Below, one piece after another: positions 1 through 64,000 of a DNA stretch of 64,000 nt. The first letter of the stretch is position 1, and every line of letters starts with the position of its first letter. The stretch is from Thioalkalivibrio sp. XN279 (GTDB lineage Bacteria > Pseudomonadota > Gammaproteobacteria > Steroidobacterales > XN24): assembly GCF_011089885.1 (NCBI RefSeq), contig NZ_JAANBD010000007.1, positions 1 to 64,000 on the forward strand, read 5' to 3'. The notes beneath the pieces are model-generated. The model was not told the origin of the DNA and ran no database searches. It saw nothing but the letters and a program-made list of their open reading frames with translations. Position numbers and translations under genes: made by a program.

Positions 1-1
1 C

Positions 2-406
2 CCGGCCGCCGCCGCAGCGCCGCCCGAGGGCGAGTCGTGGGAGGACATGATCGAGCGCATGAAACTCGGCGGCGCCACCCGCCAGCTGGCGCGGCACTGC
101 AGCCTGGTGGGCCGGGAGGGCAGCCTGGTGCGGCTGGAAATCGATCGCGCGCACGAGATTCTTGCCACGCCGGCGCAGCAGGAGCGGCTGCGGGAAGCGC
201 TGGCGGGCTATTTCCGCACCGAACTGCGCTTGCAGCTCGACTTCTCGCGCCCGGTAGACGAAACCCCGGCGGAGCGGGAGCGGCGTGCGGCTGCGGAGCG
301 GCAGCGGGGCGCGGCGGCAGCCATCGCCACGGACCCGCTGGTGAAAGAGCTCGAGAAGGTATTCGACGCCACCGTGGACGATGACAGCATCCGCCCCGCG
401 GATTGA
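2..406 (+). CDS. dnaX: DNA polymerase III subunit tau (DnaX), C-terminal end
   Basis: Partial gene entering from the left edge; the frame is open from base 2 and ends at 406. The first visible residues are an Ala/Pro-rich linker (PAAAAAPPEGESW) followed by a compact alpha/beta domain with the pattern W..MIERMKLGGATRQLARHC, typical of domain V of tau, which contacts the polymerase alpha subunit at the replication fork. Identification rests on this domain and on the dnaX-ybaB-recR order that follows, which is widespread in proteobacteria. The ATPase part lies outside the window, so nothing can be said about a programmed frameshift giving gamma. Confidence 0.85.
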   Translation, partial: PAAAAAPPEGESWEDMIERMKLGGATRQLARHCSLVGREGSLVRLEIDRAHEILATPAQQERLREALAGYFRTELRLQLDFSRPVDETPAERERRAAAERQRGAAAAIATDPLVKELEKVFDATVDDDSIRPAD

Positions 407-435
407 GCACAGAAGAGTAGAGAGGATACGTACTG

Positions 436-759
436 ATGAAAGGTCAACTCGGACAACTCATGCGCCAGGCCCAGCAGATGCAGGAGAACATGCAGAAGGC
501 CCAGGAGGAGCTGGCGGCAATCGAGGTGGTCGGCGAGGCGGGCGGCGGCATGGTCAAGGTGACCATGAGCTGCAAGCACGAGGTGCGCGGGATCGTCATC
601 GATCCCGAACTGGTCGGCGACGACCGGGAGATGCTCGAGGACCTGGTCGCGGCGGCCGTGAACGACGCCCTGCGCAAGGTCGAGCGCACGGTGCAGGAAA
701 AGTACTCCGGCATGACATCCGGGCTGGGGCTCCCGCCCGGGATGAAGCTGCCGTTCTGA
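436..759 (+). CDS. ybaB: YbaB/EbfC family nucleoid-associated protein
   Basis: A 107-residue protein, the usual size of the family. It opens with a Gln/Met-rich amphipathic helix ([20 protein letters not shown]), continues with a beta sheet ([20 protein letters not shown]) and ends in the flexible [12 protein letters not shown] tail characteristic of YbaB. Family members form a tweezer-like dimer that binds DNA and is part of the nucleoid. The gene lies 29 bp after dnaX and 7 bp before recR, so the three are probably co-transcribed. A GAGAGG Shine-Dalgarno-like sequence precedes the ATG. Confidence is high from sequence and context. Confidence 0.95.
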
Positions 760-766
760 GATCCGC

Positions 767-1363
767 ATGCGCTATCCGCCCCGACTCGCCGGCCTGATCG
801 AGGCCTTGCGCCGCCTGCCCGGTGTCGGGCCGCGCTCCGCGCAGCGCATCGCTTTTCACCTGCTGGAAAAGGACCGCGAGGGCGCCGCGGCGCTGGCCCG
901 CGCGCTCGACGCGGCGCTGGACGGGGTGGGGCGCTGCCGGCGCTGTCGCATGTTCACCGAGACCGAGCTGTGCGAGACCTGCCGCGCGCCGTCGCGCGAC
1001 GCGGGCCTGTTGTGCGTGGTCGAAACGCCGGCGGACGTGGTGGCGGTGGAAACCGGTTCGGGTTACGGGGGCAGGTATTTCGTGCTCATGGGCCACCTGT
1101 CGCCGCTCGACGGGATCGGCCCGGCCGAGCTGGGCCTGGATGCGCTCGAGGCCATCCTCGACGAGGGCGGCGTGAGCGAGGTGATCCTGGCCACGAATCC
1201 GACGGTCGAGGGGGAGGCGACGGCGCACTACATCGCCGAGCTGTGTGCGCGGCGCGGCATCGGCGCCAGTCGCATCGCGCACGGGGTGCCGATGGGCGGC
1301 GAGCTGGAGTATGTCGACAGCGGCACGCTGGCCCACGCCTTCGCGGGGCGCCAGAAGATCTAG
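767..1363 (+). CDS. recR: Recombination mediator protein RecR
   Basis: A 198-residue protein of the standard RecR length. It has the N-terminal helix-hairpin-helix ([20 protein letters not shown]), a four-cysteine zinc finger (CRRC...CETC around residues 57-69) and a Toprim domain beginning [11 protein letters not shown]. RecR works with RecO (and RecF) to load RecA on SSB-coated single-stranded DNA in gap repair. It is the last gene of the dnaX-ybaB-recR cluster. Its 3' end overlaps the convergent rsgA stop by 4 bp, leaving no room for separate terminators. Confidence 0.97.
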
Positions 1364-2298
1364 CCGCGGCGCTGCAGGTCCTCGGTGAGGCGCAGCAGCC
1401 GCCGGTAGCTTTCGTAACGCCTGGGCGCGATCGCGCCGCTCTCCACGCCCGCTTTCACCGCGCATCCGGGTTCCCGCATGTGCCTGCAGTTGGCAAACCG
1501 GCACTCGCCGGCGGCGGCGACGATCTCCCTGAAGCCGAGTGCCGCCAGGCGCGGGTCGTCCAGCGCCGGCGCGAAGTCGCGTACGCCGGGGGAGTCGAGC
1601 AACTCGCCGCCGCCGGGCAGGGCATGGAGCGTGGTCGCGGTGGTGCGGTGCCGCCCCTCGCCGGTTGCATGCGAGATGCCCGCCGTGGCCAGCTCTACGT
1701 CCGGTACCAGGGCGTTGAGCAGCGATGACTTGCCGACCCCTGACTGTCCCACCAGGATGCTGCTGTGGCCGGCGAGGCAGGCCCGGAGCGCATCCAGGCC
1801 CGAGCCGGCCGCGGCGCTGGCCAGCAGCACGGGGTATCCGAGGGTGGCGAATTCCTCCAGCAGTCCCGCGGGGACGCTGTCTGGCAGGTCCGCCTTGTTG
1901 CACACGATCGCGGCGGCGACGTCCATGACCTCGGCGGCCGCGAGGTAGCGATCGATGATGTAAGGATCGGGCCCGGGCCGCGGCGCGCACACCACCACCA
2001 GCTGGGTGATGTTGGCGGCGAGCACTTCGCCGCGGCCGCGCGAATCGGGCCGCGTCAGCTCGGAGTGCCGCGGCAGGCGCTCCACCACGGCGCGATCGCC
2101 CGTGTCGCCCTCGGCCAGCCAGCGCACCCGGTCGCCGCACACCAGGCGCAGCCCGCGCCTTGCCACGAACGCGGGATGATGCTGTCCGGCCGCGTCCTCC
2201 ACCACGAGACGCTGGCCGTAGGAGGCCACCACGCGGCCATCGACCAGGTCCGCGCCGGAGGCGGGCGGGGCCGCTCTGCTAGAATTCCTCGACTGCAA
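1360..2298 (-). CDS. rsgA: Small ribosomal subunit biogenesis GTPase RsgA
   Basis: A 312-residue circularly permuted GTPase. The order is OB fold ([15 protein letters not shown]), G4 motif NKAD, then G1 P-loop GQSGVGKSS, then G3 DSPG, followed by the C-terminal zinc-binding segment ([19 protein letters not shown]). RsgA acts late in 30S maturation and is stimulated by the small subunit. No in-frame ATG lies near the 5' end; a TTG at 2298 is taken as start because the open frame before the OB fold is short, so the start is uncertain by up to about 20 residues. It is divergent from orn, with only 21 bp between the starts. Confidence 0.95.
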
Positions 2299-2319
2299 AA
2301 GAGGCTACCTGCCGAAGCT

Positions 2320-2865
2320 ATGAAAGACGCCGATAACCTGGTCTGGATCGACCTGGAGATGACCGGGCTGGACCCGGGCCGCGACCGAATCATCGAGATT
2401 GCCACCGTGGTCACGGACAAGCAACTCAACGTGCTGGCGGAGGGCCCTGTCATCGCCGTGCACCAGGACGAGGCGGCGCTGCAGGGCATGGACGAGTGGA
2501 ACACGCGCCAGCACGGCGGCTCGGGCCTGACCGACCGCGTGCGGCGCAGCCGGGCCAGCGAGCGCGACGCGGAGCTGGCCACGCTGACCTTCCTGGCGCG
2601 GCATGCGGAGCCGGGCGCGTCGCCGATGTGCGGCAACAGCATCTGCCAGGACCGGCGCTTCCTCGCGCGCTGGATGCCCGAGCTCGAGCGCTTTTTTCAC
2701 TATCGCAACCTCGACGTGAGCACCCTCAAGGAGCTGGCCCGGCGCTGGGCGCCGGAGGTCGCGACCGGCTTCCACAAGCAGTCCAGCCACCTGGCGCTGC
2801 AGGACATCCGCGACTCCATCGAGGAGCTGCGCTACTACCGCGAGCACCTGTTCCGGCCGCTATGA
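2320..2865 (+). CDS. orn: Oligoribonuclease (DEDDh 3'-5' exoribonuclease)
   Basis: A 181-residue protein with all DEDDh exonuclease motifs: DLEMTGLD (ExoI), the second acidic motif in the NSICQDRRF segment, and [16 protein letters not shown] (ExoIII, with the catalytic His and Asp). Orn degrades 2-5-nt RNAs and the linear dinucleotides made from cyclic di-GMP. The ATG at 2320 is chosen because homologues begin at the following [12 protein letters not shown] segment. Its TGA overlaps the next gene's ATG (ATGA), implying translational coupling. The divergent rsgA-orn pair is common in Gammaproteobacteria. Confidence 0.97.
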
Positions 2866-3461
2866 ACGCCTTGCCCTGCTCTCCGGCTTGCGAGCGCAAC
2901 CGCGAGCCGATCCTGCAATGCATCCGGCCCCTGCTTGCTGATCGCCGGCGCGTGGTGGAAATCGGCAGCGGTACCGGCCAGCACGCGGCCTGGTTCGCGC
3001 CGCGCCTGCCCGCGCTGGCCTGGCTCACCACCGATCTCGCTGAGAACCACGCCGCCATCCGAGCCTGGGTCGAGGCGAGCGGGGCGCCCAACCTCGAGGG
3101 GCCGCTGCGCCTCGACGTGCGCGACGAGCCCTGGCCGGAGCTCGGTGCTGTCGACGCCGCCTTCAGCGCCAACACCGCACACATCATGCCCGAGCCCGCA
3201 GTCGTCGCCATGTTCGCGGGCCTCGGCCGTCGGCTGCCTGCAGGCGCGCCGTTCTGCCTCTACGGTCCATTCATGGAACAGGGTCGCCATGTCAGCGCGG
3301 GCAACGAGGCCTTCGACGCCGACCTGCGGGCGCGGGGCACCGGCATGGGGGTGCGGGACCTCGGCTGGTTGCTGCAGGTGGCCGCCGTGGCGGGCTTCGA
3401 CCTGGAGGCGGTGGAACCGATGCCGGCCAACAACAGGGTGCTGGTATGGCGGAAGAAATGA
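2862..3461 (+). CDS. DUF938 SAM-dependent methyltransferase-like protein
   Basis: A 199-residue protein matching the length and pattern of the DUF938 family. The class I SAM-binding loop is [16 protein letters not shown] (residues about 27-42), followed by an acidic TTDLAEN strand end and, later, the family feature [19 protein letters not shown]. The substrate is unknown for the family. It starts inside the orn stop codon (ATGA) and its end overlaps the next gene by 16 bp, so it is coupled to both. The methyltransferase fold is clear; the biochemical role is not. Confidence 0.85.
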
Positions 3462-4438
3462 ACCCGGGCATGTTCGCAAGCGATGTCTACGCCGCTGCCG
3501 AGCGGATTCGCCCTTTCGTGCACCGCACGCCGGTGATGACCTCGCAGCGCCTCGACGAGATGGCCGGCGCGCGCCTGTTCTTCAAGTGCGAGAACTTCCA
3601 GGTTGGCGGCGCCTTCAAGGCCCGCGGCGCGTTCAACGCCGTGCTGTCGCTGCAGGAGGAGGCCGCGGCGCGGGGAGTCGCCACGCATTCCTCGGGCAAT
3701 CACGGCGCCGCGCTGGCGCTGGCTGCGCGCACCCGCGGTATTCCCGCCTGGGTCGTCGTGCCGCGCGATGCATCCGGCTTCAAGCGGCGTGCCATCGAGC
3801 GCTACGGCGCGCGGGTGGTGGAATGCGAGCCGGGGCTGAGCAACCGGGAACAAAGCCTTGCGGCACTGGTGGCGGAGTGTGGCGCCACCGTGGTGCACCC
3901 CTATGACGACGATCGGGTCATCGCCGGCCAGGGCACGGTGGCGTGCGAGTTGCTCGACCAGGTGAGCGGGCTGGACATGCTGCTGTCGCCGGTCGGCGGG
4001 GGCGGCTTGTTGTCCGGCTGCGCACTGGTGGCGCGCGACCGTCGGCCGGACATGCGCGTGGTGGCGGGAGAACCGGCCGGCGCCGACGATTGCTGGCAGT
4101 CGATGCAGTCTGGCCGGCGCGTCCGCCTGGAGCAGGTCGACACGGTTGCGGACGGCCTGCGCGCCTCCATCGGGGCGCGCAACTGGGCCCTGATCTCCAC
4201 CCTCGTCGACGAGGTGGTGCGCGTCGAGGAGGCCGAGATCGTCGCGGCCATGCGGCTGGTATGGGAAGTGCTCAAGATCGTCATCGAGCCGTCCTCCGCA
4301 GTGCCCCTGGCGGCGCTGCTCTCGGGGCGCATGGCTGCGCGCGGTGCCCGCGTCGGCGTCGTGGTGTCCGGCGGCAACGTCGACCTCGACACGTTGCCCG
4401 GCCTGCTCTCGACGGCCGGGGCGGGGTTTCGGTTATGA
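3446..4438 (+). CDS. PLP-dependent threonine/serine dehydratase or serine racemase-like enzyme
   Basis: A 330-residue fold-type II PLP enzyme without the C-terminal ACT domain of biosynthetic IlvA. Visible motifs: NFQVGGAFKARGA with the Schiff-base lysine, SSGNHG phosphate-adjacent loop, the GGGGLLSG phosphate-binding loop, EPSSAVPL, and a final SGGN. Relatives include catabolic threonine dehydratase, serine racemase and threo-3-hydroxyaspartate dehydratase; all convert or eliminate beta-hydroxy amino acids, and the exact substrate cannot be chosen from sequence. It overlaps the DUF938 gene by 16 bp, suggesting a co-transcribed unit beginning at orn. Confidence 0.85.
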   Translation: MAEEMNPGMFASDVYAAAERIRPFVHRTPVMTSQRLDEMAGARLFFKCENFQVGGAFKARGAFNAVLSLQEEAAARGVATHSSGNHGAALALAARTRGIPAWVVVPRDASGFKRRAIERYGARVVECEPGLSNREQSLAALVAECGATVVHPYDDDRVIAGQGTVACELLDQVSGLDMLLSPVGGGGLLSGCALVARDRRPDMRVVAGEPAGADDCWQSMQSGRRVRLEQVDTVADGLRASIGARNWALISTLVDEVVRVEEAEIVAAMRLVWEVLKIVIEPSSAVPLAALLSGRMAARGARVGVVVSGGNVDLDTLPGLLSTAGAGFRL

Positions 4439-4472
4439 TGCCTGCCCGCCCTACGAAGAGCGCCTGGTTGCC

Positions 4473-5141
4473 ATGATCGGCCGAATCCTGACCCTGATGC
4501 TGCTGGTGTGTCTCGCCAGTACCGCCCTGGCCGAGACGCGCTACGTGTCGGACCGCCTCGAGATTACGCTGCGCACGGGCACCTCCACCCAGCACTCCAT
4601 CGTCCGCATGCTGCCCAGCGGCACGCGCCTGGAAGTGCTGGAACGCGACAGCGCCAGCGGCTATGCGCGCGTGCGCACCCCGGACGGCACGGAGGGCTGG
4701 GTGCTGGCCCGGTACCTCATGGACCAGCCGGCCGCGCGCGACCGGCTCGCGGCCGCCACGGAAGGCGCTTCCAGTCTCGAGCTGAGGGTCACTGACCTGG
4801 CAGCGCAGGTCGAAGCCTTGAGCGGCGAGCGGGACGCGCTGCAGGCGCAACGCGACGGCCTCGAGAGCGAGCTCGCTGAAGTGCGCTCGGAGCTGGAGCG
4901 CATCCGGCGTGTTTCCGCCTCGGCCGTCGAACTGGATAACGCCAACCGCGAACTGCGCACGCGCGTCGCGGCGGCGGAACAGGACGGCACCTTGCTGCGC
5001 GCCGAGATCGCCGAGCTCAAGCGCAATACCCAGCGCGACTGGTTCGTGGCCGGGGCGGGCGTGCTTCTGCTCGGCCTGGTGCTCGGCATCGTGCTGCCGC
5101 GGATTCGCTGGCGGCGCCGCTCGGGCTGGGGCGACCTCTAG
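4473..5141 (+). CDS. YgiM-like SH3-domain membrane protein (TIGR04211 type)
   Basis: A 222-residue protein with a signal peptide (LTLMLLVCLASTALAET), a bacterial SH3 domain (residues about 22-88, with LRTGTSTQHSIVRMLPSGT and GTEGWVLARYL), a long coiled coil (about 95-190) and one C-terminal transmembrane helix (VAGAGVLLLGLVLGIVLP) with an Arg-rich cytoplasmic end. This domain order matches YgiM. The SH3 and coiled coil would lie in the periplasm, anchored to the inner membrane. The ATG at 4473 is preferred because it starts the signal peptide; a longer in-frame extension is not conserved-looking. Function in the family is poorly defined. Confidence 0.85.
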   Translation: MIGRILTLMLLVCLASTALAETRYVSDRLEITLRTGTSTQHSIVRMLPSGTRLEVLERDSASGYARVRTPDGTEGWVLARYLMDQPAARDRLAAATEGASSLELRVTDLAAQVEALSGERDALQAQRDGLESELAEVRSELERIRRVSASAVELDNANRELRTRVAAAEQDGTLLRAEIAELKRNTQRDWFVAGAGVLLLGLVLGIVLPRIRWRRRSGWGDL

Positions 5142-5208
5142 ACGCCTCACCGCCCAGGGCCGGCGATTCAGCCACGGTCCGCGCCGGGCGCCTGTCATGC
5201 GCGCCGTA

Positions 5209-5266
5209 CCCACGTCACGCGTCCCTCTCGGTTAATGAGATGCCCTCGAGTGACGCGTGACGTGGG
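5209..5266. repeat. Hairpin repeat copy 1: 15-bp stem, conserved 28-nt loop
   Basis: Perfect 15-bp inverted repeat: left arm 5209-5223 (CCCACGTCACGCGTC), right arm 5252-5266, enclosing a 28-nt loop at 5224-5251 that contains CGGTTAATGAGATGCC. The loop reappears without a mismatch, as its reverse complement, at 5384-5411 inside another hairpin. Aligned outward from the loop, the two stems keep 8 of 13 pairs and change the other 5 by compensating double substitutions, with no mismatched pair. This covariation means the paired structure itself is conserved. Confidence 0.85.
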
Positions 5267-5370
5267 CCCGACGCGGGGGGTTGCACTACTCGAGACAGGC
5301 GCCGTCCAGCCCGCCCGAGCCGCGACGCGGTGAGGGAAGGCTGACCATTCCTGCAACGTAGCGCGAGCGG

Positions 5371-5424
5371 CATGACACAGGCCACTCGAGGGCATCTCAT
5401 TAACCGAGAGGGGCCTGTGTCATG
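5371..5424. repeat. Hairpin repeat copy 2 (inverted): 13-bp stem, same 28-nt loop
   Basis: Perfect 13-bp inverted repeat: left arm 5371-5383 (CATGACACAGGCC), right arm 5412-5424 (GGCCTGTGTCATG), with loop 5384-5411 identical to the reverse complement of the loop in copy 1. The two copies face each other across 104 bp, recalling the inverted doublets of REP/BIME elements. Unlike REPs, however, the conserved part is the loop and not the stem. No recombinase or transposase gene is nearby. Confidence 0.85.
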
Positions 5425-5480
5425 GCGCCGCGCGGTCACGCGGGGAGCACCGCCGCGCGGTCCCGCGGCCAAACGGTCGG

Positions 5481-7838
5481 TCAGCCGACGGCCTGCCCGG
5501 CGAGGAACATCCAGGTCTCGACCACCGTATCGGGATTGAGCGAGATGCTCTCGATGCCCTCTTCCAACAGCCACTGCGCGAAGTCGGCGTGGTCCGACGG
5601 GCCCTGGCCGCAGATGCCGATGTACTTGCCCTGCTTGCGGCAGGCGGAGATCGCCATGTGCAGCAGCGCCTTCACGGCGCCGTCGCGCTCGTCGAACAGG
5701 TCGGCGATGATGCTCGAGTCGCGGTCCAGGCCGAGCGTCAGCTGGGTCATGTCGTTGGAACCGATCGACATGCCGTCGAAATACTCCAGGAACTCTTCCG
5801 CCAGCAGGGCGTTCGACGGGATCTCGCACATCATGATGAGCTTGAGGCCGTGCTTGCCGCGCTCGAGGCCGTTGGCGGCGAGCAGTTCGACCACTTTCTT
5901 CGCCTCCGCCACGGTGCGCACGAAGGGCACCATGACCTGCACGTTCTCCAGGCCCATCTCCTCGCGCACCCGCCTGAGCGCGCGGCATTCCAGCTCGAAG
6001 CACGGCCGGAAGCTCTCGGCGACGTAGCGTGATGCGCCGCGGAAGCCCAGCATCGGGTTTTCCTCGTGGGGTTCGTACTCGCGGCCGCCGATGAGGTTGG
6101 CGTACTCGTTGGACTTGAAGTCGGACAGGCGCACGATCACCGGGTGCGGCGCAAAGGCGGCGCCGATGGTGCTGATGCCCTCGGCCAGCTTCTCGACGAA
6201 GAACTCCACCGGGTCGTCGTAGCCCGCCATCTGCTGCGAGATAGTGTGCTTGAGGTCGTCGGACAGCGAGTCGAACTCGAGCAGGGCGCGCGGATGCACG
6301 CCGATCATGCGGTTGATGATGAACTCGAGGCGCGCCAGGCCGACCCCGCGGTGCGGGATGCCGGCGAAGTCGAAGGCACGGTCGGGGTTGCCGACGTTCA
6401 TCATGATCTTGACCGGGATGTCGGGCATGCTGTCCAGCTCGATGGTCTGCTCCTCGTAATCGAGGCGGCCGTCGAAGATGAAACCGGTGTCACCCTCGGC
6501 GCAGGATACGGTGACGGGCTTGCCGTCCTGGACCTTGTCTGTGGCGTCGCCGCAGCCGACCACGGCCGGGATGCCGAGCTCGCGCGCGATGATGGCGGCA
6601 TGGCAGGTACGCCCGCCGCGGTTGGTGACGATGGCCGCGGCGCGCTTCATCACCGGTTCCCAGTCGGGATCGGTCATGTCGGCCACGAGCACGTCGCCGG
6701 GCTGCACCCGGTTCATTTCTTTCACGTCGCTGATGATGCGCGCCGTGCCTGCACCGATGCGCTGGCCGATGCTGCGGCCCGTGGCGATCACCGTGGAGCG
6801 GTCTTTCAGCTTGAAGCGCAGGATGGAGCGCCCCTGGCGGCTCTGCACGGTCTCGGGCCGCGCCTGCAGGATGTAGAGCTTGCCGTCGCCGCCGTCCTTG
6901 CCCCATTCGATGTCCATCGGCGCGCCGTAGTGCTTTTCGATCGCCACGGCGTGGCGCGCGAGGGTCTCGACGTCCGCCTCGTCGAGGCAGAAGCGGCCGC
7001 GGTCCGCGGTCGGCACATCGATGGTGCGGGTGCCGTGGCCGTCGTCGCCATGGACCATCTTGATGGCCTTGCTGCCCAGGGTCTTGCGCAGCAGGGCGCG
7101 CTTGCCCGCCGCCAGAGCGGGCTTGTAGACGTAGAACTCGTCGGGGTTGACGGCACCCTGCACGACCATCTCGCCGAGCCCCCAGGACGCGGTGATGAAC
7201 ACCACGTCGCGGAAGCCGGACTCGGTGTCGAGCGTGAACATCACGCCGCTGGCGCCGGTGTCGCTGCGCACCATGTGCTGGATGCCGGCAGACAGGGCCA
7301 CCTGGGAATGGTCGAAGCCGTGGTGCACGCGGTAGGCGATGGCGCGGTCGTTGAACAGCGAGGCGAACACGTCATGGATGCGCTCGATCACCTGGGCGAT
7401 GCCGCGCACGTTGAGGTAGGTCTCCTGCTGCCCGGCGAAGCTGGCTTCCGGCAGGTCTTCGGCGGTCGCGGAGGAGCGGACGGCGACGGCGATGTCACGC
7501 CCGCCCGCCATCTCGTCCCAGGCCTTGCGAATCTCTTCGTTCAGCCGCGGCTGCAGCGGCGTCTCCTTGATCCACTGGCGTATGGCAGCGCCGGTCTCGA
7601 CCAGCTTGTCGACGTCGTCCACGTCGAGGTCCTGGAGGACTTCGCGGATCCTGTCGGCGAGGCCCTCCTGCGCCATGAAGTCGCGGTAGGCGGCGGCGGT
7701 CGTGGCGAAGCCGTCAGGCACCGTCACGCCCAGGCCTTCGAGGTTGGCGAGCATCTCGCCCAGAGACGCGTTCTTGCCGCCGACGCGCTCGACGTCGCCC
7801 ATGCCGAGTTCGTCCAGCTTCAGGATGTACTGTTCCAC
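5481..7838 (-). CDS. ppsA: Phosphoenolpyruvate synthase
   Basis: A 785-residue enzyme close to the usual 790. It begins with the ATP-grasp domain ([22 protein letters not shown]), has the central phosphohistidine swivel domain with [21 protein letters not shown], and a C-terminal PEP/pyruvate TIM barrel (signatures FGSNDMTQL-like [13 protein letters not shown] and [10 protein letters not shown] near the end). It converts pyruvate and ATP to PEP, AMP and phosphate for gluconeogenesis. The GTG start at 7838 is chosen because AAGGGGG lies just upstream; an ATG farther upstream would add about 45 residues unlike the family and overlap ppsR. It is divergent from its regulator ppsR. Confidence 0.96.
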
Positions 7839-7853
7839 CGTGGCCCCCTTGAG

Positions 7854-7871
7854 TTTCCCTTCCCCGGGAAA
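7854..7871. promoter_or_regulatory. Small hairpin in the ppsA-ppsR divergent promoter region
   Basis: Inverted repeat TTTCCC (7854-7859) and GGGAAA (7866-7871) around TTCCCC, within the 69-bp gap between the ppsA and ppsR starts. It overlaps the ppsA leader and could be an operator or RNA structure. No known regulator consensus is recognised, so function is open. Confidence 0.3.
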
Positions 7872-7907
7872 GGACAATGCGCACTGCCCCGTCGAACGGA
7901 TCAGCAC

Positions 7908-8744
7908 ATGAATCATCGCACTGTTTTCTTCGTCTCGGACCAGACCGGCGTCACATCCGAGACCCTTGGCCACAGCCTGCTGACGCAGTTCGACGGGCTC
8001 AAATTTCGCGGCGTGACTGTGCCATTTATCAACACCCGTGACAAGGCGAAAGAATGCGTACGACGCATCAACCTGACGGCCGAGGTCGAAGGCGCCAGGC
8101 CGATCGTCTTCGCCACCATGGTGCAGGACGAGTTACGCGCAATTATCGAGGAAAGTCAGGGACTTGTGCTTGACTTCTTCGGTGCTTTCATAGGTCCGAT
8201 GGAGCGCGAGCTGGGCCGCGCGTCGAGTCACGCCACCGGCAAGGCCCACGGCGTCGCGGACCAGCGTTCCTACACCCGGCGCATCGACGCCATGAACTAT
8301 GCCCTCGAGCACGACGACGGCTCCACCACGCGGGACTACAGCAAGGCCGACATCATCCTGGTCGGCGTGTCGCGCTCCGGCAAGACGCCGACCTGCCTGT
8401 ACATGGCGTTGCGCTACGGGGTGTATGCAGCGAATTACCCGCTCACGGAGGAAGAGTTCGAGCAATGCAAGCTGCCGCCGCCCCTGGTGCGTCACAAGGA
8501 CCGGCTGTTCGGCCTCACCATCAAGCCACAGCGGCTACAGCAGATCCGGCACGAGCGCAGGCCCGAGAGCAAGTACGCCTCGGCCCGGCAGGTGAGCTTC
8601 GAACTGCGTTCGGCCGAGGCCCTGTTTACGCGCTACGGCATCGATCACATCGACACCACGGAAAGCTCGGTCGAGGAGATCGCCAGCGCCGTGCTCGACC
8701 GCACCGGGCTGCTGAACCGGCTGCAGGAAGGCGGTGCCGGCTAG
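7908..8744 (+). CDS. ppsR: PEP synthase regulatory protein (kinase/pyrophosphorylase)
   Basis: A 278-residue DUF299 family protein. It opens with [20 protein letters not shown] and carries the P-loop [15 protein letters not shown] near the middle. The family controls PpsA by ADP-dependent phosphorylation of the threonine next to the catalytic histidine and by Pi-dependent dephosphorylation; the target GGRTCH motif is intact in the neighbouring ppsA. The ATG at 7908 fits the conserved N-terminus. Its TAG and the stop of the convergent pgm gene lie in one CTAG tetranucleotide (8741-8744). Confidence 0.95.
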
Positions 8745-10375
8745 ATGATACCGGCCGGCGCCTCGATCCCGGTGAGCGCCGGAATCCTGGCGAGCCGTGC
8801 CGCCGCGCTGCCAAGCGCCGCGGTCAATTCGGGCCCGCTCCCGCCGTGGTCCGCGGTGGGCGCGAGATAGCGCTCGAGGTAGATCCGTAGCGTCGCACCC
8901 TGGGTGCCGGTCCCCGACAGGCGGTACACGAGGCGCGAGCCGTCGTCGAGGAACACGCGCAGCCCCTGGCCCGCGGAGACGCTGCCGTCGATCGGGTCCG
9001 TGTAGGTGAAGCTGTCCGCGCGCGTCACGCGCGCGCCCGCCAGGGCCTGTCCAGTGAGTTCCGCGAGGCGACCTTCGAGCCCCGCCATGATCCCCGCTGC
9101 CACGGCGCCGTCGGCGATGAACCAGTCATGCCGGGCGAAGGCATGACGGCCGAAACGGCGCCAGTGGTCCTGCACCAGGCCCGCCACCGGGCGTCCGGTC
9201 ACGGCGACGAGATTGAGCCAGAACAGCACGGCCCAAAGCCCGTCTTTCTCGCGCGCATGGCTGGAGCTGGTGCCGAAGCTTTCTTCGCCGCACAAGTCCA
9301 CGCGCCCGGCGTCCAGCAGGTTGCAGAAGAAGCGCCAGCCGGTGGGCGTCTCGAAGCAGGGCACGCCGAGCGCCTCCGCCACGCGGTCGACGGCGCGGCT
9401 GGTGGGCATGGAACGCGCGATGCCGGCCAGCCCGGCCGCATAGCCCGGCACCTCGCGGGCATGCTCGGCCAGCAGCGCCAGGCTGTCGCCGGGGCTCACC
9501 ATCATGTCCCGCCCGACGATCATGTTGCGGTCGCCATCGCCGTCGGATGCGGCGGCGAGGTCGCCGGCGCCCGGGCCGCTCATCCATGCCACGAGGTGCG
9601 CCGCATCGACGGGGTTGGGATCGGGGTGGAGCCCGCCGAAGTCGGGCAGCGGGACCGCGTTCACCACGGTGCCCGCAGGGGCGCCGAGCCGCCGCTCGAG
9701 GATCTCGACTGCGTAGGGCCCCGTCACCGCATTGAGCGCGTCAAAGCGCATGCGGAAACGACCGTTGCCGAGCAGGGCCCGGATGCGTTCGAAATCGAAC
9801 AGCTGCTCCATCAGTGCGGCGTAGTCGGCGACAGGGTCTACGACTTCGACTTCCAGCGGGCCGGCCTGCTGCACGCCGAGCTCGTCGAGGTCGACCGCTG
9901 CGACGTCCGCCACGCGGTACTCGCGGATTTCCAGCGAGCGGCGCCATACGGCTTCGGTGAGCGCCTCGGGGGCCTGGCCGCCGTTGGCGGTGTCGAACTT
10001 GACGCCGAAGTCGCCGTCGGGACCGCCGGGGTTGTGGCTGGCGGTGAGCAGGAACCCTCCCGCCGCCCCGCGCAGGCGAATGAGGTGGGAGGCTGCCGGG
10101 GTGGAGAGCATGCCCTGTCGGCCCACGACGATGCGGCGTACGCCGTTGCCCGCGGCGATGCTGAACAGCCGCTCGAGCGCCTCGGCATTCCAGTAGCGGC
10201 CGTCGCCGCCCGCCACCAGCGTGGCGCCGCGGAAATCACCGGCAGCATCGAACACGGACTGGAGAAAGTTCTCCAGGTAGTTCGGCTCGCGAAAACGCGA
10301 CACCTTTTTGCGCAACCCGGCGGTGCCGGGACGCTGGTCGTCAAACGGTTCTGTAGGAATGCGACGCACGTCCAT
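8741..10375 (-). CDS. pgm: Phosphoglucomutase (alpha-D-glucose-1,6-bisphosphate-dependent)
   Basis: A 544-residue protein of the length of the eukaryote-like alpha-PGM branch. Key motifs: GTAGLRKKV near the N-terminus, the catalytic phosphoserine loop LLTASHNPGGPDGDFG, the Mg2+ loop SDGDGDRNM, the sugar-binding GEESFGTSSSHAREKDG, and the C-terminal phosphate-binding RLSGTGTQGATLRIY. It interconverts glucose-1-P and glucose-6-P, linking glycogen, trehalose and cell-envelope sugars to central metabolism. AAGGAG lies 10 nt before the ATG. The frame is intact with no missing active-site residue. Confidence 0.95.
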   Translation of the reverse strand: MDVRRIPTEPFDDQRPGTAGLRKKVSRFREPNYLENFLQSVFDAAGDFRGATLVAGGDGRYWNAEALERLFSIAAGNGVRRIVVGRQGMLSTPAASHLIRLRGAAGGFLLTASHNPGGPDGDFGVKFDTANGGQAPEALTEAVWRRSLEIREYRVADVAAVDLDELGVQQAGPLEVEVVDPVADYAALMEQLFDFERIRALLGNGRFRMRFDALNAVTGPYAVEILERRLGAPAGTVVNAVPLPDFGGLHPDPNPVDAAHLVAWMSGPGAGDLAAASDGDGDRNMIVGRDMMVSPGDSLALLAEHAREVPGYAAGLAGIARSMPTSRAVDRVAEALGVPCFETPTGWRFFCNLLDAGRVDLCGEESFGTSSSHAREKDGLWAVLFWLNLVAVTGRPVAGLVQDHWRRFGRHAFARHDWFIADGAVAAGIMAGLEGRLAELTGQALAGARVTRADSFTYTDPIDGSVSAGQGLRVFLDDGSRLVYRLSGTGTQGATLRIYLERYLAPTADHGGSGPELTAALGSAAARLARIPALTGIEAPAGII

Positions 10376-10431
10376 TTTCCGGGCTCTCCTTGCCGCGAGA
10401 GAGGTGAATTCCCTGTGCTATATTGCCGCGC

Positions 10432-10911
10432 ATGATAGCAGACGGCTCCATCGCTTTGCCGTGCCCGACGCAGCCGGGCAGCTTCACCGCGCTGATGCAT
10501 CTGTACGAGAGTAACTACCTGCGGCTGCACTGGCTGCTCGAGGACCTGGACGACCTGCCGGCGTGCCAGTGGTCCCGTCCCCGCGGCGACCTGCCGTTGT
10601 GCCTGCAGCTGCTCGAGGCGAGTCCGTACACCACCACGCTGCGCCTGACCTATTTCTTCGACGAGGGCGGCGAGCGGGTGGCCGACCCGGATCTCACGAT
10701 CCGCGTCTACCACGACGCCGGGCTGGCCGAGGCCATGGCCTGCCGGCCGCACCACCTGCACCATGCGTTGCGCCGTTTCGACACCGCGCCGGGCGACGAA
10801 CTGGGACGGCGCTGGGCGCGCAACAACATGCTCAACAAGTGGCTGGAGTACTGCCACGATCACGGCCACAGGTTCCGCCCGGGCGGCGCGCGCGTCGCCG
10901 CGGCGGGTTGA
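10432..10911 (+). CDS. YqiB family (DUF1249) protein
   Basis: A 159-residue protein with the YqiB pattern: LMHLYESNYLRLHWLLEDL near the N-terminus, LTYFFDEGG, PDLTIRVYHDAGLAEAMAC, and RWARNNMLNKWLEYCHDHGH at the end. The family is widespread in Gammaproteobacteria and its function is unknown. ATG at 10432 is chosen over a TTG nine bases earlier. It is divergent from pgm with a 56-bp gap, so both genes have their promoters there. Confidence in the family is high; no reaction is assigned. Confidence 0.85.
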   Translation: MIADGSIALPCPTQPGSFTALMHLYESNYLRLHWLLEDLDDLPACQWSRPRGDLPLCLQLLEASPYTTTLRLTYFFDEGGERVADPDLTIRVYHDAGLAEAMACRPHHLHHALRRFDTAPGDELGRRWARNNMLNKWLEYCHDHGHRFRPGGARVAAAG

Positions 10912-10945
10912 GCCCGTCGATGTCTGCTGCAGGGGCGACCGGGGC

Positions 10946-12010
10946 ATGAGTGAAGACGGCGACAGCCTCGCGCGGCGTGCGCTGAAGCGCGTGGGACGCG
11001 AGGAGGAGATCGATGACGATCGCCTCCTCAACCTGTTCCGCAACCGGGCGGAGCTGAAGAAGGCATTCGCCGACCTGCAGAAGTCCCTGCGCCTCGCCGA
11101 GGAGCGCCTTGCCAGCCAGGAGGCGGCCACGCGCCGCGCGGAAGAGCGCTTCCAGGCCATTGAACAGCTGCTGGCCCGTCCTGATACCGGTTATACGGCC
11201 CTGGTGTACTTCCAGTTGCGTGCGCTCTGGCGCGCCTGCCAGGAGCGACTGCAGGCGATTTCCGCCGAGCTGCGCGGACGGCACGAAGAGCGGCAGCGTC
11301 GCGAGGAACTCATGCGCTTCAACCAGCGCAAGCAACGGCAGCTCGCCGGGCTGGACCAGCAGCTGGCGCAGGCGCAGGACGAGGTCGAGGAACGACTGGA
11401 GCGGCGCAACGCGTTGCGCAAGGAGTTCGAGGGGTCGCAACAGCTGTGGGCTTACTTCCGCCGCCGGCGTATCGCCGAGCAGCTGGCGCAGCGCCAGGGC
11501 GAGCTGGAGTCAGCGCGCCTGCGGCTGGCGGAACTGCAGGACCGCCGCGCCGCCGTGAACGCCGAGCCCTGGCCGGAGTTTGCCGGGCTGGAGATCAGCG
11601 CCAAGCGCGACATCAACCTGCGCCTGATCGCTGCGGCGCAGGAGCTCTACCTGCATTTCACCACCGACGAGCTGGCGCGCAAGGCGCGCGACGCCAACCT
11701 GAACACGGTGCAGGAGATGCGCTACGGTTCTGAGGCTGAGTGCAAGGTGCTCATCGGCAAGGTGCGCGAGGCGCTGGCCACGCTGGGACCCAGCGTGCCC
11801 GCCCCGGAGGCGGTGGAGGCCCGCGGACAGCTGCTGGCGCAGGAGGCCGAGTATCGCAGCGAACGCGAGACGGTGCCGATGGCGTCATCCGTGGCCCGCA
11901 TCGATGTGCCGACCTTGAATCCCGCCAGCGGCGTGCGGCGCCGCGTCCCCATCGAGGTCAACGTGCTGGCTGAAGAATACTGGGGTATCTACGACGCGCT
12001 CATTCCCTGA
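10946..12010 (+). CDS. Uncharacterised coiled-coil protein
   Basis: A 354-residue cytoplasmic protein without signal peptide or membrane segment. Residues about 30-205 are almost continuous coiled coil rich in Glu, Arg, Gln and Leu (for example LRLAEERLASQEAATRRAEE), interrupted by a more globular stretch at TGYTALVYFQLRALWRAC. The C-terminal third (from about EISAKRDINLRLIAAAQELYLHF) looks globular and ends EVNVLAEEYWGIYDALIP. I do not recognise the family. It follows the YqiB gene by 34 bp on the same strand and overlaps the end of the convergent RND gene by 11 bp. Confidence 0.7.
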   Translation: MSEDGDSLARRALKRVGREEEIDDDRLLNLFRNRAELKKAFADLQKSLRLAEERLASQEAATRRAEERFQAIEQLLARPDTGYTALVYFQLRALWRACQERLQAISAELRGRHEERQRREELMRFNQRKQRQLAGLDQQLAQAQDEVEERLERRNALRKEFEGSQQLWAYFRRRRIAEQLAQRQGELESARLRLAELQDRRAAVNAEPWPEFAGLEISAKRDINLRLIAAAQELYLHFTTDELARKARDANLNTVQEMRYGSEAECKVLIGKVREALATLGPSVPAPEAVEARGQLLAQEAEYRSERETVPMASSVARIDVPTLNPASGVRRRVPIEVNVLAEEYWGIYDALIP

Positions 12011-15000
12011 GGGGCGCCGCGACCTCGGTCGTTGCCGGCGCACGACTCGCGGCGCTGCGCCGCAGGCGGCGCACCCAGCGACCCGCATCATCGATGATGG
12101 CGTAGGTCCAGGGCACCAGCAGAAGTGAAGTCACGGTCGAGAAACCGAGCCCGCCGATGATGGCGCGCGCCATCGGGAAGTAGGCCGGCGCGCCCACGTC
12201 GTCGCCGCCGACCTTGGTGGCGCTGAGCGCCAGCGGCAGCAGCCCGAGGATGGTGGTCGCTACCGTCATGAGGATGGGACGCAAGCGATCGCGGCCGGCC
12301 TGCACCAGCGCCTCGTCACGCTCCAGGCCTGCGCGCCTGAGGTTGTTCACGTGGTCGACGAGGACGATGCCGTTGTTCACCACCACGCCCACCAGGATCA
12401 TGATGCCGATGGTGGCCATGAACGAGAACGTGGTCCCGGTCAGCATGAAGAACCAGAACACGCCGATGATCGAAAAGCCGATCGAGGTGATGATCGACAG
12501 CGGATAGACGGTCGACTCGAACAGCGCCGCCATGACCAGGAAGATCAGCGCGATGGCCAGCAGGATGTTCTGCATCATGACCTGCTGGGTCTGGTCGGCC
12601 TGCTGGAACCCGCGCCCGAACTGCCAGCTGTACCCGGGTGGCAGCTGGTACGCGTCCATCAGGTCCTTGATCGCGGGGCGCAGTTCGTCGAGCGACTTGC
12701 CGTCGAGGTTGGCGTTGATGACCACGGCGGTGACGCGATCGATGCGGCGGATCTGCTCGTAGCCGCGACTGACCTCGAATTCGGCCACCGAGCCGAGCGG
12801 CACCAGGCCGCCATCGGGTGTGTACAGCGGCAGGTTGGCGAGCTGCTCGATGCTCTGCCGGTCGTTCTCGCGAAAGGCGATGCGCACCTTGATCTCCCCG
12901 TCGCGGCCGCGGAAATCGCGCAGCTGCTGGCCGCGCAGGGCCACCGCGACGGAGGAGGCCACCGACTGCGGGGTCAGGCCCAGCTGCACAGCACGCTCGC
13001 GATCGACGCGGACCCTGACTTCCCGGTCCCCGTTGCCGATATCGGCGCGCACTTCCGTGAGTCCCTCGATCGTCCCCAGCAGCCGCACCACCTCCGGTGC
13101 GATCCGGGCCAGCACCTCGGTCGATTCGCCCGACAGCTGCAGGCTGAAACTCTCGTCGCCACCCTGGGCGTTGAACTCGAAGGACGGTCGGCCGATGACG
13201 ATCTCCGGCAGGTTCTCCATCACCCGCTCGATGATTTCGCCGGTGGGCACGCGGGCCTCGTCGCCGTCGTGCAACAGCAGCGTGCTCTGCGCGCGGCCTT
13301 CCTCGTAGAAGCTGTAGACCGAGCGGATGTCGAACTCTTCCTGGTTTGCATACAGGTATTCCTCGATCAGATCGACGGCCTGCTTCATCTGCTCCAGGGG
13401 GTATTTTTCCTTGACGTTGTACTGCAGCAGGAGCTGGCGGCCGGCCTCCTGCGGAAAGGTGTCGAATTTCACCTGCTTGAGCGGGATGGCGACGCTGGCC
13501 ACGATCAGGACGGCAGCGAGCCCGGTCCACCAGCGGTGCCGCAGCGTCCATTCCAGCGCGCGTGCATAGCGACCGGTGAGGCGCGTCATCCAGGAACCCG
13601 CGCTGGGCAGCGGTGGGGCGGGGATGCGCGCCGCCACCATCGGGACGACTGTCTGCGCCATCACCAGCGAAGCGAGCATGGCCACGACGATGCTCACCGC
13701 GACATGAGTGAGGAAGACCGTGATATTGGTCTTGATGCCGAACAGGATGGGCACGAACACGATGATGGAGGTCAGGGTCCCGGCCGTCACCGCCAGCCAG
13801 ACTTCCCTGACGCCCCTGAGGGTGGCCTCGCGCGGGTTGTCGGGATCGAGCTGCCGCTGGCGAAAAATGCTCTCCGTGACCACCACGGCGTTGTCCACCA
13901 GCATGCCGATGGCGAGCATCAGGCCCATCATCGACAGGATGTTGAGACTGATATCGAGGAAGTACATGACGCCGAGCGTGATGAGGATCGAGAAGGGCAC
14001 GCAGGCCACCACGATCAGGGTTGTCGCCGCCTGGCGCAGGAACAGGTAGAGGATGCCGAAGGCGAACACGGCGCCGAGCGCGCCCGAGCTGAGCAGGTCC
14101 GACAGGGAGGTGGTGACGCCGTCCGCCTGGTCGCCCAGGGCAAAGACGCTGATACCTTTCATCTGCGGGTTGTCCGCTGCGGCATTTACTTCCCGCATCA
14201 CCCGGCGGGACACTTCGACCAGGTTCGCGCCCGGCTGCTTGTAGATGTCGAGACCGATGGAGTAACGGCGGTCGAGGTGGCGGGCGTTGAGGCGCTCCGG
14301 GCTGCGCAGCTCGATGTCGGCAATGTCGCCGAGGCGCAGGTTGTCGCGGATGAGGATGTTCTTCACCTCGGCCACGGAGGAGAGCTCGCCGATGGGGCGC
14401 ACGCTGTAGCGCTGCTCCCCGTCCGTGAGACGCCCGGCGCTGACCGAGAAGTTCGCGCGCTGCAGCAGTTGCTGCAGCTGGTTCAGGTCGACCCCATGCG
14501 CAGCTACCCGGTTGGCGTCGAGCAGGATGCGGATTTCGCGCTGGTCCACGCCATAGAGCGTGACCCGGGACACGCCCTCGACGCGTTCGATGCGGCGCTT
14601 CAGCTGCCGGTCCAGCATGGTGTAGGCGTCCGACAGGTCGCGCTCGCTGCTGATGCGCAGGTTGAGGATCGCCTGGTCGCCCAGGGAGCCGGTGAAGATC
14701 AGTACCCGGCGCACGTCGGCGGGCAGCTGGTGGCGGATGGCGTCGACCTTGGCGCGGGCCTCGATTCCCTTGGACGCCACGTCCTCGTCCCAGCCGAACT
14801 GCAGGAAAATCTGCCCGCCGTCCTGGTTCGAGGTGGACTGCATCCGCTCCACGCCGCTGAGCGTCGCCAGCGCTTCCTCCACCGGCCGGGTGATGAGCCG
14901 CTCCACTTCCTCGGGTGTCGAACCCTCGTAGGGAACGTTGATGAAAATGCCGGGGAACTGGATGTCCGGGAATTTCTCCAGCGGCAGCAGCCTGGAGGCG

Positions 15001-15076
15001 ATGGCGCCGACAACCGCGAGGGCGATGAAGATCATCACCGTGGTGACGGGCCGCTGGATGGCGCCGCGCGTGAGGA

Positions 15077-15080
<4 letters not shown>
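12000..15080 (-). CDS. RND efflux transporter permease, second pump subunit
   Basis: A 1026-residue inner-membrane proton/drug antiporter of the AcrB superfamily. It has the two-fold repeat: N-terminal helix (TTVMIFIALAVVGAIASRLL), a large periplasmic loop, TM2-6 (with LAIGMLVDNAVVV in TM4), a second periplasmic loop and TM8-12. AcrB has two adjacent Asp in TM4; here the second is Asn, as in several RND subfamilies. The start overlaps the preceding pump gene's stop by 4 bp, so the two pumps are translationally coupled and probably form a heteromeric pair as in MdtBC. Substrates cannot be predicted. Confidence 0.9.
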
Positions 15081-18289
<3,209 letters not shown>

Positions 18290-18310
18290 GGCTGAGTTTC
18301 CCTGCGCTGC

Positions 18311-19405
18311 TCAGAGCGCATCGCCGGCCAGGCGAGAGGGCGCGCGTCGCACCACCTCTACACGGCTGCCGTCGCGCAGCCCGGACTGCCCCACGACGAC
18401 GATTTCCTCGTCGCCCTCGAGGCCTTCAACGATCTCCACGCGATCTCCACTGGCATATCCGGTGATCACGGGGCGGCGTTCCACCTTGCCGTTGACGATG
18501 ACGAACACCGAGTCGGAAACATCGTCGTCGACTATGGCCACGCGCGGCACCAGCAGGACGTTGCTGCGGGAGTCCCATACGATGTTGAAGCGGCCGAACA
18601 TCCCGGGCTTGAGTTGTCCGTCGGGGTCCGGCACTTCCATGGTGACCTTGAACGTGCCCGTCATGGGGTCAACGACGGGGCTGACGCGTTCTACGCGTGC
18701 GGCGAAGCGCCGCCCGGGGATTGCGTCGAGCCGGAGTTCGGCAGCCTGCCCGGGTTCCAGTCGCCTGAACTCACGCTCCGGGATGTGCAGGTAAGCGATC
18801 AGCGGATCCAGTGCAGTGACCCGGAAGGCGGGGGAATTGGCGGTGATGGTGTTGCCGAGCTTGATGTGGCGCTCCGCCACCACGCCGTCGATCGGGGCGC
18901 GGATCTGGGTGTAGTCGTGTTCCAGCTGGGCCAGCTGGTAGACGGCCCTGAGCGCCTCGAGTTCGAACTTCAGGTCCTCGAAGGCCCCGGAGCTGACCAG
19001 CCCGCGCTCGAACAGCGTTACGTTGCGGTTGTACTCCTGCTCGAGCTTGCGCAGGTTGGCACGCGCCCGCTCCATCTCCAACCGCAGCCGGTCGCCGTCC
19101 AGCCGCGCCAGCACCTGCCCTTCAGTGACGCGGTCGCCTTCTTCCACCAGGAGTTCGACCACCTCGCCGCCCACTTTCGCCACCACCACCGCGTCGGCGT
19201 CGGTCTCCAGCGAAGCCGTGCCCGTATAGAGCGCGGCCACGTCGCCACGCTCCAGACCCGTGACTTCGACCGGGATCGCCGTCTCTTCCTTTTCCTCGGC
19301 TTCCGGCGCCTCGTTCTTCTGCATGCACCCCGCGGTGAGCAGGGTGGCGAGCAGTGCTGTGGCTGCGAATCGCGGGGACGCCGGTGTTGCGAAACGGTGG
19401 GTCAT
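18311..19405 (-). CDS. RND efflux periplasmic adaptor lipoprotein (MFP)
   Basis: A 364-residue membrane-fusion protein. It has a lipoprotein signal ending LLTAGC, then a lipoyl-like half motif (VVVAKVGGEVVELLVEEGDRVTEGQVLARLD), an alpha-hairpin (about residues 95-150), the second half motif (IRAPIDGVVAERHIKLGNTI), a beta barrel and a membrane-proximal domain. It couples the inner-membrane pumps to an outer-membrane channel. The ATG at 19405 is chosen over 19411 because a GGAG motif sits 7 nt before it but only 1 nt before the other. It is first in the adaptor-pump-pump operon, behind the promoter/operator at 19444-19483. Confidence 0.92.
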   Translation of the reverse strand: MTHRFATPASPRFAATALLATLLTAGCMQKNEAPEAEEKEETAIPVEVTGLERGDVAALYTGTASLETDADAVVVAKVGGEVVELLVEEGDRVTEGQVLARLDGDRLRLEMERARANLRKLEQEYNRNVTLFERGLVSSGAFEDLKFELEALRAVYQLAQLEHDYTQIRAPIDGVVAERHIKLGNTITANSPAFRVTALDPLIAYLHIPEREFRRLEPGQAAELRLDAIPGRRFAARVERVSPVVDPMTGTFKVTMEVPDPDGQLKPGMFGRFNIVWDSRSNVLLVPRVAIVDDDVSDSVFVIVNGKVERRPVITGYASGDRVEIVEGLEGDEEIVVVGQSGLRDGSRVEVVRRAPSRLAGDAL

Positions 19406-19443
19406 GAACATGCTCCGGGTGTGACCGATGACTCACTACGATA

Positions 19444-19483
19444 GTGTTGTAGTTAAGTATAACACCGGTTATGCGGCTTGCAA
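19444..19483 (-). promoter_or_regulatory. Promoter with overlapping operator palindrome for the RND operon
   Basis: On the minus strand a -35 TTGCAA (19483-19478) and a -10 TATACT (19461-19456) are separated by 16 bp and point at the adaptor gene. A 22-bp palindrome at 19444-19465, with outer arms GTGTT/AACAC and a TTAA centre (16 of 22 positions symmetric), covers the -10. This geometry suits repression by a dimeric regulator of TetR, MarR or similar type. No such regulator gene lies nearby, so the cognate protein is unknown. Confidence 0.6.
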
Positions 19484-19491
19484 GCCCCGGA

Positions 19492-21588
19492 TCACTCCTT
19501 GCTGCCTGCGCCCCTGCCAGCGATGACCGCCCCGGGCAGCGTCGCCAGGTCCACCACCATGCGAGCGGCCTCCTGCAGCAGCACGTCCGGCGCATCCTCT
19601 TCCTCGGCCTCCGCCAGCGACTCGAGCGCCTCCAGCCCCAGGGCGGCACGGCGCTCGTTTTCCAGCGCCAGCTGTTCCGCCTCGACCGCCTCGTTCTCTG
19701 CGCGGCGCGTCTCGATGTTCAGGGAGACGGATTTCTGTGCGCGGCGCTCTTCGATCGCCTCGATGTTGCCCATGAGGTGGCGGAAGTTCGGATCGTCGGC
19801 GCGGCGTTCCTGGTGCTGCGTGGCGACGATCTCGATGGCCTCGCCCAGGGCGCCCTGGCGCGAGAACGGCGTCGGCCGGATCTGGTCCCAGGGCAATGCG
19901 GTTTCCCGCGTGCTCTCGCCCACCATGTGCGAGTCGACGGGGGAGGGCACGATGATGTCCGGGACCACGCCGCGGTGCTGCGTGCTGGCGCCGGTGACGC
20001 GATAGTACTTGCCCACGGTCAGTGTCAGCTGGCCGAAGCGCGGCTCCGCACCGGGCGCGTAGCGGTCGAGCGGATAGAGGTTCTGCACGGTCCCCTTGCC
20101 GTAGGTTTGCTGGCCGATGACGATGCCCCGGCCGTAGTCCTGGATGGCGCCGGCGAAAATCTCCGAGGCCGACGCGCTGAAGCGGTTGACCAGGACCGCG
20201 AGCGGGCCGTCGTACACCGGGTCTGCCGCCTGCTCCTCCAGCACCTCGATGCGGCCGCTGGTGTCGCGCAGCTGGACCACGGGGCCCGGCGGAATGAACA
20301 GGCCGGTCATGGCCGTGGCCTCGGAAAGATGGCCGCCGCCGTTGTTGCGCAGGTCGAGCACCAGGCCGTCGATGCCTTCGGCCTTCAGTTCCTCGGTGAG
20401 GCGACGCACGTCCGCGGTGGTGCTGGTGTACTCGCGGGCCCCGGCCACGCGGGCGTTGTAGTCCTGGTAGAAGGACGGCACGGTGATGACGCCGATGCGC
20501 CGCACCTGGCCCTGGTGCTCGATCTCGAGCAGTTCCTTGCGGGCCGCCTGCGCCTCCAGCTTCACCTTGTCACGCACCAGGGGAATGACGACCGACGCGC
20601 TGCCCGGTGCGGCGCCGCCGGGCAGGATCTGCAGGCGCACGGTTGAGCCGCTGGGACCACGGATCAGGTCGACGACCTCGTCCAGCCGCCAACCCACGAC
20701 GTCCACGATCTCGCCGTCCTCGCCCTGGCCGACGCCGGTGATGCGGTCCTTGGGCTTCAGGGTGCCGTCGAGCGCGGCCGGGCCGCCCTCGATCACGTTG
20801 ATCACGGCGACGTACTCGTCCTGCAGCTGCAAGGTCGCGCCGATGCCGTCGTAATTCAGGCTCATCTGGATCCGGTACTCCTCCGAGTTGCGCGGGGAGT
20901 AGTAGCTGGTGTGTGGATCCATGGTGTTGGCGAAGGCGTTCATGAAGGTCTCGAACACGTCGTCGCTCTTCACCTGGTCGAAGCGCTTGAGGACCTGCTG
21001 GTAGCGCCCGCGCAGGATCTCGCGCGCCTCGTCCCAGTCCTTGCCGGTCAGCATGAGTCCCAGCGCGTCGTTCTTCACGCGCTTGCGCCACAGGTCGTCG
21101 AGTTCCGCCTCGTCAACCGGCCACGGCGCCTCGGCACGATCGAAGACAAATTCCTCGTCGACCGTGAAATCGTGCTCCACCTCGAGCTGGGACAGGGCGA
21201 ATTCCAGCCGGTCCCGGGTGCGGTCGACGTATCGGCGGTAAATCTCGAACACCGGGTCCAGCTGGCCGCGCTTGACCGCGTCATCGAGCCCGGAGCGCCA
21301 GGTCTCGAATTCTTCCACGTCGCTGGCGAGAAAGTACTGGCGGTTGCCGTCCAGGGCGTCGAGGTAAGCGTCCAGCATGCGGGACGAGGCGACATCGTCC
21401 ACCGGCATGCGGCGGTAGTGCGAACGCTCGAACAGGGTCGTGACCAGCCTGCTGACCTTGCCGTGACGGTCGCTGGGCGCGAGCACCTCGTCCCCGTTCG
21501 GCGGGGCCGCAGCGGCGGGAATTGCCAGCAGCGCGGCCGCGAGCAACGCGGCTATGCTGGCCCAGGCTGATGTCTTTACAATACGCAT
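19492..21588 (-). CDS. prc: Carboxy-terminal (tail-specific) processing protease Prc/Tsp
   Basis: A 698-residue periplasmic S41 protease with a cleavable signal peptide (AALLAAALLAIPAAAAP). The long N-terminal region with DPHTSYYSPRNSEEY is typical of the Prc subfamily. A PDZ domain follows (GIGATLQLQDEYVAVINVIEGGPA), then the Ser/Lys catalytic domain: serine in FSASASEIFAG and lysine in QTYGKGTVQ. Prc trims penicillin-binding proteins and degrades SsrA-tagged and peptidoglycan-hydrolase substrates in the periplasm. GGAG lies 6 nt before the ATG. Its 3' end is close to the RND promoter, so that promoter is in the intergenic gap and not inside prc. Confidence 0.94.
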   Translation of the reverse strand: MRIVKTSAWASIAALLAAALLAIPAAAAPPNGDEVLAPSDRHGKVSRLVTTLFERSHYRRMPVDDVASSRMLDAYLDALDGNRQYFLASDVEEFETWRSGLDDAVKRGQLDPVFEIYRRYVDRTRDRLEFALSQLEVEHDFTVDEEFVFDRAEAPWPVDEAELDDLWRKRVKNDALGLMLTGKDWDEAREILRGRYQQVLKRFDQVKSDDVFETFMNAFANTMDPHTSYYSPRNSEEYRIQMSLNYDGIGATLQLQDEYVAVINVIEGGPAALDGTLKPKDRITGVGQGEDGEIVDVVGWRLDEVVDLIRGPSGSTVRLQILPGGAAPGSASVVIPLVRDKVKLEAQAARKELLEIEHQGQVRRIGVITVPSFYQDYNARVAGAREYTSTTADVRRLTEELKAEGIDGLVLDLRNNGGGHLSEATAMTGLFIPPGPVVQLRDTSGRIEVLEEQAADPVYDGPLAVLVNRFSASASEIFAGAIQDYGRGIVIGQQTYGKGTVQNLYPLDRYAPGAEPRFGQLTLTVGKYYRVTGASTQHRGVVPDIIVPSPVDSHMVGESTRETALPWDQIRPTPFSRQGALGEAIEIVATQHQERRADDPNFRHLMGNIEAIEERRAQKSVSLNIETRRAENEAVEAEQLALENERRAALGLEALESLAEAEEEDAPDVLLQEAARMVVDLATLPGAVIAGRGAGSKE

Positions 21589-21704
21589 CTTGGCTCCGAG
21601 ATCGATCGACTACCGAATCGTGGTCAGGTGTCGCTATTTAAACGCTGTTTAGGCTAGAGCGCCCGACGTCGCCAATCAAGCGGCGCCGGGGCGGACCAGG
21701 GTGA

Positions 21705-21989
21705 ATGCATCCACTAACTGTCATTACCGGGATTCTTCTCGGCTCCGCCGCCTCCATCGCGGCCGGCTTGCTGGTGGTCATGTTCCTGTTCCTCCTGCTC
21801 TCCGGTAACCACCCCCGGGTGCAGGCCGAGATCGGGCCGCTGGTGTTCAACGCCGGGCTGTTTCTCGCTATGACAGTCATTTGCGCCGCCAGTTTCATCG
21901 GCCTGGTCAAGGAGCGCCGCTGGTGGTGGCTGCCGCAGCTGGGCATGTGGGGCGGCCTGGCCTTGCTCGTGCTTTACTACGTGCCATGA
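21705..21989 (+). CDS. Small membrane protein of unknown function
   Basis: A 94-residue protein with three likely transmembrane helices: ITGILLGSAASIAAGLLVVMFLFLLL, PLVFNAGLFLAMTVICAASFIGLV and LPQLGMWGGLALLVLYYV. The only polar parts are short loops (SGNHPRVQAE, KERRWW). I do not recognise a family. It starts about 116 bp from the divergent prc gene, leaving room for its own promoter, and its stop overlaps the ATG of the next small gene (ATGA). Coding is supported by consistent membrane topology and the coupled neighbour. Confidence 0.6.
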   Translation: MHPLTVITGILLGSAASIAAGLLVVMFLFLLLSGNHPRVQAEIGPLVFNAGLFLAMTVICAASFIGLVKERRWWWLPQLGMWGGLALLVLYYVP

Positions 21990-22225
21990 AACGCCCTTCG
22001 CCCATAGAGCTCGAGACGATGCACGAGGTGGGGCCGCTGGTGGCGCGGTGGCGCCGGGCTCTAGGCTGGCTGCTGCCCCGGTCCTGGCTGTATCCGATCC
22101 TGGTGCCGGCGGCGGGAATGCGCGGCCGGCGCCTCTCGAGTGCGCGCATGGAGCTCGAGCCGGCAGCGCCGGCAAAGTCATGGGCGGACTGGGAAATCAG
22201 CAGGCGCGGCCGCGCTTCGGGCTGA
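21986..22225 (+). CDS. Hypothetical small protein coupled to the upstream membrane protein
   Basis: A 79-residue, basic protein (MKRPSPIELETMHEVGPLVA...) with a weakly hydrophobic middle (ALGWLLPRSWLYPILVPAAG) and a polar C-terminus. The ATG overlaps the preceding stop in ATGA, the main reason to call it. It resembles no family I recognise. It could be a real peripheral membrane protein or a fortuitous open frame in G+C-rich DNA; coupling favours the former. Confidence 0.4.
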   Translation: MKRPSPIELETMHEVGPLVARWRRALGWLLPRSWLYPILVPAAGMRGRRLSSARMELEPAAPAKSWADWEISRRGRASG

Positions 22226-22230
22226 AGGCT

Positions 22231-22800
22231 TCAGAACAGCGAGAAGGGCGAACGTCGACTGCCGCCCGTGCCGCGGCGGCGCTCCCGTTCCCGGCGGCGG
22301 CGGTTGCGCATGCGTGACTGCAGCACCTTGCGGCGCGCATCCAGCCATGCCTCGCGGTTGACCGCGTCTTCGCCACGTTCGTCCTGGGCCTTGCGGAAAC
22401 CGCAGAAGTCCCGGTAAGCCTCGATCTCGTGGCGCAGTTCCCGGACCACGAGTTCGACCATGATGGCGTCATCAAGGAGGCCGAGTCCGGGCACTTCGTC
22501 CGGGATCATGTCCTCGGGCTCGCAGAAATAGGCCAGGGCATTGAGAACGCGGGAGCGCTCCGCGTCGGGGAGCTTCCACTCCTCGTCGCGCAGCATGTCG
22601 ATCAGGCCCCTGATGCTCTCGAGCCGGTCGCGGATAAAATCCGGCGCCGCGTCTTCGTGGACCCTCGCCAGCAGAGACCCGGCCGCAGCCATGATTTCCT
22701 CGGCGCCGCGCTGCTCCGCCACGGCGCGCGCTTCGCGCATGACGCGGCGAAAATGGCCGAGGTCGGTATTCGAAAGCTCGATGGTTACCTTCAAGGACAT
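22231..22800 (-). CDS. YkvA-like (DUF1232) protein
   Basis: A 189-residue soluble protein. The middle region (LADAERSRVLNALAYFCEPEDMIPDEVPGLGLLDDAIMVELVV, cited in part) has the DUF1232 signature in which a Y-F-x-P-x-D-x-I-P-D core precedes a D-D-A segment. The N-terminus MSLKVTIELSNTDLGHFRRVM and a very basic C-terminal tail (RMRNRRRRERERRRG) suggest nucleic-acid or membrane contact. ATG at 22800 has GGAG 9 nt upstream; a longer in-frame extension lies over the neighbouring gene and is not believed. The family's function is unknown. Confidence 0.7.
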   Translation of the reverse strand: MSLKVTIELSNTDLGHFRRVMREARAVAEQRGAEEIMAAAGSLLARVHEDAAPDFIRDRLESIRGLIDMLRDEEWKLPDAERSRVLNALAYFCEPEDMIPDEVPGLGLLDDAIMVELVVRELRHEIEAYRDFCGFRKAQDERGEDAVNREAWLDARRKVLQSRMRNRRRRERERRRGTGGSRRSPFSLF

Positions 22801-22856
22801 CCCTTCACGCTCCGTGGGCAAGGCCAGCGGGAGAGTACGCTGCGGTCCCGGAAGCG

Positions 22857-23192
22857 TCAAATGTCCCCGGGCGCGGGCTCCGCCGGGCCGCTCGGCGCCG
22901 CTGTTTTGCCGCGCCGCAGCAGCATGGCGGTCGGCAGCCACAGCAGGCGCAGCCACTGGATCCCGAGCCACGGGCCCAGGACCAGCAGCCAGGCCCACGG
23001 CGACGGCTCGCGCAGCGCCCCGTAGAGGTCCGCATAAAAGGTGCCTGCGGTGGCGCCGGGCCGGTATTCGCCGAGCAGGACCGCGCCGACGGCATAGACC
23101 AGGCCGGGCAAGGCCAGCAGTCCGAAGCCGCCGAGCACGGCGAACAACAACAATTCCCGTCGCAGGGGCTTCATGTCCGGTTTCTCCGCCAT
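22857..23192 (-). CDS. Small membrane protein, two transmembrane helices
   Basis: A 111-residue protein with two hydrophobic helices (LLLFAVLGGFGLLALPGLVYAVGAVLLG and SPWAWLLVLGPWLGIQWLRLLWLPTAMLL) joined by a loop, and a Pro/Ala-rich acidic tail. No family is recognised. It is followed 56 bp later on the same strand by the YkvA-like gene, with which it may be co-transcribed. Its divergent neighbour is the AI-2E type permease. Confidence 0.55.
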   Translation of the reverse strand: MAEKPDMKPLRRELLLFAVLGGFGLLALPGLVYAVGAVLLGEYRPGATAGTFYADLYGALREPSPWAWLLVLGPWLGIQWLRLLWLPTAMLLRRGKTAAPSGPAEPAPGDI

Positions 23193-23289
23193 GCGCTTCG
23201 TCCTGCGCGTGATTGTCGCATAGTGCGCTCCCGGGGTGACCGGCAGCGGTGAACTGCTATCCTTGCGTCCAGGTTTCGAGGATCAAGGC

Positions 23290-24375
23290 ATGGAAACGGT
23301 CCTTGGGTGGCTGCGCCGCCAGCTGGCTAACCCCCAGGTGGTGGGGCTCACGCTCATCGTGTTGCTGCTCGGCATATCGATCTGGCTGTTCGGCCGGATC
23401 CTGGCGCCGGTGCTCGGCTCTCTCGTGATCGCCTACCTGCTCGACACCCTGGCCACGCGCCTGCGGCGGCGGGGCGTGCCGCACCTTTTGGCCGTGCTGC
23501 TGGTTTTCACGCTGTTCCTGGCGATCCTGTTGGTCTGTTTCTTCTGGCTGGCGCCGCTGCTTACGCGCCAGATGGCCCAGCTGTTCCAGCAGGTCCCCTT
23601 CATGGTGGCCGAGGTCCAGCTGGCCCTGCTGAAGCTGCCACAGGAATACCCCAACTTCATCTCGGAACAGCAGATCAAGGAGATGTTCAGCGGCGTCAGC
23701 AGCGAGCTGCTCCGGTACGGGCAGCGCATCGTGACCTTTTCGGTGGCTTCGCTGATGACGCTCATCACCCTGCTGGTCTACCTGGTGCTGGTCCCCATCC
23801 TGGTGTTCTTCCTGCTCAAGGACAAGGCCATGCTGACGGGTTGGGTCGCCGGCTTCCTGCCGCGCGACCGGCGCTTGAGCGAGGAGGTCTGGGTCGAGGT
23901 CGACCGGCAGATCGGCAATTATGTACGTGGCAAGTTCGTCGAAATCCTCATCGTGGGGTTCGTGGCCTGGATCGCGTTCCGCCTGCTCGGGCTGCAATAC
24001 GCTGTACTGCTGGCCGCGGTCACCGGGGTCTCCGTCCTTATCCCCTACGTGGGTGCGACGGTCGTGGCCCTGCCGGTCGCGCTGGTGGCCTATTTCCAGT
24101 TCGGCCTCGCGGCGCAGTTCTACTGGGTCATGATCGCCTACGGCGTGATCCAGTTCCTCGACGGCAACGTGCTGGTGCCGCTGCTGTTCAGCGAGGCGGT
24201 CAATCTCCACCCCGTGGCCATCATCGTGGCCATCCTGTTTTTCGGCGGGTTGTGGGGGTTCTGGGGGATTTTCTTCGCCATCCCGCTGGCGACCGTAATC
24301 CAGGCCATCCTCAGGGCCTGGCCGCGAGAGGAAATGGCAGTCATGCCATTGGCGGATACAGGAGCACAGGAATGA
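23290..24375 (+). CDS. AI-2E family (PerM-like) permease
   Basis: A 361-residue integral membrane protein with about seven to eight hydrophobic segments. It starts with two helices ([20 protein letters not shown] and [22 protein letters not shown]). The family motif region [17 protein letters not shown] leads to the [19 protein letters not shown] segment, then [17 protein letters not shown] and the end [10 protein letters not shown]. PerM-like members are thought to export small molecules, and the AI-2 role holds only for a few. ATG at 23290 follows CAAGG. The stop overlaps the glyoxalase start (ATGA). Confidence 0.85.
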
Positions 24376-24791
24376 AATACCTGCATACCATGGTGCGTGT
24401 CAGCGACCTGGAGGCGTCGCTGGACTTCTATTGCAACAAGCTCGGGCTGGTGGAGCTGCGCCGGCACGACAACGAATCCGGACGTTACACGCTGGTGTTC
24501 CTCGCCGCGCCGGGGGACGAGGCGGCGCAGGTCGAGCTGACCTGGAACTGGGATGCGGAGGAATACGGCTCGGCACGCAACTTCGGTCACCTGGCTTACC
24601 AGGTGGACGATATATATGCCGCGTGCCGGCGCCTGATGGACGGCGGCGTGACCATCAACCGGCCGCCGCGGGACGGCCGCATGGCATTCGTGCGCTCGCC
24701 CGACAGGATTTCCATCGAGTTATTGCAGAAGGGCGAGGCCTTGCCTCAGCGCGAGCCATGGGCGAGCATGCCCAACTCCGGCGAGTGGTAG
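24372..24791 (+). CDS. gloA: Lactoylglutathione lyase (glyoxalase I) family protein
   Basis: A 139-residue VOC-fold protein. The N-terminal [26 protein letters not shown] gives the first metal-ligand histidine; [20 protein letters not shown] and SIELLQKG supply the following ligand positions (Glu, His, Glu), the glyoxalase I pattern of the Ni/Co-type bacterial enzyme. It converts the hemithioacetal of methylglyoxal and glutathione to S-lactoylglutathione. It is coupled to the permease by a 4-bp overlap. The gene symbol is given on family pattern; other VOC enzymes are a less likely alternative. Confidence 0.8.
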
Positions 24792-24820
24792 GCCGGGCCC
24801 GGCGGAGCGGGAGGCGACAG

Positions 24821-24844
24821 GGACAGTGACACGGACAGTGACAA
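24821..24844. repeat. Tandem 12-bp repeat (two copies)
   Basis: GGACAGTGACAC at 24821-24832 is followed immediately by GGACAGTGACAA at 24833-24844, with partial copies on both sides (GCGACAG before, GGGACG after). It fills most of the 69-bp gap before the ExeA-FHA gene. It may be a small slippage-prone repeat; a regulatory role is not evident. Confidence 0.7.
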
Positions 24845-24860
24845 GGGACGTACCTCGCGT

Positions 24861-26048
24861 GTGAAAAGCGAAGAGGCATTTCGCCATTTCGGCATGAGCC
24901 GCGACCCCTTTGTCGGGAAGAGCGGCGAGCTGGATTTCTATACCGGCCCGCAGCATCGTGACGCGCTGAATTTCCTCGACCACGCGTTGCACTCCAACGA
25001 CCTTTTGCTGGCCCTGACGGGGGAGCCGGGCGCGGGCAAGAGCACCACCATGAACGTGGGCCTCACCCGCCACCTGCCGGATGCAGTGGTGGCACGGCTG
25101 GGTGCGCTGAGCGGCGATCCGCTGGATTTCCTGGAACGGATCGTCACCGGCTTCGGCTTCGAGGGCGTCAAGGCCAGCCACGACGAGATGCGCGGCCTGT
25201 TGACCGTGTTCCTCAGCCACCAGCGCCAGAAGGGCGTCACCACGGTCATCGTGGTGGACGAGATCGAGGCTGTCCCCTCCGGGGTGATGGAAGAGCTCGG
25301 CTGGCTGTCGCTGCTCGAGCCCGTCCGGGTCGGCCGCCTCAAGCTCGCCATGCTTGGGGACGAGCGGCTGGAACGACAGATGTTCGCGCCTCGCATGCAG
25401 GCGCTGCGCCAGATGGTGCGCTGGCAGCACCGGCTCGAGCCGCTGGGCGTGGACGAGACGCGGGACTACCTGGAGTTCCATGTGGAAGGCGCCGGCTGTC
25501 ACGAGCCCGGGCTGCTGTTCTCGCCGGATGCGGTGGCCCACATCCATGCCTATTCCTCGGGCTTGCCGGGACGCATCGACATCGTTGCGCGGCAGGCGAT
25601 ACAGCGCGCCGCGGAGGCGGGCGACAAGGCGGTGCGGCGGGGCCATGTCCAGCTGCTGAAGGATCAGCAGGGTGCGGCAACCGCGCCGCGGCGGCGTGCC
25701 GTGGCGTCGATGGACATTCTCCTCGACCACGAGCCGAAGGCGCGCATCCGCCTCAACACGCCGCGGCTGCTGCTCGGGCGCCATCCCTGGAACGACGTCC
25801 AGCTGGACCACGATTCGGTCAGTCGCTATCACGCCATGTTGGTACGGGAGGGCGGGCACTGGACCGTCGTGGACCTCAACAGCACCAACGGGATCCACGT
25901 CAACGAGCGCTCGGTGCGGCAGCAGCGGCTGCAACACGGCGACGTGGTGCACATCGGGCGGTTCCGCCTGGTGCTGAACGAGGGCAGCGGACCGACGCAG
26001 ACGCTGCCCAGCGTCGGCGACATGTCCGACACGATGGTCCTGGGCTGA
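24861..26048 (+). CDS. ExeA/GspA-type AAA ATPase fused to an FHA domain
   Basis: A 395-residue protein, GTG start. Residues 1-270 form an ExeA-like AAA+ ATPase: the N-terminal signature EEAFRHFGMSRDPF, Walker A GEPGAGKST (54-62), Walker B VIVVDEIE (129-136) and the C-terminal lid with YSSGLPGRIDIVARQA. After a linker, residues about 284-376 form a forkhead-associated domain with GR (306-307), SRYH (321-324) and STNG (341-344), the phosphothreonine-binding residues. ExeA helps type II secretion assembly through peptidoglycan. No transmembrane or peptidoglycan-binding domain is visible here, and no kinase or secretion gene is nearby. The fusion suggests a phosphorylation-controlled ATPase. Confidence 0.85.
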   Translation: MKSEEAFRHFGMSRDPFVGKSGELDFYTGPQHRDALNFLDHALHSNDLLLALTGEPGAGKSTTMNVGLTRHLPDAVVARLGALSGDPLDFLERIVTGFGFEGVKASHDEMRGLLTVFLSHQRQKGVTTVIVVDEIEAVPSGVMEELGWLSLLEPVRVGRLKLAMLGDERLERQMFAPRMQALRQMVRWQHRLEPLGVDETRDYLEFHVEGAGCHEPGLLFSPDAVAHIHAYSSGLPGRIDIVARQAIQRAAEAGDKAVRRGHVQLLKDQQGAATAPRRRAVASMDILLDHEPKARIRLNTPRLLLGRHPWNDVQLDHDSVSRYHAMLVREGGHWTVVDLNSTNGIHVNERSVRQQRLQHGDVVHIGRFRLVLNEGSGPTQTLPSVGDMSDTMVLG

Positions 26049-26067
26049 GTCCTCCGGGCGGGTCCCG

Positions 26068-26550
26068 CTACGAGACCAGGCCGTCCCCGACGTCGCTGTC
26101 CTCGGCCTCCGCTTCGCCCGCTTCCGGCTCGACCGCTTCCAGCTGTTCCATGAGCGCGATGGCGACGCCGAGAAAGTCCGAGTCGGTGATGATCCCGCTG
26201 AGCTCGCCGTCGCGCATCACCGGCAGGCAGCTGCGTTTGCGGCGGAACATCAGCATGGCGGCGTGGCGCAGGTTGCTGCGCTCGTCCACGGTATCCACGG
26301 TGCGCACCATGATGTCCCGGAGCGGCCGGTCGGCAGCGTCTCCGGCGACCAGGATGTCCGTCAGCGAAACCAGCCCCACCAGTTTGCCGTCCCCGTCCGC
26401 GACCGGGAGGTGGCGGATGGCGTGCGCCGCCATGATGCGACGCGCTTCCGCGACGGTCGCGCCGGGTCCGACCAGGACGAGGCTGCGGCGAGGAGTCATG
26501 ATTGCGCTGACATCGAGCATGGTTGGACCGTCGTATCGTTGAGTCTTCAT
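26068..26550 (-). CDS. CBS-pair domain protein
   Basis: About 160 residues made of two CBS motifs: MLDVSAIMTPRRSLVLVGPG...IRHLPVADGDGKLVGLVSLTDIL and RPLRDIMVRTVDTVDER...SCLPVMRDGELSGIITDSDFL. A short acidic tail follows. CBS pairs bind adenine nucleotides and act as energy or redox sensors for partner proteins; none is fused here. The ATG at 26550 is used, but the ATG at 26520 (MLDVSAIMTP) is equally possible and fits better with the palindrome at 26576-26589 acting as an activator site. The convergent ExeA-FHA gene ends 19 bp away. Confidence 0.8.
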   Translation of the reverse strand: MKTQRYDGPTMLDVSAIMTPRRSLVLVGPGATVAEARRIMAAHAIRHLPVADGDGKLVGLVSLTDILVAGDAADRPLRDIMVRTVDTVDERSNLRHAAMLMFRRKRSCLPVMRDGELSGIITDSDFLGVAIALMEQLEAVEPEAGEAEAEDSDVGDGLVS

Positions 26551-26575
26551 CTTCGCGACATGGCGCCGCGGCGCA

Positions 26576-26589
26576 TTGACCTGGGTCAA
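26576..26589. promoter_or_regulatory. FNR/FixK-type palindrome upstream of the CBS gene
   Basis: The perfect 14-bp palindrome TTGACCTGGGTCAA lies between the CBS gene and the EF-G-like gene. It matches the FNR/CRP-superfamily half-sites TTGAC-N4-GTCAA (FNR proper: TTGAT-N4-ATCAA). It could place the CBS protein under oxygen or nitric-oxide control, which would fit the respiratory genes in this window. A good -10 at the expected distance is not obvious. Confidence 0.5.
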
Positions 26590-26611
26590 GCCCGCGGCGC
26601 CCCGGCGCCCC

Positions 26612-28660
26612 TCAGTCGGCCGTCGCGGGCTTCGCCGCCGCGACCAGGTCCTGCTGCACCTTCGCCGGTACAGGTTCGTAGCGGTCGAGCTGCATCGACC
26701 AGGCGCCGGAGCCGCCCGTGATGGACTTCAGCTGGTTGGCGTAGTCCTGCAGCTCTGACAGCGGCGCCTCGGCGTTGATCTGGATACGCTGCCCCGTGAG
26801 CGAGGTCGATCCCAGCATACGCCCGCGCCGCTGCGACAGGTGTCCGGTGACCGCTCCGAGGTCATCGATCGGGACCGTCACCTGGAGCTGGACGATGGGC
26901 TCCAGCACGATCGGCGCCGCGTTCTGGATGGCCTCCAGGAAGGCCCGTCGTCCGGCACTGACGAAGGCAACCTCCTTGGAATCCACGGGGTGGGTCTTGC
27001 CGTCGTAAACGGCGACGCGGATGTCCTGCAGCGGAAAACCTGCGATGGCCCCGCTTTCCAGTGCCTGGCGCACGCCTTTCTCGACCGCCGGGATGAACTG
27101 CTGGGGAATCGTGCCGCCGACCACTTCGCTGACGAACTCGAAGCCGGCACCGCGCGGCAGCGGTGCGATGCGCAGGTAGACCTCGCCGAACTGGCCGGCG
27201 CCGCCGGTCTGTTTCTTGTGCCGGTGATGCCCCTCGGCAGGGCGGGTGATCGTCTCGCGGTAGGGGATGGTCGGCGGGTGCGTTTCCACCTCGACGTTGA
27301 AGCGGTCCCGCATCGCCTCCAGCATCAGCCGCAAGTGCAGCTCCCCGCTGCACAGCACGACCGTCTCGTTGGTAGACGGACGATGTTCTACCCGCAGCGC
27401 CGGATCCTCGGCGCACAGCTTCTGTAATGCGTCGGAGAGCTTCTGCTCATTGCCGCGTTGCGCCGGCGCGATGGCCACGCCCATCATCGGGGGCGCCATC
27501 TCCGGCAGGCGCACGTGGAAATGGTCCTCGTCGTGCGAGTCGTGCAGCACGTCGTTGAAGTCGAGACTCTCGATGCGCGTCACCGCCACGATGTCGCCCG
27601 GGCCTGCCGTGTCGACCTCGATGTTCTGCTTGCCTTGCAGCCGGTAGAGATGGTTCAGCTTGATGGGCTTGCGGGCGTCGCCGACGAACAGCTGTGAACC
27701 GGTCTTCACGGTGCCCTGGTGCACGCGCAGGACGGCCGTGCGGCCGACATAGGGATCGACGATGACCTTGAAGACGTGCGCCACCACGTGCTGGTCGGGC
27801 TCGGAGGCGACTACCACGGGCTCGGCCGCCTCGCCCTCGCCGCGCATGAAGGGCGGCGGGTTGGCCTCGCGCGGGCTGGGCATCAGCTTGACGATGTAGT
27901 CCAGCAGTTCGGCGACGCCCGCCCCGGTCTCGGCGGAGACGAAGAACACCGGGATCAGGTGCCGCTCGCGCAGCGCCTTCTCGAAGGCGTCGTGAAGTTG
28001 CTGCGCCTCGAGGTTCTGGCCGGACTCCAGGTAGGCTTCCATGAGCGCCTCGTCCACTTCGACCACCTGGTCGATGATGTGGGTATGCGCCTCCTGGATG
28101 CTGGAAAAGTCTGTCGCTTCACCACTGTCACGGAAGAAGCAGTCGACGACCTTCTTGCCGTGGTCGCCGGGGAGATTCACCGGCAGGCAGCGCTTGCCGA
28201 AGGCGTCCTGGATCTCCTCCAGCAGCGTCCCGAGCTGGTCGGGGTCGGTGTCCATCTTGTTGACGATGATGATGCGGCTGAGCTGCGCGTCACCCGCCGC
28301 CTTCATCATGCGACGCACGCCGGTCTCGAGCCCGCCGGCGGCCGACAGCACGAGGGCGGCGCACTCTACCGCCGGCAGCACCGCCACGGCGCGCGGCAGG
28401 AAATCGGTGAATCCCGGCGTGTCGATGAGATTGATGTGCGTGTCGCTCCAGTCAAGGTGGCACACGGCGGTGTCGAGCGAGTGCGCCATCTCTATTTCGC
28501 GCGGGTCGAAGTCGCAAACGGTGTCGCCGCGCTCGATGCGGCCGCGCTGTTTCACGGCACCGGCAGCGTGAAGCAGGGCTTCCGCCAGCGAGGTCTTGCC
28601 GGTGCCGGCGGGTCCAATCAGGGCGAGGTTGCGGATGGCGTCTGTTCTGTCGTTATTCAT
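26612..28660 (-). CDS. Elongation factor G-like GTPase (EF-G paralogue)
   Basis: A 682-residue translation-factor GTPase with the EF-G domain order: G domain (P-loop GPAGTGKTS, G3 DTPG, G4 NKMD), beta barrel, domain III, domain IV (from about residue 470, ETITRPAEGHHRHKKQTGGAGQFGEV) and domain V. The P-loop is not the GHVDAGKTT of canonical EF-G and the switch I RERGITI motif is replaced by REIEMAHSLDT. This identifies the divergent EF-G-like paralogues, whose role in translocation or ribosome recycling is unsettled. It lies downstream of the hyp genes and the SAM hydrolase on the same strand, 48 bp after the latter. Confidence 0.85.
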   Translation of the reverse strand: MNNDRTDAIRNLALIGPAGTGKTSLAEALLHAAGAVKQRGRIERGDTVCDFDPREIEMAHSLDTAVCHLDWSDTHINLIDTPGFTDFLPRAVAVLPAVECAALVLSAAGGLETGVRRMMKAAGDAQLSRIIIVNKMDTDPDQLGTLLEEIQDAFGKRCLPVNLPGDHGKKVVDCFFRDSGEATDFSSIQEAHTHIIDQVVEVDEALMEAYLESGQNLEAQQLHDAFEKALRERHLIPVFFVSAETGAGVAELLDYIVKLMPSPREANPPPFMRGEGEAAEPVVVASEPDQHVVAHVFKVIVDPYVGRTAVLRVHQGTVKTGSQLFVGDARKPIKLNHLYRLQGKQNIEVDTAGPGDIVAVTRIESLDFNDVLHDSHDEDHFHVRLPEMAPPMMGVAIAPAQRGNEQKLSDALQKLCAEDPALRVEHRPSTNETVVLCSGELHLRLMLEAMRDRFNVEVETHPPTIPYRETITRPAEGHHRHKKQTGGAGQFGEVYLRIAPLPRGAGFEFVSEVVGGTIPQQFIPAVEKGVRQALESGAIAGFPLQDIRVAVYDGKTHPVDSKEVAFVSAGRRAFLEAIQNAAPIVLEPIVQLQVTVPIDDLGAVTGHLSQRRGRMLGSTSLTGQRIQINAEAPLSELQDYANQLKSITGGSGAWSMQLDRYEPVPAKVQQDLVAAAKPATAD

Positions 28661-28708
28661 GGGATCAACCTTTACGCAAGTGCAACTATGAAACCGAGTT
28701 TACGCTTC

Positions 28709-29518
28709 TCATGCGGCGATGCCGTCGCGGATATCCACGCTTTGCCCGGCCCCAAGGCCGAGACCGACGGCGGCGTTTCCACCGCGTACTGCGATCTCCA
28801 CCAGGCCGAAGGCATTGACCAGCGCCAGCGGCGCGCCGGGCGCGGCCTCTGCATAGGTGCCGAGGAGGGGCAGGGACTGTCCCCCGGCTTCTACCCTGGG
28901 CTGACGGAAACCGTGCAACAGGGGGGCGGCGATGTTCGTGATGAGGTTGCCGAAATGGTCGGCCAGCACGACCCGGCCGCGTATCCGGCCCGGGGAGCTC
29001 AGGGGCCGTGGCAGCGGGTTGGGGTCCTGCGGCAGCCCCGCCGGGCCGAACCCGGCCGGCTCGAGCTCGCCGGCTGCCAGCAGTCCGGCGAGCGGTGCGA
29101 ACAGGTCACGGCCGTGGAAGGTGCGCGACAGCGGTCCCAGCCCGAGCCGGGCGGGGAGATCGGGGCGCATGATGCGCCAGGCTGGGGTGCGGCCCGCCCG
29201 CAGCGCCTCCGGCAGCAGGCCGTTGTCCGGCGCCAGCAGGAGCTGGCCGTGGCACTCGGCCAGCACGACCTTGCGCTCCGTGCCCACCCCGGGATCGACC
29301 ACGGCCAGGTGCACGGTGCCGGGCGGGAACTCTGTCCAGGCCTGGGCCAGCCAGAAGCCCCCGAGGTCCGCTCGTCCCGGCGGGATGGCATGGGTGAGGT
29401 CGACGATGTGCGCGCCCGGGAGGCGGCCCAGGATGCGGCCTTTCATGATGCCGACAAAGGGGTCCGACGTGCCGAAGTCGGTGGTCAGAGTCAACAGCCC
29501 AGTGGGGGCAAACGGCAT
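28709..29518 (-). CDS. SAM hydrolase / SAM hydroxide adenosyltransferase (DUF62)
   Basis: A 269-residue protein with the conserved DUF62 sequence features: LTLTTDFGTSDPFVGIMKG at the N-terminus, DLTHAIPP, AVVDPGVGTER, the FHGRDLFAP segment that includes the Arg/Asp/His active-site triad region, and DHFGNLITN. These enzymes cleave S-adenosylmethionine to adenosine and methionine using water-derived hydroxide; the fold is shared with fluorinase. The ATG at 29518 is 15 bp from the hypE stop, so it probably belongs to the hyp transcript, although no metabolic link is known. Confidence 0.88.
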   Translation of the reverse strand: MPFAPTGLLTLTTDFGTSDPFVGIMKGRILGRLPGAHIVDLTHAIPPGRADLGGFWLAQAWTEFPPGTVHLAVVDPGVGTERKVVLAECHGQLLLAPDNGLLPEALRAGRTPAWRIMRPDLPARLGLGPLSRTFHGRDLFAPLAGLLAAGELEPAGFGPAGLPQDPNPLPRPLSSPGRIRGRVVLADHFGNLITNIAAPLLHGFRQPRVEAGGQSLPLLGTYAEAAPGAPLALVNAFGLVEIAVRGGNAAVGLGLGAGQSVDIRDGIAA

Positions 29519-29533
29519 TGCGTGTCTCTTCGC

Positions 29534-30547
29534 TCAGCAGATCCGTGGCAGCGGGTCGTCCTCGAGTTCCTCGAGCATGCGCCGGCCGCCGAGTTCGGTC
29601 TCGATCACCACCGGCCGGCCCTCGGCGTCCACCTGGCCGATGAGCGCGGCATTCTCGCCGCCCGGCAGCGCGCGCCATGCCGCCAGCGCGGTCTCGGCCA
29701 TCTCGGGTGCGACGACGGCCACCACGCGCCCCTCGCAGGCCAGGTAGTAGGGATCGTAACCCAGCATCTCGCACACGCTGCGCACCGTGTCCCTGACGGG
29801 GATCGCCGACTCCGACAGGCGCACGGAGTTGCCGGTGGCGCGCGCGATTTCGTGGGCCACGGTAGCCAGGCCGCCGCGCGTCGGGTCGCGCATGAAGCGC
29901 AGGCCGTCGAGCTCCAGCAGTGCCCGCGTGAAAGGGAGGACGCTGGCAGCATCGGACTTGAGTTCACCGCTGAGGCCGAATTGCTCGCGCGCCAGCATGA
30001 CGGCAATGCCATGGTCGCCGACGGAGCCGCTGACGAGCAGGCTGTCGCCCGGGCGGATCCGGTCCATGCTGAGCGCCAGGCCGTGCCGCCGCACGCCGAT
30101 GCCCGTGGTCGCGAGGTACAGGCCGCCACCCTCGCCGCGCCGCAGCACCTTGGTGTCGCCGGCCGCCACCTGCACGCCCGTCTCCCGCGCCGCGCGGGCA
30201 AGGCTGCCGATGACCCGGTCCAGCAGCTCCACTTCGAGCCCTTCCTCGATGAACACGTTGAGGGAGAGGTACAACGGCGTGGCACCGGCCACCGCAAGGT
30301 CATTGGTCGTGCCGTGCACGGCCAGCGAGCCGATGTCGCCGCCCGGAAACTCCAGCGGCTGCACCGTGAAGCCGTCGGTGGTGAACACCACTTCGCCCTC
30401 GGGCAGGGTGGGCAAGGGGCAGGCATCGAGGTCCGTGTCGAGCACGCCGCCGCCGAGATGCCGGGCGAAGACCTCCTGGATCAGCTCCCGCATGTAGCGG
30501 CCGCCGTTGCCGTGGGCCAGGCCGATGCGTGCCTCGTCAAGCGCCAT
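29534..30547 (-). CDS. hypE: Hydrogenase maturation protein HypE (carbamoyl dehydratase)
   Basis: A 337-residue protein of the PurM/HypE superfamily. Features are GLAHGNGGRYMRELIQEVF, the ATP-binding TTDGFTVQPLEFPGGDIGSLAVHGTTNDLAV region, and the C-terminal PRIC tetrapeptide whose cysteine carries the thiocarbamate that is dehydrated to thiocyanate, the source of the cyanide ligands of the NiFe site. HypE receives the carbamoyl group from HypF, encoded immediately upstream. The ATG at 30547 has GAGGAG about 8 nt before it. The frame and C-terminal cysteine are intact, implying an active enzyme. Confidence 0.97.
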   Translation of the reverse strand: MALDEARIGLAHGNGGRYMRELIQEVFARHLGGGVLDTDLDACPLPTLPEGEVVFTTDGFTVQPLEFPGGDIGSLAVHGTTNDLAVAGATPLYLSLNVFIEEGLEVELLDRVIGSLARAARETGVQVAAGDTKVLRRGEGGGLYLATTGIGVRRHGLALSMDRIRPGDSLLVSGSVGDHGIAVMLAREQFGLSGELKSDAASVLPFTRALLELDGLRFMRDPTRGGLATVAHEIARATGNSVRLSESAIPVRDTVRSVCEMLGYDPYYLACEGRVVAVVAPEMAETALAAWRALPGGENAALIGQVDAEGRPVVIETELGGRRMLEELEDDPLPRIC

Positions 30548-30588
30548 GCGGGGTCTCCTCGGGAAGCCGTGTTCTCTGGGGGCGCATT

Positions 30589-32898
30589 CTACCTCTCCCG
30601 GGCAGCGGCTGCGGCGCATTCGACCACCTGGCCGAAGGCAATGGCGGCATCGTTGGCCGGCAACCTGGCGGGGAGGGCGAGGGGGACGCCCACGGCCTTG
30701 AAAAGTGCCTGCATGCGCTCGGCCAGGATGCGGTTCTGCAGCACGCCGCCGGTGGCGCCTACGCCGGCAACGGCCGCATCCGCACTCACCGCGCGGTAGA
30801 TCGCCACCGCCGTCAGCGCCAGGCTTTCGTGGAACCACGCCGCACGGCGGGCCAGCGGCAGGTCGGTATCCTGCAACGGCGCGAGCAACTGGGCCCAGTC
30901 CGCGCGCAGCACGCCGTCCTGATCGAGACCGAGGGGCAGCGCGCAGGCCTCGCCCGGCTCCATCCCCGTTGCCGCTGCCTCGAAGCGCATCGGGCCTTCA
31001 CCCTCGTAGCTGGCGTGCAGGCAGGTACCGCTCAGCGCTGCGGCGGCGTCGAACAGCCGGCCCACGGCCGTGGTGGCCGGCGTATTGAGGTTCCTTTCCC
31101 AGGCCGCGCGCGCCAGCCCGTCGGCGTCGGGGCAGCCGGGCCATGTCACGGCCGCCTCCCAGCACATGGCGGCGGCGCTGCGCCACGGCTCGCGGCCGGC
31201 GCGTTCTCCCCCGGGCAGGCGGAAGGGGCGGAAGCTCGCCACGCGGCGCCAATGCCCGGGCTGGCCGAGGAAGGCCTCGCCGCCCCAAAGGGTCCCGTCG
31301 CCGCCGTAGCCCACGCCGTCCCAGGTGAACACCAGCAGGGGTCCGCTTGCCGGGACCTCCGCCGCCAGCGCTGCGGCATGAGCGTGATGGTGCAGCACCT
31401 CCTGCAGCGGCAGGCCCTGGCGGCGCGCCCAGCGGGCGGTGGCGTAGCCGGGGTGGGCGTCGCAGACCAGCGCCTGGGCGCGGACACCGTACAGCGCCTG
31501 CAAGTCGGCGGCGACCTGCTCGAACACCTCCATGCTGCGCTCCGAGCCCATGTCGCCGATGTGCGGCGACACCACGCAGCGGTGTTCCCAGGCCAGCGCG
31601 ATGGTGTTCTTCATGTGCGCGCCCACGGCCAGCGTCGGCCGGGGCACCGGTACCGCCAGCTCGATCTCCGCCGGTGCGCCGCCGCGCCCGATGCGCAGCG
31701 GGCGCAAGGCCCCGGCGCTGCGTCGCCATACCGGGTCGTCGGCCGGGCGGACGATGGGACGGTCGTGGTGCAGGCAACCCGCAACGAGGTGCGCCAGCCG
31801 TTCTTCCACTTCGTCACCGCAGGTGAGTACCGGCTCTCCGCTGATGTTGGCCGAGGTTGCCACCAGCGGTCGCCCGAGTGCGTCGAGCAGCAGCGCATGC
31901 AGCGGACTGTAGGGCAGCATGACGCCGAGTTCCGCCAGGCCGGGCGCGAGTTGTTCCGACAGCGTCCCGCGGCACCGCGCGAGCAGCACGATGGGTCGCT
32001 GCGGTGAGAGCAACAGGGCGGCTTCTTCCGCGGTCGGGGTGGCGGCCTGGCGTACCCGGTCGAGTCCGTCGGCGCCCTCCAGGGGAAACATCACCGCCAG
32101 CGGCTTGGTGGGACGCGGCTTGAGGCGGCGCAAGCGGGTGATGGCCGATTCATTGGCGGCGTCGCACACGAGGTGGTAGCCGCCGATGCCCTTCACGGCG
32201 ACCAGGCACCCTGCCGCGATGGCCTCGATACAGGCCGCCAGTGCCTGTTCCCCCCGGGCCTCGGCTGCCGCATCCGCCCCGGCGGACCAGCTCAGTCGCG
32301 GACCGCAAGCCGGGCAGGCCACGGGCTCGGCATGGAAGCGCCGATCGGCCGGGTCGCGGTACTCCGCCAGGCAGGCCGCGCAGAGCGGGAAAGCGTCCAT
32401 GGAGGTGTTGGGCCGGTCGTAGGGCAGGGCGCGGATGATGGTGTAGCGCGGGCCGCACTGGGTGCAGTTGATGAACGGGTAGCGAAAACGCCGGTCGGCC
32501 GGGTCGTTGAGCTCCGCCAGGCAGTCGTCGCAGGCGAAATAATCCGGCGGCACGAAGATGCGCGGCGTGGCGCCGGCGGCGCTGGGCAGGATGGCGAAAC
32601 CCTCCGGGGCTTCACCTTCCCATGGCTCGCTGCGACGGATGCGCGGCGCAGCGATCGCCGGCGCCTCGCTCACCACCTCGCGCGCGAAGTTCTCCACGGC
32701 CTGCAGGCGCCCGCACACCAGCACCTCGACCTCGCCCACCGTGTTGCGCGCCCAGCCCGACAGGGCGTGCCGTTGCGCGAGGCGGTAGAGGAAGGGGCGG
32801 AAGCCGACGCCCTGGACCTGGCCGGTGATCCAGAGACGGCGGCCGGCGCTCAGGCCACCTCCCGCGTCCGCACGCCGTTCGACCACCAGATCCTGCAT
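30589..32898 (-). CDS. hypF: Carbamoyltransferase HypF
   Basis: A 769-residue multidomain enzyme. In order: an acylphosphatase domain (RLWITGQVQGVGFRPFLYRL), two zinc-finger-like units (CDDC...CTQCGP and CAAC...CPACGP), a YrdC-like ATP/carbamoyl-phosphate domain with KGIGGYHLVCDA, and a Kae1-like C-terminal domain with HHHAHAAALAAE. It uses carbamoyl phosphate and ATP to carbamoylate the HypE C-terminal cysteine. The ATG at 32898 follows GAGGG and gives a normal length. The gene therefore overlaps the end of hypD by 49 bp in another frame. Confidence 0.96.
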   Translation of the reverse strand: MQDLVVERRADAGGGLSAGRRLWITGQVQGVGFRPFLYRLAQRHALSGWARNTVGEVEVLVCGRLQAVENFAREVVSEAPAIAAPRIRRSEPWEGEAPEGFAILPSAAGATPRIFVPPDYFACDDCLAELNDPADRRFRYPFINCTQCGPRYTIIRALPYDRPNTSMDAFPLCAACLAEYRDPADRRFHAEPVACPACGPRLSWSAGADAAAEARGEQALAACIEAIAAGCLVAVKGIGGYHLVCDAANESAITRLRRLKPRPTKPLAVMFPLEGADGLDRVRQAATPTAEEAALLLSPQRPIVLLARCRGTLSEQLAPGLAELGVMLPYSPLHALLLDALGRPLVATSANISGEPVLTCGDEVEERLAHLVAGCLHHDRPIVRPADDPVWRRSAGALRPLRIGRGGAPAEIELAVPVPRPTLAVGAHMKNTIALAWEHRCVVSPHIGDMGSERSMEVFEQVAADLQALYGVRAQALVCDAHPGYATARWARRQGLPLQEVLHHHAHAAALAAEVPASGPLLVFTWDGVGYGGDGTLWGGEAFLGQPGHWRRVASFRPFRLPGGERAGREPWRSAAAMCWEAAVTWPGCPDADGLARAAWERNLNTPATTAVGRLFDAAAALSGTCLHASYEGEGPMRFEAAATGMEPGEACALPLGLDQDGVLRADWAQLLAPLQDTDLPLARRAAWFHESLALTAVAIYRAVSADAAVAGVGATGGVLQNRILAERMQALFKAVGVPLALPARLPANDAAIAFGQVVECAAAAARER

Positions 32899-33953
32899 GC
32901 GCCCTCGTCCGACACCATGCACGGGCCGACCGGCGTGCGCGGCGTGCAGGCGCTGCCGTAGATGCGGCACTGGTTCGGATAGATTTTCCCCAGCACCACG
33001 CGCGCGCAATCGCAGCCCTTCGGCATGAGCCCGGCACGCTTGCGGTCATGGGCGCCGTAGTCCGGGAAGTGCAGTCGCGCGTCGCGCGCCGCCAGGTGCG
33101 GCTGCAAGGCATAACCGGAGGCCGGGATGGTGCCGATGCCGCGCCAGTTGGCGTCGACCACGGCCATGGTCTCGTCGAGGAAACGGCGCGCCGTCGGGTT
33201 GCCGCCGGGTCGCGCCACCTCCGGATAGCAGTTGTCGAGGAAGCATTTGCCCTCGACCAGCTGGCGCAGCACGGAATAGGTGGCGGCGAGCAGGCTCTCC
33301 GGGTGGAAGCCTGCCACCGCCGCCGGCAGCTTGTGCTGGTCCACCACGAATTCCCATTCCTCCGGCCCCATCACTGTCGCGACGTGGCCGGGGGCGATGA
33401 GGGCGTCGAAGCCCCGATCCTCGGACTCCAGCAACATGGCCACCGCGGGCCAGGTGAGGCGGCCCGACAGCAGCACCATGAGGTTGTCCGGCGGGCCGGC
33501 GGCCAGCATGGCGGCCACGGGCGCTGTGGTGGTCTCGAAGCCGGCGGCAAAGAACACCACGCGCCGGCCCGGGTTCTCCCTGGCGATCTGCACCGCTTCC
33601 ATGGGCGAAGCCACCGGCCGCACGTCGCCGCCGGCGGCCTTGGCCTGTTCCAGGCTGCGTGTTTCCTTGAGCGGCAGGTTCACCGGTACGCGCAACATGT
33701 CGCCGAAGCTGACCACGATCACCTCGGGATCGTGCAGGGCGATCTGCATGGCGTGATAGACGTCCTCTTCCGGACACACGCAGACGGGGCAGCCGGGACC
33801 GGGGATGAGTTCAACTTGCGGCGGCAGTGCGTCGCGCAGCCCCGCCATGGAGATGGAGCGCTCGTGCCCGCCGCAGACGTTCATGACGCGCACACGGTCC
33901 GGCAGGGGCAGGGCGCGGATGCGCTCGAGCCACTCCCGCGCCGTGGCGCTCAT
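32850..33953 (-). CDS. hypD: Hydrogenase maturation factor HypD
   Basis: A 367-residue Fe-S scaffold protein. Diagnostic segments are VMNVCGGHERSI, GPGCPVCVCP, AAGFETTTAPVAAML, the CFLDNCYPEV loop and the C-terminal cluster region MPKGCDCARVVLGKIYPNQC...ACTPRTPVGPCMVSDEGAC. HypD with HypC assembles the Fe(CN)2CO moiety. Its ATG overlaps the hypB stop (ATGA) and its 3' end overlaps hypF, so translation of hypB-D-F is likely coupled. All expected cysteines appear to be present. Confidence 0.97.
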   Translation of the reverse strand: MSATAREWLERIRALPLPDRVRVMNVCGGHERSISMAGLRDALPPQVELIPGPGCPVCVCPEEDVYHAMQIALHDPEVIVVSFGDMLRVPVNLPLKETRSLEQAKAAGGDVRPVASPMEAVQIARENPGRRVVFFAAGFETTTAPVAAMLAAGPPDNLMVLLSGRLTWPAVAMLLESEDRGFDALIAPGHVATVMGPEEWEFVVDQHKLPAAVAGFHPESLLAATYSVLRQLVEGKCFLDNCYPEVARPGGNPTARRFLDETMAVVDANWRGIGTIPASGYALQPHLAARDARLHFPDYGAHDRKRAGLMPKGCDCARVVLGKIYPNQCRIYGSACTPRTPVGPCMVSDEGACRIWWSNGVRTREVA

Positions 33954-34918
33954 GAGCGTGCGCCTCCGCCGGTTTCGCCTGCATGGTCGTGGTCGTGCGC
34001 ATGCGCATGCTTGTGCTCATGCTTGTGCTCATGCTGGTGCCGGTGCTGATGCGCGTGTTCGTGTTCGTGCGCGTGCGAATGGTCGTGGGCGCCGCCGGCG
34101 GGATTGGCTGCGTGCAGCCGGGCGCCCTCGGCCTGGATGGCCGGGCGGCGCGTGGTGCCGGCAGCGACGCGGGCGCGCTGCGCCTCGAGTTCGCCGTCGA
34201 TCCAGTCGATCCACTCTTTGATGCCCAGTCCTTTGCGCGGTGCCGCATGCAGCACCGGGGCCGCAGAGCCGACCAGGCGCAGGGCGCGCTCCGCCTGCGC
34301 AGTGTCGAAGTCGTCGAGCACCGCGAGCAGGTCGGTCTTGGTGAGCAGCATCAGGTCGGCGGCGCGGAACATCACCGGGTACTTGGCCGGCTTGTCGTCG
34401 CCCTCGGTGACCGAGAGCAGGGTGACGTTGAGGTGCTGGCCGAGGTCGAAGCTCGCCGGGCAGACCAGGTTGCCGACGTTCTCGATGAACACCAGGTCGA
34501 CGCCGTCGAGGTCGAGCCGGTGCAATGCCTCGTGCACCATGTGGGCGTCGAGGTGGCAGGCGCTGCCGGTGGCGATCTGCACCGCTTCCACGCCCTTGGC
34601 GCGGATGCGCGCGGCGTCGTTCTCCGTTTCCAGGTCGCCCTCGATGACGACGATGCGGTACTTGTCGCCGAGCGCGTCGATGGTGGCCTCGAGCAGGGCG
34701 GTCTTGCCGGCCCCGGGTGAAGACATCAGGTTCAGGGCGAGGATGCCACGGGCATCGAAGTGCGCGCGGTTGTGCGCGGCCTGGTGATCGTTCTCGCTGA
34801 GCAGGCTTTGCAGCACAGTCACCGCGGCGCGGCCGTCCTCGGTCTGGGCCAGGCGGCCGCCGGGAGACACGAGGTGCCGGTTGCCGTCAGTGATGTTGCA
34901 GCCGCAGGTATCACACAT
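33950..34918 (-). CDS. hypB: Hydrogenase nickel-incorporation GTPase HypB with a C-terminal His-rich tail
   Basis: A 322-residue protein beginning MCDTCGCNITDGN, the N-terminal high-affinity CxxCGC nickel site. The SIMIBI GTPase domain follows: P-loop MSSPGAGKTALLEA, Walker B-like EGDLETENDAARI, the CHLDAHMV metal-site segment, ENVGNLVCP and the base-recognition motif TKTDLL. The protein ends in a 35-residue stretch with 18 histidines alternating with other residues (codons 34087-33983). In HypB proteins with a His-rich store it normally lies near the N-terminus, so the C-terminal placement is unusual. It hands nickel from HypA to the large subunit. Confidence 0.96.
   Translation of the reverse strand: MCDTCGCNITDGNRHLVSPGGRLAQTEDGRAAVTVLQSLLSENDHQAAHNRAHFDARGILALNLMSSPGAGKTALLEATIDALGDKYRIVVIEGDLETENDAARIRAKGVEAVQIATGSACHLDAHMVHEALHRLDLDGVDLVFIENVGNLVCPASFDLGQHLNVTLLSVTEGDDKPAKYPVMFRAADLMLLTKTDLLAVLDDFDTAQAERALRLVGSAAPVLHAAPRKGLGIKEWIDWIDGELEAQRARVAAGTTRRPAIQAEGARLHAANPAGGAHDHSHAHEHEHAHQHRHQHEHKHEHKHAHAHDHDHAGETGGGARS
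33983..34087 (-). repeat. Low-complexity tandem repeat encoding the HypB His-rich tail
   Basis: 105 bp (35 codons) in which CAC or CAT alternates with Glu, Lys, Ala, Gln, Asp or Arg codons. Six-base units such as CACGAG are repeated imperfectly. Such a tract is prone to slippage, so tail length may vary between strains. It encodes a likely nickel-storage region. Confidence 0.9.
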
Positions 34919-34965
34919 GGGACGCTCCGATGGGCGGTCGAAATCGAAACAAGACTCTATAACAT

Positions 34966-35328
34966 TTACGCGCCGGCGTCGGCCGGCGCCGCGAGTTCCA
35001 CCGACTCGAGCAGCATCTCCGTGCCGGACACCGTGCGCACCCGGTAGCCGCCGCAGGCCGGGCAGAGCATGCGGTTCGGCGCCGCCTCGCCGCTGGCGCC
35101 GCACTCGTTGCATTGCACGACCACCGGGGCCGCGGTGATGGCCAGCTCGGCGCCCGCGGCGATGGTGCCGGCGGCCGCGAGCGGAAAGGCATGGCTGAGC
35201 AGCGCCGCCTCCACGCCGGACAGCGGGCCGATGCGCAGGCGCACCAGCTCGACCCGGCCGCCGCCATTGGCGGCAGAGACGGCCTCGAGCTGCTGCACCA
35301 GGGCCTGGCAGACGGAGAGCTCGTGCAC
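34966..35328 (-). CDS. hypA: Hydrogenase maturation nickel metallochaperone HypA
   Basis: A 120-residue protein starting (GTG) MHELSVCQALVQQLE, where the MHE amide/His forms the nickel site. It has the zinc loop CNECGASGEAAPNRMLCPACGG (two CxxC pairs; cited in part as CNEC and CPAC) and the final ESVEL. HypA delivers nickel with HypB. The gene is 3 bp downstream of hypC and 47 bp upstream of hypB on the same strand, in the common hypC-A-B-D-F-E type order. Confidence 0.95.
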   Translation of the reverse strand: MHELSVCQALVQQLEAVSAANGGGRVELVRLRIGPLSGVEAALLSHAFPLAAAGTIAAGAELAITAAPVVVQCNECGASGEAAPNRMLCPACGGYRVRTVSGTEMLLESVELAAPADAGA

Positions 35329-35331
35329 GGC

Positions 35332-35565
35332 TCAGGCGTCCGCGGGATCGCCCAGCATCTGGTCGTAAATCTCCCAGGCCGAGCGGGCTTCCTGCTCCGT
35401 CATCTTCTGGATGGCGTAGCCGACGTGGACCATGACGAACTCGCCGACGTCGACTTTCTCGTCCTGCATCATGAACAGGCTGACGTCGCGCTGCACGCCC
35501 TTGGCCTCGCAGCGTGCCAGGAAGCCGTCGACGGCGACGACCTGCATAGGAATTCCAAGGCACAT
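35332..35565 (-). CDS. hypC: Hydrogenase assembly chaperone HypC/HupF
   Basis: A 77-residue protein with the diagnostic N-terminus MCLGIPMQVV, whose cysteine binds the Fe(CN)2CO precursor and the large-subunit precursor. The core GEFVMVHVGYAIQKM and the end EIYDQMLGD also fit the family. It is first in the hypCABDFE run. The divergent hydrogenase protease gene starts 148 bp away, and that gap must hold promoters for both directions. Confidence 0.95.
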   Translation of the reverse strand: MCLGIPMQVVAVDGFLARCEAKGVQRDVSLFMMQDEKVDVGEFVMVHVGYAIQKMTEQEARSAWEIYDQMLGDPADA

Positions 35566-35712
35566 GGGGACGGTCCCTCCAAGCTCTCTCTCAGCTGTGC
35601 ACGCTGCCACCGGCAGCCAGCCGGCGCAAGCTCGTAGATGTCCTGATGCGTCTAATTCTCATCTGGTTATGCTGCTGGCGCGGCCACGTTGTCCGGGCCG
35701 GGAGAAAAACAC

Positions 35713-36228
35713 ATGACCGATCAGGCCCATGCGAAGAGCGGCACGCTGGTTCTCGGCGTGGGGAACACCATCCTCACCGACGAGGGTATCGGGCCCTGGG
35801 TGGTGGAACGGCTGCGTGAGCTCAACCCGGAGGCGCCGGGCGTGAACTGGATGGACGGCGGCACGTTGAGCTTTTCCATCGCCGCATCCGTCGAGGACGC
35901 GGAATACCTGATCGTGGTGGACGCCACCGAGCTCAAGTCCGAGCCGGGCACCGTCAAGGTCTTCGTCGACGCCGAGATGGACCGCATCCTGAGCCAGCAC
36001 GGTCGCAGCGTGCACGAGGTGGGCTTGATGGACCTCATGAACATGGCCCGCTTCGCCGGCATGATGCCGGAGCGGCGCGCGCTGGTGGGAATCCAGCCGG
36101 AGATCATCGGCTGGGGCACGGAGCCGAGCGCGCGGGTGGCGGCGGCGGTGCCGGAAGCAGCGCAGGCGGTGGCAGACCTTATCAAGGCCTGGACGGGCCA
36201 GGATATACGGGTGCCAGCTGCACTTTAG
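35713..36228 (+). CDS. Hydrogenase maturation protease (HyaD/HybD family)
   Basis: A 171-residue endopeptidase. The N-terminal TLVLGVGNTILTDEGIGPWVVE contains the first nickel-sensing acidic residue; VVDATELKSEPGTVKV and SVHEVGLMDLM carry the second Asp and the His. The enzyme removes the C-terminal peptide of the large subunit after nickel insertion; the likely substrate is the neighbouring large-subunit product, which ends 15 residues beyond DPCLACAVH. GGGAG precedes the ATG at suitable distance. It is the first plus-strand gene of the hydrogenase cluster. Confidence 0.92.
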   Translation: MTDQAHAKSGTLVLGVGNTILTDEGIGPWVVERLRELNPEAPGVNWMDGGTLSFSIAASVEDAEYLIVVDATELKSEPGTVKVFVDAEMDRILSQHGRSVHEVGLMDLMNMARFAGMMPERRALVGIQPEIIGWGTEPSARVAAAVPEAAQAVADLIKAWTGQDIRVPAAL

Positions 36229-36319
36229 GCCTGCGTGAATTGCGTATTGTGAGCACCACGTGCCCCGCCTAAATTGCTCGCTAACGTATTGAAGCCACTA
36301 TCAAGACTGGCATGGATCG

Positions 36320-36337
36320 GGGTTTTGGGGAAAACCC
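36320..36337 (+). promoter_or_regulatory. Hairpin in the leader of the HupH-like gene
   Basis: GGGTTTT (36320-36326) and AAAACCC (36331-36337) form a 7-bp stem with a GGGG loop, 22 bp before the ATG at 36360. No T-run follows, so it is not a classical terminator. The gap 36229-36359 shows no other clear signal. Confidence 0.4.
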
Positions 36338-36359
36338 GGTCACAGTCGGCGGAGCAGAC

Positions 36360-36785
36360 ATGAGCGGTCTCTCGGGGATTGGGGTCAAGGTGGAGTCGGG
36401 CACGGAACGGCCCGCCGAAGTCTTCGGCAACGCACTCCCCCTCCTGCATGAAATTCGCCACGCGCTGGCCCGCCTCGTCGAGGCCGGCGAGCCCACAGTC
36501 ATTGACGTCCAGAGCATTCCCATGGGGCCCGGCGACATGCAGCGGCTCCTCGACGCACTGGGCGAGGGCGAAGTCCGGGCCGAGATCGAGGCCCTGGGCA
36601 AGACCGTGGTCCGTGAGACGCGCTATTCCGGCGTCTGGATCCTGGAGTACATGAACGGCTCCGGCGGGGTCGCCGGCCGTTTCGTAGAGATCACCTGGAT
36701 ACCCTCGCTGCTGCAGGCGCAGCGCGAGGACGTCGAGGCCGGTCTAAAGGAACTTGGCGACGCCCTGGCGTCGACAGGTAGTTGA
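36360..36785 (+). CDS. HupH/HyaF-like hydrogenase accessory protein, single-domain form
   Basis: A 141-residue protein. The C-terminal half, GEVRAEIEALGKTVVRETRYSGVWILEY...FVEITWIPSLL, matches the repeated domain of HyaF/HupH proteins. Those proteins are about twice this length and contain two such units, so this looks like a naturally short form. The family is needed for maturation of the small subunit or its Fe-S clusters. GGAG lies 6 nt before the ATG at 36360. It stands 53 bp before the small subunit gene, in the same orientation as the structural genes. Confidence 0.75.
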   Translation: MSGLSGIGVKVESGTERPAEVFGNALPLLHEIRHALARLVEAGEPTVIDVQSIPMGPGDMQRLLDALGEGEVRAEIEALGKTVVRETRYSGVWILEYMNGSGGVAGRFVEITWIPSLLQAQREDVEAGLKELGDALASTGS

Positions 36786-36838
36786 AGCCAACCGAAGCGT
36801 CCTGTGCGTTGAGGCAGGGCAGTGCGGAGGAGCACAGC

Positions 36839-37903
36839 ATGGCAGCAAGCAAAACCGTAGGCGACGTCCTCCGGGCGAACGGAGTCAGCCGTCGCGGATT
36901 CATGAAGTTCTGCGCGGCCACCGCGTCCATGATGGCGTTACCGCCCAGCATGGTCAGCGCCGTCGCCGCGGCAATAGAAAAGGCCCGTCGCCCTTCGGTC
37001 ATCTGGCTCCCGTTCCAGGAGTGCACCGGATGTACCGAGTCGCTGACGCGCTCGCACGCGCCGACCGTGGAAGGGCTGATATTCGACGCCATCTCGCTCG
37101 ATTATCACCACACCCTGCAGGCGGCCGCCGGCCAGCGTGCCGAAGACGCCATGCACCAGGCGATGAAGGAGAACTACGGCAACTACCTGTTGCTGGTTGA
37201 CGGCTCCGTTCCGACCGAGGAATTCGAGTCGCATTCCTGCACCAACGGCCATTCGCACCTGTCGATGCTGAAGGACGCCGCCGCCGGCGCCGCCGCAATC
37301 GTGTCGGTCGGCACCTGCGCCGCGTTCGGGGGCATCCCCCGGGCGAATCCGAACCCGACCAAGGCCGTCGGCGTGCGGGACATCATCAAGGACAAGCCGA
37401 TCATCAACGTGTCGGGCTGCCCGCCGATCCCCACCGTGATCACCGGCGTGCTGGCCCACTACCTGACCTTCGGCACCATCCCGGAGCTCGACCACCACGG
37501 CCGGCCGCTGGCGTTCTTCGGCCAGAACATCCACGACCGCTGCTATCGCAGGCCGTTCTACGAGCGTGGCCAGTTCGCCGAAACTTTCGACGACGAAGGG
37601 GCGCGCAAGGGCTACTGCCTGTACAAGCTGGGCTGCAAAGGGCCGGTCACGTACAACGCCTGCGCCACGCTGCGCTGGAACGACGGTGTCAGCTGGCCGG
37701 TGCAGTCCGGGCACGGCTGCCTCGGCTGCTCCGAGCCGGATTTCTGGGACAAGGGCAGCTTCTACCGGCCGTTGTCGGCCGCTTACTGGGGCGACGCCAA
37801 GACCGTCGGCATCAGTGCCGCAGCAGGTGCCGCAGCCGGCCTGGCCGCCGCCGCTCTCGCGCGCGGCAAGCAGAAGAAGGCGCAGCAGGAGGAAAAGGCA
37901 TGA
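36839..37903 (+). CDS. hynS: [NiFe] hydrogenase small subunit (Isp-type, group 1)
   Basis: A 354-residue precursor. The twin-arginine signal SRRGFMKFCAATASMM directs export of the folded heterodimer. The proximal cluster motif ECTGCTES, VGTCAAFGG, VSGCPPIP, the medial and distal cluster cysteines (DRCYRR, GYCLYKLGCKGP, CATLRWNDG, GHGCLGCSEPDFWDKG) are all present. An Ala/Gly-rich C-terminal helix (SAAAGAAAGLAAAALARG) with a basic tail provides the membrane anchor. GGAGGA lies 7 nt before the ATG at 36839. The stop overlaps isp1 (ATGA). The symbol follows the hynS-isp1-isp2-hynL clusters of purple sulfur bacteria. Confidence 0.93.
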   Translation: MAASKTVGDVLRANGVSRRGFMKFCAATASMMALPPSMVSAVAAAIEKARRPSVIWLPFQECTGCTESLTRSHAPTVEGLIFDAISLDYHHTLQAAAGQRAEDAMHQAMKENYGNYLLLVDGSVPTEEFESHSCTNGHSHLSMLKDAAAGAAAIVSVGTCAAFGGIPRANPNPTKAVGVRDIIKDKPIINVSGCPPIPTVITGVLAHYLTFGTIPELDHHGRPLAFFGQNIHDRCYRRPFYERGQFAETFDDEGARKGYCLYKLGCKGPVTYNACATLRWNDGVSWPVQSGHGCLGCSEPDFWDKGSFYRPLSAAYWGDAKTVGISAAAGAAAGLAAAALARGKQKKAQQEEKA

Positions 37904-38580
37904 ACGAGGGACTGTACTGGCAGGGCATGTCGCTGCTCGACTTCGCCCGGGGCCCTGCATTGCGCTGGGCCGTGATTATCTTCGTGGTCGGCCTCATATG
38001 GCGCATCACAGCGCTGCTGCTGGCCTCGCGCAAGCAGCTCGAACCCACCAAGGGCTCGGCCACTTCGGGCGGCATCAAGACGCTGCTGACACGCTCCGCA
38101 CCCGCGCACGAGCTGGAGAAGAACATCGTCTTCCAGCACTACTCGGGCTATGCGTGGCACATCGGCATGTTCGTCGTGCTGCTGTTCTTCGCGCCGCACA
38201 TGCTGTTCTTCAAGGACATCCTCGGCTTCGGCTGGCCGACGCTGCCCAACCTGTTCATCACCTTCTTCAGCTTTGTGACCATGGCCATCCTGCTGGTGCT
38301 GCTGGCCCGCCGGTTGATGAACCCGGTGCTGCGCCAGATCTCCACCATGGATGACTACATCAGCTGGATCATCGCCTTCCTGCCGTTCCTGACGGGCGTG
38401 ATGTCCTTCACGCACATCACCTTCGGGATGCAGTACGAGACGGTGCTGGCGTTGCACATCCTGAGCGTCTGCCTGCTGCTGGTGTGGTTCCCGTTCGGCA
38501 AGCTGATGCATGCGATCTTTATCTGGCCGTCCCGGTACAAGGTTGGGGCTGCCTTCGCACGGAGAGGGGTACGGGCATGA
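37900..38580 (+). CDS. isp1: Isp1, cytochrome b-type membrane subunit of the hydrogenase
   Basis: A 226-residue integral membrane protein with five likely helices (WAVIIFVVGLIWRITALLL; HIGMFVVLLFFAPHMLFF; LPNLFITFFSFVTMAILLVLL; WIIAFLPFLTGVMSFTHITF; TVLALHILSVCLLLVWFPFG). Histidines in helix regions (QHYSGYAWHIG, HITFGMQ, ALHIL, LMHAIF) can ligate two b haems, like the NarI/DsrM family. It would receive electrons from the small subunit and pass them to quinone or to Isp2. It overlaps both neighbours by 4 bp, so small subunit, Isp1 and Isp2 are translated as a coupled set. Confidence 0.9.
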   Translation: MNEGLYWQGMSLLDFARGPALRWAVIIFVVGLIWRITALLLASRKQLEPTKGSATSGGIKTLLTRSAPAHELEKNIVFQHYSGYAWHIGMFVVLLFFAPHMLFFKDILGFGWPTLPNLFITFFSFVTMAILLVLLARRLMNPVLRQISTMDDYISWIIAFLPFLTGVMSFTHITFGMQYETVLALHILSVCLLLVWFPFGKLMHAIFIWPSRYKVGAAFARRGVRA

Positions 38581-39905
38581 GCGCGACAACTATTCCTGAT
38601 TACGGCACCCTTGGCGAGCGCGCCGCTGCCGGCCTGAAGCCCAGGGCGCTGTCCGACGAGCAGAAGGTCGCGAAGGCGAAGGAAGCCTTCCTGGCCGGCA
38701 TGACCGCCGACATGGCGACCTACCTCGAGTCCTGCATCCACTGCGGGATGTGCGCGGAGGCCTGCCACTTCTACATCGCCACGGGCGAAGCCAAGTACAC
38801 GCCGATCTTCAAGGTCGAGCCGTTGAAGAAGGTGTACCGGCGCGAACTGGCGCCGCTGCGTGCCTTCAACCGCTTTGTCAGCCGCGACATCACGGTGCAG
38901 GACCTGGAAGACTGGAAAGAGCTGGCCTACGACTCCTGCACCCAGTGCGGGCGCTGCAGCCTGCTGTGCCCGATGGGCATTCACATCCAGAGCATGATCC
39001 AGGTCGTGCGCAACGGCCTCGCGGCTGCCGGCATGGCGCCTGCGGAGTTGCAGGCGGTCTCGGACGAGCAGAAGGACAAGGGCAGCATCCTCGGCGCCGG
39101 CGCCGACAAGCTGCGCGAAGTCGTGGAGCGCGTCCGCGCCAAGGGCATCGAGGTCCCGCTGGACAAGGACAAGGCCGACGTGCTGGTGCTGTCCTCGGCG
39201 CTGGATTTCCTCAAGGACGAGAGCGTTCTCGCCGCGACGGCGAAGGTCATGAACAAGCTGGGCGTCAGCTGGACCATCCGCAGCGACGGTTTCGAGTCCG
39301 CCAACTTCGGCGCACTCTCCGGCGACGTGCAGGCCCAGAAGCGCATCAGCAAGCGCGTCATCGACGCCGCCATGGCCGCGGGCGCGAAAAAGGTCATCGT
39401 GGCCGAGTGTGGACACGCCTACCCGGTGCTGCGCTGGGAGGCGGCGACGCTGTACGGCAAGACGCTGCCCTTCGAGATCCTGTCCGTGGCGGAGTACCTG
39501 GGCCAGGAGCTCAAGGCTGGACGACTGAAGGTCAAGAAGGCCGGCAACGGCGCCAGCCACGTCACTTTCCATGACCCCTGCAAGCTGGGACGCATGGGCG
39601 GCTCGTTCGACGAGTCGCGCGACGTGCTGCGGGCGCTGGGCGTGAAGCTCACCGAGATGGAATCGCATGGACGCACCAACCTCTGCTGCGGCGGTGGCGG
39701 CGGCGTCGCCATGCTGAAGAGCGCACTGCCGCTGCGCCAGAAGGCTTTCGAGCTCAAGCGCGAGGAAGTCGAGCGGACCGGCGCACCGACGGTGGTCACT
39801 GCCTGCAATACCTGCATGCAGAATCTTGAAGCGGGCAAGGCCTGGCTGAACTGGGACAAGGACATCGTGAACCTCGTCCAGCTCGTCAGCGACAATCTCG
39901 CTTGA
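38577..39905 (+). CDS. isp2: Isp2, HdrD/DsrK-like Fe-S subunit of the hydrogenase
   Basis: A 442-residue cytoplasmic protein. Two [4Fe-4S] ferredoxin-type motifs come first: CIHCGMCAEACH (about residues 54-65) and CTQCGRCSLLCP (about 122-133). Two CCG-type domains follow, with HDPCKLGR and CCGGGGGVAML plus a final ACNTCMQNL, as in heterodisulfide reductase subunit D and DsrK. In Isp hydrogenases it sits on Isp1 at the cytoplasmic face and may exchange electrons with a disulfide/thiol or quinone pool. ATGA overlap with isp1. Its true redox partner has not been established. Confidence 0.9.
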   Translation: MSATTIPDYGTLGERAAAGLKPRALSDEQKVAKAKEAFLAGMTADMATYLESCIHCGMCAEACHFYIATGEAKYTPIFKVEPLKKVYRRELAPLRAFNRFVSRDITVQDLEDWKELAYDSCTQCGRCSLLCPMGIHIQSMIQVVRNGLAAAGMAPAELQAVSDEQKDKGSILGAGADKLREVVERVRAKGIEVPLDKDKADVLVLSSALDFLKDESVLAATAKVMNKLGVSWTIRSDGFESANFGALSGDVQAQKRISKRVIDAAMAAGAKKVIVAECGHAYPVLRWEAATLYGKTLPFEILSVAEYLGQELKAGRLKVKKAGNGASHVTFHDPCKLGRMGGSFDESRDVLRALGVKLTEMESHGRTNLCCGGGGGVAMLKSALPLRQKAFELKREEVERTGAPTVVTACNTCMQNLEAGKAWLNWDKDIVNLVQLVSDNLA

Positions 39906-39954
39906 GCCCGGCACGCCGGTAGCGAACGACTTACAAGGATCGGGGTAACTAAAT

Positions 39955-41688
39955 ATGAGCAATCGAGTCGTCGTAGACCCGATCACCCGCATCGAGGGAC
40001 ACCTCCGCGTCGAGGTGCAGATGCAGGGCGATCGAATCCAGCAGGCGTACTCCTCGGGCACGATGGTGCGCGGAATCGAGATCATCATGCGCGGGCGCGA
40101 CCCCCGCGATGCGTGGGCTTTCGTCCAGCGCATCTGCGGCGTGTGCACGCTGGTGCACGGCATGGCCTCCATTCGCGCCGTCGAGGACGCGCTGAAGTAC
40201 GAGATCCCGCCCAACGCGCAGCTGATTCGTAACCTGATGATCGGCGCGCAATACATCCACGACCATGTCATGCATTTCTATCACCTGCATGCACTGGACT
40301 GGGTGGATGTCGTTTCGGCGCTGAGCGCCGATCCGGCGGCCACGGCGGACCTGGCCAAGGCGGTATCGCCGAGCTGGCCCAAGTCCTCCGAGGGCTATTT
40401 CCGCGACGTGAAGAAGAAGCTGCAGACCTTCGTCGAAGGCGGCCAGCTCGGTATCTTCGCAAATGCGTACTGGGGGCACCCGGCCTACAAGCTGCCGCCC
40501 GAAGCCAACCTGATGGCCGTGGCGCATTATCTCGAAGCCCTTGCATGGCAGCGCGACGTCGTCAAGCTGCACGCCATTTTCGGCGGCAAGAACCCGCATC
40601 CGAACTTCGTCGTCGGCGGTGTGCCCAGCCCGATCGACCTGAACTCGGATTCGGCGATCAATGCCGAGCGGCTCAGCATCGTGCAGAACATCATCACCAT
40701 GATGCGTACGTTCGTCGACCAGGTGTACGTGCCCGATACCATCGCCATCGCCGGCTTCTACAAGGACTGGGGCGCCCGCGGCGAAGGCCTGGGCAACTTC
40801 CTCTCCTTCGGTGACCTGCCGTCGAAGACGATGAACGACCCGGACAGCTTCCTGTTCCCGCGCGGCGCGATCCTCAACCGCAACCTCAACGCGCTCGAGG
40901 AAGTGGACTTCAGCGACCCGAACGGGGTGCAGGAGTTCGCGTCGCACTCCTGGTACGACTACTCGGGCGGCCCGGAGCAGGGCCTGCATCCCTGGGACGG
41001 CGAGACCAAGTTCAACTACGAGGGCCGTGGCGGTCCGCAGCCGCCGTACAAGCAGCTCAATGTGGAAGACGGCTACAGCTGGCTCAAGTCGCCGCGCTGG
41101 AAGGGCAACTCCATGGAAGTGGGCCCGCTGGCCCGCGTCCTGGCGCTGTACGCCACCGGCCATGACCAGACCCGCGAGCTCGTCAACTACACGCTGCGCA
41201 CCCTCGACGTGCCGGTCGACGCCCTGTTTTCGACGCTGGGCCGCACTGCGGCTCGCACCCTCGAGACCAAGGTGGTGGCGGATGCGATGCAGGGCTGGAT
41301 GGACCAGTTGCTCAACAACATCCGTGCCGGCGACACGAGGACCTTCAACGAGGTGCAGTGGAACCCGTCGACCTGGCCGAGCACTGCCAAGGGCGTGGGC
41401 GCGCACGAGGCGCCGCGCGGCGGACTCTCGCACTGGATCGTCATCAAGGACGGCCTGGTGGACAACTACCAGTGCGTCGTGCCGAGCACCTGGAACGCCG
41501 GTCCGCGCGACTCCAACGGTGTGCCAGGGGCCTACGAGGCCGCGTTGCAGGACAACCACCAGCTGTACGATCCGGAGCAGCCGATCGAGATCCTGCGCAC
41601 GATCCACAGCTTCGATCCCTGCCTGGCCTGCGCCGTGCACGTGGCGGACGAGGACGGCAAGGAGCTGATCCAGGTGAAGGCGCTCTAG
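39955..41688 (+). CDS. hynL: [NiFe] hydrogenase large subunit
   Basis: A 577-residue subunit that begins VVVDPITRIEGHLRVEV. It carries the L1 motif RICGVCTLVHG and the L2 motif DPCLACAVH, the four cysteines that bind the Ni-Fe centre. Fifteen residues (VADEDGKELIQVKAL) follow the terminal histidine and would be removed by the maturation protease. No signal peptide is present, as expected, since it is exported with the Tat-bearing small subunit. A 49-bp gap separates it from isp2. Placement of the large subunit after isp1 and isp2 marks the group 1e arrangement. Confidence 0.96.
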   Translation: MSNRVVVDPITRIEGHLRVEVQMQGDRIQQAYSSGTMVRGIEIIMRGRDPRDAWAFVQRICGVCTLVHGMASIRAVEDALKYEIPPNAQLIRNLMIGAQYIHDHVMHFYHLHALDWVDVVSALSADPAATADLAKAVSPSWPKSSEGYFRDVKKKLQTFVEGGQLGIFANAYWGHPAYKLPPEANLMAVAHYLEALAWQRDVVKLHAIFGGKNPHPNFVVGGVPSPIDLNSDSAINAERLSIVQNIITMMRTFVDQVYVPDTIAIAGFYKDWGARGEGLGNFLSFGDLPSKTMNDPDSFLFPRGAILNRNLNALEEVDFSDPNGVQEFASHSWYDYSGGPEQGLHPWDGETKFNYEGRGGPQPPYKQLNVEDGYSWLKSPRWKGNSMEVGPLARVLALYATGHDQTRELVNYTLRTLDVPVDALFSTLGRTAARTLETKVVADAMQGWMDQLLNNIRAGDTRTFNEVQWNPSTWPSTAKGVGAHEAPRGGLSHWIVIKDGLVDNYQCVVPSTWNAGPRDSNGVPGAYEAALQDNHQLYDPEQPIEILRTIHSFDPCLACAVHVADEDGKELIQVKAL

Positions 41689-41720
41689 CGCAGCACCCGG
41701 TTGCGAAGCTCGACCGACGG

Positions 41721-41752
41721 AAAAGCCCGGCCCTGCCGGGCTTTTCCTTTTG
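41721..41752 (+). terminator. Rho-independent terminator after the hydrogenase genes
   Basis: An 11-bp perfect stem AAAAGCCCGGC (41721-41731) and GCCGGGCTTTT (41735-41745) with a CCT loop, followed by CCTTTTGG. It lies 33 bp after the large-subunit stop and 50 bp before the mscS start. The A-run before the stem would let it work in both directions, though nothing converges on it. Confidence 0.9.
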
Positions 41753-41801
41753 GTGAGGATGCTATCCTGCGCTGCTGAAGGTCTCGTCGCGGGAGGAGAC
41801 G

Positions 41802-43121
41802 ATGGACGAGTGGTACGACGCCGAACAGATCACCCGCTGGACGCAGCAGGCCTGGTCCTGGGTGCAGGCGGAAGTGCTGGTCCTGCCCAACTTGCTGCAG
41901 CTGCTTGCCGCACTGGCCTCATTGGTCCTGGCGGCCTTCGTGGCGCCGCGGCTGCGACGCTTCCTCGAGCGCGTGGCGCCGCCGGGGCGCTGGCAACGCC
42001 TCGTGGCGGCGCTCGCCCCGCTGCTGTTGCCGCTGCTGTGGTTGCTGCTGGTCGGGGTGGCGTGGCAGGGGGCGCTGTTGCAGGGCTGGCCGGCCAGGAT
42101 CCTGGAGATCTTTGCCAGCCTCCTGACCGCCTGGGTGGTGATCAACCTGGCGTCGATGGTGATCAGCAACCCGGTGTGGTCCCGCGCGGTCGCGATCAGC
42201 GCCTGGACCGTCGCCGCCCTGAACATCCTGCGCCTGCTCGATCCGACCGTGGCGCTGCTGGACAGCGTCGCCATGCAGTTCGGGGCGGTGCGGATTTCCC
42301 TGCTGACCCTGACCAAGTCGGTGTTTGCCCTTGCCATCCTGCTGTGGATCGCCACCGTGGTATCGGAGTTGCTGGAGGCGCGCCTCAAGCACAGCCCGAA
42401 CCTGACGCCCTCGGTGCAGGTGCTGTTCGGCAAGCTGTTCAAGTTCGCGCTCATCACCATCGCCGTCCTCGCTGCCATGGCGACTACGGGCATGGACCTG
42501 ACCGCGCTGGCGGTGTTCGGCGGCGCACTCGGTGTCGGCATCGGCCTCGGCCTGCAGAATGTGATCGCCAACCTGTTCTCCGGCCTGATCCTGCTGCTGG
42601 ACAAATCGATCAAGCCCGGAGACGTCGTGGCTGTGGCCGGCACCTACGGCTGGGTGAACACGCTGGGAGGGCGCTACGTCTCCGTCATCACGCGCGACGG
42701 TATCGAGCACCTCATCCCCAACGAGGAATTCATCACCACGCGGGTCGAAAACTGGACCCACACCGACACCAAGGTACGCCTGAAGATCCCGATCGGCATC
42801 CACTACAACTCGGATGTCGAGCGGGCGCTCGAGTTGTGCGAGGCCTGCGCCGCGGAGACCCCCCGCGTCATCGACGACCCGGGACCGATCTGCCAGCTGC
42901 GCAACTTCGGCGATAATGCCGTGGAGCTCGAGCTCCGGATCTGGATTTCGGACCCGATGAACGGCATCAACAATGTGCGCAGCGCCGTCCTGCGGCGCAT
43001 CTGGCGCGCGTTTCGCGAGGAGGGCATCCAGATCCCCTATCCGCAGCGGGACCTGCACCTGGCCAGCGCGGTGCCGCTCGAGGTCAGGCTCGCCAGGGAA
43101 CAGGGAGAAGAGGCGAAATGA
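41802..43121 (+). CDS. MscS family mechanosensitive channel
   Basis: A 439-residue membrane protein. About five hydrophobic helices in residues 20-200 precede the pore helix LTALAVFGGALGVGIGLGLQNVIANLFSGLILLL, which has the Gly/Ala packing pattern of MscS TM3. The beta domain then starts KPGDVVAVAGTYGWVNTLGGRYVSVITRDG, and the soluble vestibule domain follows. It opens under membrane tension to release solutes on hypo-osmotic shock. It follows the hydrogenase terminator and overlaps the OPT gene by 4 bp. It is longer than E. coli MscS (286 residues), matching the YbdG-like mid-size class. Confidence 0.9.
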   Translation: MDEWYDAEQITRWTQQAWSWVQAEVLVLPNLLQLLAALASLVLAAFVAPRLRRFLERVAPPGRWQRLVAALAPLLLPLLWLLLVGVAWQGALLQGWPARILEIFASLLTAWVVINLASMVISNPVWSRAVAISAWTVAALNILRLLDPTVALLDSVAMQFGAVRISLLTLTKSVFALAILLWIATVVSELLEARLKHSPNLTPSVQVLFGKLFKFALITIAVLAAMATTGMDLTALAVFGGALGVGIGLGLQNVIANLFSGLILLLDKSIKPGDVVAVAGTYGWVNTLGGRYVSVITRDGIEHLIPNEEFITTRVENWTHTDTKVRLKIPIGIHYNSDVERALELCEACAAETPRVIDDPGPICQLRNFGDNAVELELRIWISDPMNGINNVRSAVLRRIWRAFREEGIQIPYPQRDLHLASAVPLEVRLAREQGEEAK

Positions 43122-45085
43122 GCGAACGCAAGGGCTTGGGCCCAGGCGCTTTCGAGCCGCCGCCGCCGGGGGGCGCCTACCAGCCCTATGTGCCTGCGTC
43201 CGCCGCGCTGGCCGAGTTCACCCTGAAGGCCATCGCCCTGGGCATTGTCTTCGGCATCATCTTCGGCGCCGCCAACGCCTACCTCGGGCTCCGCGCCGGC
43301 CTGACCATCAGTACCTCGATCCCGGTGGCCGTGATGACGGTGGCGGTGTTCAAGGCGTTGCAGGCGGTGGGGCGGCCAGGGACCATCCTCGAGGCCAACC
43401 TCTCGCAGACGGTCGGTTCGGCCTCGAGCTCCCTCGCCAGCGGCATCATCTTCACGCTGCCGGCGCTGTTCCTGTGGGGCCTGTCTCCCAGCCTGTTGCA
43501 GATGACCATACTGGCGATGTGCGGCGGGGTGCTGGGGATCCTGTTCATGGTCCCGCTGCGACAGTTCCTCATCCACCGCGAGCACGGCAAGCTGCCTTAC
43601 CCCGAAGGCACGGCCTGCGCCGAGGTGCTGGTCGCCAACGAGACCGGCGGCGGCAATGCGCGCTTTGTATTCATCGGGCTGGCGGCGGGCGCGGCCTTCA
43701 AGGCGCTCACTTCGTGGGCGCGCGCCATTCCGGACTCCATCCACGCGGCCTTGCCGTGGCCGCGCAAGGCGGAGCTCGGGATGGACCTGTCGCCGGCGCT
43801 GTTCGGTGTCGGCTATATCCTCGGCATCCGCATCGCGGCCGTGATGGTCGGTGGCGGCCTGATGTCCTGGCTGGTGATCATCCCCATGCTGGACTGGTGG
43901 GGCGCCGGCCGCACATTGCCGCTGTACCCGGAGACAAAGCTGCTCATGACCGACATGAGCCCGGCGCAGCTGTGGACGCGCTACGTGCGCTACATCGGCG
44001 CGGGCGCGGTCGCCGCGGCGGGCATCATCACGCTGGTGCGCAGCCTGCCGGTGATGCTCGACAGCTTCCGCATCGGCTTTGGGCAGCTGCGGCAGCGCCA
44101 GGGCCTCGAGCCCGTGGCCGTGCCGCGCACCGCGCAAGACCTGCCGCTGCGTTTCGTCGGCCTTGGCGTGGTGACGGTCATCATGTTGCTGGCCGTGGTG
44201 CCGGTGGCCTTCGGCGAGGTCGGCGGCGTCGGCCTGCGACTTGTCGCCGCCATCTGCGTGGCTGTGTTCGCCTTCTTTTTCGTCACCGTGGCCTCGCGCA
44301 TCGTCGGGCTGGTGGGCGTCACCAGCAATCCGACCAGCGGCATGACCATCGCGGCACTGCTCGGCACTGCCGGTATTTTCCTGGCCTTCGGCTGGACCGA
44401 CCTGAGCGGCAAGGCCGCCGCGATCACCGTCGGCTGCGTCGTGGCCATTGCCGCCTCCATTTCCGGCGACACTTCGCAGGACCTGAAGACCGGTTACCTG
44501 CTCGGCGCGACGCCGCGCCGGCAACAGGTCGGGGAACTGGTCGGCGTGCTCACTTCCGCGGTGTTCGTGTGTCTTGCCGTGCTGTTGCTCGCCGAAACTT
44601 TCGGTTTCGGCAGCACGGAGCTGCCGGCGCCGCAGGCGACGTTAATGAAGCTGGTGATCGACGGCGTGCTCGACCAGTCGCTGCCCTGGGGCCTGGTGGC
44701 GATCGGCGTGGGTATCGCCGTGGCCTGCGAGTTGCTGCGCATCCCCTCGCTGCCCTTTGCCGTCGGCGTGTACCTGCCGGTCTCCACCATGACGCCGATC
44801 TTCCTCGGCGGGCTCATTCGCTGGTGGGCGGAGCGCAGCGCGCGCCACGCGGACGAGGTGGGCGAGCGCCGCGAGCGCGGGATCCTGCTGGGCAGCGGTT
44901 TCGTCGGCGGGGAAGGCCTGCTCGGCGTGGGCATTGCCGGCGCGGCGTTCGTCCTCGGGCGCAGGCCATTGGGCCTGGGTACCGACTGGCTCGGCGGCGA
45001 GGTCGCGGCCATGCTGGTCGGCCTTGTGGCGTTCGCCGCCTTCGCCGCCTGGTTCATACTGCAGGTGCGCCGTGCCGGGAGATGA
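43118..45085 (+). CDS. OPT family oligopeptide transporter
   Basis: A 655-residue inner-membrane protein with about 14-16 hydrophobic segments. It shows the OPT N-terminal motif IIFGAANAYLGLRAGLTISTSIP, the NLSQTVGSASSSLASGIIFTLPAL segment, YPEGTACAEVL, and SNPTSGMTIAALLGTAGIFLAFGW. Bacterial OPT proteins import oligopeptides or metal chelates by proton coupling; the substrate is unknown. Coupled to mscS by ATGA, and the next gene starts 2 bp after its stop, so the three may form one transcript. Confidence 0.9.
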   Translation: MSERKGLGPGAFEPPPPGGAYQPYVPASAALAEFTLKAIALGIVFGIIFGAANAYLGLRAGLTISTSIPVAVMTVAVFKALQAVGRPGTILEANLSQTVGSASSSLASGIIFTLPALFLWGLSPSLLQMTILAMCGGVLGILFMVPLRQFLIHREHGKLPYPEGTACAEVLVANETGGGNARFVFIGLAAGAAFKALTSWARAIPDSIHAALPWPRKAELGMDLSPALFGVGYILGIRIAAVMVGGGLMSWLVIIPMLDWWGAGRTLPLYPETKLLMTDMSPAQLWTRYVRYIGAGAVAAAGIITLVRSLPVMLDSFRIGFGQLRQRQGLEPVAVPRTAQDLPLRFVGLGVVTVIMLLAVVPVAFGEVGGVGLRLVAAICVAVFAFFFVTVASRIVGLVGVTSNPTSGMTIAALLGTAGIFLAFGWTDLSGKAAAITVGCVVAIAASISGDTSQDLKTGYLLGATPRRQQVGELVGVLTSAVFVCLAVLLLAETFGFGSTELPAPQATLMKLVIDGVLDQSLPWGLVAIGVGIAVACELLRIPSLPFAVGVYLPVSTMTPIFLGGLIRWWAERSARHADEVGERRERGILLGSGFVGGEGLLGVGIAGAAFVLGRRPLGLGTDWLGGEVAAMLVGLVAFAAFAAWFILQVRRAGR

Positions 45086-45086
45086 C

Positions 45087-46727
45087 GTGGTGACCAGGTT
45101 CGAACACGGCACACGCGGACCGCGGCGCGTGCGCAGCACAGTGTTGCTGCTCGCGACCCTGCTGGTGGCCTGGGCTGCGCCTGCGGCTGCCGCTCCTGAC
45201 GCCGCGCTGGTGGCCGAGACCTTGCGCCGTTCGATCGAGCAGCTGCACGTCACCGGCCAGGTGATCGTGGCAGGACAGCGCCTGCGCTCCGCGCGGGTGC
45301 TGCCCGAGCTCTACCAGCAGCGGGGTTTCACACTGCTGTGGAGCACGCGGGCCAACGAGGAGGCCATGCTGGGTGAAATCGCCGCGGTCAGCGGCGACGG
45401 CCTGGACCCTGCGGATTATCATTTCGAAGCCCTGCGCGAGCTGTTGCGCCAGCGCAGCGAGGTGCCGGACGACGCCGCGCTGGCCGCCGCCGCGGACCTG
45501 CTCCTGAGTGACGCCCTGGCCCGCCTGGTGGCGCACCTTGCGCGCGGCAAGCTCGACCCCGTCACTGGCGCGCCACGCTGGGACCTCGAGGGCAACGTGC
45601 GCGGCGAGCCGGCGGCGGTCGTGCTCACCCGCATTGCCACGGGTAACGCCGTGGCGGTGCAGCTCGGGGAGCTCCGCCCGGTGCAGCCGATATACGGGCG
45701 GCTCAAATCCATGCTGGCACGTTACCGGCTGGTGGCGGAGCAAGGGGGTTGGCCGGAGATCGGCGGTGGCCCGGTGTTGCAGCAGGGGATGGAGGACCCC
45801 AGGGTCGTACAGTTGCGGCGCAGGCTGGCGCAGACCGGAGATTTCCCCGGCGTGGTGATCGATTCGCCGCGCTTCGAACCGGCCCTGGAAGAGGCCTTGC
45901 GCGCGTTCCAGGTGCGCCACCAGCTGGAGGCCGACGGGCGTTTCGGCCCTGCTACGCGCCGCGCCATCAATCGTCCCGTGGACGAGCTCATGGGGCTGTT
46001 GCGCGCCAACCTGGAGCGCGCCCGCTGGCTGCTGGCCGAGGTGCGCGGGCGCCTGCTCGTCATCGACCTGGCCGGGCAGCAGGTCGTGCTCCTTGATCAC
46101 AGCGATCCGGTGGCGACTTTCGCCACCGAGCTGGCGCCGATGTTGAGGGAGATGACCCCCTTCCGCGGCGAGCTGCGCTACCTGGTGGTCAACCCCGACT
46201 GGGTGCTGCCGCCCGAGCTCGTGGCGTCGCAGGTCGTCCCCCTCGCGCGGCGCCAGCCGGGGCGTTTCGACGAGCTCGGCCTGCAGGTGTTCGACGAGTA
46301 CGGCGCCTCGCTGTCGCCGCGTGCCGCCGACTGGGCGGCTCCCGGCAAGCTCATCGTGCGGCAGCTGCCGGGCCCACGCAGTTTCCTCGGCGAGTTCCGT
46401 TTTCCGGTGTGGCCGCATCCGGGTGTCTTCATGCATGGCGGTGCCGAGGCGGAGCGATCCCTGGCGGGCGCGGTACGCCTCGCGGACGCTGCCGGGCTGG
46501 CGGATGCCCTCGCGACTCCGGAGGCCGGGTTCGCGCCGCAGCAACTGGCCGCCGCGCTGGCCACGGGTACGGCGCACACCTTCAGCCTGAGACGCCCCGC
46601 CACGGTCGTGCTCGCGCCGTGGACTGCATGGGTAGACCAGTCCGGGCACGTGTTCTTCCGCGCCGGTTATGAGCGCGCCGACGCCGAGATCATCGCCGGC
46701 CTGGCCAGGCGGGCGGGCGCTGACTGA
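45087..46727 (+). CDS. YcbB/LdtD-like L,D-transpeptidase homologue lacking the catalytic cysteine
   Basis: A 546-residue exported protein (signal VLLLATLLVAWAAPAAAAP). It has the YcbB scaffold region (LPELYQQRGFTLLW, DGLDPADYHFEAL), a peptidoglycan-binding domain (ALRAFQVRHQLEADGRFGPATRRAIN) and a YkuD-like domain (LVVNPDWVLPPEL, VFMHGG). Active family members end with a S-x-G-C-V/I-R motif; here the corresponding sequence is SLAGAVRL, with Ala462 (codon GCG 46470-46472) in place of the nucleophilic Cys, and the spacing from His450 is short. It is therefore probably non-catalytic. Start GTG 45087 (or 45090) follows GGGAG. Confidence 0.85.
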   Translation: MVTRFEHGTRGPRRVRSTVLLLATLLVAWAAPAAAAPDAALVAETLRRSIEQLHVTGQVIVAGQRLRSARVLPELYQQRGFTLLWSTRANEEAMLGEIAAVSGDGLDPADYHFEALRELLRQRSEVPDDAALAAAADLLLSDALARLVAHLARGKLDPVTGAPRWDLEGNVRGEPAAVVLTRIATGNAVAVQLGELRPVQPIYGRLKSMLARYRLVAEQGGWPEIGGGPVLQQGMEDPRVVQLRRRLAQTGDFPGVVIDSPRFEPALEEALRAFQVRHQLEADGRFGPATRRAINRPVDELMGLLRANLERARWLLAEVRGRLLVIDLAGQQVVLLDHSDPVATFATELAPMLREMTPFRGELRYLVVNPDWVLPPELVASQVVPLARRQPGRFDELGLQVFDEYGASLSPRAADWAAPGKLIVRQLPGPRSFLGEFRFPVWPHPGVFMHGGAEAERSLAGAVRLADAAGLADALATPEAGFAPQQLAAALATGTAHTFSLRRPATVVLAPWTAWVDQSGHVFFRAGYERADAEIIAGLARRAGAD

Positions 46728-46833
46728 GATATGGTGGGGCGCCGGCCAGGACGATGGCCACGAGACGACCGCCTTTGCGCCCGCGCCACGTCCGCGCATA
46801 ATCGTGACCTTCAGCCACGGGACCCGCTTACAG

Positions 46834-48288
46834 ATGGAGCAGCTTTCCGGCCTCGACGCCGCCTTCGTGTATCTCGATGCGCGCAACGCACCCATGCACG
46901 TGGGTGGGCTGCACGTCTACGAGTCGGCCGGCGGGGCGTTCGGCTTCGAGGAATTCCGCAGCCACATCGCTGCATGCATCGACAGTTCGCCGATTTTCCG
47001 GCGCCGCCTGCAACAGGTGCCGCTGCGACTCGGCCGGCCCTTCTGGGTCGAGGATCCGCATTTCGATCTCGACCTGCACCTGCAGCACTCTGCGTTGCCG
47101 CGACCGGGCGACTGGACGGCCATGCGCGACCTGGCCGCGCGCATGTTCTCGCGTCCGCTCGACCCCGAGCGCCCCTTGTGGCATCTCACCTTCGTTTCCG
47201 ACCTGGATGCATGCAAGCGCTTCCCGCGCGGAAGTTTCGCCGTCATCTCGCGCGTGCATCATGCCGCCGCCGACGGTCTCGGTACGCTCGACATGTTCAA
47301 TGCCATCTGGAGCACGGCACCACGCCGGCTGAAGCGCCGCCGCGGCACAGCACGTCCCCGGCGCCCGGCGCCGGCGCCCGGCGGCCTGGAGTTGCTGGGG
47401 AAAAGCCTGCGCGGCATTTTGCGCGAACCGGGCGAGGCGCTTGGCTGGGCGGCCGGGATGGTGCGCGGCGGCCTCGGCCTGGGGCGCGAGTTCATCGCGC
47501 GCGAGCACCACGCCCCGCCGATGCTGTTCCAGGCGCCGCGCAGTCCGTTCAACGTGCCGATCAGTTCGCGCCGCGGCTTCGACGCGGCCACGTTGCCGCT
47601 GGGCGAGATCCGCAAGATCCGCGCCGCGGTCCCCGGCGCGACCGTCAATGATGTCGTGCTCGCCGTCTGCAGCGGGGCGCTGCACCACTACCTGAAGGAC
47701 TACGGCAACCTGCCTGAGCGCGACCTGGTGGCCATGGCGCCGATCTCCATCCGCAACCAGGTGCACAAGGGCGGCAACCGGGTCTCGGCCATGCTGGTGC
47801 CGCTCGAGGTGGAAGTGCGGGACCCGCTGGAGCGGCTGCGTCGTATCCACACCCATGCGGTGGACAGCAAGGCCTATACGGACGCCATCGGGGCCGCCAC
47901 GCTGGCAGACACCTCGCGCTTCGTACCGTATTCCCTGGCGACCGCGGCGGCCAGCTTGTACTCGGGGCTGCATCTCGCGCGCTACCATCGGCCGCCCTTC
48001 AACCTCGTCATCACCAACGTGCCCGGTCCCCGCGAGCCGTTGTACCTGGGTACGGCACGGTTGCTTGAGGGCTACGGCACCGCGCCGGTGCTGGACGGGC
48101 TGGGCCTGATCCTGGTGGTCACCAGCTACCTGGACACCCTCTCGATCAGCGCCACCGCGGCGCACGAGGCGGTGCCCGATTTGCAGCGGCTGGTAGCAGG
48201 GATCGACGCCAGCTTCGAAGCGTTGAAACAGGCCGTCGCGCCGCAACGCAAGACCACGACGCGGAGCCGCTCCCATGTCCGGGGCTGA
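46834..48288 (+). CDS. Wax ester synthase/diacylglycerol acyltransferase (WS/DGAT)
   Basis: A 484-residue acyltransferase. It begins MEQLSGLDAAFVYLDARNAPMHVGG, the family's N-terminal signature, has the catalytic HHAAADG (HHxxxDG) motif near residue 145, and the downstream PLD-, NDVVLAVCSGALHHYL and NLVITNVPGPREPLYL segments. These enzymes acylate long-chain alcohols or diacylglycerol with acyl-CoA to make wax esters or triacylglycerol as storage lipids. The ATG at 46834 is chosen for the family N-terminus; no strong ribosome site is visible. It overlaps the following hydrolase by 14 bp, suggesting joint lipid metabolism. Confidence 0.92.
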   Translation: MEQLSGLDAAFVYLDARNAPMHVGGLHVYESAGGAFGFEEFRSHIAACIDSSPIFRRRLQQVPLRLGRPFWVEDPHFDLDLHLQHSALPRPGDWTAMRDLAARMFSRPLDPERPLWHLTFVSDLDACKRFPRGSFAVISRVHHAAADGLGTLDMFNAIWSTAPRRLKRRRGTARPRRPAPAPGGLELLGKSLRGILREPGEALGWAAGMVRGGLGLGREFIAREHHAPPMLFQAPRSPFNVPISSRRGFDAATLPLGEIRKIRAAVPGATVNDVVLAVCSGALHHYLKDYGNLPERDLVAMAPISIRNQVHKGGNRVSAMLVPLEVEVRDPLERLRRIHTHAVDSKAYTDAIGAATLADTSRFVPYSLATAAASLYSGLHLARYHRPPFNLVITNVPGPREPLYLGTARLLEGYGTAPVLDGLGLILVVTSYLDTLSISATAAHEAVPDLQRLVAGIDASFEALKQAVAPQRKTTTRSRSHVRG

Positions 48289-49048
48289 AGAGCGGGTCGG
48301 CCCGCCGGCCCTGCTGTGGCAGGTGCTGGAAGGCAGGGCCGTGTTCGAGCTCGGCGCCATGGCCTGGCTCTATCCCTTGCTGCGCCAGGCGCCTCGTGGC
48401 GACGGTCATCCCGTACTGGTCGTGCCGGGCTTTCTCGCCAGCGGCAGCTCTACCTTTCCGCTGCGGCAGTTCCTCAAGTCGCTCGGCTATGCCGCACATC
48501 GCTGGAAACAGGGGCGTAATCTCGGCGGGGTGGGGGAGACGGAGGAACGGTTGCTCGGGCGCCTGCGCGAGCTGCGGCGCCGCTACGGCCGCAAGGTCAG
48601 CGTCATCGGCTGGAGCCTGGGGGGGATGTACGCGCGCGAGCTGGCCTGGATGGCGCCCGAGGACGTCCGCCTGGTGATCACCATGGGCTCGCCCTTCCGT
48701 AACCACACCGGCACCGCGGTAACGCTGTTGTACGAAGACGTGAGCGGCCAGAGCGAGGCGCACATGGATCCGGCGCTGCTGGCGCGACTCTCGCAACCGC
48801 TCCCCGTACCCTCCACTTCGATCTACACCCGTACCGACGGCGTGGTGCACTGGCGCTGCTCCCTGGAGCGACCGTCGGCCACTACGGAGAACATCCGCGT
48901 GCTCGGCAGCCACTGCGGTCTCGGCCACAACCCGCTGGCATTGTGGGCCATCGCCGATCGCCTGGCCCAGCCGGAAGACCGGTGGCGTCCTTTCCGCCGA
49001 GAGGCCTTCCGGCGCTTCGCGTATCCGACCCCTGATCGTGGCGATTGA
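48275..49048 (+). CDS. Alpha/beta hydrolase (lipase/esterase-like)
   Basis: A 257-residue soluble protein. HPVLVVPGFLASGSSTFPL forms the first strand and oxyanion region, VSVIGWSLGGMYARELA the nucleophile elbow with Ser in GWSLGG, and the end of the chain (VLGSHCGLGHNPLALWAIADRL) provides the likely catalytic histidine. It has no signal peptide. The overlap with the WS/DGAT gene suggests it acts on storage lipid or its precursors, but the substrate is an inference. Confidence 0.8.
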   Translation: MSGAEERVGPPALLWQVLEGRAVFELGAMAWLYPLLRQAPRGDGHPVLVVPGFLASGSSTFPLRQFLKSLGYAAHRWKQGRNLGGVGETEERLLGRLRELRRRYGRKVSVIGWSLGGMYARELAWMAPEDVRLVITMGSPFRNHTGTAVTLLYEDVSGQSEAHMDPALLARLSQPLPVPSTSIYTRTDGVVHWRCSLERPSATTENIRVLGSHCGLGHNPLALWAIADRLAQPEDRWRPFRREAFRRFAYPTPDRGD

Positions 49049-49126
49049 GCCGACGCCCGCATGACTGCGGCCAGAGCGCTTCTCGCGTAGACTCTCGCGC
49101 TGTCAGCAAGCTGGAGCCCTGAACGC

Positions 49127-50530
49127 GTGAAGGAATTCGTCGACGCTGCCAACAACCTGATGTGGGGCTCGCTGCTGATCTGGCTGCTGCTGGGCGCCGG
49201 CCTGCTGTTCACCCTGATGTCCGGCTTCATCCAGGTGCGCCACTTCGGTCATACCTTCGGCGTCATGAAACGCAGCTTCCGTCGTGAGCACGGCGGCATT
49301 TCTTCTTTCGAGGCCTACTGCACCAGCCTCGGCGCGCGCGTGGGCACGGGGAACCTCGCCGGCGTGGCGGTCGCGCTGGAACTCGGCGGCCCGGGCGCGG
49401 TGTTCTGGATGTGGGTCACCGCCATGCTGGGCATGGCCACCAGTTTCTTCGAGTCGACGCTGGCGCAGCTGTTCAAGGTGCCGAATGGCGACGGCAGCTA
49501 CCGCGGCGGCCCGGCCTTCTACATGCAATACGGTCTGGGCAAGCGCTGGATGGGCGTACTGTTCTCCGTGTTCCTCATCCTGGCGTACCCGATCGCCTTC
49601 AACGGCGTGCAGTCGAACACCATGGCCGCTGCGGTGGCCGAGGTGACCGACATCAGCACGGCATGGATGGGCGTGTTGACCGCGTTCTTCGTCGGGCTGG
49701 TGATCTTCGGCGGCATCCGGCGTATTGCGCGCGTGGCGGAAATCGTCGTGCCCTTCATGGCGCTGGCCTATCTCGGCATGGCGTTGTGGCTGGTGGCGAC
49801 GCACGCCGAGCGCCTGCCGGGCGTTTTCCGTCTCGTCATCGAGAGCGCCTTCGGTATCGGCGAGGCCGCAGGCGGCGTGCTCGGCTACGGCATCGCCCAG
49901 GCGCTCATCAACGGCGTGCGTCGTGGCCTGTTCTCCAACGAGGCCGGCTCCGGCAGTGCCCCGATCGCTGCGGCCACCGCCGACGTGCGCCATCCGGCCA
50001 GCCAGGGCTATGTGCAGATGCTCGGCGTGTTCACCGACACCATCGTGATCTGTACCGCCACGGCCGCGATCATCCTGCTCTCCGGGCAGTTCGAGGCCGG
50101 CGCAGGGCTCACCGGGATGGCCTTGACGCAAGGGGCCATGAGTGCGCTGGTCGGCGACTGGGGCGCCGGCTTCATGACCGTCGCGCTGCTGTTTTTCGCT
50201 TTCACCTCGATCATGGCCAACACGTATTACGGCGAGACGAGCCTGGCCTTCATCCATGGCGACCCGCGCCTGGTCACCGCCTATCGCTGCGTGGTCCTGG
50301 TGGGCATTTTCGTCGGCTCCCAGCTCGACCTGCCGCTGGTTTGGGCCATCGCCGACCTGTCGATGGGTTTCATGACCATAGTGAACCTGGTCGCCGTGCT
50401 GCTCCTGTCGGGCGTGGTCATCAAGCTGATGCGCGACTACAACGCGCAGCTGGCCTTCCACGTGGAGCCGGTGTTCGACCCGGAACGCTATCCTGAAGTG
50501 CGGCAGCGCCTGCCCAAGGGCGGCTGGTAG
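49127..50530 (+). CDS. Sodium:alanine/glycine symporter (AGCS family)
   Basis: A 467-residue membrane protein with about eleven helices. The AGCS signature is clear: SFEAYCTSLGARVGTGNLAGVAVAL, GPGAVFWMWVTAMLGMATSFFESTLAQLF, YRGGPAFYMQYGL and GLFSNEAGSGSAPIAAATA. It imports alanine or glycine with Na+. A GTG start at 49127 is used because the first helix (SLLIWLLLGAGLLFTLM) follows directly. It has its own 78-bp upstream gap and is not visibly coupled to neighbours. Confidence 0.92.
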   Translation: MKEFVDAANNLMWGSLLIWLLLGAGLLFTLMSGFIQVRHFGHTFGVMKRSFRREHGGISSFEAYCTSLGARVGTGNLAGVAVALELGGPGAVFWMWVTAMLGMATSFFESTLAQLFKVPNGDGSYRGGPAFYMQYGLGKRWMGVLFSVFLILAYPIAFNGVQSNTMAAAVAEVTDISTAWMGVLTAFFVGLVIFGGIRRIARVAEIVVPFMALAYLGMALWLVATHAERLPGVFRLVIESAFGIGEAAGGVLGYGIAQALINGVRRGLFSNEAGSGSAPIAAATADVRHPASQGYVQMLGVFTDTIVICTATAAIILLSGQFEAGAGLTGMALTQGAMSALVGDWGAGFMTVALLFFAFTSIMANTYYGETSLAFIHGDPRLVTAYRCVVLVGIFVGSQLDLPLVWAIADLSMGFMTIVNLVAVLLLSGVVIKLMRDYNAQLAFHVEPVFDPERYPEVRQRLPKGGW

Positions 50531-50582
50531 ACGCATCCTCCTGAATCGGCGCCTCAGCCCGGCGCGATATACACTGCATGGT

Positions 50583-51698
50583 ATGCACCAGGACAAGGAC
50601 GCCGTGACGGGCGGGGGCAGCCGCATGTGGGCGGCATGCGCGGCGGCGTTCACGCTCGTGGCGGGTTGCGCACCGCCCGAAGGCGGCGAGCGCCCGCAGT
50701 CACTGGCGGCACTCGAGACATCCCTGGCGGGACTTGAGGCCGTAGCGCGGAGCTTTCCCGCGCCGGATGATCGACCCCTGGGCTGGCCGCAGGATCACGC
50801 ACCTCATGCGCAGCAGTTCACTGAGTCCTGGCTGGTCGCCGGCCTGCTGCGCGGCGAGGACGGGCGGCGTTATGGCTTCCAGCTGCTGCTGCAGCGTGTG
50901 GTGCTGCAGGCGGACGACGCCGCCAGGGACTCGGCCTGGGCGGCAAGCGCGGCATGGCAGGGCGCCTTCTCCATCGAGCCGGAGCACGCCCCCCGCGTCG
51001 CGGCGGAACGCTTCAGTCGCGAGGCGCTCGGCCTGGCGGGTGCGAATGCGCGAGAGCAAGTCGTATCGGCATGGCTGGAAGACTGGCGCATCGAGATCGC
51101 GCCGGATGCGGGCACGGGACGGGTGCTCGGCGCTGCCTCAGGGGGCGCACTCGAGCTGACTTTGCGCTTGCCAGCCACGGTCCCCGCCGGCACTGCGGCC
51201 GACGCACGCCGTGGTTACTGGTGGCCGGGACTGGATGCCGACGGCATGCTCCAGATCGGCGGTCGCTCACTGGCGGTGCGCGGCAGCGCCCTGCTGGACC
51301 GAAGCTGGGGACAGGCGCCGCCGGTCGGACGTGGCCAGCTGGCGCTGGCGCGGGTGTGGACCCATACGGAAGAGGGGACGGCCATGCACTGCGAAGCGCT
51401 GCGCCGGCGTGGCGGTGGCGGCGTTCCGCTGGGGGGCTGCACCGAGTTTCCGTCGGGCCGGTCGCTGGACCGGCTGCCCGAACCGACCGAGGCTGCTGCG
51501 ACCGCCGCGCGGGGCGGACAGTCGCCACTGGAATGGAACGTCCCTGCGCCCGGGACGGCGGTGCCGGGGCGCTGGGCACCGCTGGCGCAGCCGGGTGACG
51601 TTGGTACGGCGTGGTCCGGCGTGATCGTGCCGGCGGCCGAGGATGCAGGCGGAGACCAATGGGGCCTGCTGTCGCTGAGTAATTTCGCCGCGCCATGA
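50583..51698 (+). CDS. CrtC/AttH-like lipoprotein
   Basis: A 371-residue exported lipoprotein (lipobox LVAGC). The region PLGWPQDHAPHAQQFTESWLVAGLLRGEDGRRYGFQLLLQRVVLQ (cited in part) and FSREALGLAGANAREQVVSAWLEDWRIEI match the pattern of the AttH/hydroxyneurosporene synthase (CrtC) lipocalin-like fold, where the first motif is usually H-x-(E)WWYxTG-x-L. Here the aromatic pair is reduced to SWLVAG and the later D-R-E-W-S motif is DRSWGQ, so catalysis of the CrtC type is doubtful. The start is uncertain: ATG 50583 or 50625. A di-haem cytochrome lipoprotein follows after 28 bp. Confidence 0.65.
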   Translation: MHQDKDAVTGGGSRMWAACAAAFTLVAGCAPPEGGERPQSLAALETSLAGLEAVARSFPAPDDRPLGWPQDHAPHAQQFTESWLVAGLLRGEDGRRYGFQLLLQRVVLQADDAARDSAWAASAAWQGAFSIEPEHAPRVAAERFSREALGLAGANAREQVVSAWLEDWRIEIAPDAGTGRVLGAASGGALELTLRLPATVPAGTAADARRGYWWPGLDADGMLQIGGRSLAVRGSALLDRSWGQAPPVGRGQLALARVWTHTEEGTAMHCEALRRRGGGGVPLGGCTEFPSGRSLDRLPEPTEAAATAARGGQSPLEWNVPAPGTAVPGRWAPLAQPGDVGTAWSGVIVPAAEDAGGDQWGLLSLSNFAAP

Positions 51699-51726
51699 GC
51701 GCCGGATCGAGATCGAGGTGTTGGAG

Positions 51727-53148
51727 ATGAACTGTCAGGCCAGGTTTGCCGTAATGCTTGCGGCACTGTGGGTCGCCGCCTGTGGTCCGGGTGGCGATCA
51801 GGCAGATCAACTTCCGGCGGTGCAGCCCGGCGAGCCCGGGGTCTTGCCCGCAGCGGCGCAGCGCGAGGGCGACCCGGCGCTCGGCTACGAGATCATCGTC
51901 AACCGCGGCTATGTCAGCTGCGGCGTGCCCCTGTCGGCATTCCGCGCGGCCGTCGCCGACAGCCCGCCGGACCGCTCGCTCCAGCCGCCGGGGCGGCTGG
52001 GTCGCAACGCCGAGCTCCCCTACACCCTCAATGCCACCACCAACGCCGACGGCGTGGAACTCGTCGTCAGCAACTGCCTGGCCTGCCACGGCGCCCAGTT
52101 CAATGGCGAGCTGGTCGTGGGCCTGGGGAACGCCTTCGCGGACTTCACGACGAACCCCATGGAAGGCATCGAGCGCCTGGGGCTGCTGGTCGAGGACGGG
52201 CCGGAGGCGGAGGCCTGGCGACGCTGGGCCGACCGGATCGGCGCCATCGCGCCGTACATGATTACCGATACGGTCGGCGTGAACCCGGCGCCGAACCTGA
52301 CCATGGCCCTCATGGCGCATCGTGACCCGCAGACGTTGGCATGGCTCGACCAGCCCGCGCTCGAGCCGCCGCCGCGCGACCCCCTGCCGACTGCGGTGCC
52401 GCCATGGTGGCGCATGCAGAAGAAACACGCCATGTTCTACCACGGCGGCGGGCAGGGGGATCACGTGCCCTACATGATGCTCAAGTCGCTGGTGTGCACC
52501 GACGACCCGGCCGAAGCGCGCGAGATCGATGAATGGTTCAGCCACGTGCGCGCCTTCATTGCGTCGCTGGAGCCGCCGGCCTGGCCGTTCGCGCTGGACA
52601 AGGCGCTGGCGGCGGAGGGGAAGGCCGTGTTCGGGGGCCACTGTGCGGCCTGCCATGGCAGCTACGGCGAGGAAGAGAGCTATCCGAACCTCGTCGTCGC
52701 CCTGGAGCAGGTCGGGACGGATCCGGCGTACGCCCTGCAGGCGGTAGAGGCAGAGCGTTTCATCCGCTGGTTCAACGGCTCGTTCTACGGGCGGACTGCG
52801 CAGGCGCGCCCGGCGCCCGGGTACGTTGCGCCGCCGCTGGACGGCGTGTGGGCGACGGCGCCTTACCTGCACAACGACTCGGTGCCCAGCATCGCGGCGC
52901 TGCTCGACAGCAGCCAGCGACCGCGTTACTGGCGCCACGTGCTCGAGCCGCGCGAGTACGATACCGCGACACTCGGGTGGCGCCATGAGGCGCTCGGCCA
53001 TGGCAAGGACGGGGCCGCTGGCGCGGACGAGGCCCGGCGGATCTACGACACCACGCGCCCGGGTTACGGCAACGGCGGGCACACTTTCGGCGACGTGCTC
53101 AGCGAGCATGAGCGTGCCGCGTTGATCGAGTATCTCAAGACCCTGTGA
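51727..53148 (+). CDS. Di-haem c-type cytochrome lipoprotein
   Basis: A 473-residue lipoprotein (lipobox WVAAC, Cys19) with two CxxCH haem sites: CLACH (117-121) and CAACH (306-310). The C-terminal half has the pattern PPLDGVWATAPYLHNDSVPSIAALLDSS, found in di-haem proteins of the cytochrome c peroxidase/RoxA rubber oxygenase superfamily. The rest is not recognised, so peroxidase, dioxygenase or simple electron transfer cannot be told apart. The ATG at 51727 is preferred for its lipoprotein signal. It probably forms a two-gene unit with the CrtC/AttH-like lipoprotein. Confidence 0.75.
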   Translation: MNCQARFAVMLAALWVAACGPGGDQADQLPAVQPGEPGVLPAAAQREGDPALGYEIIVNRGYVSCGVPLSAFRAAVADSPPDRSLQPPGRLGRNAELPYTLNATTNADGVELVVSNCLACHGAQFNGELVVGLGNAFADFTTNPMEGIERLGLLVEDGPEAEAWRRWADRIGAIAPYMITDTVGVNPAPNLTMALMAHRDPQTLAWLDQPALEPPPRDPLPTAVPPWWRMQKKHAMFYHGGGQGDHVPYMMLKSLVCTDDPAEAREIDEWFSHVRAFIASLEPPAWPFALDKALAAEGKAVFGGHCAACHGSYGEEESYPNLVVALEQVGTDPAYALQAVEAERFIRWFNGSFYGRTAQARPAPGYVAPPLDGVWATAPYLHNDSVPSIAALLDSSQRPRYWRHVLEPREYDTATLGWRHEALGHGKDGAAGADEARRIYDTTRPGYGNGGHTFGDVLSEHERAALIEYLKTL

Positions 53149-53163
53149 ACGCGCCCATGATTC

Positions 53164-55875
53164 TCAGGGCCGGGCGCCGCGCCGACGCAGGATCCACTTT
53201 TCCAGTTCCACGAGCGGCACAACCGTGGCCGCTACCAGCAGCACGACGAGCCAGTCCCGGCCGCTCAGCGGGACGGTGTGGAACAGCGCATTCATTGCTG
53301 GCAGGTAGGTGAACCCGACCTGGAACAGTGAGACGGCAATTACGGCCGCCACGGCAGCGCGGTTGCCGAAAAAGCCGTTGATGTTGAGCGTGGGGGCCAC
53401 CATGTGGCGCACATTCAGCAGGTAAAAGGCCTCGAACATGACCAGCGTATTCACCGCCATGGTACGCGCGTGGTCGAGCGGATAGCCGGCTTCACGTGCC
53501 GCCACGAACAGGCCGAAAGTGCCGCTGACCACAACCGCCGAAACGAAAGCGATGCGCCAGGTGACGAAGCGCCCGAGGAGCGGCTCGTCCGGGCGTCGCG
53601 GCGGGCGCGCCATGATGTCGCGCTCGGGCGGCTCGAAGGCCAGCGCCAGCGCAAGCGTCACCGCCGTGATCATGTTCACCCAGAGAATCTGCAAGGGCGT
53701 GATCGGCAAGGCGCGACCGATGGCGATCGCGAGGACGATCATGATGGCCTCAGCGGCGTTGGTCGGCAGGATGAAGAGGATGGCCTTGCGTATGTTGTCG
53801 TAGACGGTGCGGCCTTCCTCCACTGCGCTTTCGATGGACGCGAAGTTGTCGTCGGAAAGCACCATCTCCGCCGCCTGGCGCGCCACCTCGGTGCCGCCTT
53901 TGCCCATGGCTACGCCGACGTCCGCACGCTTGAGCGCGGGGGCGTCGTTCACGCCGTCGCCTGTCATGGCAACGACGCGACCAGCCGCCTGCAGCGCTTC
54001 GACGAGACGCAGCTTGTGTTCCGGGCTGGCGCGAGCGAATACGTCTGCCTCCAGCGCCACTTCCATCAGCGCTGCGTCGTCGAGTTGCTCCAGCTCCGCG
54101 CCGAGCACGGCGTTGCAGCCGTCGCCGATACCCATGGCGGCGCTCACGGCCCGGGCGGTGCTGAGGTGATCGCCCGTGATCATCTTGACGTTGATGCCTG
54201 CGTCGCGACATTGCTCGACGGCGCGGATCGCTTCCTCGCGCGGCGGATCGATCAGCCCGACCAGCCCCAGCAGGGTAAGTCCTGATTCGACCTCGGTGGT
54301 GGTGAGCTCTCCGCTGCAACCCGCACGCGGCGCTCCCGTAGCGAGCGCCAGCACGCGCAAACCGTCCGCAGCAAGCGCCTCGGCCCGCTCGAGCCACGCC
54401 TGGCGGCAACAGGACTCGTTGCCATCACGCGCCACCACCGAGTCGCACATGGTGAGGATTCTTTCGGGTGCACCCTTGACGACGACGAAGCGGTGGTCAT
54501 GGTGGTCATGGTGCAGGGTCGCCATGTAACGATGTTCCGACTCGAAGGGAATGGCATCGTCGCGCGGCACCTCGAGGCGCAGCCGGTCCGGATCGAGGCC
54601 CGCCTTCATCGCCAGGATGAGCAGCGCGCCTTCCGTGGGATCCCCATTGAGCCTCGGCGTGGCGTCTTCGATGTGGAATTCCGCGTCGTTGCACAATGCC
54701 GCCGCACGGCACAACTCCAGCAGGACCGCGTCCCCTCCGGGGTCCGTCTCCACGCCTTCACCATGTATGGTGCCGTGCGGGTCGTAGCCGACTCCTGTGA
54801 CCTGGTACTCGCAGTCGTGCAGTGCGACGCGGCTGGCGGTCATTTCATTCCGGGTCAGGGTGCCGGTCTTGTCGCTGCATATGACAGAGACCGAGCCGAG
54901 CGTCTCGACCGCCGGCAGCTGGCGGATGATGGCGTTGCGGGCCGCCATGCGCTGGACGCCGATGGCCAGCGTGATGGTGATGATTGCGGGCAGGCCCTCG
55001 GGTATGGCCGCGACTGCGAGTCCCACGGCGGCCAGGAACATCTGCTCGAGCGGGTAATCGTGCACCAGGACGCCGAACAGCACTGTGCCCAGCGCGATAA
55101 CTGCGATCACCAGGCTGAGTTTGCGGGCGAATCGATCGAGCTGCCGCGTCAGCGGCGTACTCAGGGTCTGCACGCGCGAGAGCATCGCGCTGATGCGCCC
55201 GATCTGGGTATTGCCGCCGGTTGCCACGACGACCCCGGTCCCGGTCCCGGCAGCGACCAGCGTGCCAGACCAGGCCATGGAGTGACGGTCACCCAGTGGC
55301 GCAGCCTCTGCCACGGGTAGCACGCATTTTTCGACCGCCACCGATTCACCGGTGAGGATTGCTTCATCGACCTGGAGGTTGCGGCGGTTCGTTATGCGAA
55401 GGTCCGCAGGCACGAGGTCCCCCGCCTGCAGCGCGACCATGTCGCCGGGCACCAGGTCCTCCGCCAGGAGTTCTTCCCGGCGGCCGTCGCGTAGCACCGT
55501 GGCGCGCGGGGAAAGCAGGCCGCTGATCGCCTCCAGGGCACGTTCCGCCTTGCCCTCCTGCACGAAGCCGATGACGGCGTTGATCACCACCACGCCGAGG
55601 ATCACGGCCGTGTCGGTCCATTCCCCCAGCAGCGCCGTGATCAGCGCAGCGGCCAGCAGTACCCAGATGAGCACGTTGTTGCACTGGGAGAGCAGGCGCA
55701 TGAAGGCGCTGCGGCGCGGCGGCTCGGGGAGGCGGTTGGTGCCGTGGCGTGCGCGACGACGCTCTGCTTCCGCTGCAGAAAGGCCGCGCCGATCCGCCTC
55801 GAGCCGCGCCAGCACGTCCACGGCCGGCAGGCTGTGCCAGCTGGGTTCCGCCGGGCGGGGCTCGGGCGATGCCAT
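53164..55875 (-). CDS. Cation-transporting P-type ATPase (Ca2+-ATPase/PacL-like, P2A)
   Basis: A 903-residue pump with all P-type hallmarks: the N-terminal cation ATPase domain (SLPAVDVLARLEADRRGLS), the LTGES actuator loop, PEGLPAIITITLAIGVQR in M4, the phosphorylated aspartate in CSDKTGTLT, KGAPERIL in the nucleotide domain, and GDGVNDAPALKRADVGVAMG. Ten transmembrane helices end with VPLVELEKWILRRRG. The M4 PEGLP motif fits SERCA/PacL-type transport, probably Ca2+ efflux, though Mn2+ or Na+ are possible. It is divergent from the TonB receptor. Confidence 0.92.
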   Translation of the reverse strand: MASPEPRPAEPSWHSLPAVDVLARLEADRRGLSAAEAERRRARHGTNRLPEPPRRSAFMRLLSQCNNVLIWVLLAAALITALLGEWTDTAVILGVVVINAVIGFVQEGKAERALEAISGLLSPRATVLRDGRREELLAEDLVPGDMVALQAGDLVPADLRITNRRNLQVDEAILTGESVAVEKCVLPVAEAAPLGDRHSMAWSGTLVAAGTGTGVVVATGGNTQIGRISAMLSRVQTLSTPLTRQLDRFARKLSLVIAVIALGTVLFGVLVHDYPLEQMFLAAVGLAVAAIPEGLPAIITITLAIGVQRMAARNAIIRQLPAVETLGSVSVICSDKTGTLTRNEMTASRVALHDCEYQVTGVGYDPHGTIHGEGVETDPGGDAVLLELCRAAALCNDAEFHIEDATPRLNGDPTEGALLILAMKAGLDPDRLRLEVPRDDAIPFESEHRYMATLHHDHHDHRFVVVKGAPERILTMCDSVVARDGNESCCRQAWLERAEALAADGLRVLALATGAPRAGCSGELTTTEVESGLTLLGLVGLIDPPREEAIRAVEQCRDAGINVKMITGDHLSTARAVSAAMGIGDGCNAVLGAELEQLDDAALMEVALEADVFARASPEHKLRLVEALQAAGRVVAMTGDGVNDAPALKRADVGVAMGKGGTEVARQAAEMVLSDDNFASIESAVEEGRTVYDNIRKAILFILPTNAAEAIMIVLAIAIGRALPITPLQILWVNMITAVTLALALAFEPPERDIMARPPRRPDEPLLGRFVTWRIAFVSAVVVSGTFGLFVAAREAGYPLDHARTMAVNTLVMFEAFYLLNVRHMVAPTLNINGFFGNRAAVAAVIAVSLFQVGFTYLPAMNALFHTVPLSGRDWLVVLLVAATVVPLVELEKWILRRRGARP

Positions 55876-55977
55876 TGGGGTTCTCGCAGTCCTCTGTCCT
55901 GAAGACTAGTGGGCCTGCGATGCCTTGGGTACCCGCATACGCCGCAAGCCGGAAGCGCCGGTCCATTGCGATAAAGA

Positions 55978-55997
55978 CGATAAATGATTTATTATCG
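55978..55997. promoter_or_regulatory. Fur-box-like palindrome at the TonB receptor promoter
   Basis: A 20-bp palindrome with arms CGATAA (55978-55983) and TTATCG (55992-55997) lies immediately before the receptor gene and resembles the GATAATGATAATCATTATC Fur consensus in outline. A -35-like TTGCGA (55966-55971) and -10-like TTATTA (55989-55994) are spaced 17 bp. This would start transcription at about 56001, next to the ATG at 56002. Confidence 0.5.
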
Positions 55998-56001
55998 ATG
56001 C

Positions 56002-60397
<4,396 letters not shown>

Positions 60398-60411
60398 GAC
60401 GCAACTCCAAA

Positions 60412-60454
60412 CCCCTTGCGTGGTCGAACTACAATCTGTCGATCACGCAAGGGG
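60412..60454 (+). promoter_or_regulatory. Hairpin enclosing the msrB ribosome-binding site
   Basis: CCCCTTGCGTG (60412-60422) pairs perfectly with CACGCAAGGGG (60444-60454) around a 21-nt loop. The right arm contains the GGGG of the GGGGAG ribosome-binding site (60451-60456) for msrB at 60463. AACT (60403-60406) can pair with AGTT (60455-60458) to extend the stem past a small bulge. It lies 15 bp after the nirS stop, so it could limit msrB translation or protect the nirS 3' end. Confidence 0.7.
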
Positions 60455-60462
60455 AGTTGGAT

Positions 60463-60996
60463 ATGCACAGGAGAATCCTGTTGGGCCACATGGCGGCGGT
60501 GCTGGTTGCCCCGCCCCTGTGGCCTTCTTTAGTGATGGCGGAGCCGTCCGGGGCGGGTGCGCACGATGCCGGCGGTCGGCTGCAGGCGGCCCGGGAGGAC
60601 TGGAAAGAGATCCTGCCGGAGGACCGCTACCGCGTGCTGTTCGAGGAGGCGACCGAGCCTGCGCGCAGCAGTCCGCTGGACAAGGAATACGGTGACGGCA
60701 CCTACATCTGTGCCGCCTGTTACCAGCCCCTGTTCGACAGCGCCGACAAGTTCGACAGCGGCACGGGCTGGCCCAGCTTCATCCGGCCGCTGCCGGGCGC
60801 GATGGGCACGAAGCGCGATTTCAAGCTCATCTGGCCGCGCACCGAGTACCACTGCAGCCGCTGCGGCGGCCACCAGGGCCACGTCTTCAAGGACGGTCCG
60901 CCGCCGACCGGCGAGCGCTGGTGCAATAACGGCCTGGCGCTGGAATTCGTGCCCCGCGGCGAGGCTCTCCCACCGCTGCGGGACCCGGGACAGTGA
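60463..60996 (+). CDS. msrB: Exported peptide-methionine (R)-S-oxide reductase MsrB
   Basis: A 177-residue protein with a signal sequence (LLGHMAAVLVAPPLWPSLVMAE). The MsrB fold is shown by ICAACYQPLF and HCSRCGGHQGHVF (zinc cysteine pairs), FDSGTGWPSFIRPL and the catalytic cysteine in RWCNNGLALEF. It reduces the R epimer of methionine sulfoxide. The signal sequence implies periplasmic action, so it needs a thiol donor there. It overlaps msrA by 4 bp and follows nirS by 65 bp. Confidence 0.93.
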   Translation: MHRRILLGHMAAVLVAPPLWPSLVMAEPSGAGAHDAGGRLQAAREDWKEILPEDRYRVLFEEATEPARSSPLDKEYGDGTYICAACYQPLFDSADKFDSGTGWPSFIRPLPGAMGTKRDFKLIWPRTEYHCSRCGGHQGHVFKDGPPPTGERWCNNGLALEFVPRGEALPPLRDPGQ

Positions 60997-61631
60997 GCGC
61001 CGGGATGCGCCGGCTGGGCCTGGCGCTGCTGGGACCCGTGCTGCTGGCCTGGGCGGCTTACAGCGTAGCGGCCGAGGACACAGTGCCGGCCGCCGGCGCC
61101 GAGACGGCCCGCGCGACCTTCGCGGGCGGCTGCTTCTGGTGCATGGAGCCGCCCTTCGACAAGCTCGAGGGCGTGCTTTCGACCACCTCGGGCTATGCCG
61201 GCGGCCCGGAGCCGGACCCGACGTACGAGCAGGTGGCCCGGGGACTCACGGGTCACGCCGAGGTGGTGCAGGTGGTCTACGACCCGGCGCGCATCAGTTA
61301 TGAGGAGCTGCTGCAGGTGTTCTGGCGCAACATTGACCCGCTGGCCGTCGACCGGCAGTTCTGCGACGCCGGACCCCAGTACCGCAGCGCGATCTTCTAC
61401 CATGACGAAGCCCAGCGCGCGGCGGCGGAGAAATCGCTGCAGGAGATCCGCACGCGTTTCAGTGCGCCGGTGGCCACCGTGATCGCGCCGCTGGGAGGCA
61501 GTTTCTACCCGGCCGAGGCCTACCACCAGGACTACTACCTGAAGAACCCGCTGCGTTATCGTTTCTACCGCTTCAACTGCGGGCGGGACGAGCGCCTCGA
61601 GTCCTTGTGGGGCGCAGAGGAAGAAAGATAA
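60993..61631 (+). CDS. msrA: Exported peptide-methionine (S)-S-oxide reductase MsrA
   Basis: A 212-residue protein with a hydrophobic N-terminal export segment (LGLALLGPVLLAWAAYSVAAE). The MsrA active site is FAGGCFWCMEPPFDKLEGV, followed by TTSGYAGG, TGHAEVVQVVYDPARISYEELLQVFWRNIDP and the conserved AEAYHQDYYLKNP. A further cysteine in RFNCGRDE may resolve the disulfide. It reduces the S epimer of methionine sulfoxide and is coupled to msrB by GTGA. Side-by-side exported MsrB and MsrA point to repair of periplasmic proteins, plausibly against NO-derived oxidants made near NirS. Confidence 0.94.
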   Translation: MSAGMRRLGLALLGPVLLAWAAYSVAAEDTVPAAGAETARATFAGGCFWCMEPPFDKLEGVLSTTSGYAGGPEPDPTYEQVARGLTGHAEVVQVVYDPARISYEELLQVFWRNIDPLAVDRQFCDAGPQYRSAIFYHDEAQRAAAEKSLQEIRTRFSAPVATVIAPLGGSFYPAEAYHQDYYLKNPLRYRFYRFNCGRDERLESLWGAEEER

Positions 61632-61661
61632 TAAGGAACAGTGGGTTAAAAGGGAAATATC

Positions 61662-63734
61662 ATGCGATTTCTTACTATAGGGCTGGTGCTGGCCGCGCTT
61701 GCGGTACCGCAGCTCGGCCTCGCGGCGGCGCGGCCCTTCGACGTCGAAGACCTGGTGAACCTTGCGCGTGTCTCCGATCCCCAGCTGGCGCCCGACGGAC
61801 GCACCGTGGCCTACGTCCTGCGGGAGACCGACCGGGACGGAAACCGGGGCGTGACCGGCATCTGGCTGGCGCCCGCCGACGCTGCAGCGGCGCCGATTCG
61901 CCTCACCGCCCCGACGGCGAGCGCCTGGCATCCGCGCTGGGCGCCCGATGGCCGGGGGCTGTATTTCCTTTCGACCCGTGGCGGCGAGGCACAGGTGTGG
62001 AGGCTGCCGGTGGCCGAGGCCGGCGAGGCGCGCCAGGTGACGGATTACCCGGTGGGCGTCAATGCCTTCGCAGTGTCGCCGCGAGGCGACCAGCTGGCGC
62101 TGAGCATGGACGTGTTCCTGGACTGCGAGGACCTGGCGTGTACCCGCGCGCGGCTGGACGAGCGCGCGGCTGAGCCGGCCACCGGTGTCGTACACGAGCG
62201 GGTTTTCGTGCGGCACTGGGACAGCTGGAAAGACGGGCGCCGGGCACAACTGTTTCTCGGCGAGTTGGGCGAGGGCGGCGAGGCAGCGGCGCCGCGACGC
62301 GTGAGCGTCGGGCTGGATGCCGACATCCCCACGCGCCCCTTCGGCAGCGCCGAGGAATGGGCGTTCAGTCCGGACGGCAGCGAGTTGCTGTTCGTGGCGC
62401 GCGTCGCGCCTGAAGGCGAGCCCTGGAGCACCAACACCGATGTCTACCGTGTGGCGGCGCGAGATGAGCCGGTGTTGGAGAACCTCACCGCGGCCAATCT
62501 GGCCAGTGACACCAGCCCGGCGTGGTCGCCGGACGGGCGCTACATCGCCTGGCTGGCTATGAGCCGTCCCGGCTTCGAGGCCGATCGCTACCGCATCATG
62601 CTTCGCGACCTGCGCTCGGGCGCGACGCGCGAAGTGGCGCCGGAATGGGACCGTTCCGCACACGGACTGGCGTTCGGCCCGGACGGCCGCAGCGTCTTCA
62701 CCTGGTCGGACGATCTCGGCCACCGCCGCTTGTTCCGGGTCGAGCTGCGGTCGGGTGACACCACGGTGCTGAGCGGGGACGGCAGCGTGGCGGGCTTCAG
62801 CGTCGGGCGCGATGGCGTCGCGTTCGCGCGCCATGACCTGGCCGCACCGGCCCAGTTATTCGTCACCGACGTGCGCGGACGCGGCGAACGCCAGCTGACC
62901 AGTCACAACGCGGCACTCCTGGACGAAGTCGCTTTCGGCGCCTACGAACAGTTCAGCTTCGCCGGCGCCGGCGGAGAGAAGGTCTACGGCTGGGTGGTGA
63001 AGCCCGTGGGCTTCGAGGCCGGGCAGCGCTACCCGGTGGCTTTCATCATCCACGGCGGGCCGCAGGGCAGCATGGGTAACTCCTTTCACTACCGCTGGAA
63101 CCCCCAGACCTATGCCGGCAAGGGTTATGCGGTGGTGTTCATAGACTTCCATGGATCAACAGGTTACGGGCAAGACTTCACAGACAGCATCAGCGGGGAC
63201 TGGGGAGGCAAGCCGCTCGAGGACCTGCAGCTGGGCTGGGCCGCCGCGCTGGCGCGCTATGACTTTCTCGACGGCGAGCGGGCCTGCGCGCTGGGCGCCA
63301 GCTACGGCGGTTACATGATCAACTGGATCGCCGGCGCCTGGCCCGACGGTTTCGCTTGCCTGGTCAACCACTCCGGGATCTTCGACAACCGCAGCATGTA
63401 CTACTCGACCGAGGAGCTGTGGTTTCCGGAGTGGGAGATGGGCGGGCCACAGTTCGAGGCACCGGGAGGCTTCGAGCACCACAACCCGGTCAACCTGGTG
63501 GCGGAATGGCGCACGCCCATGCTGGTGATCCACGGGGCGAAGGACTTCCGTGTCCCGCTGGAGCAGGGACTGGCTACCTTCAATGCCTTGCAGCGGCGCG
63601 GCATTCCCAGTCGTTTCCTGTACTTCCCCGACGAGAACCACTGGATCCTCAAGCCCGCCAACTCGGTGCAGTGGCACCGCGTGGTGGAGGCCTGGCTGGG
63701 ACAGTGGATCGGTGGGGGCGGGCCGGAAAACTAG
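61662..63734 (+). CDS. S9 family peptidase (acylaminoacyl/dipeptidyl-peptidase type)
   Basis: A 690-residue exported serine peptidase (signal IGLVLAALAVPQLGLAAA). Residues about 30-420 form a beta-propeller with repeated TolB/DPP-like motifs (SDPQLAPDGRTVAYV, HPRWAPDGRGLYFLS, TSPAWSPDGRYIAWL). The C-terminal alpha/beta-hydrolase domain has HGGPQGS, the nucleophile in GASYGGYM, Asp in HGAKDFRVP and His in DENHWILK. It probably removes dipeptides or acylated residues from peptides in the periplasm. AAGGGA precedes the ATG by 6 nt. It follows msrA by 30 bp. Confidence 0.92.
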   Translation: MRFLTIGLVLAALAVPQLGLAAARPFDVEDLVNLARVSDPQLAPDGRTVAYVLRETDRDGNRGVTGIWLAPADAAAAPIRLTAPTASAWHPRWAPDGRGLYFLSTRGGEAQVWRLPVAEAGEARQVTDYPVGVNAFAVSPRGDQLALSMDVFLDCEDLACTRARLDERAAEPATGVVHERVFVRHWDSWKDGRRAQLFLGELGEGGEAAAPRRVSVGLDADIPTRPFGSAEEWAFSPDGSELLFVARVAPEGEPWSTNTDVYRVAARDEPVLENLTAANLASDTSPAWSPDGRYIAWLAMSRPGFEADRYRIMLRDLRSGATREVAPEWDRSAHGLAFGPDGRSVFTWSDDLGHRRLFRVELRSGDTTVLSGDGSVAGFSVGRDGVAFARHDLAAPAQLFVTDVRGRGERQLTSHNAALLDEVAFGAYEQFSFAGAGGEKVYGWVVKPVGFEAGQRYPVAFIIHGGPQGSMGNSFHYRWNPQTYAGKGYAVVFIDFHGSTGYGQDFTDSISGDWGGKPLEDLQLGWAAALARYDFLDGERACALGASYGGYMINWIAGAWPDGFACLVNHSGIFDNRSMYYSTEELWFPEWEMGGPQFEAPGGFEHHNPVNLVAEWRTPMLVIHGAKDFRVPLEQGLATFNALQRRGIPSRFLYFPDENHWILKPANSVQWHRVVEAWLGQWIGGGGPEN

Positions 63735-63777
63735 GCCCTCCAGGGTGGCGGCGGGGTGGCGAGTGTCTTGCTCCCGG

Positions 63778-63806
63778 TTGTTTACATACATTCACGAATG
63801 TATAAT
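63778..63806 (+). promoter_or_regulatory. Near-consensus promoter overlapping an AcrR-type palindrome
   Basis: -35 TTGTTT (63778-63783) and a perfect -10 TATAAT (63801-63806) have 17-bp spacing. Arms ATACATTC (63786-63793) and GAATGTAT (63796-63803) form a perfect inverted repeat that fills the spacer and -10. The extended site closely resembles the AcrR (TetR family) operator upstream of acrAB in enterobacteria. The promoter points at the partial lipoprotein gene at 63895, leaving a leader of about 80 nt. Confidence 0.7.
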
Positions 63807-63894
63807 CCGGCGCCTGATCACTTGCCACCGCGCCCTTCAGGTTGCCTGCCATCCCGCGATCGAAAGGGCGCTTGCCTTATCCCGGAGTCTCAGC

Positions 63895-64000
63895 ATGCGC
63901 GCTCTCGAACATTCCCGTCGCGGTCTCGTGTTGGGGCCCTGGCTCGTCGTTGTGCTGTCACTCGCCGCCTGTGGGCGTGAGGACGGAAGCGGCGGGCCCC
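63895..64000 (+). CDS. Lipoprotein N-terminus, gene cut by the window edge
   Basis: The ATG at 63895 opens a frame to the edge: a basic n-region (MRALEHSRRG), a hydrophobic core (LVLGPWLVVVLSLAAC) and a lipobox cysteine, then GREDGSGGP. This is a typical lipoprotein signal. Only 35 residues are visible, so the product is unknown. The AcrR-like operator upstream makes an RND periplasmic adaptor (AcrA-like) the best guess. Confidence 0.6.
   Translation, partial: MRALEHSRRGLVLGPWLVVVLSLAACGREDGSGGP

Follow-up and report, generated by a model that had tools for sequence, protein, structure and literature searches.

Integron attC sites are hairpins of one DNA strand that are read by their structure, with the stem sequence left free, and in this they are like the hairpins described below as we read them; skipping-rope RNA (RF02924) shares with these the form of a long hairpin with a conserved terminal loop. 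The Rfam model of the latter includes a pseudoknot (PMC7779021). The GTAG REPs adjoin gene 3′ ends, where they occur in dimers between convergent or unidirectional genes, and have stems mostly of 6–9 bp (range to 13) and loops mostly of 2–3 nt (PMC3733652). TnpA-REP recognises a single folded strand of DNA by way of its mismatches or of bases in the loop (PMC8266576). The CGTC REPs are likewise found in dimers at gene ends, with short stems and 4–5-nt loops, and no dedicated transposase is known for them (PMC3733652). We analysed a 64,000-nt stretch of the genome of Thioalkalivibrio sp. XN279 (the window), in which an earlier note had pointed out two hairpins with identical 28-nt loops in opposite orientation, and compared it with the genomes of two sister species (G001 and G002; the own genome is G000). 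F strand denotes the reverse complement of the strand on which that note had given the loop.

Two facing hairpins with one loop and different stems

The two hairpins lie between the convergent genes listed in Table 1. Sequence reading and the positions of a 26-nt loop core, CTCTCGGTTAATGAGATGCCCTCGAG, found at 5225-5250 (+) and 5385-5410 (-), agreed with the reported identity and orientation of the loops; one more base on each side of this core gives the 28-nt loop. The exact core had three matches in the own genome, the third mismatch-free copy being on contig C25, and in two further copies a single base is inserted, accompanied in one of the two by a substitution. The loop is thus not restricted to the window pair, the case that the earlier note had named as refuting, and these further copies, exact or altered, have flanks that are complementary to each other and different from copy to copy. 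The 28-nt loop itself contains three more pairs (CTC/GAG) behind one mismatch: at hairpin 1 the apical mismatch consists of C5224 and T5251, which read A.G on F, and the CTC/GAG pairs and the loop proper follow.

When the arms of the two hairpins were aligned outward from the loop, 5 of the 13 shared pairs differed (columns 2, 4, 8, 9 and 11), and the differences in the 3′ arms mirrored those in the 5′ arms exactly, so that every changed pair was compensated, as had been reported. Compared with shuffled sequence, hairpin 1, whose pairing can be extended to about 5200-5275, folded with z values of −6.4 and −8.0 on the two strands and hairpin 2 with −6.8 and −5.9; for both hairpins 0 of 200 shuffles were as good on either strand.

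Table 1. Features of the window doublet and loop types of the family (positions in the window).
Feature	Position	Strand	Basis or sequence
Left neighbour, TIGR04211-type SH3 domain protein	4473..5141	(+)	stops 67 nt short of hairpin 1
Interval between the two stop codons, containing the doublet, 339 nt	5142..5480	.	comparison with sister species G001 and G002
Hairpin 1, core stem and loop	5209..5266	F strand (-)	fold; R1/R2/R3 matches; 16 net pairs
28-nt common loop of hairpin 1	5224..5251	(-)	sequence reading, exact-match search
Doublet spacer, 100 nt	5267..5366	.	homology search against other doublet spacers
Hairpin 2, facing hairpin 1	5371..5424	F strand (+)	fold; R3 match 5372-5423 (+); hairpin scan 5367-5428
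28-nt common loop of hairpin 2	5384..5411	(+)	sequence reading, exact-match search
Right neighbour, phosphoenolpyruvate synthase (ppsA), convergent	5481..7973	(-)	gene name checked
Loop type A		F strand	GAGGGCATCTCATTAACCGA
Loop type B		F strand	GCAGGCATCTGAGCCAA
Loop type C		F strand	GAGCGGCATAAGAATTCCAAGCGA and near forms
Loop type D		F strand	close to GAGCGAGATAAAGATTTCCGAGCGA
Loop type of G269		F strand	GAGCGCATCTCTTCTAAGTGA

At E 1e-3 the window spacer was homologous to none of the other doublet spacers; among 20 doublets, spacer homology was seen in two pairs. Short repeats surround the window hairpins. The foot and outer arm of hairpin 2, CCGCGCGGTC (5428-5437), is repeated 25 nt outward at 5453-5462, and copies in L038, L045 and, in G002, L115 have similar arm repeats next to them. 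Hairpin 1 is enclosed by GGCGCCTGTC and its reverse complement (5187-5196 and 5294-5303), perhaps the remains of an older hairpin.

A dispersed family with covarying stems and several loop types

Three covariance models (R1, R2 and R3) were built in succession. Among six early copies, five from the own genome and one from G001, 10 of 18 pairs were changed on both sides and 0 on one side only, with 95% of the cells paired. R2 gave 26 rows at E <= 1 in the own genome, corresponding to 25 distinct places. A stem-and-loop scan of 298,630 bases of chosen loci returned 69 hairpins, 58 of which passed a loop-score threshold of 12 (33 in G000, 15 in G001, 7 in G002 and 3 in the relative G269). Two loci from the other searches, L076 and L150, were judged by eye to be false. 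The 33 scanned copies, six places from the large scans and one further pair bring the own genome to at least 41 copies and, with copies in both sister species, bear out the proposed dispersed structured family. In an unbiased 400-kb sample of the own genome R3 found 4 copies in two facing pairs, to which R2 added none; scaled up, this gives the rough figure of ~30 copies per genome.

R3 was built on 42 of the 58 copies, 14 type-B and 2 odd copies being left out; the alignment register was fixed by cutting arms of equal length outward from the loop, and the MAFFT alignments A1, A4 and A6 were left out for a reversed row or misplaced arms. Across these 42 aligned copies (41 distinct), all 18 pairs were changed on both sides, in 240 of 738 cells, and the covariation score was reached by 0 of 500 shuffles. 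Sliding the 3′ arm lowered the paired cells from 94% to 32–51%. The covariation, together with folding that beats shuffled sequence, upholds the view that pairing is under selection with a constrained loop. Loops were identical in 44 of the 861 copy pairs, with a mean arm identity of just 59%.

The constraint on the loop does not amount to the invariance claimed for it: several loop types with a common core exist across the family (Table 1) and coexist in one genome. Types A, C, D and that of G269 have GA at the start and end, and the two bases inside these GAs pair and covary as GC/GC, GG/CC, AC/GT and GT/AC (pairs 19-42 and 20-41). AGCGA stands at one or both ends of many F loops, and AGCGA repeats form a DNA tetrahelix, the AGCGA-quadruplex (PMC5442326); a quadruplex reading was not adopted, loop types A and B being without AGCGA.

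On the F strand the order is a GCA foot, an outer stem, often a small internal loop, a middle stem, the apical pairs, the loop and a 3′ foot. GCA adjoined the stem directly in 29/58 hairpins and lay within 14 nt in 42/58. The 3′ foot is GGNCAGG-like; a loose GNCC test on the complement, weak in GC-rich DNA, was passed by 50/58. Mismatches recur at two places. One is apical, at two or three pairs' distance from the loop, with A.G in 35/58 and G.G in 5/58; the other is the small internal loop, an A.G or G.G no nearer than the tenth pair (32/58). Five of the 58 had no mismatch whatever, including the copy after the tryptophan dioxygenase gene, which is also without feet.

The F strand is the folded form

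Counted on the strand used in the earlier note, the stems of the 58 hairpins contain 1265 Watson-Crick pairs, 63 C.T, 50 A.C, 21 C.C, 3 G.U and 1 T.C. On the F strand the same 1265 Watson-Crick pairs are accompanied by 63 A.G, 50 G.U, 21 G.G, 3 A.C and 1 G.A. With wobbles adjoining another mismatch set aside, G.U outnumbers A.C on F by 34 to 3 (sign test about 1e-7, inexact since the copies are related). The F strand also folds better than its complement in 54/58 hairpins with DNA parameters and in 50/58 with RNA parameters. From this mismatch asymmetry and the better folding we conclude that the F strand is the folded form under selection, opposite to the orientation originally given for the loop. 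The asymmetry fits RNA and single-stranded DNA equally, a point against the DNA reading proposed below. A C-to-T mutation bias between the strands might account for some of the wobble ratio, though it would leave the recurring A.G and G.G unexplained.

These data also bear on a neutral origin, by which the hairpins would mostly be palindromes folding without function, their pairing kept by template switching that copies one arm onto the other. Double changes lacking a wobble intermediate outnumber those with one by 150 to 97 (cells of the 42 rows, not events), as such copying might leave them, and pieces of an arm are repeated beside some copies. Template switching would, however, also erase the A.G mismatches, which recur in 35/58, and it leaves the one-sided wobble ratio and the covarying 2-bp inner stem in the loop unexplained; we regard it as highly improbable.

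Facing pairs just past stop codons

Positions relative to genes were counted for 66 elements (the 58 hairpins and 8 more from G000) with genes from a home-made codon-model gene caller. On the loop-consensus strand a gene end lay within 130 nt upstream of 53/66 elements (median 45 nt), compared with 7/66 on the other side, and one of the 13 misses (contig C24) sits after a small reading frame passed over by the caller. Neighbouring hairpins up to 450 nt apart faced each other in 19 of 19 cases. The expected arrangement of facing pairs near gene ends was thus found; widening the distance to 700 nt added one '-+' and one '++' pair, which we count against a mobile element. The names of nine neighbouring genes were checked: ppsA, the SH3 protein, rho, membrane pyrophosphatase (hppA), tryptophan dioxygenase (kynA), parC (partial in its locus and scoring below the cut-off), a dnaE2-type polymerase, gspF and lpxH.

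Eleven of the 14 doublets identified in the own genome were read as lying between convergent genes (the exceptions are C25:28049, C29:176734 and C28:403351), a preference when set against the 44 convergent among 366 background gene pairs, which also include 276 tandem and 46 divergent ones. Binding sites for a nucleoid-associated or topology protein, such as BIMEs have been proposed to be, would be arranged in this way if they absorbed supercoils or blocked replication/transcription conflicts between convergent genes. A protein binding the duplex would nevertheless neither create a wobble signature on one strand nor leave the stem sequence free, and such a role appears improbable.

Probable gain, conservation and spread

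Seventeen gene ends beside elements were traced in the two sister species, and for 15 sites some 650 nt were compared. In the window the two stop codons flanking the doublet are 339 nt apart, as against 18 nt in G001 and 19 nt in G002, so that the doublet is most simply read as a gain in this genome. By eye, no family hairpin was present in G001 at 6/15 sites (ppsA, lpxH, kynA, L038a, hppA and parC) or in G002 at 12/15 (all but rho, L038a and L043). At some of these sites the neighbouring gene differs, and hence not all of them are clean empty sites. Precise insertion ends or a target duplication could not be read at the compared sites because the flanks had drifted, which also counts against mobility. 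Elements at one site may differ between species by compensated changes (L041b). Unlike most sites, rho has its copy in each of the three species, with almost the same sequence (L088:1506-1555, L096:1724-1773 and L099:1717-1766); its conservation looks more like that of a functional site and is a further point against a mobile element. On the 3′ side of hppA both sisters (L102 and L125) have a GC-rich hairpin followed by T's, and the own genome has a type-B family hairpin (L040:3225-3311).

The last two sites bear on the possibility that the family acts as structured RNA, with F-strand transcripts folding and the loop binding a protein that sets or protects transcript ends. Such selection would give the one-strand tolerance of G.U and suits the location just past stop codons; it also accords with the conserved rho copy and, in the one case of hppA, with the exchange of a hairpin and T's for a family hairpin. 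The mRNA of the adjacent gene, however, carries the complement of F, the unselected strand. The transcripts would have to come from antisense transcription of the adjacent gene or from read-through of convergent genes that meets the far hairpin in F orientation, and single hairpins between tandem genes would require an antisense transcript. No T-run follows the hairpin: TTTT within 14 nt was seen in 0/58 on the gene's strand and in 1/58 on F, and an intrinsic terminator was rejected. With Rfam 15 nothing in the window reached the gathering score, and relaxed matches in 5150-5480 and 16 loci were all below gathering scores, RF02924 being absent among them; no covariance model of any Rfam family, RF02924 included, matched at its gathering score. 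On balance an RNA element is a serious contender, although an unlikely one.

In a sample of the order, 12/396 genomes matched R3 at E <= 0.01, or about 11 once G109, whose match looks false on inspection of the sequence, is removed: three of this genus, four of family f7, one of f15 and three of f11. The four other sampled genomes of the own family had no match. In a sample of the class 1/369 genomes matched R3, the own genome only. Copy numbers from both scans are lower bounds, the best 14-15 candidates per genome having been scored. Matches outside the genus retain the architecture, and facing pairs occur also in G269 and G305. A scan of genome contigs with an A/B-type loop pattern, from which own-genome records were possibly absent, gave 23 stretches. 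In two of them, both from Thioalkalivibrio sp. XN8, the flanks pair at 15 and 16 of 20 positions; the remaining 21 pair at 3-10 of 20 and were taken as chance. Two loop patterns had 0 matches in viral contigs.

Other repeats adjoin some members. A second very stable hairpin, with below-threshold matches to microRNA models in Rfam, adjoins a family member in G077 (L157:1367-1457), and in G002, downstream of the match in L115, ~32-bp tandem repeats (CTTCGGCACCGCAGGGGCGTCTGCCCGGGTTC) stand ahead of a family doublet.

No transposase or recombinase with the same ends, which the earlier note had suggested looking for, was found among Y1_Tnp genes and the loci around them in relatives. PF01797 (Y1_Tnp) had no match in G000, a result that weighs against mobility, and was over the cut-off twice in G001, twice in G002 and three times in G269. 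The loci around these seven genes (up to about 1.5 kb on each side) contained no family hairpin by R2 or R3, which also weighs against mobility, and hairpin scans there showed other repeats or none. Y1 transposase genes lie near other palindromes or long repeats, unrelated to the hairpin family, in L127 and L135 (G001) and in L130 (G004).

Discussion

The hairpin family fails some tests that define the known REP classes, yet resembles REPs in place and geometry. With GTAG REP/RAYT systems (REPtrons, BIMEs and REPINs) it shares extragenic location at gene 3′ ends, inverted dimers, an imperfect palindrome with conserved mismatches and a one-strand character (PMC3733652, PMC8266576), and the GCA(G) of its F foot is similar to the degenerate GYAG that some REP families have. 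As to the strand-specific cleavage of folded single-stranded DNA that belongs to these systems, the analysis covered the one-strand signature of the stems, which agrees with it. Net stem scores of 10-27 and loops of 15-27 nt, however, set it apart from the short stems and small loops of GTAG REPs, and REPs conserve stem and tag, whereas here the loop and the places of the mismatches are kept. A strict GTAG was found at the F 5′ foot in only 3/58, with no linked RAYT. The CGTC REPs are alike in their dimers, gene-end location and want of a known dedicated transposase, and differ in their short stems and loops and in the CGTC tag, present here in 1/58. The rarity of the tags, which we also count against a mobile element, and the genome without Y1_Tnp rule out a GTAG or CGTC REP in the strict sense, and an attC site was rejected too, both attC boxes (GTTRRRY and RYYYAAC) being present in 0/58. 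The comparison with REP/BIME elements made in the earlier note, with the roles of stem and loop exchanged, is apt. Its claim that the family is undescribed agrees with the RNA-family collections and the literature searched, the latter covering few subscription papers and giving no description of it; the repeat family, probably mobile, stands, while "system", as a word for its function, is too strong.

We consider the hairpins to be copies of a non-autonomous, REP/BIME-like mobile palindrome that would be read as one folded single DNA strand through its loop and mismatches, with a probability of about 0.5. This reading is based on the covariation, the one-strand signature, the identical loops with diverged stems, the apparent gain at the window site, the facing pairs, the position at gene ends and the REP precedent; mobility as the cause, DNA rather than RNA as the form selected and the nature of the protein are what we infer from them. 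The unit read would be the F strand folded on itself: its stem is long and free in sequence, with A.G or G.G mismatches that recur at certain positions, and its loop, in most types bounded by GA on both sides, holds the covarying 2-bp inner stem. The element would be recognised by loop and mismatches, and moved largely as facing doublets, by a protein that works on folded single-stranded DNA as the Y1 HUH enzymes TnpA-REP and TnpA-IS200/IS605 do. Copies would persist where they are least harmful, just past stop codons and for the most part in convergent intergenic spaces; there they may also serve as transcript-end roadblocks.

A bolder version, which we hold to be doubtful, makes the family a mobile element of a new, structure-read class that occurs in several families of a single order. 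The protein recognising it would be something other than the known REP transposases; on one DNA strand it would read nothing but the fold, with its stem geometry, recurring A.G and GA-closed loop, and leave the stem sequence free.

The family reverses the rule of known REPs, in which a short stem and a tag are kept: here the stem is what drifts, while the loop and the places of the mismatches stay, and both a very strong covariation and a clear one-strand signature go with this. The G.U to A.C ratio offers a simple test for which strand of a dispersed palindrome is selected. If the element acts as RNA, it would be a 3′-end element missing from Rfam; if it is mobile, its enzyme could be sought by comparing the few carrier genera.
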